Positions 1 to 64,000 of a stretch of DNA of 64,000 bases are shown here, in pieces. The position numbers were made by a program, and so were the translations under genes. Location of the stretch: NCBI GenBank assembly GCA_008729055.1, contig SDUX01000003.1:1364001-1428000 (forward strand). Reading direction: 5' to 3'. Below the pieces are notes generated by a model that did not search any database, had not been told where the DNA came from, and saw nothing but the letters and a program-made list of their open reading frames with translations. The DNA comes from Pyropia haitanensis (taxonomy: Eukaryota > Rhodophyta > Bangiophyceae > Bangiales > Bangiaceae). Within the stretch, counting starts at the first letter, position 1. Each line of letters opens with the position of its first letter.

Positions 1-181
1 GGTGGTAGGAGACTACGCGGCAGTGAACGAAGCCGTCGGCAGATGGCTGATGACGAGCTCCACGAGCACACGGTTCTAGCATGACGGCGCGAGCACGGAT
101 CACGGACAAGACGGAAATTGTTCAACCTCACTCACAAAATACTTAGTTTATATTTTTTATTTATGACGTTGAGGCACAGAC

Positions 182-264
182 GGTCAGATGGCCGAGCGGT
201 CTAAGGCGCTGCGTTCAGGTCGCAGTCAATTTAATTGGCGTGGGTTCGAATCCCACTCTGATCA
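182..264 (+). tRNA. tRNA-Leu (anticodon CAG)
   Basis: A complete class II tRNA cloverleaf can be folded here. The acceptor arms 182-188 and 257-263 pair with one G-U, the discriminator is A264, the anticodon stem is 209-213/221-225, and the loop TTCAGGT places anticodon CAG at 216-218. The 14-base variable arm (226-239) has its own CAAT/ATTG stem, as expected for leucine tRNA. The T arm is 240-256 with loop TTCGAAT. No intron is needed and no CCA is encoded. Confidence 0.95.
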
Positions 265-2315
265 ATCGTTTTGTTTTATGATATCAGGTCACGGCACGGC
301 TTCACATATTTACGGTGGTTTGTCACCACCACGTCATACGCAAGCAGCTGTCGTCTCTTTATTTTCCCCACCTCTCGTGCACTTGTTGTGTAGATGACAG
401 ACAGCAAGACACAAACAATCAACGAACAGAATGCACCTAACGCGCGTTGTCGCACGCGACAGGACGACCACAGGAGCACGAACCAACAGTGCCATCAGGC
501 GCACCCGCGAAACGCGCCCAATTGGGGTGAACGCGCCTCTGTCGGGGACCTCGTACTTGCTCTTTGCACGGTGGAGACAACCGTGACAGACGGTCTATCA
601 GGTGGAGCCCGCGGTGACCGTGTAAAAGGCCACACCCCCGACACAAGCATAAAGCACTGGAGCGGATAGTGCACGCGGTGGCGGGTGGGGACGCGGCCGC
701 GTCAAACCCCCCTCATGACCCCTTCCCTCCTGCCATTCACCTCACCAACTTAGGGCCGGACGGGACACGCACCGAGGCATCTTCTTGCCAAACTACCGGC
801 ACACACCAATGGAGCATGGATGCGGGAGCGGAGAGTGCAGGAGGGGAGGTGAGACTAGCAAGCGCCGGCCCTAGATGAGCGCACGACCAAACTCGTGCAG
901 ATTGTCACTTTTTCTGCCCCCCTCCTCATCACCTCCCCCTTTTCACGCAGTTTTCGGACCGCATCCCCCTCCCACGCGGTGTGACCTACCCATGGGGCGG
1001 CAGGAGCTGTGGGACGGCAACCGCTAGCCCGCCACAGTCCCCTGAGCGCTGCTTCAATCCTACCGAGGCGTAGCTAGAGCAGTGGGGGCGGGCAGGGGGT
1101 GAGGACGGTGGCGAGCGGGAGCCGGCTCACTCTCCCTCGCTGCAAACTTTTCCCATCCCCGCCCCACGGTTGGGGCTTGGTGCCGTGGCGGCCGCACGAA
1201 CGCGATGGCTCTGTAGCCGTCCGACCCCCCCCTCCCACCTCCCGCCCCTCCCTTCCATGCACGCGCAACTTGGCCACCGGGTAGGGGGTGCAGGGGGTGG
1301 AAGGGGCAGAGCAGGGGAGGGCTGCGGGGTGCAGAGAAAAGGTCCCCGCCACCTCGCCACAGCAGTGACCGGCAGGCGCGGTGCGAGGATCCCCGGGAGT
1401 GGGGGGCTTGGGAACAGCGCGCCCTCCACTTCCCGCCGTATGGGCAACGACCGCGACCCGGCACGCTCCTCACCACGAAACAGCACGACTTCTGAGTTAG
1501 TCTCCCCACTCCTCCCGCACCACCACCAGGTCAGAGCCCCCCCACGCGCCACGCACGCCACCAGCCGACATCAAGTCCAAGGGCGCTCGTGGTGGCGGCA
1601 GCTGTACCCTGGAAGGAAGCGTCCCGGCAGGTACGCCCCGCCCACCAAAAACGCCAGTGAGACTTGATCCTGAGATGATCCCACCACCCGCCACGCGTAC
1701 TTGGCGGGCGAGCGCGTGACGCGGCGGCGTCGGTCGTCACCCGCGCCGCACCAGCAACCGACCGGCGGGCCGCTGCGTCGGCGCGCCGCGCGTCGCCGGG
1801 CCTCCCCCGCGCGGGGGCGGCGGGCGGCCGCCGGGCAGGCACCCCGCGCGTGTCTGCCGCCGCCGTCGTGGCCACCTCCACCGCCTCGCCCCGCCGCAGG
1901 GGCCACGACAAAATATTCGCCACCCGCCCCCGCCCTTCCCCCCGGTCGCCGTTTTGCCGACTCAACCGCTCCCGCCCGCACGCCCGCCCGCCTGCCTTCC
2001 CGCCTGCCCACCTCTGCCCACCCGGCCGCCCGCGGCAGGTGGTGGTAGCTGGGTCCGCCCTACGCTCTTAAAGCCATGCGGGCGTCGGCCGCTGTGGCAG
2101 ACCAAAGAACGCTGCTGGTTCCGCCCGTACCTCTGTCTCCGTGCGCACGAGCCCCCGCCGCCGTTCTCGCTGCCGACTGTGTGTTCTTCCCGCCTCCCGT
2201 ACGGCGCACCTCCCCCCCCCCCACCACTCCCCCCCCTCTTCCTTCCGGCCGCTGTCTCCCCCCCTCCCCGCTCGATCCTTTCCGCACGTTTGGCCGTCCC
2301 CGCCAGCCCGCCAAG
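265..2315. other. Intergenic region, tRNA-Leu to BAR gene
   Basis: About 2 kb in which I recognise no gene. Its open frames are short, in all frames, and without family signatures. The stretch 1700-2050 is extremely GC-rich. From about 2165 to 2300 the plus strand becomes pyrimidine-rich, consistent with the 5' leader of the BAR-domain gene that starts at 2316. Confidence 0.5.
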
Positions 2316-3494
2316 ATGATGCACAAGGTGAAGCGCAACGTGGCGGCCATGGGCACTCACACCATTGAGAATGCCGAAGTGCAAGACTACCGCCAGCGCC
2401 TGGAGGGGGCGGCCAAGGCGCTCAAGGCGGGGCTGGAGGAGACGGCCGCGACGGAGCGCAACTGGACCAGCCTCGTCGGCAGCAACTTTGTCAACTTTGC
2501 AGACCGGTACGTGCGCCGCCTCACCCAGTGCATGCTGACGTCCCCCACTCCAGTGCAAGAGGTCCTGTGTGGTGTCTGTTGGACTGGGTCGCCTATTCCT
2601 TCTCTCTTTTCCGTTGTGGAGCTGCCATGTTGAGGGCCAGCCCCGGTGGACTGTCGGCTCTGGCGGCTAGTTGCTAACAGCATGGCTGCGTTGTCCCCCC
2701 CCCGCTCCCCACCCCCATCCTCTCTCTGACGATTCGCCTGTTGCTGGTACGTGGGTGCCCTCACTTCCGGTGACGCCAGCTTTGCCACGTCCTACCCCGA
2801 CGCCGACCCGATGCGCGTGATCGCCAAAGAGACGGCCACCTCCTCGCTGTCGCTGCTCAAGACGTTCAACGGGCGGGTGGAGAGCACGACTAGCCAGCAC
2901 AAGCAGCTCGAGGCGCTCGTGCGGGTCTACCTGGCGGAAATCGACGGCGTTGAAAAAGACATCAAGACCACCCTGACGGCCGCCAAGGTGGAGCTCGACA
3001 TGTACGCCAAGAAGCTCGAGGTGTTGCAGGCCAAGACCGGCAGCGGGCGGGACGAGGCCAAAATTGGGCGGAACCTCGAAAAGTTTGAGACCGCCCGCGC
3101 CGCCTACGACGCGGCCGTCGACACGGTGACGCAGCGGCAAAAGGGGATTTGGGAGAAGCGCCGCGTCGCGTTCACGGCGCTCTTTTGCTCTTTTTTCAAC
3201 AGCCAGGCGACGGCCATGTCGGCCTGCATGACGACGCTGTCGGGCACGTTTGCGTTTGTGGATGGCAACCAGGACGCGCTGTCCCGGCTAGACGCGGAGA
3301 TGGCGGGCTGGGCGGGCGTCGAGCCCGTGGCGGGGGGCGGGGGGGCGCCGCTGACCACGGCGCCGGCGGTGGGGCCCGCGGGGGTGGCCAAGGCCATTGC
3401 GGCATCGCCTGCGGCCGCCGAGGTGGGGGAGAGCGTCACGCCGCCGGCGCCGTCGTCGCCCGCGGCGGGGGCCGAGGCACCCGCGGCTGTCTAG
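2316..3494 (+). CDS. BAR-domain protein
   Basis: This is a two-exon gene. Exon 1 is 2316-2506 and ends at a GTACGTG donor. Exon 2 is 2780-3494 and follows a CAG acceptor. The junction splits an Arg codon (cg/c) and the frame stays open, giving about 301 residues. The ATG at 2316 follows a pyrimidine-rich leader and is the first in frame. Residues 1-230 are almost wholly alpha-helical with long amphipathic heptads (KQLEALVRVYLAEIDGVEKD, then IGRNLEKFETARAAYDAA), which is the pattern of a BAR dimer that senses or bends membranes. A helix rich in Phe and Ala follows, and the tail from about residue 240 is disordered and Ala/Pro-rich. In the family, BAR proteins act on the cytosolic face in endocytosis and vesicle traffic. 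The subfamily (arfaptin-like or other) cannot be settled by eye, but the fold call is fairly safe. Confidence 0.7.
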
Positions 3495-4209
3495 AGTGGC
3501 CAAGGCGGGATGGAGGACAAGCCCTCGTCATTGTGAGCGGCGCCGCCCATCGAGTAGGAATGGCCTCAGTCAATTCAACGAGAGTGGCGCTGGGGGGGAA
3601 CGCCCTGTTGTTGTGGAGAGGTAGGCCATGTTCGTTTGCTTATTTTTTCCCATACCCACCGCGCACGGGGAAGCTGCCCTCACTGCCGCCGCTGCCCACC
3701 CCGTGGACCGGGATGCAGTCCCCAGCCTCGCGCCCGACCACATGCGCACCACTAAATTTGCTGGTACCAGGCGGAGGGGGGATGGGGTCAGGAACAGGGT
3801 GACCAGCTGGTGCTCTAGCGCGCGCGGTCGTCGCCACTCCCCGCAGCGTTGCCCGTGCTGCTTGGCTCATTCCCACTGCCGCGCCTGCCCAGAGGAAGTG
3901 GTGTAGAGCCCTGCACCCATAGGGGTGGGCAGCTCTACATTCAAAGCTCTTGTTTTGTTCTTTTGCCCGTGGGGACCCTCCGTCTTCCAGTGTCTGTGGG
4001 CCGCACGTGGCGCTCTCGACCGGTAGAGACACGTTTATCGCGGCACATGTCACCCCAAGCAGGTAACAACCACGACAGGCGCAGCGCGCTTCGTACCCCG
4101 AGTGAAGGTGCCCCCCATCCACCATCGCCGCCTCATACCTCCCTACGCGCGCGCCGCGCAACGGCTACGACGCAGTAGACAGACGACGGCCGGCATGCCC
4201 TGCCAAAGA
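3495..4209. other. Intergenic region between convergent genes
   Basis: This stretch is the shared 3' side of the BAR gene (+) and the small secreted-protein gene (-). I see no coding signature, RNA gene or clear repeat here. Confidence 0.5.
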
Positions 4210-4334
4210 TTACCGCTTGGCTTTGACGATGCCGTGCTTGACCCACACGTCCATGGGCGCTAGGGCCGCCATCACGGCCAGCGTCTCGGCGTCGGGGTCT
4301 TGGCCTTGCCCCACTGCTGTCCCCCAAGTGCGGT

Positions 4335-4365
<31 letters not shown>

Positions 4366-5240
4366 GGCCTCGTCCCTCAGCGCAAAGCGAGCGTTGCCCG
4401 ACTCATCCCAGTCGCCCCCCCCATACGCCACCTTGCGCTCTACCACCTCCCGCGCGCCAAACGTGCTCGCCCACAGCGCGCACGACAGCGGGTAGGCAAA
4501 GCGGGCGGAAAACGTGCAGACGCGCCCGTAGTGCAGGCTCGGCCACCCCGACTGCTGTAGGCACACCGCCGAGCTGCACACGTCGACGGGGCCATAGTTG
4601 GGCGGCGGCGGCGGCGGTGGGGCGGATGTGACGTTCGGGGCGGCAGCGTTGGGGCATGGCGGGAAGGTGGCCGGGCCAGAGTTGTAGCAGAGCATGTGCA
4701 TTGGCTCGGGCGCCGGCTCGGACGCCGATCCGGGGCGGTACAGGGGCGGCATCGGCGTGGTAATCTGGCAGTCCTCGTACGCGCGGAAGGACGCTTCCGT
4801 GGACGCGTTAGACGAGAACTTCCACTCATCGCGGCAGCACCACGCGGTGCCGCATTCGCTCCACGCGACGGCCGAAGACGCCAGCTGCAGGGAATACCCG
4901 AGTCAATGGGGGACGTGGGGAAAAGGCGGAGGCAGGAAGGTGACCAATCAAGGAGGCGAGGGACGCCAGGACACAACGCAGAACGCATGGAGTGCAAGCG
5001 CATGGGACAGAGGCGCAAGAGGCCAACACAACAGAGCCGCAGCGGCTCACCAGCCCTCACAACCTGTTTGTCAGTCTACGTGCAGTTCTCGTGGTCGTCC
5101 GTTCTGACAGCAAATGCGCGGTCGTCGACCCTTCCTCTCACAACCGCGGTGCACCCCCCGCAGCCACCGCCACACTTTCGTACCGATAACGCGATGCCCA
5201 CCGCCACCGCCACCACGGCACGATATTCCGTGGCTACCAT
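4210..5240 (-). CDS. Small secreted Cys-rich protein, unknown function
   Basis: I infer a two-exon minus-strand gene. Exon 1 is 5240-5184 (19 codons) and ends before a GTACGA donor. The 299-base intron ends CTGCAG, and exon 2 is 4884-4210. Splicing is in phase 0 and yields about 243 residues. The join creates a textbook signal peptide: a hydrophobic core AVVAVAVGIALSLASSAVA followed by WSECG. That is the main reason for choosing this start and intron over the unspliced frame starting at 4752. The mature part has about a dozen cysteines, several paired (ECG, WCC, DVCSSAVC), Trp/Tyr-containing segments, a Pro run and a poly-Ala run encoded by a GCC/GGC repeat near 4339-4366. These features fit an extracellular or wall protein with disulphides. 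I do not recognise the family. The exact donor is the weakest part of the model. Confidence 0.55.
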
Positions 5241-7404
5241 CTCGCCGCAGACGGTGCAGCCGGGAGTGCTCCTCCGAGGACGCGCGCCAGCGACTCGGCG
5301 GGCGACCACGGCCGACGCGACACGCACGTTGGCCGGTCGAGACGGCGCCCGCGCACGCTCCGCGCAGCCGCGGGGACTTTAGCGGACCGTGGCGGGGGGA
5401 AGCGCCTGCAGGGAATGGCGGGCGCTGGTGCCGATGCCCGCCGCGACCAGGCGCGCCCTCTCTTGTCTGCTGACCCCTTGCAGCGAGGGGGGCTGAGGCG
5501 GTGGCCGACCTTCCCAGACGACGCAACCGCTCCCGCGGATGCATCTCGCAGGAGGGGAGCAGTGCCGTGCTAGTTGGTGAACATGCCGGAACGGAGGGCC
5601 CCCTCTCCGGCGCAGCCCCTTCGGGGTCGTCGCCCCGAACCGGCCGGGGGTGCGAAAGGCGAGAGAACAGCTTCTGGGACGGCTAGGGTTGGCCGCCCGA
5701 GAACCGAATGAGGCGCCAGACGCGAGTGCCCGCGTACCACGACTGGGGGGAGGAGAGACAGCCCGCCGCAGCGGAAGAGCGGCGCGGCGGCCGCCACGCA
5801 AGCCGTCGCTACCGCTGCAGGGGGCCCCAGCGGTGGCGGCTGCGGCCGCGGCCGCGGCGGGCGCGGCAGCGAAACGGCGCGGCTGCACCCTCCGTCAGAT
5901 GGACCCCAATAGGGCCACTGCGGCTGGTCAGCGGCGCGGCTGGCGTACGGCCCAGCGCGCGCGTGGAGGGGGGGGGGGTGGGGGCACCGCCCCAGACACG
6001 CCGCAAGACGCGCTTGCCATGAGCCGCAGACGCAGCGCCAGCCGCCCGCCCCCCCCGCTTCTCCCTCCCCCCGCACCTCCCTATCTCATTCTCTCCCCCG
6101 GCCCCCGCTCTAGCACCAACGATGAGATACCCGCCACGCCAACGACGGCGTTGGCGACCGCGGCGACGGCTGCGGCGGCACCGGCGGCGGTGGGGGTGGA
6201 ATGCGGCTGGCGGCCCGCACAGGCGCGTCGCCGGCCGCGGTCGCCGCGCGTGGGCGGTGGGAGGCGGGCCGCCATCACGGCGGACTCGATGGGGAGGGAG
6301 AGAGAGGTGAGGCGAGGGGGGGAGGGGGGGGGAAGGGCAGCTACCGCACGACTCGCAGCGCCGGCATCATGAGGAGCCTGGGCGACGTGGTCGTCCACGG
6401 GTGTCCCACCGCCGATGGAGCCGTCGCCGGCTGGCCAAGGTCGCCCGTCGCGATTGCTGCTCCACGGGGCATTCCTCGTGGAGACTCGTACGGTTCGAAG
6501 TCCGGGTGGACTGCCGGCCACAGATCAACAGTCTGTAAGGAGGGCAACAAACACACTGGTGACTAAAATTGGCAATGGACTTGGCGGAGTTTGTTACTTC
6601 GGCCGCTGGGCTACGGCACCCCTGTTTGGTGTAGTTTCTTTTTCGCAGACTATAACAGGTCGCGGGATGCGCCAGAGGGGCGACACGCTGCTCTGCCATG
6701 CCCGCCAACCTCGCGCCCTGGCAGACCAGTCGCTGGCTCCGCCGTCGCGGCCCGCAACGGCTCCGCTCCTACGGCTCCGTTCCCACACCCGTGCCCCCCC
6801 GCCAACAAACCCACGAAGTTCTCGTCAGGTAGCCCGCTGGAGGCGCTCCCGGCGGCGATGGCGGACGAAGAACACCCAGTTCAGGGCCAGCACTGTGCAC
6901 AAGAACAGCCTCGCTAGGTGGGTATCGCTCTGGCCTCGCCAGCGCAACAACCCCACTGGGTTGGGTCGGGCCGCGCGCTCACTCTCGCTCACCGCGTGCA
7001 ACACCGCCACCCTGTTGCAAATCAAGAACGCCGCCAATATTCGTCGCCCCGTAGTTGGCATGCACACAACGCTGGGCGAGGGGGGGACGCTTCGCACGAG
7101 CCGCTCTGGCCGTGTCCTCTGCGGGGGCGCCGCCCGCGACGGGCTGTTGCGGGCACAGTCGCCGCGGCTGTCCCCCCCTCGATTGAGGGAACGGCACGGT
7201 GGTGGTGGCGGTTGGAAAACAGAGTCGGCGCGGCGCTGGAGGTGGTGGCGAAGCCAGGGTTGCGTCGTTCGGCCGAACCGCGCTGGCGTCCGGCAATTAC
7301 ACCGTAATACGGTTTCCGAAACCGAACGCAGTTCGGATGGATTTGAATTGTTTCGGAAATGTTTCTTGGACAAACGATCGAAACAGTTGGGCTATCATCC
7401 TCCA

Positions 7405-7461
7405 CGGGGGGGGGAGGGGGGAGGGGGAAGGCGGGGGGGGGAGGGGGGAGGGGGAGGAAGG
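7405..7461 (+). repeat. Purine-only G-run block, potential G-quadruplex
   Basis: The plus strand is almost pure G interrupted by single A (and one C) residues for about 57 bases, with more than ten GGG runs separated by one- or two-base loops. This satisfies the usual G-quadruplex pattern several times over. It lies in the gene-poor region and may equally be simple-sequence expansion. Confidence 0.6.
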
Positions 7462-8018
7462 GTGGATATCGGCTGGGGGTGGGTTGGGTGTGGCGGAGAG
7501 GGCTTGATAACAGGGAGGTGAGCTATCGAACCGCCGAAAGTGTGCGGGAGGGTCGGATCACATGTGATCGAGCGCCCTCTGCACGTACCTGACTCGTCAA
7601 CTACACATACTCGTGGACGCCATAAAGAAAGAAATCTTGACTTTTCGCCTCGTCCTTGAATTACTCTGTGAGGTAAGTACCTTCACTGTCGTGCCTTTTT
7701 TTCGTTTGCAGTACGGGAAATCTGACACAGACACTCAGGCAGGACCAAGAGTCTCTCTCCGTCCCGAAATACTTGGCACCCGTGGTAGAGAGCAGCGCTC
7801 TGGGCTTTCATTCGCCAGGGCGCATCTCATGACCTCGAACGGTGCGTTGGAGGCTGCATGAGCGGGACCCGCAGCCGCATTGCATCCGTGGCCAACCGCG
7901 GTTGGCCTGTGCGGTCGTTGGGCATCTCTCTTGGCGCACGGGTGAGTTGCTGGGGACAGCCATTGGATGGTCGACGGGTTTGTGCGATATGGCTCGCACC
8001 GTCCGCGACGGTGCGTGC

Positions 8019-8166
8019 CGAGAAGGCTCGTCCTCCCAAAGAGCCAGCGCCGCTCGGCTGGAAACAAGAAGGGTGACCGCCGAGGTGCGCGGTGCGCGCC
8101 GAGAAAGCTCGCCCTCCCAAAGAGCCAGCGCCGCTCAGCTGGAAACTAGAGGGGTGACCGCCGAGG
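8019..8166 (+). repeat. 81-base tandem duplication
   Basis: Two adjacent copies of period 81 begin at 8019 and 8100. They share the blocks CCCAAAGAGCCAGCGCCGCT and GGGTGACCGCCGAGG, with about six substitutions and a shortened end in the second copy. The array is not in a recognised gene. Confidence 0.85.
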
Positions 8167-9575
8167 GTTCGTCCCGTCCAGGTCATCGTGTCTGCGGGAA
8201 GTCGAGTACCAGCTGCTACGGTGACCAACGGATTTTTTTTCCAGCTTGGCACTGCCGCGCCCGCCGCCGCGCCAACCTGGCTTGCCGCGGTTGCTTCGCG
8301 ACATGGCGCCGTGCACTACACGGGTGGTGTACGCGCCGGTGCCAGACTTCGTAGCTGACACCGCGGCATCGTACCATGACAGCGCACGGGTGAATGGATC
8401 TGGGGTTGTCCTGCCGCGCCACCGTTCCACACCCAATCAGAGAAGACACGTGCGCGCCGCGTTGTCGGCCGGTGGGCGTAGCGGCTCCACAGGGGCGGTC
8501 CTACCCACGCAGCCTGCCGAGCACTGTCGGGCCCGTCAGCCGCGGCCGGCGTGGCAGGGGGCGGCGTCTGCCTTTTGGCAGCATGGCCCACAGCCGCTGC
8601 CGCACCCTCGTCGGGATTTGAGGCCTTCCGCGCCACCCGAGGAGAGCACCGACGGGTGACCCGGACGCGCAGATCAGTTCTCGACGGCTCGTTTTCCTTG
8701 CAGCACGAATACAGTGCTGGACTCCTTGCAAGGGATACGGCGTGTTCTTTCTATGCCTCTCAGGTCTGGCCGGGGACGCCTCGCACAGCACAAAGGTGCT
8801 CCCGCTCGAGGCGGGGTTGGAAGCACAGCACGGGCGGCTCCTGACTTGTCGCTACCCGGCCCTGCGAGATGCATCTCTCCGCGCGCCGGATCGGCCCGTC
8901 CTCCAATAGCGGGACAGGTCTTGCACAACCCTTGGCCGTCGTCCACCTGGCTGTCGGGAGAGCACCCAAACATGCGGTCCTTGCGCCGCAGGCCGACCTC
9001 CGTCGCTCGCGATGCGTGGCGAGCATCCCAGGGATCGCACCCTCGGGTTGTGCATGGTTGCTGCTGCCGACGGCTGTACGCCCCCCACTTGTGAGAGTCC
9101 GGTTGAGGGCACCCCCCCTGTACGCGCCCACCGGCGCGGGGCGAGCGGCCCCGCGGTGTAGGCGATGGGCACCTCCGTTTGTGTGCCGCAGCCGCGTTCT
9201 TGGCTGTGCGACCTTGCGCTGGTGGTGCTCGCCTAGCCAGCCGCCTGGGGTGACCCCTACGATTGGGTGGCACCGCTGGTGGGGGTCCCCAAGGGAGGTG
9301 GGTAGGCTCCACTCAGACGGTCGTGGACTGTCCACCTCAGAGCCGAGTGCTGACGGACCAGCTCGTGGCGACCGCGCCCACCTGGCGGCGGTGGCCGCGG
9401 AGGTGTGCTGCCATGGCACCACGAGAGCATTGAGACTGCGTACTCGTCGAGCTGCGAGGACACCCGGTTGACAGCCGCGAGCGAGTGCCAGAGGACCGTG
9501 GGGCGTGGGCACGCGGGGGTAGCGGTTGCCTCGAGCAGGGGTCCAAGAGCCCCCGTGGGAGTCGTCAGGCGTGTG

Positions 9576-9581
9576 TATAAG
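9576..9581 (+). promoter_or_regulatory. TATA-like element upstream of the Cys-rich secreted protein
   Basis: The hexamer TATAAG sits about 185 bases before the ATG at 9762 in an otherwise GC-rich stretch, followed by a pyrimidine-rich leader. Position and context fit a TATA box for that gene, which from its codon use looks highly expressed. No transcript evidence is available. Confidence 0.35.
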
Positions 9582-9761
9582 AGAGGAGCCCGATGGTGTT
9601 CCGCTGCCACGTTTGTCTCCTCACCGCCCCAGCAGCCGCCGCAGCGCCGGTGCCTGAGCACCAACCTCGCCCGCCTCCCCCCGCTTGACCTTCTTGGTCC
9701 GCCGTCCCCCTCCTCTCCCCGCCCCATCCCCCTCCGCCCCCGTCGCCTCAAGTCCTGAGCC

Positions 9762-10312
9762 ATGGCGATGCTCAAGCGACTGGCGCTACTTGCCTTTGCG
9801 GCGGCGGCCATCCTGGTGGTTGCCGCCCCCGCGACCGCCACTGGCGAGCGCAAGTGTGAGATGCGTCGCGTGCCGTGCGGTGACGACCACCGGCGGTGCT
9901 TCACCAAGACGGTGTGCGCCAAATACGGGTGCCGCCGCACCAAGACCACCCGCTGCCACCGGCCCGTCAAGGTGCGCGTCGACTGCGTCAAGCCGTACCA
10001 GACGACGTGCACGCGGCGTGTGAACAAGACGCGGCACTGCCCCAAGACGCGCACCCGCTGGGTGCCCAACGGCTGCTCCCGCACCGTCCGCAAGCCGTAC
10101 GACTGCCGCAAGAAGGTGACTGAGGACTGCCGCAAGACCCGCCGCGTGCCCTACTCGTGCCCCAAGAAGGTCCGCGAGCGGTGCGACAAGCGCGTGGACG
10201 GCACGTGCGAGCGCGTCGAGCACAAGACGTGCCACCGGCAGGTGATCCGCAAGTACCCGTGCGACAAGCACGAGACCCGCGAGGTGCCGTGCAAGAAGCG
10301 CCGCGGCGACGA

Positions 10313-10343
<31 letters not shown>

Positions 10344-10802
10344 GACGACGACGACGACCGCCGCCGCAAGTGCACCAAGAGGGTCACCGTTCGCGGCACG
10401 TGCACGCGCCACGTCTCCGAGCCGTACTCGTGCCGCCGCACCGTCAAGTACCCGTGCAAGAAGACCATCCGCGGCCACTGCGACAAGACCGTCCACCGCA
10501 CGTGCTACAAGCACGAGACGTACAAGGGCCGCTGCGAGCGGACCGTCCACCGCACCTGCTACCGCCACGCCACCGAGCGGTACGGGTGCAAGAAGACGGA
10601 GCACTACAACGGCCGCTGCCACTACACCGACACGGAGCACTACCGGTGCACGCGCAAGCGGACGGTCAAGAACGGGTGCACGCGGTGGGTGCGGCGGCCG
10701 GGGCAGTGCCAGTCGCACTACTGGGACCGCCACTGCTGCGCGCGGCGGGTGCACAAGCGGATTTGCCCAAAGAAGTACTGCCACAAGCGGGTGTGCCACT
10801 AG
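9762..10802 (+). CDS. Secreted basic protein with 36 regularly spaced cysteines
   Basis: This is an intact intronless frame of 346 residues. Residues 1-27 form a clear signal peptide (KRLALLAFAAAAILVVAAPA, cleavage near ATATG). The mature protein is built of cysteines spaced about every 6-10 residues, 36 in all by my count. They are embedded in Lys, Arg, His, Tyr and Thr, with recurrent units such as TVHRTCYKHETYKGRC and TVHRTCYRHATERYGC. Near residues 183-200 a purely acidic Ser-Asp/poly-Asp tract interrupts the basic repeats. Third codon positions are almost exclusively C or G, which suggests strong expression. The composition fits a disulphide- or metal-linked extracellular matrix or wall protein, perhaps binding sulphated galactans through its positive charge. 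That role is inference, because I know no named family with this pattern. Confidence 0.85.
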
Positions 10803-12188
10803 GGCGCGGCCGCGGGCGGGGGGGGGGGGAGGAGCCGGCGTGGGGGGGGCGCCCCGTCGGGGGCACCCGCCGCCGCGCCACCGGTTGGCCGCGTCGCCGC
10901 CGGCCGGCGCGCGGGGGTATCGCGTGCGTCATTTGACTGCCTTGACTAGCTGCGTGGGGAGGGCGGGGTGCATCGTCGGGGGGGCGCACCGCCACCGGGG
11001 CGACCGCCGGGCGGGCCGCCTCCACACCTGTTTGGGCTGCGTGCAGAACAAACAGCAGCGAGAATTTCAATCGACCGCCGTCGTCGTCCCGCGCGTCCCA
11101 ACGCGCCGCACCGTACCCCAGAGAGGCAGCAGGTGTGGCGGCACACGAGGAGGGAAAAAGAGCAGAACAGAACAGGTCGGCTCGCGACAGCGCCAGTGAG
11201 AAGGGGTGGACTGGGGGGGGGCGGGAACCGTGGCGGGGGACGCGGGAACCTCCTCGGCCGGGTCCCCGCGCGGGCAACCGCCACCCGCCCGTGCCGCCCG
11301 CCCAATGGCGGGGTGAGAGTGCGGGTACGCCCCGCGGCAGAGGGGCAAAAAGCCCACCGCCGGATGGCCGGGCGTGCCCCGACACGCGGGGTGGGGGGGG
11401 AAACGCCGCCGCCACGCGCGCGGCGGGCCGGCGGCGGCACGGTGGCCGCCACAGCCGGGAGCCACGGTGGTCTCCTCACCGTCGGGAGCCGCAACGACGG
11501 CCGGGAGCAGAGAGAGGGGGGGTGCGGGCGGGAGCCGGACAGGAGGGAGGGACGGCGGCGGCGGGCGCCCCGCCCGCGGCAGCCGCCGCCGCCACCCGCC
11601 CAGGCCAACCGCTGGCGTCTGGGCGGCGGGGGGCTCCCCCAGCGGCAGCGTCACGGCAGCCGGGCGGCCTCCATCCCCGGCGGCACCGTCAAGGTCAGCG
11701 GCGAGCGCGGCGGCCGAGGGAGCGCCCGTCCCGGGCGGGGGGGAGACACGGTGGCGCCGCGCTGGGAGCCACCGCCGCCGTGGCCGCGGCGCCGGGCACG
11801 GGGCGGCGGCGCGTTCCGCCCCGCGTCGGCGGTTGCCCGCTGAGACGCCACGCCCAAACCACATCAAAAGACCTGTGCGTGGAGCCTTTCGGTGCGAATT
11901 CGACGCGCGGGATCCGCGGCGGCCGTCGTCAACGTCCCACTCGACCATTGATCGCCTCCCCCCCACACCACGTCGTCCGTCCCTGGCCGGGCCCGCTTCT
12001 CTGCCGGCGGCCGCCCTGGCCGCCGCCGCCCCCCCCCCCGCCCGCACGCGCGTGGCGCTCGCCTCCGCCTCCCCACACCGCCCTCTCGCTCTTCCGCGTC
12101 CTTCCATCCCTTCCGCTACCCCCCCCCCCCGCCCAATCCCTGCTCGACACCCGCCGCTGCGGCGGGCCCCGCCGCGGGCGCGGCCACC
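10803..12188. other. Intergenic region, 1.4 kb
   Basis: Extremely GC-rich, with long but featureless open frames on both strands. The last 130 bases are pyrimidine-rich and probably form the leader of the PILS gene at 12189. I see no RNA gene or mobile element. Confidence 0.5.
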
Positions 12189-12401
12189 ATGGCAGCACCG
12201 CCTGGCGCGTTGGCGTTCCTCTCGGCGGCGGCCGCCAGCGCCCGCCTGGTCGGCGCTGCCGCCACCCCCGCTGCGTGGTGCGGCCACCCGCAGCTGCGGG
12301 CGCCCGCCAGCCCGCCCGCCGCCGCTGCCGGCGGCGGCGGCCGCCGCGTGCCATGGCCCGCCACGCACCCGCCGCTGCCGGCCGGCCGCCGGCAGCGGCG
12401 G

Positions 12402-12460
<59 letters not shown>

Positions 12461-13658
12461 GGCGGTGGCGGCGGGAGCGCGGCGGGTGCCCGTGCGGGCG
12501 GTGGCGGGCGGCGTCGGCGCGGCGGCCGCGTCGCTGCCGTCGCTGGTGCGGCCGGACCTGCTGCGCGTCGCGCTCGGCGCGGTCACGCAGCTGCTGCTGA
12601 CGATTGGCGTACGTGGGTCGGCTGGCGTGGAGGGGTGAGGCCGTTCCTGATGGGCGTTGCGGTTGATGGGGAGGTTGCGGGGGGGGGGGGGTCTCGACGG
12701 GGCGCCCAAACGGCTGGGGAGAGGGGGTGGTGCGCGACGACGCGGCAGTGGGTGTGACTGCCCGCTGCGTGGCTACACGCCGTGGGGACTGACTGCCCGA
12801 CCGCGTCACGTCGGTGGTCGCTTTGGTTGCCTCCTCTGGTGTTTGCTCTGTGGTACCTCTCCAGATGGGCGTGGTGGCCTCCCGCCGCGGCATCCTCACC
12901 CCCCCCGTCCTCTCCGCCCTCTCCCGCGTCGTCGTGTCCATCTTCCTCCCCGCCGTCCTCTTCTCCAACATCGTCACCTCCATGGCCGCCGCGCCGCTCG
13001 GCAGCATGGCCGCCCTCCCCGCCGCGGCGGCCGCCCAAATGGCCCTCGGCGTCGCGCTCGCCGCCGCGCTCGTGCCCGCCCTGCGCCTGGGCGGCGGCGG
13101 CCGCGCGCGCCGCGTCTTCCTCGTCCTGTGCATGTTTGGCAACTCCGCGGCGCTGCCGCTCCTGTTTGGGGCGGCGCTCTTTGGCGGCGCCCCGGCGTCG
13201 GCGGCGGCGTACGTGTCGGGCGTGTCGTTTTTTTTGCTCGGCTGGAGTCCGGCGTTTTGGAGCGTCGGCTATGAGCTCCTCACGTCCACGCCGGGCGCAA
13301 AGGCCGTCGGCGGCGGCGGCAGCAGCGACGGCGGCGGCAACCGCGGGGGGCGGCTGCTCAAGCGCATCTTGACGCCGCCGGTGGTGGCGTCGGCCGCGGC
13401 GGTGGTGGTCGGCGCGATCCCGCCGCTCCGGGGGCTGCTCATCGCCCCTGCCGGGGGGGCGGCGGCGCCGCTGGGGCTCGCCCTCGCCGCCGCGCGGAGC
13501 CTCGGCGCGGGCTACGCGCCGACGGCGGTGCTGGTGCTGGCGGGCTCCCTCGCCGCGCCCACCGCTGCGGCCGCCACCGCGCCGGCGGTGGCGGCGGCGG
13601 CGGCGGCAGCGGGGGCGGGGGGGGGAGCGGCGGCGGCGGTCGCGTTGCCGGGTGGTGG

Positions 13659-13689
<31 letters not shown>

Positions 13690-14025
13690 GGCCCGCCGCC
13701 GCCGTCGCCGGCGGTGGCGCTGCCGGTCGTGCGCCTCGCGGCGGGCGTCGCGCTGGTGCGGCTGGTGCTCCTGCCCGCCGTGACGCTCGCCGCGCTGCGC
13801 GTGCTGCGCACCGCCGCCGGGGTGGCGCTGCCGCCCATGGTGCAGTTTGTCATCCTCGTCGAGGCGGCCATGCCCAGCGCCCAAAACAGCGTGCTGATGC
13901 TGCACAAGGAGGGCCAGCCAGACACGGCCGCCGCCGTCGCGCGGGTGCTGCTGCTCGTGTATGTGGCCGCGATCGTGCCCGTCGCGGTCGGCCTGTCCAT
14001 TTTTTTGGTCGTGTCGGGCGTGTGA
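12189..14025 (+). CDS. PIN-LIKES (PILS) auxin-carrier family transporter
   Basis: This is a two-exon gene. Exon 1 is 12189-12608 and precedes a GTACGTG donor. Exon 2 is 12865-14025, follows a CAG acceptor and joins in phase 0, giving about 526 residues. The spliced product shows the Membrane transport protein (PILS/PIN) fold. A first helix crosses the junction, and then comes MGVVASRRGILTPPVLSALS, like the GYxLARxGxLTPxxRxxLS motif of PILS proteins, followed by VVSIFLPAVLFSNIV. A Gly/Ala-rich central loop follows, and then the closing block PPMVQFVILVEAAMPSAQNS with two more helices (VLLLVYVAAIVPVAVGLSIF). PILS proteins sit in the ER membrane in plants and move auxin. The substrate in algae is unknown. 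Residues 1-110 form an Ala/Gly-rich extension with a poly-Gly tract from a GGC repeat at about 12407-12460, and could be a targeting peptide. Confidence 0.85.
12405..12462 (+). repeat. GGC trinucleotide repeat in PILS exon 1
   Basis: Roughly 18 consecutive GGC codons encode a poly-Gly tract inside the N-terminal extension of the PILS gene. The repeat preserves frame and is probably polymorphic in length. Confidence 0.9.
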
Positions 14026-14242
14026 GCGTGGCGCCTCCCGAGTCGATGGGACGAGCGGGGAAGTGGTGGGGGAGGGACTGGGGGAGAGCGGGGGGGCGGC
14101 CGCGGGACGCCCCCCCCGCCCGCCGCACGCACCTTCCCACCGCCAGTCGGCAGGAAGCCCGTTGCCATTCCAGCTCACCTTAACAACTAAATAGAGGCGG
14201 GCACCCACGCCCGCAGCACCTCCCCCCCCGCCCGCGGCCCCC

Positions 14243-14497
14243 TCACCCGCGGCTGGCCTTCTCCGCCACCTCACTGCCCACCCCCTCTGCCGCCGCCGCC
14301 GCGTCGGCCGCCACTGCGTCGGCCGCCGCCGCCGCATCGGCCACCGCCGCGGTCGCCGCCGCCCGCGCGGCGGCCGCGCGGAGCGCCTCGAGCCGCCCGC
14401 CCCGCCGCACGTCCACCGCGTACACGACGCCCTGCAGGTGGAGCGCCACGCGCACCGGGCTCGACGCGACCCCCTCCGCCGCGCCACCGCCACCGCC

Positions 14498-14529
<32 letters not shown>

Positions 14530-15262
14530 TGTCGGCGTCGACGGGCCACGCCACCGACGGCCCCGCTGACGTCACGACGGGCGCCACAACGGGCAGCTGA
14601 CCAACCGCCGCGGCGCGCATCGCGTCGGCCGCCTCGGCGGCGCTGTCGCCCGGCCGCACCGTCACGACCGCGGCGCCGGCGGTGGCGGCGGCCAGCGCCA
14701 GCGGCGGCGCCCCGTCGCCGCCGTCGCCGTCGGCGCGGCTGGCCGCGGCGAGCGTGCGCGTCACGTCGCCAACAGTGAGGACGCCGAGCAGCTCCCCGTA
14801 CGATGGCACGCCGATCGGGGCGGCGGCGGCGGCGGCGGCGCCGTCGGCGGCGGCGCCGTCGGCGGGCGGGCCGCCACCCTCTGGCTGCACCGCCACGTGC
14901 GCGGGCGCGACGACAGCCGCCGCGCCGGGCGTCGACGCCGTGCCCGACCGGACGACCATCGCCACCGGCGCGCGGGCGGCGAGGAGGGCGGTGACGACTT
15001 CAGAGAGCGGGGCGGCGTCGGTGACGACCACCGCCGGGGCGACCATGACGGCCGCGACGGGGAGGGAGGAGAGGAGGCGCTCCCACTCAGAGGCGACTTG
15101 GAAGAGGACGCTCGCGGGGGGGAGGGCCCGCGCGCCGCCCACCGCGGCGGGCGGCGCGAGCGCCGCCAGCGTCAGCGACGCGGGCGCCAGCCCCCCGCCG
15201 TCGGCGGCCGCCGCGCCAGTGGCCGCCACCGCGCCACCGCCGTGCGTCGCGGTGACGGGCGA

Positions 15263-15303
<41 letters not shown>

Positions 15304-17121
15304 CACCCGCCACCCCCCCAGCATCTTCCGCCTCACCCCGCTCCCCCGCCCGCGGCGGCACGGGCGGCACAGCAAGCACCCCCCCCCCCCCCCCCCCCCG
15401 GCGTCGACCCGGCGTCGACCATCCAGCTCGCAATGCCCACCGCCGCGAGCAGCGGCAGCACAATCCGAAAGTCCCGCGTCATCTCAAACAGCAGGATGCT
15501 CGCCGTCAATGGCGCGCGGAACACCCCCGCCAGCACCGCCGCCATGCCCACCAGCGCGTACGCCGGCGCGGGCGCAATCAGCCCCACCGCCGAGCCGCCG
15601 ACGCCCGCCGCCGCGGCGGCGGCGGCGCCCGCCGCGCCCGCGGGGGAGACGAGGCCGCCCAGCGCCGGGAAGGTGGCGAGCGCGGCGCCCAGCCCCAGCG
15701 CGAGGACCTTTTGGTAGGTCGCGCCGAGCGCGGCGCCGACAAAGAGGCTCGGCGCGAGCGTCCCGCCCACCAGCCCGCACGACAGCGCAATGGCGGTGGC
15801 GAGCGGCTTGAGCAGCAGCAGCGTCGCGAGGAGTGGCAGCGGGAACTGGACGTCGTGGAGGAGCGCGTCAAACGTGTCGTAGCCCGCAAACAGCACCTGC
15901 GGGTACGCCACCGCCAGCAGCCCACACACGCCGCCGCCGAGCACCGGCAGGAGCGCCGCGGGCACCGTCCCGCCGCCCGGCAGGGCAACGCCGCGGCCGT
16001 CGACGCCGCCCGCCGCGACCGCCTCAACCGACCGGAGCAGGCGGCGCCAGCCGAGGCTCACCCCCCCGCCCAGCACGCCCAGCCCCAGGTACGCCGGCAG
16101 CTCCACCAGCGGCGCGCGGAGCTCGTATGGTGGCGGGTCAAACAGCACGCTCCCGCCCAGCCCCACATTCACCACCACCCCCGCCACCGCCGCGGCCATC
16201 AGCAGCACGCTCACATCCCCCTCCCCCCCCCCAGGATCCCCCCCCCCCCTCCGCCGCGCCCACCCGCCCCGCCAGCACCAGCTCCAGCGCGAAAAATACG
16301 CCCGCCATTGGCGCGTCAAACCCCGCCGACACGCCCGCCGCGGCGCCCGCCCCGACCAGCAGCTGCGCGCGGCGGACGCCCGCGCCCGCGCCCACGCCAG
16401 CCGTGGCCCCCCCCCACCAGCGGGCGGCGGCGGCCCACGCGTCGAGCACCGCCCACGCAACGGCGGCGCCGAGCTCGACAGACGGCCCCTCGGGGCCGAG
16501 GCTGTTGCCCGTGCCGAGCGTCGCGACCGCCGCGGCGGCCTTGCGCGCCGCGCGGCCCGCGGGGAGGCGCTCCCCCGCGCCCGCCTCGGCCGCGCGCATC
16601 GCGGCGGGGAGGCCGCCGCCAAAGCCGCGGCCGCCGCCGGCGGCGCGGAGCGCCGCGACGCCCACCCCGCCGACGGCGGGGAGGAGCGCAATGTTGTACG
16701 GGCCGAGGGGGGGGAGCAGCACCCCGGCGAGCGGGCCGTAGGTGGCGGTCTGGAGCGCCTGGATGGACAGCTTGAACGCCGTGACCGCGCCGCCGGTGAG
16801 CGCGCCGACGGCGGCGGCGGCGACGAGGGTGGCGGTCGAGGGGGGGAGCCGCCGCAGGGGGCGGGGGAGCCGCCGTGGAGAGGGGGGGGGGGGGGGACGC
16901 CGGGGGGGGGAGGGGCGGCCGCGTCGTCGGCCGTCGGCCCGGCGGCCGCCGCGGCAGTCGAGGGTGAGACGGCAGGGGAGGAGGGAGCCGAACCGCTCAT
17001 GCACAGAGGCGCCGCCGCCGGCCGCGGCCGCCGCGCACAGGTCGCGGCGCCACCCGCCCGGCCGCCTGCTGCAGTGCGGAGCGGCAGCCGCCGCCGCGTG
17101 GCGTGCCCGGCTACGAGGCAT
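14243..17121 (-). CDS. CLC-type chloride channel/transporter with CBS domains, frame-interrupted
   Basis: One protein is spread over three frames. The N-terminal half (to about 16250) carries TAFKLSIQALQ, the GGGLP block and the selectivity motif GTGNSLGPEGPSVELG, which includes the gating Glu. It then has AGVSAGFDAPMAGVFFALE. The next segment (about 16237-15400) has the pore motif GGTLAPSLFVGAALG and ends in RAPLTASILLFEMTRDF. The last segment (15463-14243) holds two CBS-like units (PVAAVMVAPAVVVTD to GVLTVGDVTRTL, and VTVRPGDSAAEAADAMRAAA). The frame changes fall in C10/C12 (16223-16249) and C21 (15379-15399), and another may lie in G15 (16882-16896). Sequence style and GPEGP motif resemble the plastid CLC-e/f type, so I infer a thylakoid or envelope anion channel. 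The motif position usually held by Ser (GSGIP) is Gly here. The start is uncertain: the ATG at 17121 is used, but a frame open to 17315 with a transit-like stretch is an alternative. Confidence 0.8.
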
Positions 17122-18341
17122 GGCGGTGCGGCAAAGGCGGTGAAGGGGACACCCGCAGCGCCACGGCCACCGCGGCCGCCAGTCCACCCCGCGACGCCGT
17201 GCCAGCGCCGCCCTACTCCGCCGCCGCCGCCGCTGCCACCGTGGCCACCCCTGCTGCCGCCATTGCCGCTGCCACCGACGCCGCCCGCACCCCCTCCCCC
17301 GCCCCCTACCGCCATCCCCGCCTCACACCCTTCCCCCCCCCCCCCCGCTCGTTGCCGTCAGAGGCAGGGACAGCGGCAGGGACGTTGGCGGCTGTTATGC
17401 ATGGGCCGACCTGCGGGGCCGACGGGTCGCCGCAGCGGCTGACCGCGGCAGTGAAAAGGGGATGACGGCCACAGGCAGGGGCAGAGGAAGGGGGACGAGG
17501 AGGGAGAGGGGGGCTGGGAGGAGGGCGCACGCTGCGTGAAGAGCACTGGGGGGCGCAGGTGGCCAGCCGGCCAGCCGGCGCGCGACCACCGCCCGCCACC
17601 ACGCGCCGACCGCCACCGCCGTGGCCGAGTGCGGGCTGGGCGTGGCCTCGCCGCTATCTGCCGGCAGTGGGAGCCCACAAGGGTCTCTCTGGGGAGCGGT
17701 GCCGCTGGAAGATACCAAGAATAATAGCTTTTTGCACACGCACCTCCCTCATCTCCCCAAGTCAATCCGAGACCCATCGAACGGATTATCGACCGGATTC
17801 CGGTGGAAGAAGACGTTGCTGTCCCACAGTCACGCTGTCATGGAACGGAGGTGTCCGGCGCGCTGCAGGTTCCGGGGGTGGGGGGGGGGGGGCGTCGGGG
17901 GGCCGCCCATCCACCCAGGCCCCCTCGGCACGGGTGTGCGGCGGGTGGGCCGCGCCGCTGCCTGCGTGTGTCTCCCTCTCCCGGCACAGCCACGCGGGGA
18001 GAGGACGCGCCCGCCCGCCCCGGCGGCCGCGGACGCGCCGCCACGCGGCGGCGGCGGTGGCGGTGGCACCCCCGGCCCGCGGCCGCGCGCGCGGGCGTGC
18101 CGGCGGTACCGAGGGGGAGGCGCTGGCCGTCGCGGCGTGCGTGCAACGAAGGAGGGAGGCGGGGGGGGGGTGGTGGGGGAGTTGGCGGTCGGAGCGGGGG
18201 GGGCGCAGGTCGGGTTTGGTGTGGACTCGCGGTGGGGGGGGTGGGGGGGGTGCCGGAGGGTGACCACGGAGTTTACAGCGGCCACCCGCCGGCCACCCCC
18301 CCCGCCACCCCCGCCGCCGTCGCGTCGGGGTGGGCGGCGCC
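17122..18341. other. Divergent intergenic region, CLC to exonuclease
   Basis: About 1.2 kb between divergent genes. The part next to the CLC gene (17122-17315) may still encode its N-terminus. The rest is GC-rich, with a less GC-rich island at about 17700-17830. I recognise no other gene here. It should hold both promoters. Confidence 0.45.
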
Positions 18342-19723
18342 ATGGCCAACCCGTTTGCGCTGCTGTCGCAGCTGCCCACGACGCCGACGCCGTCGCCGCC
18401 GCCGCCGCCGCCGTCTGCCAGCGGTGGCGGCCGGCGGCGGTCGGCGGTGGCGGCGGCCGCCCCCCTCCCCGCCAGCCTTGCCGGCGGCGGCGAAGCGCCC
18501 AGTGGCGCCGCCGCCACTGCCAGCGCCGCTGCCGCTACCACGGCGGCGGCGGCGGCCGCGTCGGCGACAGCGGCGTCGGCGTCGGCGGCGGCGGCGGCGG
18601 CGGTGGCCGACGAGGGCGCGGACCTGCCGCCCGCGTCGGCTGCCGAGGCGGCCGCCTCTGCCCGCACTGGCGTGGCGGTGCGGCTGGTGACGACCGTCGC
18701 CGCCGCCACCGCCGCCGCGGCCTACCTGTCCACCTTTCGGACGCTCGCTGTGGACTGTGAGGGGGTGGCGCTGTCGCGCAGCGGCCGCCTGTGCCTGGTG
18801 CAAATTGCGTCGCCGCGGCGGGCCTACCTCTTTGACACCGTCGTCGGCGGGCCGGGGGTGCTGGGCCCCGTGCGGGCGCTGCTGGAGGACGCGTCCGTGA
18901 CCAAGCTGCTCCACGACTGCCGCCACGACGCGGACGCGCTGGCGCACCAGGCGGGGGTGCTCCTCGCGGGCGTCCGCGACACGCAAGTTGCGTACGGGCT
19001 GCTCGTCGCGGCGGCCGGCCACGCCCACTCCCTGCCCGTCTCCCTGTCGACGCTGCTGCGCAAGTACGCGCCCGCGTCGGTGGCGGATGTGGCGCTCAAG
19101 GCGGCGGTCAAGGCGCGGTTCGTGGCGGACGCGGGGCTGTGGGCGGCACGGCCGCTCGACGCGGACGCGCTCGCGTACGCGGTCGTGGACGTGCAGCACC
19201 TGTTTGGCGTCTACGGCCGGGTGATGCGGTCGCTGGACGCCGACGGCCGGTCGCGGGTGGCGGCGGCGAGCGACCGCTACTGCCGTGCGTACCGCGAGGG
19301 GCCAGAGGGGGCGGGGCCCGCCGCGGCCAAGCGTGAGTTTGACCGCCTCGTCGTGTTGGCCAACGAGCGCCGCCAGCGGGCGGCGGCTGCCGCCGCGGCG
19401 GCGGCTCCGCCGGCAGGCGGCGCCGGTGCAGCGCCCGTCGGGGGGGCGGGGGGGGGGGGGCAGCCGTGCTACCGCCCCAGCCTGCGGTTGCGGGGGGGGT
19501 ACGCCCGCGCCGCGGCGGCGCCGCGGGGGCGCCGGCGCCGGCGCCGGCGGTAGCGCCGCGGCCGGCCGCCGTCGCTTCTCCCGGCGGTGGCGCGGTCGCG
19601 CCCGCCGCGCCCGCGGCTGCCGCGTCGCTCTACCCGCCCCCACCGGCGGTGGCGGTGCCCGCGGCTGCGGGTGCGGTGCCACCCCGCCGGGCGGCGCGTG
19701 GCGGCTTGCGGCAGCCACAGCAG

Positions 19724-19754
<31 letters not shown>

Positions 19755-20185
19755 TGGCAGCGGCGGCGGCCAGCCGGACCTCTGCGGCGGGCAGCCCCGG
19801 TGTGGTGGCTGGCAGTAGCAGGGGGGCGGCCTCGCGGGCAGGTCCGCCCGCCGCTACGCCGCGGGGGGGGGTCCACCCAGTCGCGGCGGTGGCGGGCGGC
19901 AGCACTCGCCCGCGGGCGGCGGCAGCGCCGTCTGCGCCGGTGGTCGTGCCGGCGGCGGCGGCGACGGTGGCGGCGCCCGCGTCGGCGGCGCGGGCGGCAG
20001 GGGCGGCGGCGGCAAAGGCGATGGCGGCGGCCGCGACGGCGCCGCCGCCGCTGGCGGCGGCCGCCCAGCCGCCGCTGGTGCCGCCGCCGCCGCCGCGCTT
20101 TGTCTTTGACCGCACCGCCGTCCTCACCGCCTTTGACGCGGTGCCCGTTGGCGGCCGCACCCGCAACCGGCGGTCGGCGTGGTGA
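18342..20185 (+). CDS. DEDDy-type 3'-5' exonuclease (RNase D/EXD family), frame change in tail
   Basis: The first frame (18342-19553) has an Ala/Pro-rich N-terminus, then a 3'-5' exonuclease domain at about residues 125-300. Exo I is LAVDCEGVALSRSGRLCLVQ (D and E of DxE). Exo II is KLLHDCRHDADALA, and Exo III is ALAYAVVDVQHLFGVY with the Tyr and Asp of the DEDDy type. The family trims 3' ends of RNA or DNA using two metal ions. The closest known relatives by motif are EXD1/Egalitarian-like and RNase D-like proteins. After the domain the frame reaches an Arg run and stops at 19553. A second frame from about 19466 stays open to 20185 with the same Ala/Pro composition and a distinctive end (RFVFDRTAVLTAFDAVPVGG). 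I therefore model one gene with a frame change in the G-runs near 19440-19500. Whether that is an indel, an intron or two isoform ends is unresolved. Confidence 0.75.
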
Positions 20186-21027
20186 AGCAGGGCTGGGGGG
20201 GTGGGGGCGGGGGCCCATGGTGGGAACTGGGAGGAGGGGGGGAGTGTGTTTTGTTGTTTGCCATCCGGGTGTGGGTGGCGGTGCCGTCATAGGTTTTTTT
20301 GCTCGTGCTTTGTCTCGGTGGGGTGGGCGTTTTGGAGGTGGGGTGGGTGTTGTTCGGGGATGAAGTGGGGGGGTTGGGGGCTGGGAAGGGGGGCAAGGTA
20401 GGGGCGCAGGTGGGGAGGGGGCGCATGGTAGATGTCATGTCTGGTGACATGGCGTCCCCGCTTCGGGGGACGCCCCGCCTATCCTCTGCCTGTGGAGCTG
20501 GAGCGGCGGCGGGGGATCGGGCCTTCGCTGGTGGTCCACCGTGGCCGCCAGCGCCATTGGGTGGTCGAGGGCGGGGGGAGCGAACACGGGTCGCCGCGGC
20601 ATTCCCTGTCCTTCCCCCCTCCGCGTTCCCGCCGTTGTTTCGCTCGAGTACTCTGCCTGTTGCCGTGCACTGTGGACCTCGACGTGGGCCTCGCCGCGGC
20701 GCTGGCGCTGGCGGCTGGCATCGCCGTGGCGCCCGTCCAGAATTTCTTGGAGCGGGCAAGGCCATCGTCGCGTGGCACAACGGTCGCGGACGCTGCACCG
20801 GCACCTGCACGCGCTGTTTCTTTGTAGCACTTGGTACCCTAAAGCTGCCGCCATTGGCAGCGTCGCGCTCCGCACAGCCCCCCGCACCATGCACTCCCCC
20901 AAAAGTCAACACTGGCCAACCCGCTGGGACATTATCCCCCTTACAAACGTACGCGCCAGTGGCACGGACAAAATATGTCTCCACACAAAACAACTGTCAC
21001 ACCCCCCCCCTGGCCACAACACCCCCC
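20186..21027. other. Intergenic region between convergent genes
   Basis: This 840-base stretch separates the 3' ends of the exonuclease (+) and the plastid-type membrane protein (-). It is T- and G-rich at its start (20190-20400). I see no gene or repeat in it. Confidence 0.5.
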
Positions 21028-22008
21028 TCAAGACTGAGCCCCCCCAGAGGCGTTCCACATCCGGGTGAGCATGTCCACGCTCGACCGGAGCTCCTCGCTA
21101 ACCTGCCCCGTCCCGTCTGGCCCGTCGGTGGGCGATGAGCCGTCGCCATCCCCCCCATCCTCGTCGCCGCCACGGCCGCCCCCGCCCGAGCCGGGGCGCT
21201 CAAGGACAATCGAGCCCGCCGCGCCGCGGTCACCCGCCCGCGCGCGAGGCACCACCTCCTCCGGCGGCTCGTCATCCTCGTCGGCCCCGTCGCCCAGGTC
21301 CTCGAGATCAATCGCGGCGACGCGCTTGCGGAGCTCGGCCAGGAGGTCCACCTCCCCGCCATCGTCCGCATCCGCGTCGCTGGCGCTCGAGCCGGAGCTC
21401 CCAGCGCCAACGCCCACCTCATCCTCAGCCTCCTCCTCAGCCTGGCGCTTAAGGAACGCCGTCTCGGCTTCCCTACGGAGGCGCAGCTCCTCCGCCCGCG
21501 CCGCAGACTCGGCAGCCTCAGTAGCCCGGGCGGTGCGCTCGGCGGCCGCCATCGCGGCCGCCGCGTCCGCCTCCTCCGACCGCTTTCCGCGGCGGGACGA
21601 CAGCCTCAGCACCACCGCCGAGGTGGCGACCGCACCCATCGCCACGGCCGCCGTCGTCACGTCCACGGTGGTGGTGGTCGACGTGGGGGGCGGGGCCACC
21701 GGCGCCGCCCCGCGCTTGGCGCCCCGAGCGGCGGCAGGGGAGGGGAAGAGCGCGAACACCGCCATGGCCGCCGCCGCCGCGGCGGCTGCAAAGCCACCGT
21801 TGGCGCGGCGTGGCGGCACAGCCCGGGGGGTGGTGGGCGACCCGTCGGACGCGGTGGGGGGGGGGGTGGTCATGATCACGACCCGGGCGGGGGAAGACGT
21901 GGGCGCACACGTGACATGGCGCGGCCGACGTACAGCCACAGCCGAGGCTGGCTGTGGGCGCGCTGGCAGCAGCGACGCACCCGCGGGGATGAAGGCAGCA
22001 GCCACCAT
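21028..22008 (-). CDS. Plastid-type single-pass membrane protein with acidic coiled coil
   Basis: This is an intact frame of 326 residues from the ATG at 22008, which has good context (CCACC before it). The N-terminus looks bipartite. Residues 1-70 are rich in Arg, Ser and Ala without acids, as in a chloroplast transit peptide. They are followed by a second hydrophobic stretch ending in an Ala motif (AMAVFALFPSPAAARG), as in thylakoid-targeting signals. A transmembrane helix (VDVTTAAVAMGAVATSAVVL) comes next. Then there is a charged helical segment (SEEADAAAAMAAAERTARAT, RLRREAETAFLKRQAEEEAE) and an acidic disordered tail with a short conserved-looking end, ELRSSVDMLTRMWNASG. I do not recognise the family. 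Plastid membrane location with a stromal coiled coil is inference from the targeting pattern. Confidence 0.7.
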   Translation of the reverse strand: MVAAAFIPAGASLLPARPQPASAVAVRRPRHVTCAPTSSPARVVIMTTPPPTASDGSPTTPRAVPPRRANGGFAAAAAAAAMAVFALFPSPAAARGAKRGAAPVAPPPTSTTTTVDVTTAAVAMGAVATSAVVLRLSSRRGKRSEEADAAAAMAAAERTARATEAAESAARAEELRLRREAETAFLKRQAEEEAEDEVGVGAGSSGSSASDADADDGGEVDLLAELRKRVAAIDLEDLGDGADEDDEPPEEVVPRARAGDRGAAGSIVLERPGSGGGGRGGDEDGGDGDGSSPTDGPDGTGQVSEELRSSVDMLTRMWNASGGAQS

Positions 22009-23014
22009 GGTGGGGAGCGGGGGGGGGGGGGGGAGGTCGATCACGGGGTCGACGGCGGTGGGGCGGGACACCCAGACCCGTCGACCGTCAGGTGATGAGG
22101 AGATCAGCTCCGGGCGGGGGTGAAAGAGAATCGGACGTCGGAACAGTTGTCGTAGGCGGCAGCCACGCAAAGCTCGTAGACGAGATGGCGCGGAGCGGAA
22201 GAGAGCGTGGATGTATCCTACCAGCCGCCGCGGCGCGGGTGCGGGTGCGAGCCGCGCTGCGTGGTGAGTGCAGCGATGTCGGGTGCCGGCGTCGGAGGGG
22301 AAGCGACGGTGGAGTGGGCCCGGCGTGGCTGGTGATGGGGTGTGCGCTCTGCGGGCGCGCGCGCGGAGGGGATACGACGGAGGGCTCTCCAAATGGGCGG
22401 GAGGGGGCGTGGGGAGGGGGGCGAGGGAGCGTGGAGCTCGCCGCCGCGACGACCGCGTGCCCTCGACCGAGATTGGGTTGGAGCGTTGGGCCAACGGCGG
22501 CGACCAAGGCGGGGTCACGGCGAGACACCCCCGTCGGAGGGCGCGGGAGAGGGGGGTGAAGAGTGAGTTACAGAATCAGACCCAACCGGCGGGGGGAGGG
22601 CACGCGCGCCGGTCGAGCCGATGCTTCCGGAGGCAGCCCCCGTGCGTATGGCATGTCCTGGTGGGCCCCGCTGGCCACCATCAGCGAGGGGGGGTTTTTG
22701 GGTAGGGAGCGTCTGCGCGGGCACTGGGGGGGGCCACCGGACCGGGCCCGCCTCCACCGCGGGCCGGCGTCAGGAGATCCGGCCACCGGCCGGAGACGCG
22801 GTTCAGTTGCGGTTGCAAACCTGCGATGGGTGGCTGAGAAGTGTCGGCTGCCAACAGCTGCGGCTGTTGGTTGGCCCGCCGCGGAGGGTGCGTTCGCCAT
22901 CCATTCTTCCAGCGACCGACCGGGCTGTGGACTCGTCTGGAGGGATGCCCGACATTACTAGTGCCGCACAAGTTCTGCCGCACGAATACCACTTCTGCCT
23001 CGCAAGTCGACAAT

Positions 23015-23046
23015 TTTGTCGTCGGTCGTCGTCCGCCGACGACAAA
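23015..23046. repeat. 11-base perfect inverted repeat
   Basis: TTTGTCGTCGG at 23015-23025 is perfectly complementary to CCGACGACAAA at 23036-23046 across a 10-base loop. It could form a hairpin in DNA or RNA. It stands in the gene-free 22-24.5 kb region. Confidence 0.8.
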
Positions 23047-23381
23047 GGCCATGCGTCCCGACGGCGGCTCCAGCACCCAATCTGCACGCCTATTGGTCGT
23101 GGGCTCATGTCGCAGATCGGCAAGGGCAGGAGGGGGAGGCGGAGTTGGACGACAGCGTCATCGCCCCCAGCACTCTGCTTCTTGGATGAAACGCAGCAGC
23201 TGCTGGGCTCGTGTGCGAACTGTCCGAAACCCATCGCGGAGCGCCGCCGTGGTGGCTTGGAGCTGTGCACTCTGACTGCGAGTGACATTATCACGGCCAA
23301 GACTGAGCGTGGCGGGGGGGGTGGGGCGTACTGAAGAGGCTTACTTTGCTGTCGTCCCAATTTTGGCGGATGTGCATGATT

Positions 23382-23400
23382 GAGTGTATGCCATACACTC
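23382..23400. repeat. Short palindrome
   Basis: GAGTGTATG and CATACACTC are inverted 9-base arms separated by one C. This could be a binding site for a dimeric factor or part of a decayed element. Confidence 0.7.
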
Positions 23401-24491
23401 AGAGGCCGCTGCACCCGCTGCCTATGGGATCGGCCCAAGCTCGTTCAGAGGTCGCACAAGCCCCACCTCCAATGAACCGTAAGGCCGCTACTGTTTCATG
23501 CTCTCTGCCCCTCCATGCGGCCGCCCATACCGGGGCAACCGCTTCGCCTGCCGACGTCGTCGCTGCTACCGGCCACCCCCCCCCCCCCGCAGCGACGATG
23601 CAGCCAAGGAGTGGATGACTCCGGAGCGTGAGCGGACGGCGACCGTAGCAAACTACCTCTTCGCTGCCGGTGACCAGTTCGGCGGCCGCGCGCGCTGCCG
23701 TGTTTTGTGCGACCGGCCGCGCCACCGTCGCCGCGCGCCGCAGTGGAGGCGGGTGCCGCTTCCGTGTCGTGGCGGTCCGCGCGGCACCGCCCGCACGCGC
23801 GCCGTGGGGCCATCGCCCACAGCCGCAGTGGCCTTGCACGATCCGCGCAGGGGCTCATGAAGGCGGCCGGCGCGGCGCTCCCCGCCGCGGGAGTGGGACG
23901 TCGCCGGCGCTGGGGGCGGAGCGACGTCGCGGGAGGGGCGGTCGGCCGCCCGTCGGGAGCCACCGCCTCGGGCAGGGTGCGCCCGCTGAGCACTCCCACC
24001 CCCCCCCGACCCCACCCGCCACCATACCGATCAAGCGCGACGCATTGCGGCTGCCGCTTTCGGTTTTCTCCTGCTCTCCTGGTGGCCCAGCCGCGTGACC
24101 GCGGCCGCGGGGCGGCGCATACCAAGATGAGCGCCGCGCTGTGACCACGTGCAACCGCCGCGCGTGCACCGCTACACCGACTACCCCCCATGGCGTGCCG
24201 CTGCGCAGCGGTGTCCGCGGATGGACTCTGGGAGGCGAGCCGGGTCTCAGACGGGTTACGGTGTTGATGGGACCACTTTTCTTCTCTTTTTTTCTCGGTC
24301 GCACGGCTGCCCGCTCTTGCGTCAACCGCCTTGCCCCCCTCCCTCCCCTCCCCTCCCCCACCCCCCACCCCCGCCCCCTCCGTCATCCCTCCCATCTCGA
24401 CACCCCCCCTTCCTCGGCAGGCCGCCGCCGGGCCGCGGCTACTCTCCGCCCTGCGTCTCCCTCCCTCCCTCCCGCCGGCGCCGCCGCGAAG

Positions 24492-26528
24492 ATGGACATG
24501 CCATCGATGGGTACGCTCAACGCGCTCCTCAACTGCGCTATGATGCTCACGTATGCGGTTGCTGCAGTGGCGATGGAGCGCGCGTACGTGCACGCTGCGA
24601 CGCTGCACCTGGCCGCCCACGGGGTGACGCGCACGACCAATAGCGCAGAGGTGCACGTGAGCCACTGGGTCGCCCGAGCGGTTGCCAACTGGCGCCGCCG
24701 CCGGCAGAGGGGAAAGGGGCGGGACGTCCGAGACAGCGGCTGCGACGGGCAGGGTGCGGAGGACGTCTCGGAGCAGAAAGTGACGACCAGCATCAATGAC
24801 GGCCAAGGCAGCGCCGCAGTCACCGCCGCCACTGCCGCCACCGCCGCGGCTGACAGCCACGCCGCGTCGGCCGCCGGCACGGCTCGCGCCGAGCCTGCAT
24901 GCGGTGGCGGCCCCCCTTGCTCCGCGGTGCGGCCGCTGTGGTCGCTGGCGCTGCTGCTGCTGCTGATGGCGCTCGTCCCCGCTGAGCTCTACTTTGAGAC
25001 CGGCCTCGGCGAGGTGCCCCGGGGCACCACTACCCCCGCCGTCCGGCACAATGGGGTGTGCGTGTCGCCGTGGACGGGCCACTCGGCGGTGGGCGTGGCG
25101 GCGGCGGCGCTGCTCGTGCAGCGGCTCAACTGGCTCGACGCGGTGTGGACGGCCGTCCCGGTCGGCGCGTCCAAGGCCATGATCATCACGGAGCGGTTCG
25201 CGTGGCCCGCGGGATGGCGCCCGGCGGGAGATGAGGACGGGGAAGGCGGCGGCCCGGGAGGGGGCGCCGTCCTTGCGGCCGACTGTTCTGTTGTCGTGGG
25301 CGCCTGTGAGGGCGACGGCTGCGGCAGCGTGGTCATCCACCGCACAGACGGGCCGTTCCACACGATCGTGACGGGGGCGAGCATGGCGGGCGACACCAAC
25401 GGCACCTTCCCGGCGGCGACGGACGCCGTCACCAGCCGGTACGCCATGGGCGACCTGACGTACGATGGCGCGACGGGGGTGGCGTTTCTATTTTGGGAGG
25501 TGTCCCCGCCGTCGGACGAGGCCGCCGCTGCTGACGCACCGCCGCCGGCCACTCGCGGGACAAGCCGCGTGCACGTGCGCGGGGTGGAGGTGGTGCTCAA
25601 CGCTTCCGAGATGGACCGCGTCTTGCACTCAGACGGCACCCCCTGGCGGCTCGACCCGGTGGCTGGGCGAGCCCGTACGTACGCGGTGGCGCTCTCCACG
25701 TCTGGCCTCCGCGCGGCCGACGTGGCCATGGCGGCGAGCATCTTTCGGACGAGCCAGATGGAGCAACCCGGCGTCCGCCGGTCCGACGTGCACGCGCGCA
25801 TCGAGCGGCTCCCGCCGCTGACGCCCTCCGACGTGCTCATGGCGGTTTTTGCGCTGAAAGCAGAGGACGGCGCGTCGACCTGTGCGGGTACCGTCGGCGT
25901 GTACGTGCCGCACGGGACGGTGCGGGCCGCCGCGGTCATCCCGTTCGTGGCGGCCGTGGCGGTGGTGATGGGCGTGTGGGCGGCGCTCGCGGCCGCGACG
26001 CGCGGGCTGACTGACCTTCACGTGCCCCATGATGCGGAAAGCTGGCGGTCGTACGCGCTTGCAGCGCACGGGTGGGGCGGGCCGGCCGGCCCCGACGAGG
26101 AGGAGGGAGGGGGGGGCGGGATGGCCGCGCCGGCGGATGCCAAGGCCACCTGCGGCGACGCGGCCGGCGGCGGTGGCGGCGAGCTGACGCCGGCAGCGGT
26201 GTCGCCGCCCTGCTTGTCACCGCCCACGGAGAGCGGTTGTGCGGGGGTGGCGTCGCTGGCGACGCCGCCCCCCCTTAACCGTCTCGACTTCACCGATGGT
26301 ACGGGGATGGCGGCGGTGGCTTCTCCACACCGGCTGGCTCCCACCTCAACCGCCGACGGGGAGTTTCCGTCGTGGGCGTCGACTGTCGGTTCCTCGCGGC
26401 CGTCGGTGCGACGGCTGTCCGATGCGCTGGGGGCGGGGACGGGACGCGGCCGCGAGGGCGGCCGGCGGGTGCAGGTGGCGCCGCCGGGCGCCGCCGTTCC
26501 GCCAGGGGTGGTCTTCTTGAGCCCTTGA
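24492..26528 (+). CDS. Multi-pass membrane protein, unknown function
   Basis: This is an intact frame of 678 residues. The ATG at 24492 directly follows a pyrimidine-rich leader and opens with MDMPSMGTLNALLNCAMMLT, the start of a first hydrophobic helix (residues 8-30). A basic then low-complexity cytosol-like segment follows (to about 155). A second helix (LWSLALLLLLMALVPAELYF) comes next. A large region of about 290 residues lies between helices, with few cysteines and N-glycosylation-type sites (NGTF, LNASEM). A third helix near residue 485 (AVIPFVAAVAVVMGVWAALA) leads to a long disordered Gly/Pro/Ser tail. Topology suggests a central domain exposed to the ER lumen or outside. I recognise no family; its motifs DLTYDGATGVAFLFWEV and YAVALSTSGL may help a profile search. 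Confidence 0.75.
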   Translation: MDMPSMGTLNALLNCAMMLTYAVAAVAMERAYVHAATLHLAAHGVTRTTNSAEVHVSHWVARAVANWRRRRQRGKGRDVRDSGCDGQGAEDVSEQKVTTSINDGQGSAAVTAATAATAAADSHAASAAGTARAEPACGGGPPCSAVRPLWSLALLLLLMALVPAELYFETGLGEVPRGTTTPAVRHNGVCVSPWTGHSAVGVAAAALLVQRLNWLDAVWTAVPVGASKAMIITERFAWPAGWRPAGDEDGEGGGPGGGAVLAADCSVVVGACEGDGCGSVVIHRTDGPFHTIVTGASMAGDTNGTFPAATDAVTSRYAMGDLTYDGATGVAFLFWEVSPPSDEAAAADAPPPATRGTSRVHVRGVEVVLNASEMDRVLHSDGTPWRLDPVAGRARTYAVALSTSGLRAADVAMAASIFRTSQMEQPGVRRSDVHARIERLPPLTPSDVLMAVFALKAEDGASTCAGTVGVYVPHGTVRAAAVIPFVAAVAVVMGVWAALAAATRGLTDLHVPHDAESWRSYALAAHGWGGPAGPDEEEGGGGGMAAPADAKATCGDAAGGGGGELTPAAVSPPCLSPPTESGCAGVASLATPPPLNRLDFTDGTGMAAVASPHRLAPTSTADGEFPSWASTVGSSRPSVRRLSDALGAGTGRGREGGRRVQVAPPGAAVPPGVVFLSP

Positions 26529-27492
26529 GAGGAAGCAGGGCGGGCTTGATATGAAGAGCGACCGGAGCAGGGCAGAGGGGCGGCGCGTCGGGTCGAGCGG
26601 CCGAGGGCGTGGCGTGCCCGCGTCCCGCCCCCCCCCTCGACCCCACCCTTCTCCTACACGTGGTCTGCGCAGCAGGCAAAGGTCCACGTCGCTGCTGCCA
26701 CAATCTCCGCCGCGGCAACAGCCGCGCCGGTGCCGGTGATGATGGGGGGCGTGACCGGTGCGGCCGGCGAGTATCGCAGCGGAAGAGTACGTGCAGAAGC
26801 TGGTTCCGGGGAGCGCCCAACCGTTCACGTGAAACGACACGGCGGGCTGTACGCGCGGGCACCCGGCGGCGTCGGTGGGGCTGTGCCAAACTCGTCGAGC
26901 CGCCGATCGCGCCGAGCCCGTCTGCATGTGCGCTGCCGCGGCCGAGGCGGTAGCGTCGCGCGATGCCCCCGCATCGTGGCGTCTGCCGATGGGCGGCTGC
27001 GGCGGTGGCCGCGTGGCCACGGTGCTGCCGGTCGCCTCGTCTGCTCCTGTAGCCGTCTGCCGGCCCAAGCGCCGCCCTTTTTCCACAGCTGGGGCGGGCG
27101 TCGGCGCGCCGTGACCGACACCGCCGACCCATCCGACGGCCGCCCCGCCGTCGACCGCCACCGACTGTCAGACAAGGGCTCCCGTCGGCAGTGGCGGCGG
27201 CGGCGGTGGTGGCGGTGGCGGGCGGTGGCGGGCTGCGCGTTGCACCGGCGACGCCCGAGCGGCCACGCGCGCCGCCAGCTGTCTTCTATCTCTTTGTTTT
27301 CGAGTTGACGCGGCCGCGGCCGCCGCCGCCGTCAGTGCCCCAGCGCCGCCGTCTGCCGGCGGTGGCCTGCCCTGTGGCTGCCTAAAGAAGCGTGGCGGCC
27401 GCCGGGATGGCAGCATGGGCCCGCGGAGCTCGTCGGCAAAATGCGGACGCCGTCCCTCCCTCCCCTCCCGCGCGGCGCGGCTGCTCGTCCCC
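26529..27492. other. Intergenic region left of the transposon
   Basis: GC-rich, with no gene recognised on either strand. Open frames here lack motifs. Pieces such as 27180-27240 are GGC/GGT simple sequence. Confidence 0.45.
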
Positions 27493-27687
27493 AGCGCAGT
27501 GGGTGCTAAACCGTCTCAAAGAAAACCTGCTTTTCCGTTGCTTGGCCCGGCCCGCAAGCGGTTGTCAACGCCTGTTTTGACAGTGTGAGGCCTGCTTTTT
27601 TTCGGTTTTTTTGTTTTTGACTTACATGGGTGCCTTTCGGACCTTCGACGGAGTGCATCTCATACAGAAATAAGCGTCTGGAGCTGA

Positions 27688-27937
27688 GGCCCGTTCGCAG
27701 TTCCCGGCGGGCTTGGTATAACGACGGTATAACACTTGCTGGGATGCGAAAGAACGTTGAGAGCTTGGCATAACGTGCTGCTTCGTTCGATTGGAATTCC
27801 AGCGGCTGCGGGGGTCGGTATAACGTTATGACATACGCGAGCCGTTCGCGTATGTCATAACGTTATACCGTCCGTATAACGCCGTCGACCAATCAGAGCG
27901 ACGTTATGTTTATACTAAGCGGAACTGCGAACGGGCC
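27688..27937. mobile_element. 250 bp nested MITE
   Basis: Perfect 17-base terminal inverted repeats (GGCCCGTTCGCAGTTCC at 27688-27704 and its complement at 27921-27937) are flanked by the direct repeat TGA (27685-27687 and 27938-27940). The interior is AT-richer, has several copies of GTATAAC/GTTATAC, and holds a large hairpin. It has no coding capacity. It lies inside the larger inverted-repeat transposon and therefore inserted later. A 3-base target duplication is typical of PIF/Harbinger-like elements, though those favour TAA or TTA. Confidence 0.85.
27816..27870. repeat. 25-base perfect hairpin inside the MITE
   Basis: The arms 27816-27840 and 27846-27870 are perfectly complementary around the 5-base loop GCCGT. 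Each arm contains GGTATAACGTTATGACATAC. The arms are longer than the element's own terminal repeats. It would form a very stable cruciform or, if transcribed, an RNA hairpin. Confidence 0.9.
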
Positions 27938-27940
27938 TGA

Positions 27941-28240
27941 GTTGTCTGGGCCTACAAAATCACCCGTGTCAACGGACCGAAACGCTTCACTGTAGGGCTC
28001 CATGCAATCCGCGTCTGGGAAGGTTGCCAACAACCGCAAGGTGGCTTGCGGGCGGCCGCAGAGTACCTTGCGGAAACGCCTCTGCATGGGCCATTGCGGC
28101 GAAAATCTCCCGAACTCTGCAGTCCCCGGGAGTAAGAAAAGTGACGTGGAGGGAGACGCTTTGAGGACGCGCTTGACGACATGGCTAGGGTGGATGGCGT
28201 AGGCTTTAGGGGTGGCTCTCTCTTCCCCCCCCCCTTTCAC
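27941..28240 (-). pseudogene. Coding-like fragment in transposon, cut by the MITE
   Basis: A minus-strand frame is open from about 28240 down to the MITE boundary, with composition unlike the neighbouring random frames (FRKVLCGRPQATLRLLATFP, CMEPYSEAFRSVDTGDFVGP). Reading across the empty site (MITE and one TGA copy removed) keeps the frame open to a stop at about 27605, through a CMRC motif and a GTAAGT that could be a splice donor. This looks like an exon of the transposon's own gene or of a captured host gene. I cannot name it. Confidence 0.4.
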
Positions 28241-28578
28241 TCCACTTACCCGCTTCTCTGCTTGCTGGTGGCCCCCTCACCTTTACTCCCCCACGCCCGT
28301 CCGCTCCCCCCTCGTTCTCGTCCGCGGGTGCCGCAGTCATGACGGCTTTTTGAGGCGCTGCGGAGCGGCAGCTACTGCAGGCTGTTGTGACTGGAAATTG
28401 TGGCGCGGCGCGGGGATAGTGCCCGCCGTCTACTTCGCTTCAGCCGATAGTAGCACTCGCTCCCGCCTCCCTCTCCCCTCAGCTCTCCTGCGCTTCCCGC
28501 TCACTCTCGACGGTAGGTATCGCGATGGAAGCGGCATCCGCTGAGGCGTAGAAGCCGGCCTCTGGCTGTCTGCGGCAG

Positions 28579-28738
28579 GTGGTGGTGATACTCCGCCTTG
28601 AGGTGTGCGGCTCCACTGCGGAGCTGGCGCAGGTAAACGAGCAGCTGCTGTCTCAGCGGAAGAGCGAGTACTCGGCGCTGGTCCAGGTAGCCAAGACGGC
28701 CCAGGGCTTCGAACACCTGTTCCGTCCCGGCCTCTGAT
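28579..28738 (+). pseudogene. Coding-like terminal exon fragment in transposon
   Basis: After a CTGCGGCAG acceptor-like site, a plus-strand frame of about 52 codons has strongly coding composition and helical heptads (STAELAQVNEQLLSQRKSEY, then TAQGFEHLFRPGL) before a stop. There is no ATG. It may be the 3' end of a captured gene or the remains of a transposon-encoded protein. The assignment is tentative. Confidence 0.35.
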
Positions 28739-28952
28739 TGGATACATTCCGACGGTTGTTGACAGTCGCAGCGTGGGAGATTTTCGCAAAGTGCCGCGCA
28801 AGAATGACAGACTTGCGGACGCAAGCAGACTCCGCACAAAAATCTTGCTTGTCCACGCAGACTGGCTTGCGGAAAAGCAAGATCCCACGCAAGCCCGCAA
28901 GGGGCCCCGCAACCGAAAAAGCAGGTTTTTTTTGAGACGGTTTAGCACCCAC

Positions 28953-29948
28953 AGCGCAGTGCGGTGTCGGGTCCGGACTGAGAAACTTGCGGGAGGCAAA
29001 CGGCCAGTCTCCCTGGCAATTCGAGGGGCAGTTATCGACGGTGTAAACATGACCAGCTGCCAGCAAGCTCATGGCCTCCATCCAGGCGATGATTGGAGGA
29101 GAGCGTTGACACGTGGGTAAATCTTACGGTATTACCGTTAGACTTCGATCAGATCGGACAAAATTGAGAAGACAGCAATAAGTACGTACGCTCATGTCGA
29201 TCGAAGAATACAATTCGGTGGTGCGACTCCTGTCCTAAGTGCTGCTGCGGCTGGCTCGTCACCACGTCCGCCCCCTCTCCTTCGACGATGCCGATGCCCC
29301 TGCCGATGTCGCTGCCGTTGGTGGGGTCTGCTTTCAGGCTCAACCCTCCCTCGACCTGTCTGCGGAGCGGCTGGGTGCTTCTAATGACAGGACCTGCAGC
29401 ACGATGAAGCAGCGGCTGCTGCCACCGTGAGCGGCGCCGACGCAGACGCATGCCTCGGGGCGGGGGCGCGCACACCTCTACAGATCTGGGCCCTGGGTGT
29501 CAACCTGCCTTTGTGTCTTGCCTCGCTCCTGGATTTTTCGTCCGGCATTCCCGCTCCCTCCCGGTTGCTTTGCCCCTAGTCACTCCCCGCGTGGCCGTAA
29601 TGCAGCATGCCCGCTGCGCGCTGCCGGGGTGGGCGTCGCGGTGCACACCCCGCCCCCAACCGCACGCCACTGTCAAGCGCAGGTGGCAGGCGAGAGCGGC
29701 CGCGGCGGCGGCATGCTCTCCCCCTTCCCCTCCTTCCCCCTTTGCCATCTCTCGGCGGCATGGGTGGCGTCACGCGCAGGGGACGGCTCGGGCGTGTGCC
29801 TCCTCCCGCCTCGCGGTGGCCGCCGCCGCGGCGGCCGCCGCCGCCCCGTCCGGCATCACCCCCACCGTCCGGCTGCGGTTGGCGGGACGGGGGCGGGAAT
29901 TGGGGCGGCTGGGCGCCTGCGAGGCGCCTGGAAGGGTGGGGGGCTGGC
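28953..29948. other. Intergenic region right of the transposon
   Basis: About 1 kb between the transposon and the first beta-propeller gene. The part 29040-29460 is of moderate GC. I recognise no gene. The frame of the downstream gene is open from 29607, so some of this may be its leader or coding N-terminus. Confidence 0.4.
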
Positions 29949-32597
29949 ATGAAGCCGCGGAGGGGGTGCGCGGGGGCGGCAACGGCGACCGCGGCTGCGA
30001 CAGCCGCGGCACCGCCACCGGTGTGTCTTGGTGCCGGGACGCTGCGAGGCGGCGGCTGCCGCGATGGCGTGGCTGGCGCGGCGCATGTGCCTCTTCCTCT
30101 CTGCCCCGCTACCCCCGGTTGCTGGACGGGCCTGCTGCTGCTGTGGGCGGTGCTCGCCACCGTGGGTGCCTGTGGCGGCGGTGGCGCCGAGGCGGAAGTA
30201 GCCGTGGCGGTCGGCTCAACGGTTGTGCTCGGCGGTGCGGGCAGCGCCTCCGTCGCTGCCGCCGACAGGAGACGATGGGGTCGTCGTGGCCGCGGCGGCG
30301 GCGGTGTCGGCGGCTGCTGTGCCAGACCCGGCGGGGGCGGCGCTCCCACCCGCCTGCTGGGTGTCCTTGTGGGCGTCGCCATGCTCGTGGCGCTGATGGC
30401 TACCGCCCCGCGGGAGCGGTGGATGGAAAACGGATCAGGAGGGTGGGGGAAGGGAAGGGGAGGGCCTGGCGCTGCGTGGGTGGCCGTCGCCCGTTGGGTC
30501 GGCACGCCAATGGCAGATGCCGCGGTTCACACTGGGTCAATCAGCGGCCGACCGCCGCTTGTGGCGGGTGCTGCGGCGGTGAACCTGTTGCGCCCTAGAG
30601 ACGTGGAGCGCCTGACGCGGGTCCGCCTATTTGACACCTCCTCTACCGATGAGGCCCTTGCGCTGGCGCTGGGATCAGACGGCTCTGTCTACTTGGCGGG
30701 CAAGACGACACCCGTGTCTGCCGTGGGCGGCACCATTGCACGCGCCCTTCCCAGCGTGTCGCCGTCTACATCGGCGGGCTACGGCGGGGACGATGTGTTT
30801 GTGGCCAAGGTGTCCCCCGCGGGGCAGCTGCTGTGGGTCAACTCGTTTGGCTCGAAGATGCACGAGGCCGCGACGGGGGTAGCAGTCTCGGCGTTGGGGG
30901 TGTTTGTGGTGGGCCACACGCGTGGCCAGCTGTCGCCGTCGGCCAAGCGGGTGGGGGCGGTGGACTTTTTCCTTTCCCGCCTGTCGGCCTCCACTGGCCG
31001 CTTGGTGTGGACGGTGCAGGACGGCAGCATCGGGCGTGATGCGTTATCGGCGGTCGTCGTCGGTGCTGGCGGTGACATCTTTGCCGCCGGCCATGTGGGC
31101 GGCGCGTTTCTGCGGCCGCCAGTGGCAGCCAGGGACGTCTGCGTCGTCCGATACCGTCCCGACGGGCGACGCGTGTGGGCTGTGCAGCACCAGGTGGGGC
31201 GCGCGTCATCCGCCTCAGCACTGGCTGTGTCCCCGGCGGACGGCTCGCTTGCGGTTGGCGTCACGGCGTACCGCTCTGTACAGGGGGACCAGGAGACTTC
31301 TGACGCGGCGGTTGTGCGTCTGTCGGCTACCGGGAAGGTGCTATGGACGGTCCACACGCCGACCTTTTCCCAGACATTTGTCAGTGCCGTTGTCATTGAC
31401 ACGTCGGGTGCGGTGTACGTTGGTGCATCAGAGTGGAAGCACGTGTATGAGAACTTCAACGTGCACCTCCGCAAGCTCTCTTCCACAGGCGCAGAGTTGT
31501 GGGTGACAGAGCTGACCTCGGCAGGCGCCCACGCCGACTACGTCTCAGCGGTTGGCCTCTCCCCGGACGGTCGGTCGTTAATGGTCGCGGGCTACTCGGC
31601 GGGCAACTTCCTCCTCACCACAGGGGAAGAGAAGGCCGCCGCAGCTGCAGCGGCTTCGTCGGATGCATCCTCGACGGACACGCCCTCCCGCTTCACAGCA
31701 ATTGTATTGCAGATGGACTCTGCCACGGGTGCGGAGATGGTGCGCTTTCAAGACACGCCTGCGGATGTGCACACGTGGCAGCAGTTGCGGGCACTCGCGG
31801 TAGACCTGTCAGGGGTGCTGCTACTTGCTGGCTACGAACGGTCGCTGATACCTGTCGATCCGGCTACTACTGACGCCACGGCAAGGCCCAAGTCGACTGT
31901 CAACGTGCTGCTCGCGTCGTTTGCGTTTCGGCCTTCGGCGTCCGCGGCACTACCGCCAGGGAGCGCGCCAAACGCGTTGGCGGCTGCGGCTCCGTCGGCT
32001 GCCGCCAGTGGTGGCACTGCTAGCGGCAGCGGCAGCGGCAGCGGCAGCGGTAGCGGCAGCGGCAGCGGCGGTGGCGGCTCTGGCGCCAGCGACAGTAGCA
32101 GTGGTAGCAACGGCACCAGCGGTGGCGTTGTCGGAGGCAGCGCGGCGGTCGACAAGAGTCCTGCGGCTGGAGGCGGCGGCGACGGCGGCGGCAGTGGCAG
32201 TGATGGCAGCCGTGACAAGGGCATTGGCGGCTTTCCACTGCCCCTGCTTGCCGGTGGCGCCGCCGCGGGCGTGGCGCTGGTCGCTGTCTTGGCCGTGGTG
32301 GTTGCCCTCTCCGTGCGCGCCTCGGTTGCCCGGCCGGCTGAGCGGCAGGCCGGGCCTACGTCGGCAGCGGCCAGCGGGGGGGCCGGCCGGCGCGCTGCGC
32401 CCGCGGCGGCGCCCGCGGCTGCCCCTGCGGCGGCGTACGCGAGTGGCGTCGGCGGCTCCGCGGCCGGCGCTGCGCTGCCGTCCGGCGCACGGGCAGCGCA
32501 GCCGCCCGTTACGCGGGCAGCGCAGCCGCCCGTCGCCCGGCCGGCGCAGCCGCCAGGGACGCTACCCACGCGGACCGTGTATTGGGGGGTGCCGTAG
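29949..32597 (+). CDS. SBBP-type beta-propeller membrane protein (copy 1)
   Basis: The frame is open from 29607. I use the ATG at 29949 but the start is uncertain (29760 is also possible). It ends at 32597, giving about 882 residues. A hydrophobic segment (TGLLLLWAVLATVGA) and another (LLGVLVGVAMLVALMAT) precede the domain and suggest a signal anchor or a missed upstream exon. From about residue 210 to 640 there are repeated blades of the SBBP/PQQ-like type: ALALGSDGSVYLAG, DVFVAKVSPAGQLLWVNSFG, VVVGAGGDIFAAG, DVCVVRYRPDGRRVWAV, VVIDTSGAVYVG. A Gly-Ser linker encoded by a GGCAGC repeat (32027-32070) leads to a transmembrane helix (LLAGGAAAGVALVAVLAVVV) and a short tail with three AAQPPV-like repeats. 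I infer a surface receptor or wall-associated protein with an extracellular propeller. It has a paralogue at 38296, same strand. Confidence 0.7.
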   Translation: MKPRRGCAGAATATAAATAAAPPPVCLGAGTLRGGGCRDGVAGAAHVPLPLCPATPGCWTGLLLLWAVLATVGACGGGGAEAEVAVAVGSTVVLGGAGSASVAAADRRRWGRRGRGGGGVGGCCARPGGGGAPTRLLGVLVGVAMLVALMATAPRERWMENGSGGWGKGRGGPGAAWVAVARWVGTPMADAAVHTGSISGRPPLVAGAAAVNLLRPRDVERLTRVRLFDTSSTDEALALALGSDGSVYLAGKTTPVSAVGGTIARALPSVSPSTSAGYGGDDVFVAKVSPAGQLLWVNSFGSKMHEAATGVAVSALGVFVVGHTRGQLSPSAKRVGAVDFFLSRLSASTGRLVWTVQDGSIGRDALSAVVVGAGGDIFAAGHVGGAFLRPPVAARDVCVVRYRPDGRRVWAVQHQVGRASSASALAVSPADGSLAVGVTAYRSVQGDQETSDAAVVRLSATGKVLWTVHTPTFSQTFVSAVVIDTSGAVYVGASEWKHVYENFNVHLRKLSSTGAELWVTELTSAGAHADYVSAVGLSPDGRSLMVAGYSAGNFLLTTGEEKAAAAAAASSDASSTDTPSRFTAIVLQMDSATGAEMVRFQDTPADVHTWQQLRALAVDLSGVLLLAGYERSLIPVDPATTDATARPKSTVNVLLASFAFRPSASAALPPGSAPNALAAAAPSAAASGGTASGSGSGSGSGSGSGSGGGGSGASDSSSGSNGTSGGVVGGSAAVDKSPAAGGGGDGGGSGSDGSRDKGIGGFPLPLLAGGAAAGVALVAVLAVVVALSVRASVARPAERQAGPTSAAASGGAGRRAAPAAAPAAAPAAAYASGVGGSAAGAALPSGARAAQPPVTRAAQPPVARPAQPPGTLPTRTVYWGVP

Positions 32598-33320
32598 CTC
32601 CCGCGCGAGTGTGTGTATGGCGACGTTCTCTGGCGTCGCTGGCGTGGGGGCGCGGCTGAGAGGGGCGCTCTCCCCGCTGGGTCGATTTCTTTCGTTGTTG
32701 CGGCGGGTGAATGCCGTGTGCAGCCGGCATATTAACTCTCACCAGCGTGGCCGGAGCGTCCGCACACGCGTGTGGGTGAGGTTGCGCAGCGGGAGGGAGA
32801 AGGGAAGGGAGCGTGGGCGACCGCTGTGAGCCGACGCTGTGCGGCGGCCCCGCTCAGGCAAAGCGCTCGTGCAGCCGGTGGTTGCTGACAAGTGCGTGCG
32901 CGGTCGCTGACTGTGCTGCGGCCGCTTGTAAATTCGTGCCCGCTTGGCGGGCCGTCACCAACGACACGGCGTACATTGTCATGGAGGGCGTCACCTGGGG
33001 CGACGACGGCAACGCACGCCCGTGCCGACGCGCCGGCGCAGGCCGTCAGCCTAGAGGGGCCGTCGCCGCCGTTTGCTGCCGCCGTGGCTCGTGCGAGGCC
33101 AACGGCGCAAGCATGTCGACTGGTCGCGTCCTGCAAAGCGCCAGGGACCGTCTGGCACACCCCTTCTGGGTGGGAGGACAGGGGATGCCAGACCCAGACA
33201 GCCCAACGACGGGCACGGAAGGGGGAGGTCAGTAAAACGGCTCCCACCGTGCGCTGTCGACACGGCCACGGCGGATGCTCTCCCATGTTGCGGCGGGTGA
33301 TCACCCCGGTGCGGCCCACT
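32598..33320. other. Intergenic region between convergent genes
   Basis: This stretch separates the 3' ends of the first beta-propeller gene (+) and the BRE1-like gene (-). I recognise nothing beyond ordinary GC-rich sequence. Confidence 0.5.
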
Positions 33321-36300
33321 TTAAAAATAGACATTCAGGGTGTCATCTTGGGTGAAGGACATCCTGCAGGTAGGGCACTTTCGGCTGCGGCTTGCAATAA
33401 GCTCGTCCACGCATTCGTGGCTAAACAGGTGTCCACAGCGCAGCAGAACCACCTCCTTGGGCTTGGACGGCACCACCGGGCAGTTGAGGCGAGCGCGGAG
33501 CTCAGACAGCAGCTCGTCCCGCCAGCTATCCGCCTCTGCTGCGTCGCGGTCAACGTCCGCGCCAGCTGCGCGCGCGGCCGCCGCGGAGCGCTCGGCGGCT
33601 TCCTTGGCCTTCTCTTCCCGCTCCCGGGCCTCGCGGTCCCGCTCGCGCTGCCGCGCGGCTGCCTCTAGGGAGGCGACTCGTGCCTGTGCCACCGACAGCG
33701 CTTCCTCTGCTCGCCGCAACGCAAACGCTCCGGCGTGTACCGACGAGGCAGCAGCCTCGGCGCGCGCTACCGCCGCGTCCCGTGTTCTCCGTAGTTCGTC
33801 ACGCTCCGCAACAGCGGCGCGGGCCTTCTCCGCAGCCGTTGCCGCGGCGCGCTTGCGGATGTCGGTCTCCTTGGTGATGGCCCTGGTCTCATCAGCTGTG
33901 CGGGCGGCCAGCTCCCGTGCCTCAGACGCGGCCTTGCGAGAGGCAGTTAGACACACAGCAAGAGCTCGCTGCCGCTCCTCATCGGCCTTGAGCTTCAGCT
34001 GGAGCGTCCGGTTTTCCTCCTTGACAGAAATGACCTGTTGCCGCTGTTTGAGCCGCTCACACATGACCTTGGACAGGGTCGCCTCCTTCTCAACCAGCTG
34101 GGTGCTAAGGCGGTAGTTCTGGGCCTCGACCTCGGAGAGCGCTTCAGAGAGGGACTCGACTTCACCAATCAGACCATCCGAGTTTGCTCTCTCCTCAACG
34201 AGCTCCTTCTGCAGCGCTGTGACCGCTTCGTCATTGGTACCCTGCGATAACAAGAGATGAGCACCGGAAAAGGGAAACAACCACACATAAAGCGAAATGC
34301 ACGGGAAGACGTTAGTACACGACTGCAGCAAAAAGGCTAACGGCCCTTCAGCCGACGCCACACACACCAACCGTACCGGGAGTGCGAGCACACATTCGCA
34401 GCCTGTCACAATAAACGGCGGGGATAGAGCGGGGTTACGTACCAACACGTTGGAAGCAAGTCTGTCTTCTGCCGATTGACAACGCTTCCGACAGTCCTCT
34501 AGCTTGGCCTTGAGCTGAGCGACTTCGGTCTCCAGAGTCTTCTGCGTCACCGAGAATAAACATGCCCATGCCAGAGATAAAAACAAAGCACAAAGCAGCC
34601 AGAGGGTCAGCAGGTGTTGATGGGAAGGCATTGACCAAGGAAAGAGCGCCAAAAGATGGACTACATGCCGACGACGAGCACGCAGAGAGCACATTTGTGT
34701 GCACACCATAAGAAAAATCGAGCGCAACACGTACGTGTCGTTCCAGGGTCTGCCGAAGAACCGCTTCAGAGTCAGGCGCAGGTTTCCCAGCAGCAACGTC
34801 AAGCTTCTTCGCCTCATACGTGGTGTGTAACCGGTCACGTGCAAGAGCCGCGGCCTCTGCAGTTTTGAGCGCCTCGGCCAGCTGCCGTGACAGGTCGTCC
34901 AAAAGAGAAGAAGACCACTCACGGACGCGGGTGAGCTCCCTACTGGTCGCAGCAGCCTCGGACGCCGTGTCCTCCACAATCGCCGCACGCTCGCGGTTCC
35001 AGCTGCGCTGCGACACGGCCAGCTGCTGGAGAGTAGCCTCCATCGTCTGGTACAACGCGCTGCCCCGAACTAGCGACGTCGACGGCGGACCGCGTGACGT
35101 GGCCGCAGCGGTGATGGCGTCGGCCTCAAGCTTTCGGCGGTCTTCCAGAGCCTGGTGGAGCTCAGCTGCGCGACCGTCCGTCACTTGGCGCAACTCGCGA
35201 TTCTCAGCTTCGGCTGCGGCTAGGCGTGTCGCCAGCACTACCGATGGAACCAAACCGTTGGCAGCACCCGCTGACTCACCACCGGCTGCTGCATCTGCGC
35301 TGGCAGCCGCACCGCCACTCTGCTCCTTCGACCGCCGGACGCCTTCTGTCGCTGCACTCAACGGTGCCCTGCTCGGTTCCGCGCTCGCGCCGGCGCCCGC
35401 CCCCGCAACACTTGACGCGGGGGCGGCGTCACCTATCCGAGACGCCCCACACGGAGCGGCCGCCGAAGATAGCCGCAGGGTGAGAGCAACGACCTGGTTT
35501 CTCCGCAGACCCAGCTCGCCCACTGCCACATCCAGGTCTTCAGACATCGTTGCCAGGTCCGCACGCAGCACCGTGTCGCTCTGGCGCAGCAGGTTACCCA
35601 GGTCCTCGGCAGCTCGCAACCGCGCGTGCAGGGCCTCAGGGCTATCTGAGCGTGACGAACGGTGGTGAAGACAAGCTTCCTCCAACGCTACCACCAGCTG
35701 CGCGAGTAACCGCCGCACTGCATCGGCGGTAGCGGCAGCGTCACCTGCAAAGGAGGTGTCCTCCTGAAGGATGGCAGCGGCCAGCAACGATGGCGTTGCA
35801 GCAGGGTCTACCTCCTCCCCACCAGCGTCTATCTGGGCAAGCGATAATGTCAGGTCCTGTTGTACAGCAGCGAGATGTCTCAAGCACATAGACGACTCGG
35901 CATCCAGGCCGGGAAGCTCTGCAGAAAGTGCCGCTGCGCGTGCTTCTAGCCGGGCGATAGTCTGGGTCTGGTCGGCAACTCTGGCAGCCAGTTGCGACCG
36001 CTGAAACAGCAGTACACGCCTGCCGCATCAGGACACCCATAGAGGACAACAAATGGAAAAAAAAAAAAGACACAGCCACAGAAACATAGGGAAAAAAAGC
36101 AGCGAACCGGGATGGTGCAGAGCAGCTGGGGATAGTCAGCTTCGCCAAGCATATGCCAGAGTCAACAGATGTATGAAGAGGCCAAGAGCAGACAGCTGAT
36201 GTGCCTGGTGCACCGCCGCCGTCCTCCCACAAACGGCCCACAAACGGCTTCAGGAAAACCATCCCGTAAGAGCCAGGTCGCAACCCAGCGCACCCGCCCC

Positions 36301-36819
36301 CCAACACGGGCATGATCGCGGAAGCCCGCCACGGCCTCACATCAACGCCCCTCACAAACAGCGTGAGGGGAGAGGAACAGAACCAAAAAATACACCACCC
36401 CAAGCGCACCCATTGTCCAGCAGGTCAAACTCGTCGGGCTCGCCATCAGGCGACCGCGGCGGCGGGTCCACCGCCATGGCATGGCCATGACCGCTGCCCC
36501 GTCGCCTGCCCGACGGCGCAGACGACAGCCGGGACGCGGGCGATGCTGGCTGCGGCCGCGACGGCCGGCCGCTGCCGGCCGGGCGAGGCGAGCTCCCCAC
36601 CGCCCCGCCGGCGGCGGCTGTCGCCGACGCCCCCGGTGTCGTCGGCGCCGCAGCCGTCGACGGCGACGACGGCGGGCCGTCCCGCTCATCGGATGGCGGG
36701 TGGGCGGCGACAACGGCGGCGGCGGCGGCGGCCGCCGCCGCGGCGGCGCTCGTCCGGAACTGCTTGGACGGGGGCAGCGTCGACGACGGCACCCCGGCCG
36801 CCCGCTTCCGATCGCCCAT
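33321..36819 (-). CDS. BRE1/HUB-like RING coiled-coil protein with degenerate RING
   Basis: Exons on the minus strand are about 36819-36410, then 36000-34735, 34541-34443 and 34241-33321. The last three join in phase 0 with GTACGT donors. The first junction is unresolved: GTGCGC after the DLLDN codons is in the wrong phase for the CAG at 36001, so a microexon or other donor is possible. The N-terminus (MGDRKRAAGV) has a basic patch like a nuclear signal. Most of the protein is heptad coiled coil. The C-terminus matches the BRE1 RING layout: CPVVPSKPKEVVLLRCGHLF, then SHECVDEL and RSRKCPTC near the end. BRE1 is the E3 that monoubiquitinates histone H2B during transcription. The second Cys of the first CxxC is Val (codon 33471-33473), so one zinc ligand is missing. 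Other RING coiled-coil E3s are possible, but order and C-terminal position favour BRE1. Confidence 0.65.
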
Positions 36820-38295
36820 AACGGCGCCCCGCCCCGGCAGGGCGGGCGCCCCCGGCGCCGCGGCGGCACGGTCCTGCCGCGCCGCAGCCACAAAGATCGG
36901 TCAAGCGGGGACGAAGCGACCGCACAGCGAAAAAAGAAAACACCACGGACAGCAGAGAGCGAAGATGAGGGACGGGGGCGAGGCAGGGGGGGGTAGGGTG
37001 CTCAACAACCACCGCCAATCAACCGTGGCGCAGAAAATCCGCGGGTGTTCCAGGAGCGGGGGAACCGTCGCGGCCTGTCGATCCCGTGCGCCTCCCTGCC
37101 AAAACAGACGAGGTATTCAAAAGGGCGGCCAAACGGACGTGGCGTGTCCCCACACGGTCTTGATCGTCTTTGGTGTCGGGCGCCGCCGCCGCCGTGCAGC
37201 CGAGGCGGGGAGACGCGCGCGCGGCCGCCACTCGACACCAGGTGTGGGCGAGCGCGGGCACGCTCCGTTTCGTGGGCAGGCCCGTGCACGAAAGCGCGCA
37301 CCTTCCCGTAGAGCCGCCGCGAAGACAGCAGTGGAATTCTGATAAATAAATCGATCGACGGACGATCGATCGGTAGTCAACAATTCAGCTAGTAATCATG
37401 TGTCAGACAAGTCAACAAATCCAGCAACTCTGGTGAGCAATGACAGTGTTGAATTAGAGAACGAGTAAATTCAGGCTTCTTCGTGCTCACGCAACGCCAG
37501 CACCAGTGCTCCTCGTCCGCTCGGTGACCTCCTGTGCTCCACCATGACGGGCACGCTACGCCCCAGTGAGGTCACGCTGCCGCCTCCCAAGCTGCCGCCC
37601 CCCGGAAGCTGTGGACCCGTTCCGCTGACGCTCTACGACGCGGTCTCACGGCAGCTCCGTGGTCGTCGAATCCAGCGACAGCCAGCTGCGCTCACGGCCA
37701 CCGCTGCTGCTACCATGTCGCTGCAGAGGTAGTACCACGCTGCCCCGCCGCCTCAAGGGGGTGCAGGGGGGTGGGAGAGGCGAACAGGAGCCGCCTCTTG
37801 CCAGCTTCGCTGCCGTTGGCGTCTTCTCGCCACCGATTGAGCAATTCTGTGGTGGTGGTGGCTGCTTTCTCAGGGGGGGGGTGAGGTTGTCTGGCGTTTT
37901 TGGTTGGTGGGCGTTGTGCGTAGCATCACCTTGAGGGCTGGACGACAGCCTTGTGGCGGCTGCCATTCACAGTCGCTGGTCTTGATGTTGGCGGTGCGAA
38001 GAGCCATCAGCTGCTGCCTTTGCTCGGTTCTGGGACGTCGCCTCACACCGCGGACGACGCGGCTCCCTCCCCGCACTCGCGGTTCAGTTTCCGTGTTGAC
38101 TCTTTGGTCCCGTGTCCCCTCCGCATCCTTACCCCGCCTGCGCCACGTTTCTTGACCATCCATCCGCCTCGCACGATGGCGGTGACCAGACGCGGCGGCG
38201 CTACGCTCCCCTGCCGGTGTGCCTTTTTCCATCTTGCCCATGACCGGTCGCTTCCGACCCGTCGGCGGCGGCGGCGGATCTGCGGGGATAGCGGC
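36820..38295. other. Divergent intergenic region, BRE1-like to beta-propeller 2
   Basis: About 1.5 kb with no gene I can support. It includes a less GC-rich patch with GATCGATCG repeats at about 37345-37370. There is also a 62-codon frame from an ATG at 37544 that could be a first exon but has no visible partner. It must hold both promoters. Confidence 0.45.
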
Positions 38296-40500
38296 ATGGC
38301 GTTGGCCCTGGCGGCGGTGGTCGTGGCGGTCGCCGCGGCTACGTCGAGGGCCGTGGCTGTCCCCACAGCCTCCTCAGCTTCGCCGTCCATGCCCTCCCCG
38401 GCGGCCGCGGCCGTGGGCAGCGGTGGGGCGGACCCGGCCGCGGCGGACGCGGACCTGCCGCCCATCACCGCCGCCTTTCGGGGCCACCTGTTTGGGTCGC
38501 CCACCGCCCACGACGAGGCGGTGGCGATGGGCCTGGACCCGGCGGGCAACCTCTACCTGGCGGGCACGACGGCGCCGCACGGGGGCTCGGGCACCCCCTG
38601 GGGCACCCGCCTGCCGGGCTACTCGGGCGGCGGGGCAGACATGTGGGTGGCCAAGCTCTCCCCCGCGACCGCGCTGGTGTGGGTGCGCCGCGCCGGCTCG
38701 GCCGCCGGTGAGGCGGCGGCCGCCATGGCCGTTGGCCGCACGGGGGTGGTGGTGTGTGGGTCGACGGGGGGGCGCATGCGCGCCAACGGGGGGCGTGTGA
38801 TGGGTGCCGCTGGCGGGGGGGAGGCGACTGACGCTGGGGAGGGGGGGGGGGGGCGCGATACTGGCGCCGACGGAGGTGGCGGCCGCATCACGGGTGCGGA
38901 TGGCGGCGGCGGCCGCATCACGGGCGCCGACGGCGGCGGCGGCCGCATCACGGGCGCCGACGGCGGCGGCGGCCGCATTACGGGCGCTCTTGAAAGTGGG
39001 GGCGTCAGCGGCGCCCTTGATAGCGGCGCCACCACCACCACAAGTGGCGCCGCTGACATTGGTGGTGGCGTGTCGCTGCCGACCCTCCCCGAGCTGCTCA
39101 TCGCCGCGACAGGGGGCGGCCACGCCAGCCCCGCCACCCCCGACGCGGTCCTCATCAAGCTTGCGCCCGATGGCACGGAGGCATGGGCGACGGCGCTGCA
39201 GATTGGGGGGCCTGGCGCGGACGACTGCCGCGCCGTCGCCATCGACGCGGACGCGGGGTGGGTGTGGGCGGCGGGCTCCACCGCGTCGATGCTCTTTAGC
39301 CGCACGTCTGGGGCGGCCTCGCTGGCCAACACGCCGCCGCCGGCGGGCCGGTCTGACTATTGGGTGGCCAAGGCGGCCGCGTCGGGGCTGCTACCCGAGC
39401 TGGTTGCCGGCGTGCAGCGGGGGGCGGAGCGCGCGAACAGCGCCGACGCGATTGCTCTTTCGGGTGACCACCTGTACGTGGTGGGCAACACCTACGACGG
39501 GGCGTTGGGGGAGGGCGACGCGGGGGTGGCCATGCTGCACGTCTTCTCCGCCGCCACCCTCGAGCTCCTCTCTTCGACCGCCGCGCCGGCGCCCGGCGGG
39601 GACGGTGGGGTGGCGGCGGGCGCGCCTGCCAGCGATCCGCGGGGCCTCTACCTGACCGCCCTCGCGGTGGATCATGCGCACGCTGCGTACGTGGGCGGCT
39701 TTGTGGGCGGTGCGGCGACGGGGCGCGGCAGCTACACGGTGGCCAAGTACGACGCCGACGGCGGGTGGGCGTGGGCGCGGCCGTACGGCCGCTACTCGCG
39801 GGTGGAGCCCGCGGTGGCCCTCACGGTGGACCCCGCCGGCACGGTCGTGTACGTGGGCGGCCTCGCCGACGGCTTTTACACCGACGCGGTCAGCCACGTC
39901 GGCTCGACGCGCGGCTGCGTCGTGGCGCCGCTGCTGGAACTCAACGCGTCCACCGGCGCGCCGTCGCGGCGGTGGCAAAAGACGACCGCCATCCCCGGTG
40001 ACGCGGAGCGCACCGCCGCCGTCGCCGTCGACGGCAACGGGGCGGTGGTGTACGCGGGCTCCCGCCTGGCGAGTGGCGACAGCGCGGGGATGCGCAAGGC
40101 GCTGCTCGGCGCCGTCGGCTCGGCCGCGTATGCGACGCGCCTGTCGGGGGGGCTGGCCACCGCCGCCGCCGGGGGTGGTGGCCAGGCGGTGCATGTCGAC
40201 TCGTCGACGGGCGCGGCGGACGCGCAGCCCGCGACGATGCCCCTGACCGCGGTGGCGGGGATGGTGGCGGGCGTCATGGGGGGGGCCGTCGTCCTTGTCG
40301 GCGCCATGGTCATGGGCGTCAAGCGGCGGCAGCTGGCGGTGAGCGCCGCGTCGGTCGCGGGGACCGACGGCGCCGACGGCGCGGCGAGTGTGGAGGCCGG
40401 GGGGGGGGAGGCCGCCCGCGTGCAGGCGCTGGCAGCCATGGAGGCGGCGCTGCCCTACCCGGGAGCCGCGCTCGCGGGCGGCTCGGCGGGGCCCGTGTGA
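38296..40500 (+). CDS. SBBP-type beta-propeller membrane protein (copy 2)
   Basis: The frame from the ATG at 38296 gives 734 residues and opens with a good signal peptide (MALALAAVVVAVAAATSRAV). An in-frame ATG at 38176 exists but would bury that signal. Propeller blades follow: AVAMGLDPAGNLYLAGTTA, DMWVAKLSPATALVWVRRAG, AVLIKLAPDGTEAWATAL-type units, and further blades to about residue 590. Between blades two and three lies a tandem array of four 10-residue units (GGGGRITGAD), encoded by exact 30-base repeats. A single transmembrane helix near residue 660 (VVLVGAMVMGVKRRQL, preceded by MVAGVMGG) and a short tail end the protein. Topology is type I, with the propeller outside. It is clearly related to the 29949 gene, as domain order and blade wording match, and probably arose by local duplication. 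The ligand is unknown. Confidence 0.8.
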   Translation: MALALAAVVVAVAAATSRAVAVPTASSASPSMPSPAAAAVGSGGADPAAADADLPPITAAFRGHLFGSPTAHDEAVAMGLDPAGNLYLAGTTAPHGGSGTPWGTRLPGYSGGGADMWVAKLSPATALVWVRRAGSAAGEAAAAMAVGRTGVVVCGSTGGRMRANGGRVMGAAGGGEATDAGEGGGGRDTGADGGGGRITGADGGGGRITGADGGGGRITGADGGGGRITGALESGGVSGALDSGATTTTSGAADIGGGVSLPTLPELLIAATGGGHASPATPDAVLIKLAPDGTEAWATALQIGGPGADDCRAVAIDADAGWVWAAGSTASMLFSRTSGAASLANTPPPAGRSDYWVAKAAASGLLPELVAGVQRGAERANSADAIALSGDHLYVVGNTYDGALGEGDAGVAMLHVFSAATLELLSSTAAPAPGGDGGVAAGAPASDPRGLYLTALAVDHAHAAYVGGFVGGAATGRGSYTVAKYDADGGWAWARPYGRYSRVEPAVALTVDPAGTVVYVGGLADGFYTDAVSHVGSTRGCVVAPLLELNASTGAPSRRWQKTTAIPGDAERTAAVAVDGNGAVVYAGSRLASGDSAGMRKALLGAVGSAAYATRLSGGLATAAAGGGGQAVHVDSSTGAADAQPATMPLTAVAGMVAGVMGGAVVLVGAMVMGVKRRQLAVSAASVAGTDGADGAASVEAGGGEAARVQALAAMEAALPYPGAALAGGSAGPV
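38881..38990 (+). repeat. 30-base coding tandem repeat, four units
   Basis: Units start at 38881, 38911, 38941 and 38971, each about GGCCGCATCACGGGCGCCGA plus a GGC run, nearly identical. They encode the four decapeptide repeats in the second beta-propeller protein. Near identity at the DNA level implies recent expansion and probable length polymorphism. Confidence 0.95.
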
Positions 40501-40738
40501 CAGGGCCACGGGGAGGGCCATGACGGGGTCTGGGGGGATTGGGGAGGCGACAAGCGAGAGGGAGTGAGGGACACCAGACGCAGGCACAGTTTGCCATACT
40601 GTCGTCCAGCGGGTGGCAGTGAGACCGTAAACATTAGTGGAAAGGGTGGCACGCAACCGAGGCTCTAGCCGGGGCGCCTGCGCCGCGGTGTCCCACGCAC
40701 CCCCCCCCCGACGTGGCCGCCCCCGTGGCCGCGGCGCG

Positions 40739-41300
40739 TCACTCCCCCCCCCCCCTGGCCTCCGCGTCCATCTCGTCCAGGACATCCGCGAGCGCGTCGG
40801 CAAACCGCCACACGTCCCCAAACGAGTTGTACAGCGGCACCGGCGCGACGCGCATCACGTCGGGCTCGCGCGTGTCGACCACCACCCCCCGGCGGCCGAG
40901 CCGCCGCCGCACCTCCCCAACGCGCCCGCCGCGCAGGCGGACGCTCAGCTGGCAGCCGCGGCGGCCCGGCCCGGCGGGCGTGATAACCGTCACGCGGCGG
41001 CCGAGGCGGCCGACGGGGCCGACGAGCAACGCCTCGAGGTAGGCGGTCAGGCGGGCGGCCTTGTGCGACAGAGCGGCCATGCCGCCGGCCTCGCCAAAGA
41101 GCCGCACCGACGCCGCGACAGGCGCGAGCGCCAGCACCGGCGGGTTGGACAGCTGGAAGCCGGGGGCGCCCCGCTGGGGGCGGAAGGTCGGGCCCATCGC
41201 GAAGCGGCTGGCCCGCTCCTGGCCCCACCAGCCGGCCAGGCGGGGGAGGGCGGGCCGGCCGGGCCGGGCGCCATTGTCGTTGACATTGTGGTTGCCGTAG

Positions 41301-41340
<40 letters not shown>

Positions 41341-42230
41341 CGCCAACACCCCCCGCCCCTCGCGACCCCGACGGCAGCTCCGCGCCGGCAACTCCCGCGT
41401 GGCGGTCGTGCAGAAACAGCCCCGCGACGGCGCCCGGCCCGCCGTTGAGGTACTTGTACGTACACCAGACGGCCCAGTCAACCCCCCACGCGTGGAGCGC
41501 CAGCGGCACGTTGCCCACCGCGTGCGCCAGGTCCAGGCCGAGGGGCACCCCCGCCGCGCGCGCCGCGGCGGCGATCGCCGCCATTGGCAGCACCTGCCCG
41601 GTATAGTACTGCACGCCCGGGAGGAGGATGAGCGCCAGCTCTGGCCCCCGCTCTGCAATCGTCGCGAGGATGTCCTCCTCCCGCAGCGCCGCCTCGCCCG
41701 GCCGCGGCCGCAGCCGCACAATCGCCGACGGCGGGTTGTAGCCGGCGAGCGCCACCTGCGACGCGACGGCGTACGTGTCGGACGGGAAGGCGTGGTCCTC
41801 GATGAGGATGGCGTGCCGCGACGCCGTCGGGCGGTAAAACGCGGTCATCATTAGGTGGAGGTTGACGGTCAGGGAGTTCATGTAGACGACCTCGTGCGCG
41901 TGCGCGGCGCCGACGAGCGCCCGTGCGTCGGCCGTCGCGAGCGTATCCTCGATGGTCGCCCACGGTTCGGGGCCGCTAAAGTGGCCGTCGACGCCGCGGG
42001 CGGCCCAGGCGGCCAGGTGCGCCCGCACCGCGTCGCCCGCCGCAATGGGCATCAGGCCGAGGGAATTGCCGCACAGGTAGACGACGTTACGGGGGATGAC
42101 AGAGTCACCGGGAGCAACGGAGGGGCGCGCGCCGACCCCGCCGGGCTGCCGCGCCGCGTCGCCAGCAGCGGGCGGGCGGGGGCCCTCGGCGGGGGGTGCC
42201 GCCGCCGCCGCGCCGCCGCTGCCGCCCCCA

Positions 42231-42271
<41 letters not shown>

Positions 42272-42475
42272 CCACGGGGAAGGGCGGTCACCCGTGGCGC
42301 CGTCGGCCAACACACGCTCGCCGCCGCCGCCGCCGCCGCCGCCACTGCCACGCGGCGGCGGCGGCGGCGGCGGCGGCGCGTGGATGGGGATGTGGAAGCG
42401 CCGGCGGTAGGGCGCGAGCGGGTCCGCGTCGTCGAGGCGCGCGGCAAAGGCGCGGTCGCCGAGCGGCAGGCGCAT
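40739..42475 (-). CDS. Kynureninase
   Basis: A 578-residue frame from the ATG at 42475 is homologous over its length to kynureninase (EC 3.7.1.3), a PLP enzyme that cleaves kynurenine or 3-hydroxykynurenine to anthranilate or 3-hydroxyanthranilate plus alanine. Clear blocks are VVYLCGNSLGLMPI, EVVYMNSLTVNLHLMM, GVQYYTGQVLPM, LDLAHAVGN and the PLP-lysine motif WCTYKYLNGGPGAVAG (Lys about 341). Others are GFQLSNPPVL, GCQLSVRL and MRVAPVPLYNSFGDVWRF. Two insertions break the family pattern: a Gly/Pro-rich one of about 85 residues before VVYLCGN and a Gly-run of about 45 after the lysine block. Family-like sequence (AAELATIS) continues upstream of this ATG, so the true start may lie further 5', across the G26 run at 42653-42678. 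It faces the shikimate kinase gene head to head. Confidence 0.93.
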
Positions 42476-43126
42476 GGCGCGGGAGATGGTGGCTAGCTCG
42501 GCCGCGGCATCGTCGGGCTCGTCGGGGGGGGGGAGGGGCGGCCGGCGGCAGGGGCGGGGGGGGGTGGGGGAGGGGGGGGGGTGCGCCGGCCGCCGCCGCT
42601 GCCGGTCGCATCGTGTTCCAGCCGCGAGCGAGAGAGACAAAGGGGAGGGGAAGGGGGGGGGGGGGGGGGGGGGGGGGGAATCCTGCAGAAAAACGGGGAT
42701 GGAAGGGGGGGAGAGGGGGCTGGAAAGCGAGGCGGCAGCGGTGTGTGGGGGGCAGGGCGGGGCGGGGGGGGGGGGGGAGGGGGTCTGGGCGGCCTCGCCC
42801 CGCCAACGGCCGACGGATGGGCCGGGCGGCGGCGACGCCACCCCCGATGAGCCACGAGATTGGGCGCAACGAAATCGCCACGAACGCCCGAGCTCGCCCC
42901 GCCCGTCCAGGCCGATGCAACGGACGTGCCGGATCTGGCCACGTCGCCGGCCGGCGGGGCGTGCGTGGCGGCCGCCATCCCCGCCCGCGTCGGACCTTGC
43001 TGCATTGGTGTGGGTGTCCCGGCCTCCCCCCCCCCCCCCCACCCCCCCCCGCCCGCGGACCACCTCCGTGCGGTGTCCCGGTCGGGTCACCCCTTGCCCC
43101 AGCCGTCCGGCGGGGCACGTTTTGCC
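42476..43126. promoter_or_regulatory. Divergent promoter region, kynureninase / shikimate kinase
   Basis: About 650 bases separate the two starts. It contains a G26 homopolymer (42653-42678), other G-runs at 42766-42780 and a C-run near 43026-43050. Some of the left part probably encodes the kynureninase N-terminus. No TATA box is evident. It is presumed to serve both genes. Confidence 0.45.
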
Positions 43127-43986
43127 ATGGCGTTTCTCGCCGCCCCCGCCGTCTGGGGCGCGCCGCCGGTCAGCCGCCGCGGCGCCGTCGGCGCCTGCCG
43201 CGGCCGCCTCGGCCGCCGCGGCGCGCCCGCCGTCGCCGCCGCCGCCCGCGGTCGGCGGGCCGGCCGTGCCCCGGCAGGGGCGGGCCAACCCCCCCGCGCG
43301 TCGGCCGGTGGGGAGACCCCCCCCCCCCCCCCCCCCTCGAGTGCCCGCCCCCCCCCGCGGCCAACCCCGTCTTTGCCACCCTCCGCGCCCGCCTCCGCCG
43401 CACGAGCATCTACCTCATTGGCATGACCGGGTCGGGCAAGACGACCGTCGCGCGGTGCCTGGCGTCGGGCCTTGGCTACCGGCCGGTCGATGTGGACGAG
43501 CTCATCGAGGCGGTCGCCGGGGAGCCCATCCCCGCCATCTTTGCCGCCGACGGGGAGGAGGGCTTCCGGGCGTTGGAGGCAGAGGTGCTTGGCAGCGTCG
43601 CCGCGTTTGTCAAGTGCGTCGTCGCGACGGGGGGCGGGGTGGTGGTGCGGCCGGAAAACTGGGGCGCCCTCCACGCGGGGCTGGTCGTGTGGCTGGACGT
43701 GCCGGTGGGGGAGCTCGCCGGCCGCGTGGGGGGGGACCCGCACCGACCGCTGGTGGCCGCCGCGGCGGGCAAGCCGGGGGGGGTGGAGGCCGTGCTGGAG
43801 GGCATGCTCGCCGCCCGGGGCGACGCGTACGCCCAGGCGGACGTGCGCGTGCGCGCGGGGGGGGACCAGACGCCCGACCAGGTGGCCGTCGCGATTGCCG
43901 AGGCGCTTGTCACCTACATTGAGGACAACCCGCCACGGTTGGGGGGGAAAGACGCGGTGGCGCCGAAGGCTGCCAAGGGGGGGTGA
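43127..43986 (+). CDS. Shikimate kinase, plastid-targeted, frame-interrupted
   Basis: The N-terminal frame from the ATG at 43127 gives an Arg/Ala-rich transit peptide (MAFLAAPAVWGAPPVSRRGA). The catalytic frame starts after the C20 run at 43317-43336 and ends at 43986. The kinase part shows the Walker A loop IYLIGMTGSGKTTVARCLA, the shikimate-binding VDVDELIEAVAG, FRALEAEVL, ATGGGVVVRPENW, VVWLDVPVGELAGRV and the lid RPLVAAAA. This is shikimate kinase (EC 2.7.1.71), which phosphorylates shikimate with ATP in the plastid pathway to chorismate and aromatic amino acids. The mature length of about 190 residues is typical. The frame change in C20 is most simply a run-length error. Its head-to-head neighbour is kynureninase, so biosynthesis and breakdown of aromatic compounds meet at one promoter region. 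Confidence 0.9.
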
Positions 43987-44773
43987 CGCCAGGGTGATGT
44001 GGACGGGGTTGGCGTCGGATGGGGACGGGGGGGGGGGACATGTGAGGGGGCGGCTCACAGAGGCTGCCCGTCGGGCGAGATGCAAAGCAGAGCGGCACCT
44101 GCCCGTCCTCCACGTGTCCCCTCTCACGGGTTGCGTCACAAACGGGCGGCGCGTGCCCAACATTGCGGACGGTCGCCGCGCCGGGACGGGCGGCGCGCAG
44201 GTACGCTGGGCAATCTGACACACCGCCACAGGCCGAGGTCGGGGAGCGCTGGGCGGGAGGACAACACAGACGAAGAAAAAAAAAAAAAAAAAAAGGAGCG
44301 GCCCAAGCTGCACAGCTGCGCTCTCGACCACAGTACCCCACAAACGTGTTCGTCCATGCAAGGGATTCGACACCCAACCGGCTGCGGCTGCCTTCAAGGT
44401 GCGGGGCTGCTACGGCCACCCCACCGGACGACTGTCACTCGAAGCTCATGTCCACCGCCGGCCTGCCCGCACGCCCGCACGCCCGCACGCCAACCCACCC
44501 ACTCGGACACGCGCCCGCCCCGCCGCCCGCCCGCCTGCCTGTCGGCCCGCCCGCCCGCCCCCCCGCCCGCCCGCTCGACAGTCCATCCGACCGCTCGTCC
44601 GCCCGTCCACCCGCAAGCCCGCTGCCCCGTCCGCTCGCCCGCCTACCCGGCGGCCCGCCCGCCTGCCGCCTGCACGAACACATCACGACGGCCCACGCCA
44701 ATGATGATGAAAACCAAAATGCACGCCCCCCACCGCCCCCCCCCGGGCGCATCTCCCACCCCTCGACCCGCCG
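43987..44773. other. Intergenic region between convergent genes
   Basis: This stretch separates the 3' ends of shikimate kinase (+) and UBC9 (-). It contains an A19 run at 44276-44294 and a long four-base CCCG/CGCC repeat zone. No gene is recognised. Confidence 0.55.
44460..44680 (+). repeat. Degenerate CGCC/CGCA tetranucleotide repeat zone
   Basis: About 220 bases consist largely of CCCG, CGCA and CGCC steps in four-base register, with interspersed variants. Every frame reads as Pro/Arg/Ala monotony, so the overlapping open frames are not genes. Confidence 0.85.
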
Positions 44774-45601
44774 CTATTCCGCAGCAGCCTCTTGCGCGCT
44801 CTTGGCCGCAATCTGGCGGATCTTCTCCGTGTAGGCCGCCTTGGAGCGCGTGAACAGCGCGTACGCGTCCCCGTTTGCTGGGTCGCTCGCGTTGGGCGTG
44901 TCGAGCAGGGACTGGACGCCCAGCAGGATCTGCTTGACGGTGATGGACGGGCGCCACCCCTTCTCCGCGTCGAGGATGGACAGGCAGACAGTGCCCGACG
45001 GGTACACGTTGGGATGGAACAGGGGGGGGTCAAAGCGGCAACGGGGGGGGCGGGACGGATAGTCCTCGGAGAATTCCATCACCAACTTGTAAATGCCGCC
45101 AGCCCAGGGGGTCTGTGGAAGGGGAGAGGAGCACAGGAGAGCGGAGGGGGGGAGGGAAGAGAGAGAACGAAGGAAGCAACCGACACGCGCCACGAGGGTC
45201 GAGTACCAAGCCGCAAGGGGCAGGACAAGGGGGGATGCGGACAGGTCAGCAGAGTCCCAATAAACTATGAATGACCCCCCCATGTCTCTCCAGGGGGGTA
45301 CAGCATGCACAGCGTAGCCACGGCGGACGACCACCAGTCTCGGTAGCCCGCATACGCAGCCTGACGCAGCCACAAACCTGCAAGAACAAGCAAAAGAAGA
45401 AAGCACGGGAGAACCGCTCGGCGTGACCCCCCTCACCCCCCCTAGCTCACGTACGTTTGGCATGCCTGGAATGCCACAGTGCCAGATAAGCAAGTTGGTC
45501 TGCCCGTTCGTGTTGGCCGGCCGTGCGTGGAAGCCATACGGGTGCTCCTTGCGCCAGTTGCGGCGCTCCTCCTGCAGCCGCCCGCGCGCAATGCCGCTCA
45601 T
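44774..45601 (-). CDS. UBC9: SUMO-conjugating enzyme E2 UBC9
   Basis: This is a two-exon gene. Exon 1 is 45601-45455 (49 codons) with a GTACGTGAGC donor, and exon 2 is 45112-44774 after CCACAG. They join in phase 0 to give 161 residues, close to the usual 158. It starts MSGIARGRLQEERRNWRKEH, the diagnostic UBC9 N-terminus whose basic helix contacts SUMO. Then come HPYGF and GGIYKLVMEFSEDYPSRPP, the HPN motif and catalytic Cys 92 in HPNVYPSGTVCLSIL, and then WRPSITVKQILLGVQSLLDT. UBC9 takes SUMO from the SAE1/2 E1 and passes it to lysines in PsiKxE sites, mainly in the nucleus. All key positions are intact. Family specificity over ubiquitin E2s is clear from the N-terminus and the absence of insertions. 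Confidence 0.95.
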   Translation of the reverse strand: MSGIARGRLQEERRNWRKEHPYGFHARPANTNGQTNLLIWHCGIPGMPNVRELGGVRGVTPSGSPVLSSFACSCRFVAASGCVCGLPRLVVVRRGYAVHAVPPWRDMGGSFIVYWDSADLSASPLVLPLAAWYSTLVARVGCFLRSLSSLPPSALLCSSPLPQTPWAGGIYKLVMEFSEDYPSRPPRCRFDPPLFHPNVYPSGTVCLSILDAEKGWRPSITVKQILLGVQSLLDTPNASDPANGDAYALFTRSKAAYTEKIRQIAAKSAQEAAAE

Positions 45602-46700
45602 GGTGCCAACGCCACGATGAGTAAGGGAGTAGAGGGGGGGGATAGGGGAACGGCTGTGGACCGATGGTGGGGAAAGCGGGCGAGATGTGCAAAAAGCGGG
45701 GACTTCGTAGGCCAGGAGGGAGGGGCAAGGGAAGCGCGGCAGAGGGAGATGAGACGGTCTCAACTGCGCGACACGGGTAAGGACGTCGGGGAAACGCGCA
45801 GTGTAGGTTGGCAGCAACGCGTACGGTTTTTCGAACGCACGCCGTCGGTAACCAGGCGGCTCCCGGCGTGAGGCACCACGCACCCAGTGAAGAGGCAGAG
45901 AGAGGGGGTGCGCGGCCCGTAGACAATTTTGTTGGATCGACGCGAAAAGCGTCTGGCTGCTCCCGCCACGCCGGCGGCTCCCGGTTTGGAACTACACTCA
46001 TTCCCAATTATAATTAATTCTTGGTTAAATGACACTGTTGGCGGCAGTTGCGGCGACACCTCCAGTACACACACTTGGAGTCTGAGATTTTCACAACAGA
46101 GGACAAACTCAGTCGAAGAAATGCCACCAATCATCGACGATTCGAATGAACAGGCAGACTCCCTCCGCTGCTCGATCCGCATGGCGGAGCCCTGTCTTGC
46201 CGCGCTCCTGCAGGCTCTCTCTGTATCTGTTCCGCCGCCTGTGCTTCCGCAGTCGCTCGCACTGTGGTTCTACAGTCGGTTTGGGCGTCCAAACGGTGTT
46301 ACGCCCGGTATGACCGGTAGCGGGCGCCGGTGGCCGCTCGCTACAGCGGTCGAGGTGGCGCCCACAACAAGGACCAAAAGGCCAGGTTGATGGCAGCCAG
46401 CTCACCTGAGAGAGATGGGGGGGAGAGGGAAGGAGGCTGCAGTCAGCTACCGCCGCGTCAGGCCGCCGCGCCGCCAAGGACACGCACGCTCACGCCGCTG
46501 CGGCGCCGCCAGGGAAGCAATAGAATAATTACATTGACACGACCACAAGGCGCGCACGACGCAGCGATGGTGGCCGCCTGAACGGCTGCCACCAGCGGTG
46601 CGTGGCCGGCCCGCCGCCAGTGGTCGCGGCGCACAGAGTGAAGCCGAGGCCACCGGGAGTGCAAGCGGCCGCTGCCGAGTGCTGTGTCGCGGCCGCCGCC

Positions 46701-46731
<31 letters not shown>

Positions 46732-47071
46732 TCACCGTCACCGCCGCCACCGCTGCCACCGCCGCCACCGCCCCTCCCCGCGGTCAGCGAAGGGGGTGAC
46801 GGTGGCAGCCGGCGGCCCACCCACCCTGCCGCCGTCGCACAGCACCGCACGCGGCTCTGCCGCGACGAGGACCACAGCAGCGACAGCGGCGGCAGCAACG
46901 GCAGCGAAAAGACAGGGCAAAACGGCCACACACAGACAAAAGCGGAGCGCGCAAGGGACGGCTGCCGCCCGCGGCAGGCTGCTCCACCCGGTGCCACACC
47001 CCCCCCCCCCCCCCCTCCACCGCGCCACCCACCAAAACCCAGCCACCACCACACCCCCACCAAACCCCCCA
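45602..47071. other. Intergenic region, UBC9 to DHA kinase
   Basis: Nearly 1.5 kb between two minus-strand genes. The part 45920-46300 is distinctly less GC-rich, with an unassigned 89-codon plus-strand frame from 46121 (MPPIIDDSNEQADSLRC). From 46690 to 46790 there is CCACCG/CCGCCA simple sequence. I recognise no family here. Confidence 0.45.
46690..46785 (+). repeat. CCGCCA/CCACCG simple-sequence repeat
   Basis: About 95 bases of CCGCCA, CCACCG and CCATCA steps form an imperfect trinucleotide/hexanucleotide repeat. It is noncoding as far as can be judged. Confidence 0.9.
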
Positions 47072-49064
47072 TCACCCCGCCGCCGCCCAGTAGGCGGCGA
47101 CCGCCTCAAACGCGAGCGCCACCGCCTCGGCGCCCGCGTCCTCAAACCCCCCCACCTCGACCACGTACGCGGCGCGCCCCGCGCGGGCCGTCTCCATCCG
47201 CGCCGTCGCGCCCGCACCCGACCGGGCGGCCGCCGCGGCGGCCGCGACGCCGCGGCCCGCCGCAAGCGCGTCCGCCGCCGGCCGCAGCGCGTCCACGGCG
47301 GTGCGGTCGCCGGGGCGGGCGCCACCGGCCGCCTCGACCGCCGCGGCCGCGTCGACGAGGGCGGCAGACCAAGACCAGGCCGCGCCCGGCCGTGACGGCC
47401 GCGGGGAGGCGCCCGGCGACGCGCGACCGCGGGCTGGCGCTGCCGACGCGCCCGCCGCCGCTTCGAGCGCCAAGGACAGGAGGCCACCCGAGGTGCCGCC
47501 CATGGCGTCGTCCACGACCGCCGCCGCCGTCGCGCACGCAGTCGGCGGGTGGTCCAGCCGGATGTGCCGCGCGTCGAGGGCGGCGGTGACCGCCGCCACG
47601 CCCCGCGCGAGCGTCACGCCCATATCCCCATCGCCGGCGGCCGCGTCGAGGGCGGTCAGGCGCGGGCCGGCGGCGGCCCAGGCGGCCAGCAGCGCGCGCA
47701 GGGCGCCCTCATCGGCCGCCGCCACCGCAGGCTCCGAGACGGCGGCGGCGGCGGTGGCGCGCGCCTCGGCCGCCGTGGCGGCGGCCGCCGCGGCCGACAG
47801 CGGCGCCACCCCGCGCGACCGCGCGGCGGGCGGCGTTGGCGCGGCGCGGCGGCCCCAGGCGGGCGCGCCCGTCGCGGCGGCCAGCCAGCTCGACAGCGCC
47901 GTCGACGGGGAAACGTGGAGGGAGACGGAAAAGCCGACCGAGTTGAGGGCGGTGAGGTAGGTGCCCGCGTAGAGGGCGGTAAAGGGTACCCCCCGGAGGG
48001 CACTACCAGGCAGGCGGTCGTGGAGAGCATCCACTACCGCCACGGTGATGGCGTCCATGTCACGCGGCGGCACGCCACCGAGGTTGTTAACCAGCGCCGT
48101 CACCTCCACAGGCGGCCACGTGGAGGGGTCGCCATCGTCGACAGTGTCGTCCCTGCCGTCATTGCTGCCGCCCTCCCCCCATCGCGGTACGCCCCCCTTT
48201 CCCCGTTGGCGGTCTCCAATGACGCCCAGCAGTTCGTCCACGACCATAACGGCGAGGTCCCCCAGCGGCGGCAGGTCCACCACCGACGCGCCCCGCTCGC
48301 CGTGGATGCCCATCCCCACCTCCATCCGCCCCTCCGCGACGGGCGGGCGGCCCGCCTGCTCCCCCCCCCGCCCCCCCGCCGCTGCCGCCACCGACGGCGG
48401 CGTCAGCGCCACGCCCAGCGACACGGTGCCCGCAGCGGCGGCGCGCGCGGCGGCCGCGACGACCGAGAGGCCCTCCCCCGCCGCTGCCGCCGCGGCCGCC
48501 ACCTTGACCACAAACACCGCCCCCGCAATGCCCCGCGCGCGGGCGCGGCCGAGGCGCGGCAGCAGCGCCACATCGTCGGCAACCACCACCGTCGCGGTGC
48601 CGCCTGAGAAGAGGGCCCCCCCGACCCCCCCCCGCCCCCGCCCTCGCCGCCGCCCCTCCCACCCCCGCGCCGCTGCAGCCGCCGCACCGCCGCGGCGGCG
48701 CGCCCAAACGACAGCCGGTCGCCCTGGTAGTTTAGGACGACAAACAGGGCGGCGGTGTAGCCGGCCGCGCCCAGCGCGGTGGCCGCCGCGGTGACCGCCG
48801 CGGCGGGGGGGCTGGTGAAGAGCGCACCCGGGACGGCCGCGGCGAGGCCGCCGGGCGCAACGTAGCCGGCGGGGAAGGGCTCGTGGCCGCCGCCGCCGCC
48901 CGAAATGACCGCCACCGTCTCCGCCGCCGGGCGGGGGGCGGCGCGGAGGAGGAAGGGGGGGGGGCACCGCCCGTCACGCCGGGCGGGTGCACAGCGGTGC
49001 CCGTCGCGCAGGCGGCAAGAATGCCGGGGGGGGACGAGTCGGGGATGCGGAAGTGGCGGCTCAT
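47072..49064 (-). CDS. Dihydroxyacetone kinase (DhaK-DhaL fusion), frame-interrupted
   Basis: The protein runs through three frames. Residues from the ATG at 49064 (MSRHFRIPDSSPPGI) lead into the G10 run at 48955-48964. After it comes TVAVISGGGGGHEPFPAGYV, then FVVLNYQGDRLSFG, the DhaK substrate domain. A second break lies in the C7/C9 runs at 48616-48633, after which VVADDVALLP, MGMGIHGERGAS (the His that binds dihydroxyacetone covalently) and LVNNLGGVPPRDM follow. The C-terminal DhaL nucleotide domain has LDAAAGDGDMGVTLARG and DDAMGGTSGGLLSLALEAAA. This is the ATP-dependent, single-chain enzyme (EC 2.7.1.29; animal homologues also act as triokinase/FMN cyclase), cytosolic, which makes dihydroxyacetone phosphate. 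In red algae it could serve glycerol or floridoside carbon, which is inference. The linker and both domains have Ala/Gly expansions. Confidence 0.88.
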
Positions 49065-50397
49065 GATGGGGAAGGAAGGAGGGGCGGCGCTAGGGAAGGG
49101 GGCAGGACGGAGAGGGGATAGAGGGACGGCGACGAGGGAACGATCGCGCGGGGAGCGGCGGCGGTCTCTTCGACCACGCACGCCCGGTGTGGCGCGCGAG
49201 CTCCAGCTGAGCCGACGCGCGTGGAAGGCGAGACGGTGCCGCCACGCGGGTAGGCGATGCCGTCGCAAGGGCACGTTCAGCCCACGGATCAGTGGAAGGC
49301 GCGGCGGACCTGTCGCCAGCCACTCTGCGAGCCTCTGGTCGGCTAAAACAAAAAAAACGCGGGAGCGGTCCTTCACTCGAAAGAGCCGTGGGCGGACACG
49401 TGGCAACACCGGATGCATGCAATCGTCCAAAGTTGGGAAGACGGCTGTAAGAGGAGTCGTAGCATTGAAATGTCTCAGAATGGAGGCACGATCGGCTCCC
49501 ATGGTGCGACGAAACGGTGGCGGAAACGGCCGTGGACGGGCTCGGGAGGTTGCTGCTGCGGGGGTGGAGAGACCCTCCCTGTCCCCAGTCTGCTTTTTGT
49601 CTGCCTGGAGCCCTGTCTGCTTTTTGTCTGCCTGGAGCCTTTTCCAGTTGCATCACGTCTAGGGTCCTGACCCACAATGAGAAGCATCGCTGGTACGCTT
49701 GTCCTTTGACGCGTTGCCGCTCGAGTGGATTGCCCGCCGCAACCACTGCTGCCGCTGCAGCTGCCTTGAATTGGTGGATGTATGAGCATGGATGACGGAG
49801 GCCCCCAGCTTTGTGACAACGCGGGAGAACCACTGAGCCGGCCTGCCTTGCTCGCGCGGCAGACCGCGGGGGAGGGCCCCGCCGCTGCTGCGATCCAAAA
49901 ACAACCATGGCGGAGCGGCGAAGGCGCGCCGGTTGGCGGCCACACTCGTGGTGAAGACTTCCACCCTACCGTGGGTGAGCGCAACGTTCGTTGCTTGGGC
50001 GAGGGGAAGCGGAGCCCCCGCCCACCGGCCAGAATGACAGGCGGCAGACGGCCAGGGCAACAGCGTCCGCGGCCGATTGAACTTTTTAAAAATACACCGA
50101 CGTGTTTGGATCTGGCATGAATTCCCAAGCCACCCTTCCCACCAGCGGAGGAGCCCGGGCCAGCGTCCTGCCTGCGCCAAGTCGTGTGGTGTCGCCTGCA
50201 AGGCCGGCGGCGGCAAAGGCGGCGGGAGCGGCTGCGGCAGTGGCGGCAGTAGCCGCAGCGGCGGAAGCGGCGGCGACGGCGGCGGCAGCGGCAACCACCT
50301 GTGGCAGCAGTGGCGGCAGCGACTGCAGCTGGTGTGGGGGGGAGGGGGGGCATCCCATCACAGTGGCGGGCCTTCCCCCACGCTGCTCACCGCGGCC
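49065..50397. other. Divergent intergenic region, DHA kinase to F-box gene
   Basis: About 1.3 kb with no recognised gene. It contains a 27-base tandem duplication (49588-49641). From about 50200 there is GGC/GCA simple sequence that probably belongs to the 5' part of the F-box gene. Confidence 0.45.
49588..49641 (+). repeat. 27-base tandem duplication
   Basis: Two copies of GTCTGCTTTTTGTCTGCCTG plus GAGCC follow each other from 49588 and 49615, almost identical. The unit itself contains a repeated GTCTGC. It is noncoding as far as can be seen. Confidence 0.9.
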
Positions 50398-51354
50398 ATG
50401 GGGCGGGAGCCCCCCCCCCGGCGGCGGCGGCGGCGGTCCCCCTCCCCTACACGCGCGGCAGCGGTGGAGGTGGCGTCTGGGTCGTCGCCGCTGCCGCGCA
50501 CCCGCCGTCGGCGCAGGGGGGCGCCCCCCCCCCCCCCCAGGCCGCGACCCCCTCCCCTCCGCCCGCCCCCCCCCCTCCGGCCGTCCGCCTCCCCCCCCTC
50601 CCCGACGAGATCCTCGAAAGCATCCTCACCCGCGCCGCCGCGATGCGGGTCCCCCGCCGCGGCGCCGGCGGCGACGGCGCCGGCTGGCTCGCCCGCGCCG
50701 GCCTCGTCTGCCGCCAGTGGCGGCGGGTGGTGACGCCGCCGGGCGGGTGGCGGGTGGTGGTGCTCGGCCGCCCGCCCGGGCGGGCGGCGGCGGCGGCGGT
50801 GGCGGCGGCGGCGGCGGCGGTGGGGGGGGAGGGTGGGGCGGTAGGTGAGGGGGGGGGGTGGGAGGGGGACCTCCCCGTCACCCTTGCCGACGCTATCACC
50901 ACGGACGAGGACGACGTCAAGGACGGCGGCGACGGTGATGGCGGGCGGGGGAGAGGGGGCGGCGGGAGCATTGTGACGGCGGAGGTGGTGCGGCCGACGG
51001 GCCGACAACGTCGGCGGCGGGCGATGACAGGGGGGGTGAGGCATACCTACACATGGACGCCCGCACCGGTGGCCAGCAGCAGCAGCGACGCAGACGATGG
51101 GGACTGGCACGCGGGGGGGGCCGCCCATTCGTTGCGCCGCGATAGCGGCGGCAGCGGCGGCAGCGGCGACAGCGATAGCAGTGGTAGCGGCACTAGCGGT
51201 AGCCACAGCAGCAGTCAGCCACGTCGTCGTCCGCGGCGTCGTGCCGCCGACACGGCTGCGGCGGCGGCGGCGGCGGCGGCGAGCTCGCGGACCCCTTGTG
51301 CGCCGCCGCCGCGGCCGCCCCCCCCCCCAAACGTGCGCGCGGCGGTGCGGTGGG

Positions 51355-51385
<31 letters not shown>

Positions 51386-52595
51386 AGGCGTCCCCCCCCA
51401 GCTGCGCTACCTGTCCACCCGCCTGCCCCCACGTGCGGTCGACGACCCGACGTGGGGCGTCAATGAGGTGGACGACGCCGCGCTGGCGGCACTGACGGCG
51501 GCGCTGGCGCCCGCCTGCCGCCTGGCAGGCCTTGTCATTGGCCCCGGGAGGGGCGTCCGCGGCGGCACCGTGGCGGCGCTGGCGGGTGTGGCGCCCCGCC
51601 TGCGGCTGCTCGACGTGACGGGCATGGCTGGCGTGAACGACACGACACTCGCGGCCGTCGCGGCGTCGTGCCCGGCGCTGGCCACCCTCCGCGTGGATGA
51701 CACGCGGGTGGCCCTGGGTGGTGGCGGGGGCGACAGGGGCAAGCGCCAGGCGGCGGGGGTGCTCGACCCGCTGGCCAGCGTCCTCACCGAGCTGAGCGCC
51801 CGCCACACGGGGCTGCGGACGGTGCCGGCCGTGGCGCTGCGCGGCTTTTCGCGGCTGGCCGTGTTGCGCATAGACTGCGCGTGGGGGGTGGACCGGGAGG
51901 TGCCCGCGTTGTCACCTGCGCCGTCGGCGGTGGCTGCGCCGGCCAGTGGCAGCGGTAGTGTCGGGACGGACGTGACGGCGGCTTTCCCCGCCCTGATGAC
52001 TCTGTCGGCCACTGGGTCGACGCCTGCCGGGGTGCGGGGGCTGGCGCATCTCCTGCGCGGTGCCCCCCGGCTGGCCGCGTTTGCCGTTAGTGAAATTGAT
52101 GGCGTCGTGCCGCCTGCTCGTTTCGGGGCGGGGCCCGGCAGGAACCGGCTGGCCGGCCTTGTCGCCGCCCTTCATCCCGCTGCTCCGCTGGCGGTGCTGC
52201 ACCTGCGGGGGATGGGCGCCGACGGTGCTGCGCTGAGCGCAGTGGCGGCACGCGCGGGCACCACGCTGACCGACCTGCGGCTGACGCACGCGCCGCGCCT
52301 GGGCGCCAGCGGCGGTGGTGGCGACGACATGGCGGCGTGGGCAGCCGCGGGTGCGGCGCTCCGCGTGTTGACCATCTTGGACTTGTCGTGGACAGCCGTC
52401 GGGCTGCCGGTACTGGCCGCATTTGTGGACGCTCACGACGGTGGGGCGGGGGGGAGGACACAGCGGGGCACGCTGACCACTCTCACCGTCGAAGGCTGCC
52501 GGGGGGTACCCCGCGACCGCCGCCGGGACGTACTCGGCCACCTAAGGGGGGAAACTGTGCGGCGGGCAAGCCCTCCTTTGCGCTCGACGGGATGA
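50398..52595 (+). CDS. F-box/leucine-rich repeat protein
   Basis: The main frame ends at 52595 and carries an F-box near 50594-50745: PPLPDEILESILTRAA, then LARAGLVCRQWRRVV. The F-box binds SKP1 in an SCF ubiquitin ligase. After a long disordered part (Ser/Gly, poly-Ala, poly-Arg), leucine-rich repeats of the amino-acid-variant F-box type run to the end, for example LRLLDVTGMAGVNDTTLAAV, LATLRVDDT, LRVLTILDLSWTAVGLPVL and LTTLTVEGCRGV. These would select substrates. I place the start at the ATG at 50398 (MGREPPPRRRRRRSPSPTRA), which needs a frame change at the C15 run 50524-50538, as in neighbouring genes. A start further upstream in the main frame (open from 50301) is the alternative. The F-box and LRRs are clear; the substrate is unknown. 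Confidence 0.75.
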
Positions 52596-52997
52596 CAGAC
52601 GGCCGCCGCAGCGGTGTGGACAAGTAGACGGGGCTAGGGGCAGATCATGTCTTACGGGCTTGCTCCCTCCCCAGCTGCGCGCGGCAACTGTCCTCCCCCT
52701 GCACCAAGCCGTACGTCACAGTTGGTTGGGGGGCACCTGCTGGACGAGCAACATGGCGTCGTGGTCCCGGGCGCGATGCACTGCAACCGCTCATTGTTTT
52801 GCCGCCCCTCCTTCTTGAACAGTACCGGAGTACATCTGTGGTATTGTCAAGCAGGGAGCTCTCGCAGCAGCATCAGTACACCACCTAGCCATGTCAGCGC
52901 TGATGCCAACCCAATGGATCGCCCTATCTCTTACGTGAGGAGGCAGCGGCATGGTGTGATCGAGTATGGACAAGACGATGTGAAAACACAAAAGAGA
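52596..52997. other. Intergenic region, F-box gene to tRNA-Ala
   Basis: About 400 bases of moderate GC between the 3' end of the F-box gene and the tRNA gene. I see no gene or repeat in it. Confidence 0.5.
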
Positions 52998-53094
52998 TGG
53001 AGCAGCAGGGGCTATCGTGTTAATCGATCCCTGGACCTCGCGCACTCACGGACGCTCATGCGAAGCGCGCACTCTACCACTGAGCTACAACCCC
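52998..53094 (-). tRNA. tRNA-Ala (anticodon CGC) with two introns
   Basis: Read on the minus strand, the 5' acceptor GGGGTTG is 53094-53088, the D arm 53085-53071 and the anticodon stem 53069-53065/53043-53039. The anticodon CGC is 53062-53060. A 14-base intron (53058-53045) follows position 37, the canonical site. Going on, the T-stem CAGGG (53033-53029) and loop ATCGATT (53028-53022) are followed by 11 bases that fit nothing (53021-53011). After them come the perfect T-stem partner CCCTG (53010-53006) and a 3' acceptor CTGCTCC with discriminator A at 52998. This arrangement gives the G3-U70 pair that specifies alanine. Without removing the 11 bases, the T arm cannot fold and G3-U70 is lost. 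One T-T mismatch remains in the acceptor. Intron borders may shift by a base. Confidence 0.8.
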
Positions 53095-53297
53095 AATCGA
53101 TGAGCACGGTGCAAATTGATAAAATTTGAAGATAGTCTTTACTGTGAATGACAGCAAGCAGTTCCAGTACATGGGTCGAGTCCTCGACCGACGTTGTGCA
53201 GCTCGCTTGTCGTCTTTGTTGCTCATTGGGTGCCGAACATATGAACAGTCGTTAACGTCATCCGTACGGCCAGTACCCCTCGCATCACCGAGCGACT

Positions 53298-55467
53298 CTA
53301 CACCTCCTTTCCCACCGTGGGAGCTTCACGTTCGCGCCTCCGCGCCGACACTGCTGCGGCGACGAGCTCCTTCTTGGTCGGGTGCTTGCGCCAGCCAAGA
53401 TGGTGACCGACTTTGCGCAAGCCCCCATGCTTGGCAATAGCGGCGATCAGGTCGCCGCGGTTGACAGAGCGCAGATCTGCCAAACGGGGCATGATCTTAC
53501 CCTTGTGGCCAACACCCTGTCAGGTACAAAAAAGAGGGATGGGGAGGGAGAGGGGGATGCGGGGGTTTGTCAGGCGCCACCGCAGAGTCAGACACAGCGG
53601 CCAGACATCAAGCATAAGACCATGACAACCGCGGGTGAGAGGACCACTCGGCAGATGCAGCAGCAGCGGGACGACGAACCACACAACTGACCATGATTGT
53701 AGATCCACCTCAAACAGCGCCGGAAACAGCATCGATGGCGGCAGCAACCAAAACACAAAAGAAAAAAGTCAGCGGAACACCAGCGCACCACAGCAGGCAA
53801 AAATAGACAAGGAAGGAAACGCTCGCAAGACTTACCAGGGCCACGTTGGCCGCCACCAGCTCTGTCTCCACGTTCCGGAGCTCATTCCAATAGCTGTGGG
53901 GTTTGCGAACCCGCGGCGCGGCCTCCACCGGCGCCGGCTCATTGAGCGGAAGCGGATGGAGCGGCGACGGCAAGACCAATGACACCCGCGTGGGTGCGGT
54001 CGGTGCCACCACCCCTACCGCTCCAGAGCCCGCCTTCATCCGGGGCACGCGGGGCGGCCGCCCCGGCGGCCGCTTGACAGCCGCCCCGGCACTGGCAGGG
54101 AGCGCCACCACAGGCGCCGACGCCGACGCCGGGGGCCGACCGCGGCGGCAGGGCGCCTCGACCGTCAGTGATGCCGCCACGACCGGCCGCCGCGGTGGGC
54201 GACCACGGCGGGGCTTGGCCACCGTCCCGGCGGCGGGTGGTGACGGCTCCACCGCAGGCGCAGCGCTGGCCACCACAGGTGGCGGCGACGGCAACAAGCG
54301 GGGGCGCCCCCGCCGCCGCCGAGGCTCCGCCGCCACCCCGGGGGCGGCTGGCAGCGGCTCCCCCGCGGGCGCGGCGGCGCCCTCCACCGGCGACGCCGAC
54401 GGTGACAGGCGCGGGCGCCCCCGCCGGCGCTTGACGACCGGCGTTGTCACCGGCGGCGGCTGCGGTGGCGGCACAGTTACCCGCGCCGTCGGCGGCGCCG
54501 ATGACGGCCGCGGGGATCGGAGCTGGCGGCCTCGCCGAGCCTTGACGGCCGCCGCCGCCGCCGCTGCTGCCTCGGCAGGCGGCGGCGCCACGGGCGGCGA
54601 CGCCACTGCGGGTGCCATCACCGGTGCGGGCGGCGGCGGGCGCGGCACGCCGCTCGGCCGCGGCGCCACTGGCGCCGGCCGCGGCGGCGCCACCGGCGCC
54701 TGCCGTGGCGGCGACGGCGGCGACAACACCCCCGCCGCCAACGCGTGTGGCCGCACCGGCAGTGGCCGGGCAACGCCCCGGCGACCCGCTGCGCCTTGGC
54801 GCACCCCCCCCACCGCAGCGGGCCCCGCGTCCACCGCCCACGATGCGCTGCCGCTGCCGCCGCCGCCGCCGCCGACCGGGCGACCGCGCGCCCCCCCCAC
54901 CCGCAGCACCGCCAGTGCCGACCCAACCGCCCGCGGCACGTGCACGCGCGGGAGCAGCCGCACCCGCCGAACGGGCGGCGCGTCTGCTGCGTCGCCTCCG
55001 TCGCCGCCATCCCCGTCGGCCGTCGATGGCCGGCCGCCGCTGCCGCAGACGCCGCCGCCAGCCAACGATGGGGCGGTCACGCCGCCGACCCTCTTTGCAC
55101 GATGTACCCGGTCGGCGGCCATGGTCGTCTGTGGCAGCGGCGGCGACACCGGTGCCGACGGTGGGGCGGCACGCCGCCCGCCGGCCCGCACATCGTCGAT
55201 GCTCACAACGCCGGGGAGCCGGCCGGTTGGGCCGCCAAGCGGGGCGGGGGCAGCATTCCACGACAGCGGCGATGGGCACCGCGTCCACGAGCCCGCCCAG
55301 GTGCCCGTCCACGACGACGCACGCGCGGCCGCGACGGGGGGGGGTGGGCCAACCACCGCCCGCGGGCGTGGGGACAGCGGCCGCTGCGGCGGCACGGCCG
55401 CCGACGCTCCGTACGCCGCCGGGGGTAAGAAGGCGGCAGGCGAGGCGGGTCGGGGGGGGGGCGCCAT
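53298..55467 (-). CDS. AT-hook protein with conserved C-terminal helical motif
   Basis: This is a two-exon gene. Exon 1 is 55467-53836 with a GTAAGT donor, and exon 2 is 53516-53298 after CTGACAG. They join in phase 0 to give about 616 residues. The region encoded by 54600-54050 has at least five AT-hooks, which bind the minor groove of AT-rich DNA: VKARRGRQLRSP, KRRRGRPRLSP, RRRRGRPRLLP, KPRRGRPPRRP and PCRRGRPPA. A related PPGRPPR follows. The splice junction lies inside a C-terminal block, SYWNELRNVETELVAANVAL, then GKIMPRLADLRSVNRGDLIA and AIAKHGGLRKVGHHLGW. Its W-N-L-E spacing and GG motif resemble helical repeats I recall in plant and algal DNA-associated proteins, sometimes plastidic. 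The N-terminus is Pro/Ala-rich and could be a transit peptide. Nuclear or plastid chromatin is therefore open. It is divergent from the SUZ12-like gene. Confidence 0.75.
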
Positions 55468-55952
55468 CGTGGAGGACCTAAGCCCGCGAAGGGGCCCCGA
55501 GGGGAGCAGCACGCGGCGGTTCCACCGGGGAACCGGCAGCGACGGGGACAGACGGAGAACGAAACGACCGCGAGCACCACCGCGCCCGACGCGACAAGAG
55601 AAGGCGGTCGGTCGCGCGCGCACCGGCAACCGGAAGGCAATGACAATCTCCGTTCCCCAACTTTCATTCCAATTACTGTAGTTCCTCGAAATTTGCGACA
55701 ACAACAAGAACGAACAGCAGGTGCCCCCCCCTCCAGACGCCTCGTCTTGGCCCATACACGATGCCCCGACATACTCGAGGTTTGACACCACTGCGCAGGG
55801 AACAACAACCTCGCCCGTTGCGGAAGGGTACCTCGCCCCTCCCCGATGCCAATCTGTTCTTCTTTTTTTTTGCTTCTTCACCTCCAACCTTCGTGCCCGC
55901 GGCCGGTGGGTCACCCTCGCCCCCCCCCCTTGCCGCGCCGGCGGCGGCAGCC
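55468..55952. promoter_or_regulatory. Divergent promoter region, AT-hook gene / SUZ12-like gene
   Basis: About 485 bases separate the start codons. The centre (about 55630-55720) is distinctly AT-richer than anything nearby, with CAATTACTGTAGTT, followed by a pyrimidine-rich leader with a T9 run near 55862 before the SUZ12-like ATG. A bidirectional promoter is the natural reading. Confidence 0.5.
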
Positions 55953-57857
55953 ATGGCGCCGACTGCCTTCCCCCCACTGCCGCCGCTGCCACTGGCGGCG
56001 CGCGCGGCGCCGCCCTTTCGGCAGGCCTCCCACCGGGCGGTGCCGTCGCCGCGGCCGCTGCCGGCCGGCGTGCCGGCGCTCATCCTCGGCGTCACCGTGT
56101 CGCTGATTGGGGCGCCGCGGGGGGCGGCGAGTGGCGTTGGGGGGGGGGGTGGAGGCGGGCTGGCGCTGCGCGCCGCGTCGCCGCCGTCAGACGGGGGGGC
56201 GGGCGGGGGGGGCGGAGGCGGGGGTGGGGGGGGCGGCGGTGGCGGTGGGAGTGGCCCGTCGGCGTACGTGGCGCTGGTGGCCGAGGCGCCCGCGCCGGGC
56301 GGCGGCGCCGCCGTGCCGTCGCTGCTGAGCGTGGCGGTGCTGGCGGGCCACGGCGACACGGTGGGAGTGGACCTGCGGCCGGGGGTGGTGGCGCTGCTGG
56401 CGGCCGCCGCGCGGCCGCCTGCGGCGTCGGCGGCGGCGTCGGCGGCGGCGGCGGCGGCGGCGGCGGCGACTGCGGCTGCCACTGCCGACGGCAACGGCGA
56501 CGGCGGCGGCAACGGCGACGGTGACAGTAGCGGGGGTGGCGGCGGCAGCGGCGATAGCGGGGGCGTGCCGACGGTGGCGGCGGCGGGGGGGCGGCTGCTG
56601 CTGCGGGTGGCGGGCCGCGCGGCGGCAGGGGCGGTCGCGCCTGGTGGCGGAGATATCGTCCTCTACGCCGCCGGCCGGTGGGCGGCGGTTGTGCCGGGCG
56701 CGGGGGCGGTCGCGTCGGTCGGCCGCGGGGGGGGGTGGCGCCTGCGGCTGGCGTGGGTGGGGGGGGTGCCGCCGCTGCCGGGCCTCCCCTCCTACGCCCT
56801 CTTCCTCGGGCTGCCCGTGTCGCCGGCGGCGGCCGCCGCGGCCGCTGCTGCTGCGGCGACGGCGTATGGGGGGGGGTCGCCGCCCGCCGTGGATTGTGGC
56901 GGCGGCGGTGCCGGTGGCGGCAGCGGCGGCGGCGGCGCTGCCGGCGCGGTCGCCGCGTCCCCCCCCCCAGCGTCGGGCCTAGCGTCGCCCTCCGCTGCCG
57001 CGTCAGCGGCGGCATCGGTCGCGGCAGCCGCCGCGGCGGGCGCCCCTCCCATCCCCCCCCGCGTGGAGATTGAGTACACCGTGGTGGGCGACGGTGGCGG
57101 CGGCGGCCGGGAGACCCGCCCTGACACTCGCTGCCCGCTCTGCCACATGGACGGGCGCGGCGTCGACGGCCTGCGGCGGCACACGGCGGACGGCCACGTG
57201 GGCGTGGCGGTCACGTTTTTCCGCGCGCTGCAGCAGGGGGGGGCGGACGCGGGGGGACCGCCGGCCCACCCGACGGCTGCCCCCATCGAGCGGTACCACG
57301 CGCAGATTGAGTGGCTGCCAGAGGCGTCGGCGGCGGAGACGCTCGTCCCGACGGGGGGGGACCTGCTGTGCGTGTCGGCGCGCCGCTTCCCGGCGTACGC
57401 GCGGTGGGCCAGAGGTACGCTTTGGTTTGGGGCGGGGGGGGGGTGGGGAGGGCCACCACTGGGGGGAGGGGGCACGCGCCGCACCGGGTGGCGTTGAGAA
57501 CAGGATCGGCAGGCGCTGGCGCTGCGGCGTGTGTGGTCGCGACTGGGCCGACCGTACCCGGGTGGCGCTTGCGAGGTCAGCGGACGCGCACTAACGGAGA
57601 GCGTCTGGCGGGTGCTTTAGCGGCCGTGCTTCCCCTCCCCCCCGCCCTTTTCCGCGTGCGCAGCATCGGCCGCCCACCGTCGGTCCACCACCCGCCGCCG
57701 CGCGGGGCGCCTGTCGGCAGCGGCGGGGGCGGCCGTCCTCCCCCCCGCCGCCGACGCCACCGCCGCCACCATCACCGCCGCCGCCGCCGCCGTCGCTGCG
57801 GACGTGCCGTCTGTGAGCGCCGCCGGGGCATCCCCGCTGGCAGCGGCGTCGGACGGC

Positions 57858-57888
<31 letters not shown>

Positions 57889-59404
57889 GCCGCGCCCTGC
57901 GTGCGCAGTCTGTCACGGACGCCGGGTTGCCACCGCTGTACGTTGCACGTCGGGGAAATGGGCGGGCCCCCTATCGCGCTGGCCGGGTGGACGCCGTTTG
58001 TGAGTGTGGGTGGGTGGGTGCCGCGGCGGGTGTGACGGGCGTGCCGGGCTGTGTCGGTAGGTGGCGGCGATGGCGGCGGCGGCGGCGGCGGTGGTGGTGG
58101 CCTCCGCTTGTTGCTTGGGCGGCCACGGGGGGTGCCGCGCCAGTCGCCCCCCGACGTGCATGGCGGCTGTGGTTGTAGCAACTGTGGTAACTGACTCGCG
58201 TGTGGCGTGCTCGTGGTGCCGGCCGGTGCGGACGGCGGTGCTGTCGTGGTGGCCACCCCGTCTTGCCCAACACCGTGTCGACGGACCACCCTCTGCGGCA
58301 CCTGCGCCTCCCCCCTGCTTCCCCCACAGGCCAGTGTCAATGGCGGCCGCGAGCGGCGGCAGCGCCTCAGCCCACCCCCCCTCTCCCCCCCCCCCTCCCC
58401 CCCCCGCGCCTCCCGCCGGCGCTCCGCCCGCCCCCCCGCGCGGCTGGTGCCGCGGTCACCCCCCCGCGCCGCTCCCGCCCCCCCGCCCCCCCCTCCCCCA
58501 CCGCCCACCCTGGCGCGCCCTTCCCCGCCCACCCCCTCGCGCCGGGCGCGTCGCGGCGGCTGCCGCCCTACACGCCGCCGCCCACCACCAAGGGCAGCCC
58601 GCCGCCGCCGCCCGTCCCGCTCGCCGCCGCCCTCCGCCGCGGGCGCTACTTTCACACCATCAGCCTGGCGCCGGTCACCCCCCCCCCCCGCCCTCCCGCT
58701 CCACCGCCACTGCCACCGCCACCGCCGCCGGGGACGGCGCCGCCGCCGCCGGCCTCGACCCGGACTCGGAGGACGAGCTGGACGAAGCGTGGGTGACCGC
58801 CATGGACGCGGCGCGCCTCGCCGCCCTCCCCGTCCCCGCCGCGGATGTGGCGTTTATGGCGTTGTGGAATGGGCACGTTGCCGCCGCGCCGCCGTGGGGC
58901 GACCGCCACGTTGCCGCGACGCTCGCGTCGTTTGTGGCGGCCCGGCGCGGGGCGCTCGCCGCCGCCGCGCTCCGCCCGCAGCTCGTTGCCCACATTGGCG
59001 TGCTGTACGAACACGGGCTGGTCGACGCCGCCGCCGCGGCCGCGGCGGTGGGCGCGCTCGCCACGCCGCCGTCGTCGCCGCCGCCGCTGGCGGGCGGGGG
59101 GGCGGCGGCGGCGGCGGCGCCCGCGGCGGCGGCGGCCACGGCGCTGGGTGCGGGTGCCGCCGCCGCTGCCGGCAGCGGCGGCGGTGGTGCTGGCGCCGGC
59201 GGCGATGGGGGTGGGGGCGGGCGCGCCCGCGGCCGCGTCGCGCTCGACCCCGCCGAGGCGGTCACGGTCGCCGCGGCGGCCGAGGCGGAGGCCGCGCTCG
59301 CGGCGGCGGGGATGGCCGCCCGCGGCGGCCGGCCGACGCGACCGCGGCGGGAGGCGGAGCGCCGGCCGACGGGGGGGCGCCGCCGGAAGCGGCCGCGGTG
59401 GTGA
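55953..59404 (+). CDS. SUZ12/EMF2-type Polycomb (PRC2) protein with VEFS box
   Basis: Exons are 55953-57414 (donor GTACGC), 57664-57999 (acceptor GCGCAG, donor GTGAGT) and 58330-59404 (acceptor CCACAG). Both junctions agree in phase 1. Within exon 3 the frame shifts at the C12 run 58678-58689, giving about 957 residues. Exon 1 encodes Gly/Ala-rich N-terminal sequence, then a C2H2 finger near residue 394 (CPLCHMDGRGVDGLRRHTADGH) with the GL..H spacing of SUZ12. RYFHTISLAPV recalls the FFHS motif before the VEFS box. The VEFS box follows: DPDSEDELDEAWVTAMDAAR, DVAFMALWNGHVAA, HVAATLASFVAARRG and HIGVLYEHGLVDAA. SUZ12 scaffolds PRC2, and its VEFS box activates the E(z) methyltransferase for H3K27 methylation. 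All hallmark pieces are in order, so the call is strong despite low-complexity insertions. The C-terminus is basic. Confidence 0.85.
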
Positions 59405-59539
59405 GGGGGGAGGGGGGGGGGGGATCGAGGGGGGGAGGGCGGCGTACGGCCGTGGTGGGGGGGCCAAGGGGGTCTCCCCTGCCCGGGGGGGCTGGGGAAG
59501 ACGTGAACGGGCTCGGCACACACGCGCGGAGGGGAGCGT

Positions 59540-59575
<36 letters not shown>

Positions 59576-60230
59576 GCAGTGGTCGGCGGCAGTGGCGGCG
59601 TAGGGGTGGCGGCTTTCGTTTGTCTGTTCCCCCCGTCCTTGTGGACGTGCCCATGGGCAGGCTCCTCGCTGTGCCCGCCTTTGTTGCGCACCCCGCGTAC
59701 AGACGCGGCCGTGCAGGCGATAGGGGCGGGTGCCACCGGCGCGTCTGCTCTCGCCAGGCATGGCGGTGCCGGCGCGCGGGCCGCGGGGCCTTGCAGGCGC
59801 CAGCCCCACGCTGGCAGACGTGACAGCTGCCCGGCCGGGCCCCGTTCGTCTGGTTGGCCGCCCGTCGCCGCGCTCGCCCGCCGCCCCCGCCTCCTCACCG
59901 GCAACTCGCCTGGTGGCGTGTGCCTGTCGGCGTCATGGTCCCCGCCGCCCGCGGCAGCGTCGCGGGGGCCCGGTGACCCCCCCGCGCGGTCCCGTCACCC
60001 CCCTCCGCCACCCTCGGCTGCGCGTCCCCTGCCGCCGCATGGTGCCCACCCCGCACGCTCCGCGCACCCCCCCCCCCCTCACGCCGCCTACTCCTCCCCC
60101 GCCGCCGACCGGTGCCCACCCCGGGGCGCACGGCCGGCGTTTTCTTCCCTCGCCCCTGTGTGGTCACTGCCTGCCGCCCCTCGGGTCACCCGCCCCGCAC
60201 CCGGCGCCCCTTGCCCGCGACGCCGCCGCC
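59405..60230. other. Intergenic region, SUZ12-like to ACT-like gene
   Basis: GC-rich, with G-runs at its start and a GGC repeat near 59540-59575. The overlapping open frames have no motifs. The last 250 bases are C-rich and may form the leader of the next gene. Confidence 0.5.
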
Positions 60231-61736
60231 ATGGCGTTTGTTGGTGGTACCCCACCGCCGCGGCCGCCGCCCCGACTGCCGCCGCCGCGCGCCGCGGCGG
60301 TGGGCGGGCGCCCCCCCACGCCCGTCGGTGGTGGGGCCCCCCACCGCCGTCGGCCGGGGCGGCGGCGGCCACTGCGGGTCCCCGCCGCGGCCGCCACTCC
60401 TCCCCCCGCCACCCCCCCCCCCCCCCCCCACCCCCGCGTCCGCGTGGCTCTCCTCCGACCTCTACTCGGCGCTGCTGCGCGACGACGCCGCCGTCGCCAG
60501 CCGCGAGCCGGTCCCCCCCGACGTGGCCGCCGCGTCCCCCGCGCTCGACGAGCGGGTCCGCCTCCCCGCCGGCGGGCACCTGCCCCTCCCCGCCCGCCCG
60601 TCCAACACGACCGTCTTTGTCGTGGCGCCGCCGCCGGGGCGGGCGCCGGCGGTCGTCGCGTTTGCCGTCGACCGCCACGGCCTGACGCTGGACGTGGCGT
60701 GGGCGGTCGCGGCCGCGACGGGCGTGGCGGTGGCGGGGGTGACGCCCGCACTGACCGCGGCGGGGTGGCTGCTGCACGGCCGCGCCGAGGCCGCCGCCGC
60801 GGTCACGGGGGAGCGGGGGTGGCGGGGGGGGGCGGCTGGGGCGGGGGGGGCGGGGTGGGGGGGGACGCCGACGGCCCCCGCCGGTCGGGGCTGCGGCTGG
60901 AGCACGGCATGCTGCTGACGCTCGGCGCGGGCGTGACGCCCGACGCGGCGACGGCGCAGCAGCTGGCGACGGTAGTCGGGCTGGAGCTCCGCGCCCGCCC
61001 GCCGCGGCCGCCGCCGGCGGCGCCCGCCGCGTGGGCGCGAGTGACCGTCGTCCCGCCGGCGGCGCCGTCGGTGCCGCCGCCGCTGCCGCTGCGCGACCGC
61101 GGTGGCGGCTGTGGCGGTGGCGGCGGCACGGTGGTGCGGGTCGGGGTGGCCGAGGCGCTGGTGGCGTCGACGGCGGCGGCGGCGGCGGCTGCTGCGGGTG
61201 CTGCAGGGGAGGGCGGGCTGGGGGCGGGGGGTAGCGCGGACCTGCCGACCGCGTTGGCCGCCGCCATCGCCGCCGCCGCCGCCGCGCCCGTCACGTCCAC
61301 GACGGTGGCGGCGGGGGTGGGCGGCGCCGGCCGGGTGGAGCTGGCGTTTGTGGTGGGCCCCGCCGCCGCCGCGGGCGTGCGCGGCGGCGGAGGGGGGGGC
61401 GGGCCGACCACCGCCACGCGGCGGCTGGCCGCGGTGGCCCTGCGGGTGCTGCGCGCGGCGGCGGCGGCGGCAGCGGCGACGTCGGCGACGGCGGCAGGGG
61501 AGCCGCCGGCCGAGCTGTGGGCGCAGACGTGGGGGGGGGGCTCGGACGCCGCGCCGGCGCTGCTTGTTGCAGAGGCGGTGTGGGTGGCCAGCCCTGCGGG
61601 CCGTGGGGGGGACGCCCCGGCGGATGCCTATGCGTTTGAGCGGTACGCGACGCCCAACCTGCGTGGCCGCGCGCCAGAGGTGCCGTATGAGCGGGTGGGG
61701 GACCCCGCCGAGGGGGGGTGGGCGACGGGAGGGTAA
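60231..61736 (+). CDS. Plastid-targeted ACT-like domain protein, frame-interrupted
   Basis: The first frame from the ATG at 60231 (MAFVGGTPPPRPPPRLPPPR) resembles a transit peptide. At the C18 run 60412-60429 the coherent sequence moves to a second frame: AWLSSDLYSALLRDDAAVAS, NTTVFVVAPPPGRAPAVVAF, then AVDRHGLTLDVAWAVAAATG. At the G-runs 60824-60864 it returns to the first frame: RLEHGMLLTLGAGVTPDAAT to LTLG-type and GRVELAFVVG segments. It ends with FERYATPNLRGRAPEVPYER. The VVAFAVDRHGLTLDVAWAVA stretch has the beta-turn-helix wording of an ACT domain (v.v.DrpGLl.dva..l). Later parts could be degenerate repeats of it, as in chloroplast ACR-type proteins that sense amino acids. That assignment is tentative. 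No catalytic motif is seen. Confidence 0.5.
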   Translation: MAFVGGTPPPRPPPRLPPPRAAAVGGRPPTPVGGGAPHRRRPGRRRPLRVPAAAATPPPATPPPPPHPRVRVALLRPLLGAAARRRRRRQPRAGPPRRGRRVPRARRAGPPPRRRAPAPPRPPVQHDRLCRGAAAGAGAGGRRVCRRPPRPDAGRGVGGRGRDGRGGGGGDARTDRGGVAAARPRRGRRRGHGGAGVAGGGGWGGGGGVGGDADGPRRSGLRLEHGMLLTLGAGVTPDAATAQQLATVVGLELRARPPRPPPAAPAAWARVTVVPPAAPSVPPPLPLRDRGGGCGGGGGTVVRVGVAEALVASTAAAAAAAAGAAGEGGLGAGGSADLPTALAAAIAAAAAAPVTSTTVAAGVGGAGRVELAFVVGPAAAAGVRGGGGGGGPTTATRRLAAVALRVLRAAAAAAAATSATAAGEPPAELWAQTWGGGSDAAPALLVAEAVWVASPAGRGGDAPADAYAFERYATPNLRGRAPEVPYERVGDPAEGGWATGG

Positions 61737-62253
61737 CAGGTCTAGCCTTCCCTCGCCGAGTGGAACTATGCCATGGTGGGGCTTGTTTGCTGCAGCGGGA
61801 GTGGCGGGGGGGGGGGAGGGCACCCGCAGTGTGAAGATTGAGGGGGGGTTCGGAGTGGGGAGTGCACCGTGCGGCTGGTAGGTCATGGCTCGTAGGGTAC
61901 GTCTGCTCTTTTTATGGTCGGTCGGCGCAGCCAAGAAAGCATTCAGGACGAAACGCATGGCGGTCACGGACACCAACGCAAGCAACAGGCAACACATAGA
62001 GAGAAGAAAAAAGACAACTCGGCAGAAAATAGACACGGAAGAGGGATGAAAAGAAAAAAAAAAAAAAAGGGTGGGGGGGGGGCCGGACAGGGACATAAAA
62101 AAAAGAGGTTCCCAGCAGCCAAGATCGAACCCCCGCGGAACAACCCCACGTCACAGCAGATTCAGACGGTTCAAGAAAGACACGAGAGGCCCCAAAAAAA
62201 GAAGGAAAAAAAAAAAAGAAAAAAAAAAGGGTCGAAGAAGAAAGGCGGCAGGA
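61737..62253. other. Intergenic region between convergent genes
   Basis: This 517-base stretch separates the 3' ends of the ACT-like gene (+) and the zinc-finger gene (-). It is A-rich on the plus strand with A runs at 62050-62066 and 62203-62228. A fragment at 62123-62140 looks like half a tRNA T arm but cannot be completed. Confidence 0.5.
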
Positions 62254-63111
62254 TCATGCCTCGGTCGCCCGTGCGTGCTTGCGCTTGTAGTGCCGCTCCA
62301 GCAGCGTCACGTCCTTGAACGCGCACCCGCACGCTGCGCACACAACGCCCTTGCCCCCGTGGGCGGTGCGGAGGTGCTCGATGAGCTTGGAGCGGTAGCC
62401 AAAGCACATCTTGCGGCAGATGCCGCACCGGTACTGGCGCTTGTGGTGGTGAATGTTCTTCTCATGCCGCCGCGTGTACTCCATGAGCAGGAAGGAGACG
62501 CCGCAGACCTCGCACGGGAAGGACGCCTGCGCAATGCCGACGCCGTGGCGGGTGGTCAGGTGCTTTTCAATGTTGGTCTTCCGCGTGAAGTAGGTGCCGC
62601 AAATGTAGCAGCAGCCGCCGGGGTCCCCGCCGCCGCCGCCGGGGGAGGATGACCGGCCGCTGGAGGGAGGGGGGGGGGCCGCTGGCAGGTCGCCGCCGGC
62701 GTGGCCCCCGCCCGCATCGCCAGTGGGAGGTGGAGCGGGGGGAAATGCGCCAAGTTCGGCGGATGCGCCCGCACGACCGTCACCGAGGGCGCCCCCGTAC
62801 GCTTGGACGTGGTGGGCGTGTGCGTGGGGGTGGGCGTTGGCGCGGGTGTACCCGAGATCTGCGCCGGCCCCGAGCTCGTAGCCCAGCCCGCCGCCGCCAC
62901 AGCTGCCGTCGCCAGCCGCTGCCGCCGCCGACCCGTGCGGCGGTGCTTGCACCGACCGGGGTGTTCTTGCGCCGTCAGAGGACGTCATAGACCCGCTGTC
63001 ACAGTCGGTCGAGGGCATTGACATGGAGCCGCCCGCTTGCAGCAGCAGCATGCTCGCGGCTGCGTGGGAGCGGGGATCCATATCCGTAGTCAAGAGCGTG
63101 GACAGGTCCAT
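62254..63111 (-). CDS. C2H2 zinc-finger protein with four fingers
   Basis: This is an intact frame of 285 residues from the ATG at 63111. Upstream codons in frame lack another ATG. Residues 1-165 are disordered, rich in Ser, Gly, Ala, His and Pro, with hydrophobic-acidic MDLSTLLTTDMDP at the start that could be an activation patch. Four C2H2 fingers fill the C-terminal 115 residues: CYICGTYFTRKTNIEKHLTT with RH, CEVCGVSFLLMEYTRRHEKN with IH, CGICRKMCFGYRSKLIEHLR with TAH, and CAACGCAFKDVTLLERHYKR with KH. All zinc ligands are present, and short linkers separate the fingers without the TGEKP sequence. It is probably a nuclear DNA-binding regulator. Its targets and any orthologue are unknown. 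Confidence 0.85.
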   Translation of the reverse strand: MDLSTLLTTDMDPRSHAAASMLLLQAGGSMSMPSTDCDSGSMTSSDGARTPRSVQAPPHGSAAAAAGDGSCGGGGLGYELGAGADLGYTRANAHPHAHAHHVQAYGGALGDGRAGASAELGAFPPAPPPTGDAGGGHAGGDLPAAPPPPSSGRSSSPGGGGGDPGGCCYICGTYFTRKTNIEKHLTTRHGVGIAQASFPCEVCGVSFLLMEYTRRHEKNIHHHKRQYRCGICRKMCFGYRSKLIEHLRTAHGGKGVVCAACGCAFKDVTLLERHYKRKHARATEA

Positions 63112-64000
63112 TGTAGTGGCTGGTAGGGGTGCTGCAACGCCGTCTTTGGAAGAACCCGGGTGGAGGCTCACGTGGCGCGAAAAGGGAAGGAGGAGGACGA
63201 GTGTCTAAGAGGAGAAGGTGAAGCGGGGTGGGGATGGAATGGATCTTGACGGCCGTGCCGGTTCAGCTCGACAGAATAGCGCACGGGAGGGCGCGTGATC
63301 AAGACAGCACGAGCTGGTCCGACATGTGGTGCCTCATATACCAGGAGGCGGAACGCCGGCACTTGCCCCCAGACAGCGTCTCCCCCTTCCCCCTGCGGCC
63401 ACACCCCAGGGCACGCCAGGTTCCCCCCCCCGGGAGGGGCCCGCACGCACAGGCGAGGGTGCGCGCCGACCAATCCAAGCGCCGCCTACGCACCTGCCGC
63501 GCGTGCGGGGCGCACCTTCGCCCTCCCCCCAACAATCCCTACAGCCGCCCACCGTCTCCCCCACCACTCCTTCGGCGGGCGGCCCCAACTGGGAGGACCG
63601 GTCCAACCACCAAAACCCTCTCCACGGGCACAGCCGACGGCCCCCCCCATCATATGGAGCGGCCGCGGCGGGCGCGATGCTCCCGCCGCTCGTCGTGTCG
63701 GCGGTGCGTGCGTGTGCGGCCCCGGCGGGGCCCGCCCCCGCGCCTGGCTGGGGCCCCTGTGTGTTATCGCGGTGGGGGGGTGCGATGCGCGCCACCGCGG
63801 TTCGCTGCCGCCCGTCCCCACTGGGCCTTGCCCCGCACCAACCAACCACACCTCGCCGGCAAAGCACAAGGAGACGATCCTCGGGTCGGGTGTATGTGCG
63901 GGCGTGACGCGCTGAGTTTGACGGCGGCCGCGGGCGGGCGGGGTGTAGCGGCCCGTGCTGGTCACAAAACGGACGCAGGTTGCCGGTGCGTCGCGCGCAC
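63112..64000. other. Upstream region of the zinc-finger gene to window end
   Basis: About 890 bases that should hold the zinc-finger promoter. The open frames on both strands have no motif. I see no RNA gene or repeat. Confidence 0.5.

Follow-up and report, generated by a model that had tools for sequence, protein, structure and literature searches.

A tRNA-Ala(CGC) gene of the red alga Pyropia haitanensis with a probable second intron in its T arm, and a pairing rule common to most ectopic tRNA inserts found in the genome

The window analysed here, meaning the whole 64,000-nucleotide stretch C2:1364001-1428000 of the 52.9-Mb genome of Pyropia haitanensis (136 contigs; 67-77% GC along the window), carries on its minus strand a tRNA-Ala(CGC) gene that is interrupted twice, once after position 37 and once within the T arm, which raises the question whether the second insert is an intron that the alga removes or the mark of a gene that no longer works. 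From the gene sequence, the pattern among its paralogues, a pairing rule measured across the genome and the splicing enzymes encoded there, we infer a working tRNA-Ala(CGC) gene whose precursor would contain two protein-spliced introns (probability about 0.92). Its parts are the following.

52998..53094, minus strand: tRNA-Ala(CGC) gene, 97 nt, two introns, 72 nt when spliced (sequence, and ARAGORN after insert removal)
53045..53058, minus strand: canonical 37/38 intron TGAGCGTCCGTGAG, 14 nt; its removal would join 53059 to 53044 (sequence)
53029..53033, minus strand: T stem 5' strand (49-53), CAGGG (sequence)
53025..53028, minus strand: exon half of the proposed 4-bp central helix (54-57), AUCG (pairing analysis and T-arm fold)
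53023..53024, minus strand: two exon bases (58-59) ahead of the proposed 5' cut (sequence, pairing analysis)
53012..53022, minus strand: ectopic T-arm intron at 59/60, TAACACGATAG, 11 nt, splitting the B box (sequence and paralogues)
53014..53017, minus strand: intron half of the central helix (-6 to -3), CGAU, 4/4 pairs with AUCG (pairing analysis, minimum-energy T-arm fold)
53006..53011, minus strand: base 60 (C) and T stem 3' strand CCCUG (sequence; identical in the uninterrupted paralogue L011)
53111..53130, minus strand: AT-rich stretch 17-36 bases upstream, a possible TATA-like Pol III element (upstream AT profile)
52983..52993, minus strand: two TTTT runs, a likely Pol III terminator (by eye)

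The gene ends (G1 at 53094, A73 at 52998), the T loop AUCGAU (53028-53023), C60 (53011) and CCCUG (53010-53006) were read directly. The 14-base intron that the initial annotation had placed after position 37 is TGAGCGTCCGTGAG at 53058-53045, and other elements described there were likewise recovered: a 5-bp T stem restored by both cuts, the pair G3-U70, the A discriminator and an insertion that splits the B box. For the T-arm insert, the proposed length of 11 nt stood, but its position at 53011-53021 was one base off, since the uninterrupted paralogue L011 (GGGATCGATCCCC) and the register of the helix place it best at 53022-53012; according to L011, base 60 is C and not U. Boundaries in general were set by comparison with siblings and by the geometry of the stems, and a shift of one base is possible for some inserts. 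Site 59/60 is the T-arm counterpart of 37/38, lying after the sixth loop base past a 5-bp stem. A U6-U67 mismatch, seen by eye in the acceptor stem, is common to 9/9 CGC copies and is therefore not a decay of the window copy.

The gene was reported neither by ARAGORN, also with introns allowed, nor by Rfam at the gathering score, and ARAGORN called tRNA-Ala(cgc) at the locus once the T-arm insert was removed. Across 58 interrupted loci, ARAGORN gave the correct isotype for 0/58 before and 48/58 after removal, so that gene finders can miss such tRNA genes. Deletions shifted by -3 and +3 bases still recovered 48/58 and 40/58 loci, and those shifted by -6 and +6 recovered 12 and 21; not being sharp at shifts of three bases, the program cannot fix the insert boundaries. 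At 182-264 the window also holds an uninterrupted tRNA-Leu(CAG), identical copies of which lie on contigs C3 and C7.

A DNA search of the genome for the tRNA-Ala(CGC/AGC) family gave 17 rows representing 16 genes (nine CGC and seven AGC), a gene whose anticodon intron measures 63 nt accounting for two of the rows. The CGC copy with a 63-nt anticodon intron is L018 (G000:C3:6725616-6725772); the anticodon introns of all nine CGC copies end at their 3' side in CCGTGAG, and the remainder varies. A 37/38 intron, 14-63 nt in length, is present in 16/16 genes found, and 13/16 carry a T-arm insert of 11-14 nt at the same site, which excludes chance as the source of the window insert. These inserts are all different except in the duplicate pair L013/L014. 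The three genes lacking one, L011 (CGC) and the duplicate pair L019/L020 (AGC), have exactly the spliced sequence. By eye, two Ala(UGC) genes (L061, L126) are also free of a T-arm insert. Exons are identical in eight of the nine CGC genes, L015 differing by one base (base 58), while the flanks have diverged to 30% matching over 50 nt upstream and 32% over 45 nt downstream (ungapped, 35 pairs). Exons that stay identical while flanks and inserts diverge give the picture of working rather than decaying genes.

Ectopic inserts also occur in tRNA genes of other isotypes, with counts that are lower bounds: the Rfam tRNA search covered the best 63 of 471 candidates, with the window's own tRNA-Leu not among the matches listed, and the last DNA search scored the best 40 of 51 candidates. 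In the T arm (59/60) there are at least 44 distinct introns in at least 51 gene copies, seven of these being 5'-truncated Asp, with lengths of 10-44 nt and in the isotypes Ala, Asp, Asn, Gly, Glu, Gln, Lys(UUU), Val(UAC), Ser, Trp and Ile. In the D arm (about 20/21) we found at least 17 distinct introns in at least 18 counted copies (Lys(CUU), Arg, Trp, Asn, Asp, Ser and Leu), a count that leaves out the Asp copies L095 and L096, which by eye share the D-arm intron of L093. Three genes combine D and T introns (L093, L103, L108) and three combine D and 37/38 introns (L104, L106, L107), the window gene having 37/38 plus 59/60. Copies with and without the intron exist side by side for Ala, Asn, Gly and Trp in the T arm (by eye also Ser and Ile), and for Lys, Arg, Asn and Asp in the D arm (by eye also Ser and Leu). 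Apart from the pairs judged by eye, the uninterrupted copies match the spliced sequence.

Other families were found only in interrupted form. All 15/15 tRNA-Asp loci found carry a T-arm insert (eight with an intact 5' end, seven truncated), as do all loci found of Glu(UUC) (2), Gln(UUG) (2), Ser(CGA) (4), Val(UAC) (1) and Lys(UUU) (1), and among the loci found there was no uninterrupted homologue for Asp (T arm), Glu, Gln(UUG) or Ser(CGA); as the searches give lower bounds, only for Asp does this lack carry much weight. A D-arm intron is present in 3/3 full-length Trp loci of the L066 kind. Contigs C76 and C83 hold two different, uninterrupted tRNA-Trp genes and also uninterrupted tRNA-Thr(GGU) (L024 and L041 on C76, L036 on C83), perhaps in assembled sequence of organellar or bacterial origin. 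Some single loci look damaged: L105 (G000:C7:1142295-1142379) has a tRNA-Gly body with the anticodon GUC (aspartate) and a T-arm intron, a mutated copy or pseudogene, and L111 and L110 are divergent Arg- and Trp-like loci that look like decaying copies.

Could the window copy and the other T-interrupted copies then be pseudogenes with random insertions, the work being done by uninterrupted paralogues such as L011? The initial annotation had regarded an uninterrupted tRNA-Ala(CGC) gene, coupled with a lack of reads from this locus, as evidence against an intron; L011 does lack the T-arm insert, but it keeps its 37/38 intron. Its existence means that the window copy is not proven essential, and the 5' truncation of 7/15 Asp loci also suits a pseudogene origin. 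Against this stand the conserved exons amid diverging flanks and inserts, the placement of the inserts at one site under a common pairing rule, and the 15 Asp, two Glu(UUC), two Gln(UUG) and four Ser(CGA) loci among which none is uninterrupted, and we consider a pseudogene origin very improbable. With dozens of interrupted genes, including every tRNA-Asp gene found, the alga probably must excise the inserts to make protein.

In the classical bulge-helix-bulge the cut falls after two bulge bases beyond a 4-bp helix. The register for the pairing test was chosen from this cut position: intron bases -6 to -3 were compared with the four exon bases that two further bases separate from the 5' cut. 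Introns of the same sequence entered the test as one (47 T-arm copies giving 41, 15 D-arm copies giving 14). The motif is described as two 3-nt bulges and a 4-bp stem (PMC3978253). In the window intron, AUCG and CGAU pair 4/4, all Watson-Crick, in the relaxed hBH form with a loop replacing the inner helix. Across the T arm, 136/164 cells pair as against 71.6 ± 5.8 in shuffled introns (0/20000 as high; 41 distinct introns), with 18/41 introns at 4/4, 18/41 at 3/4 and 5/41 at 2/4, the last being Lys(UUU), Trp, one Ser(CGA) and two Ala(AGC). In the D arm, 52/56 cells pair as against 27.3 ± 3.7 (0/20000 as high; 14 distinct introns). Two tRNA-Leu copies other than that of the window, L125 and L131, have D-arm introns that pair 4/4. 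As introns within a family may share ancestry, all these shuffle figures overstate independence.

The fit depends on the loop sequence of the particular gene in which an intron sits, because exchanging T-arm introns between genes gave 124.6 ± 2.9 cells and reached the observed value once in 20000 exchanges (42 times by the 4/4 count). The same exchange among D-arm introns gave 41.6 ± 2.7, the observed value again being reached in 1/20000 (10 times by the 4/4 count). For both arms the expected register was the highest of 35 tried, at 3.32 (T) and 3.71 (D) pairs of 4, and the next-best registers, about 3.0 (T) and 3.1 (D), were the diagonal neighbours that extend the same helix. Six distinct introns fetched after the rule had been noted paired in 21/24 cells as against 10.7 in shuffles (0/100000 as high), the three D-arm introns all at 4/4 and the three T-arm introns at 4, 3 and 2. 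Introns at 37/38 fit less, yet above shuffles, with 68/100 cells as against 41.7 ± 4.6, a mean of 2.72 of 4 and a single 4/4 (25 distinct introns, two more seen by eye, L128 and Thr(UGU) L059, standing outside this count).

Accordingly placed in the fold, exon bases 54-57 of the window precursor would pair with intron bases -6 to -3 atop the T stem and form a relaxed bulge-helix-bulge, with a 3-nt 3' bulge AG^C, the 4-bp helix AUCG/CGAU and a loop in which the 5' cut would follow AU. The initial annotation had seen the ATCG/CGAT helix, which stands, and had found no perfect bulge-helix-bulge to draw; a relaxed form (hBH plus loop) is possible and corresponds to the T-arm fold of lowest energy, with the T stem, the 4-bp helix and the 3-nt 3' bulge. 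Minimum-energy folds hold the 4-bp helix in 2/6 CGC T arms (window and L010) and show other pairing in 4/6, and for the whole unconstrained window pre-tRNA the prediction keeps the 4-bp helix and does not form the cloverleaf. Fold energy alone separates real from shuffled introns weakly: the T-arm mean is slightly below that of shuffles, with 10/200 shuffles as low (37 introns of at most 21 nt, four longer ones being left out).

Since the T stem can form with the insert present in the fold, the insert might instead stay in the tRNA after maturation and enlarge its T loop. However, inserts of 10-44 nt, siblings with the same exons and no insert, and the near-invariance of the T loop in elongator tRNAs make such retention scarcely credible. 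Three further origins were rejected: self-splicing group I/II introns, the inserts being only 10-44 nt; transposition of introns between isotypes, the longest shared run being 9 nt as against 7-10 in 60 shuffled sets; and chance insertion, the pairing lying far above shuffles.

The genome encodes the catalytic subunits of the tRNA splicing endonuclease, with two PF01974 loci above the cut-off that we take, by motif, to be of the Sen2 and Sen34 type. Among 7993 scored candidates, three are relatives of the Sen2-like protein, of which a single one is named; it comes from Pyropia vietnamensis and is 67% identical. A Sen54-like gene is also encoded, as is RtcB, whose two pieces are separated by 190 bases on contig C3 (7.35 Mb), and a Sen15 candidate (L114) scores 17.3 bits, 30.4 with neighbours in frame, and 29.1 as a translated piece (cut-off 22). 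A recognisable Sen15 is reported as lacking in Cyanidioschyzon merolae (PMC3978253), and if our candidate is real, absence of Sen15 cannot generally explain why red algae accept ectopic introns. We propose that the endonuclease would cut both sites of the window precursor, Sen2 and Sen34 acting as catalytic subunits and Sen54 and the probable Sen15 perhaps taking part at 59/60, and that RtcB would join the exon ends.

Removal might also take another route, by a different nuclease or by the catalytic subunits without Sen54 and Sen15, as proposed for C. merolae (PMC3978253); the latter form overlaps our preferred explanation and differs solely in which complex cuts. The canonical enzyme is considered to find its cut site by measuring from the body of the mature tRNA, a mode that fits 37/38 but not 59/60 (PMC3978253), and the 4-bp rule is stricter at the ectopic sites than at 37/38 (T 3.32 and D 3.71 as against 2.72). 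The geometry nevertheless matches described endonuclease substrates and both catalytic genes are present, so that we regard another route as unlikely. Excision by the splicing endonuclease remains our preferred reading, and the proposal of a true ectopic intron in a red alga, already made in the initial annotation, gains support from the many interrupted tRNA genes, their single bulge-helix-bulge geometry and the encoded enzymes.

An insert that splits the B box also touches on transcription. Upstream of 87 distinct tRNA genes, AT content is 0.59-0.80 at -50 to -27 and at least 0.56 everywhere from -52 to -27 (loci with a non-matching start string being excluded), as compared with about 0.28 for the window overall, which served as the only reference. 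At -50 to -27 it is 0.46-0.82 in 39 T-interrupted genes and 0.58-0.83 in 48 others. A TFIIIC B-block search gave one weak match (24 bits, cut-off 22) in a family that also matches bacterial control genomes. An upstream-led Pol III start has been suggested for C. merolae (PMC3978253) and is plausible in this alga as well, where transcription of the window gene probably leans on the upstream AT-rich element and less on the split B box.

Some tRNA-Asp genes appear to contain, in tandem in the D arm, an element of roughly 7.5 kb with frames that are reverse-transcriptase-like (RVT_1 28.3 bits, slightly below the cut-off of 29.6). It was located at these places.

C3:1575060-1597698: 7.5-kb element (L076, L077, L078, L088, L117, L118)
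C40: 7.5-kb element (L095, L096, L119, L120)
C120: 7.5-kb element (L093, L094, L121)

Truncated 3' parts of tRNA-Asp follow, spaced 7.5 kb from one another. Over 3.4 kb, the C120 copy shows 99.6% identity. The last truncated part, L088, has a different T-arm intron and flank, so that 3' halves and introns may be exchanged when the element inserts; non-LTR elements that target tRNA genes have been described (PMC4640811). A broader picture, for and against which we see about even odds, is that the ectopic introns are obligatory and turn over fast: Asp, and probably Glu(UUC), Gln(UUG) and Ser(CGA), would exist only interrupted, other families would contain copies with identical exons, some of them interrupted and some not, at three sites that obey a single bulge-helix-bulge rule, and a tRNA-Asp-targeted retroelement would exchange 3' halves together with their T-arm introns.

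Ectopic bulge-helix-bulge introns are already known as a kind, with 59/60 among the sites in archaea (PMC4090602) and T-arm introns in C. merolae (PMC9602550). In the latter, more than 62% of tRNA genes have introns, at least 12 have several, and three have D, anticodon and T-arm introns together (PMC9602550). P. haitanensis resembles C. merolae in having nuclear D- and T-arm introns besides 37/38, several per gene, at bulge-helix-bulge-type sites, and in Sen2/Sen34/Sen54 (PMC3978253); it differs in being bangialean, in its multicopy families with intron-present and intron-absent siblings of identical exons, and in its Sen15 candidate, none having been found there (PMC3978253). Non-canonical introns of Crenarchaeota likewise include site 59/60 (PMC4090602), and archaeal introns take strict and relaxed forms (PMC3978253), whereas here the host is eukaryotic, the families are multicopy and there is no sign of intron transposition between families. 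The nucleomorph of the cryptophyte Guillardia theta, a red-algal relict nucleus, also has D- and T-arm introns, whose excision was shown by RT-PCR; they measure 3-24 nt (PMC4090602), as compared with 10-44 nt in the T arm here, and many are described as having no defined bulge-helix-bulge (PMC3978253), whereas the T-arm introns here mostly follow one 4-bp rule. Titles and abstract openings among the matches listed in the red-algal and seaweed tRNA-intron literature contained no nuclear tRNA introns in Bangiales. As far as these matches show, the host group, the scale, the siblings with and without introns and the measured rule are new.

Eukaryotic ectopic tRNA introns have so far come, according to reviews, mainly from one extremophile alga and relict nuclei. 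The multicopy bangialean set provides natural pairs with and without introns, in which the exactness of the cut and the question of which substrates obey the strict 4-bp rule can be addressed, and it bears on the possibility that an enzyme believed to take its measure from the tRNA body also acts by motif. If the turnover picture is true, the paralogues of P. haitanensis would allow the gain and loss of tRNA introns to be followed in a eukaryote.
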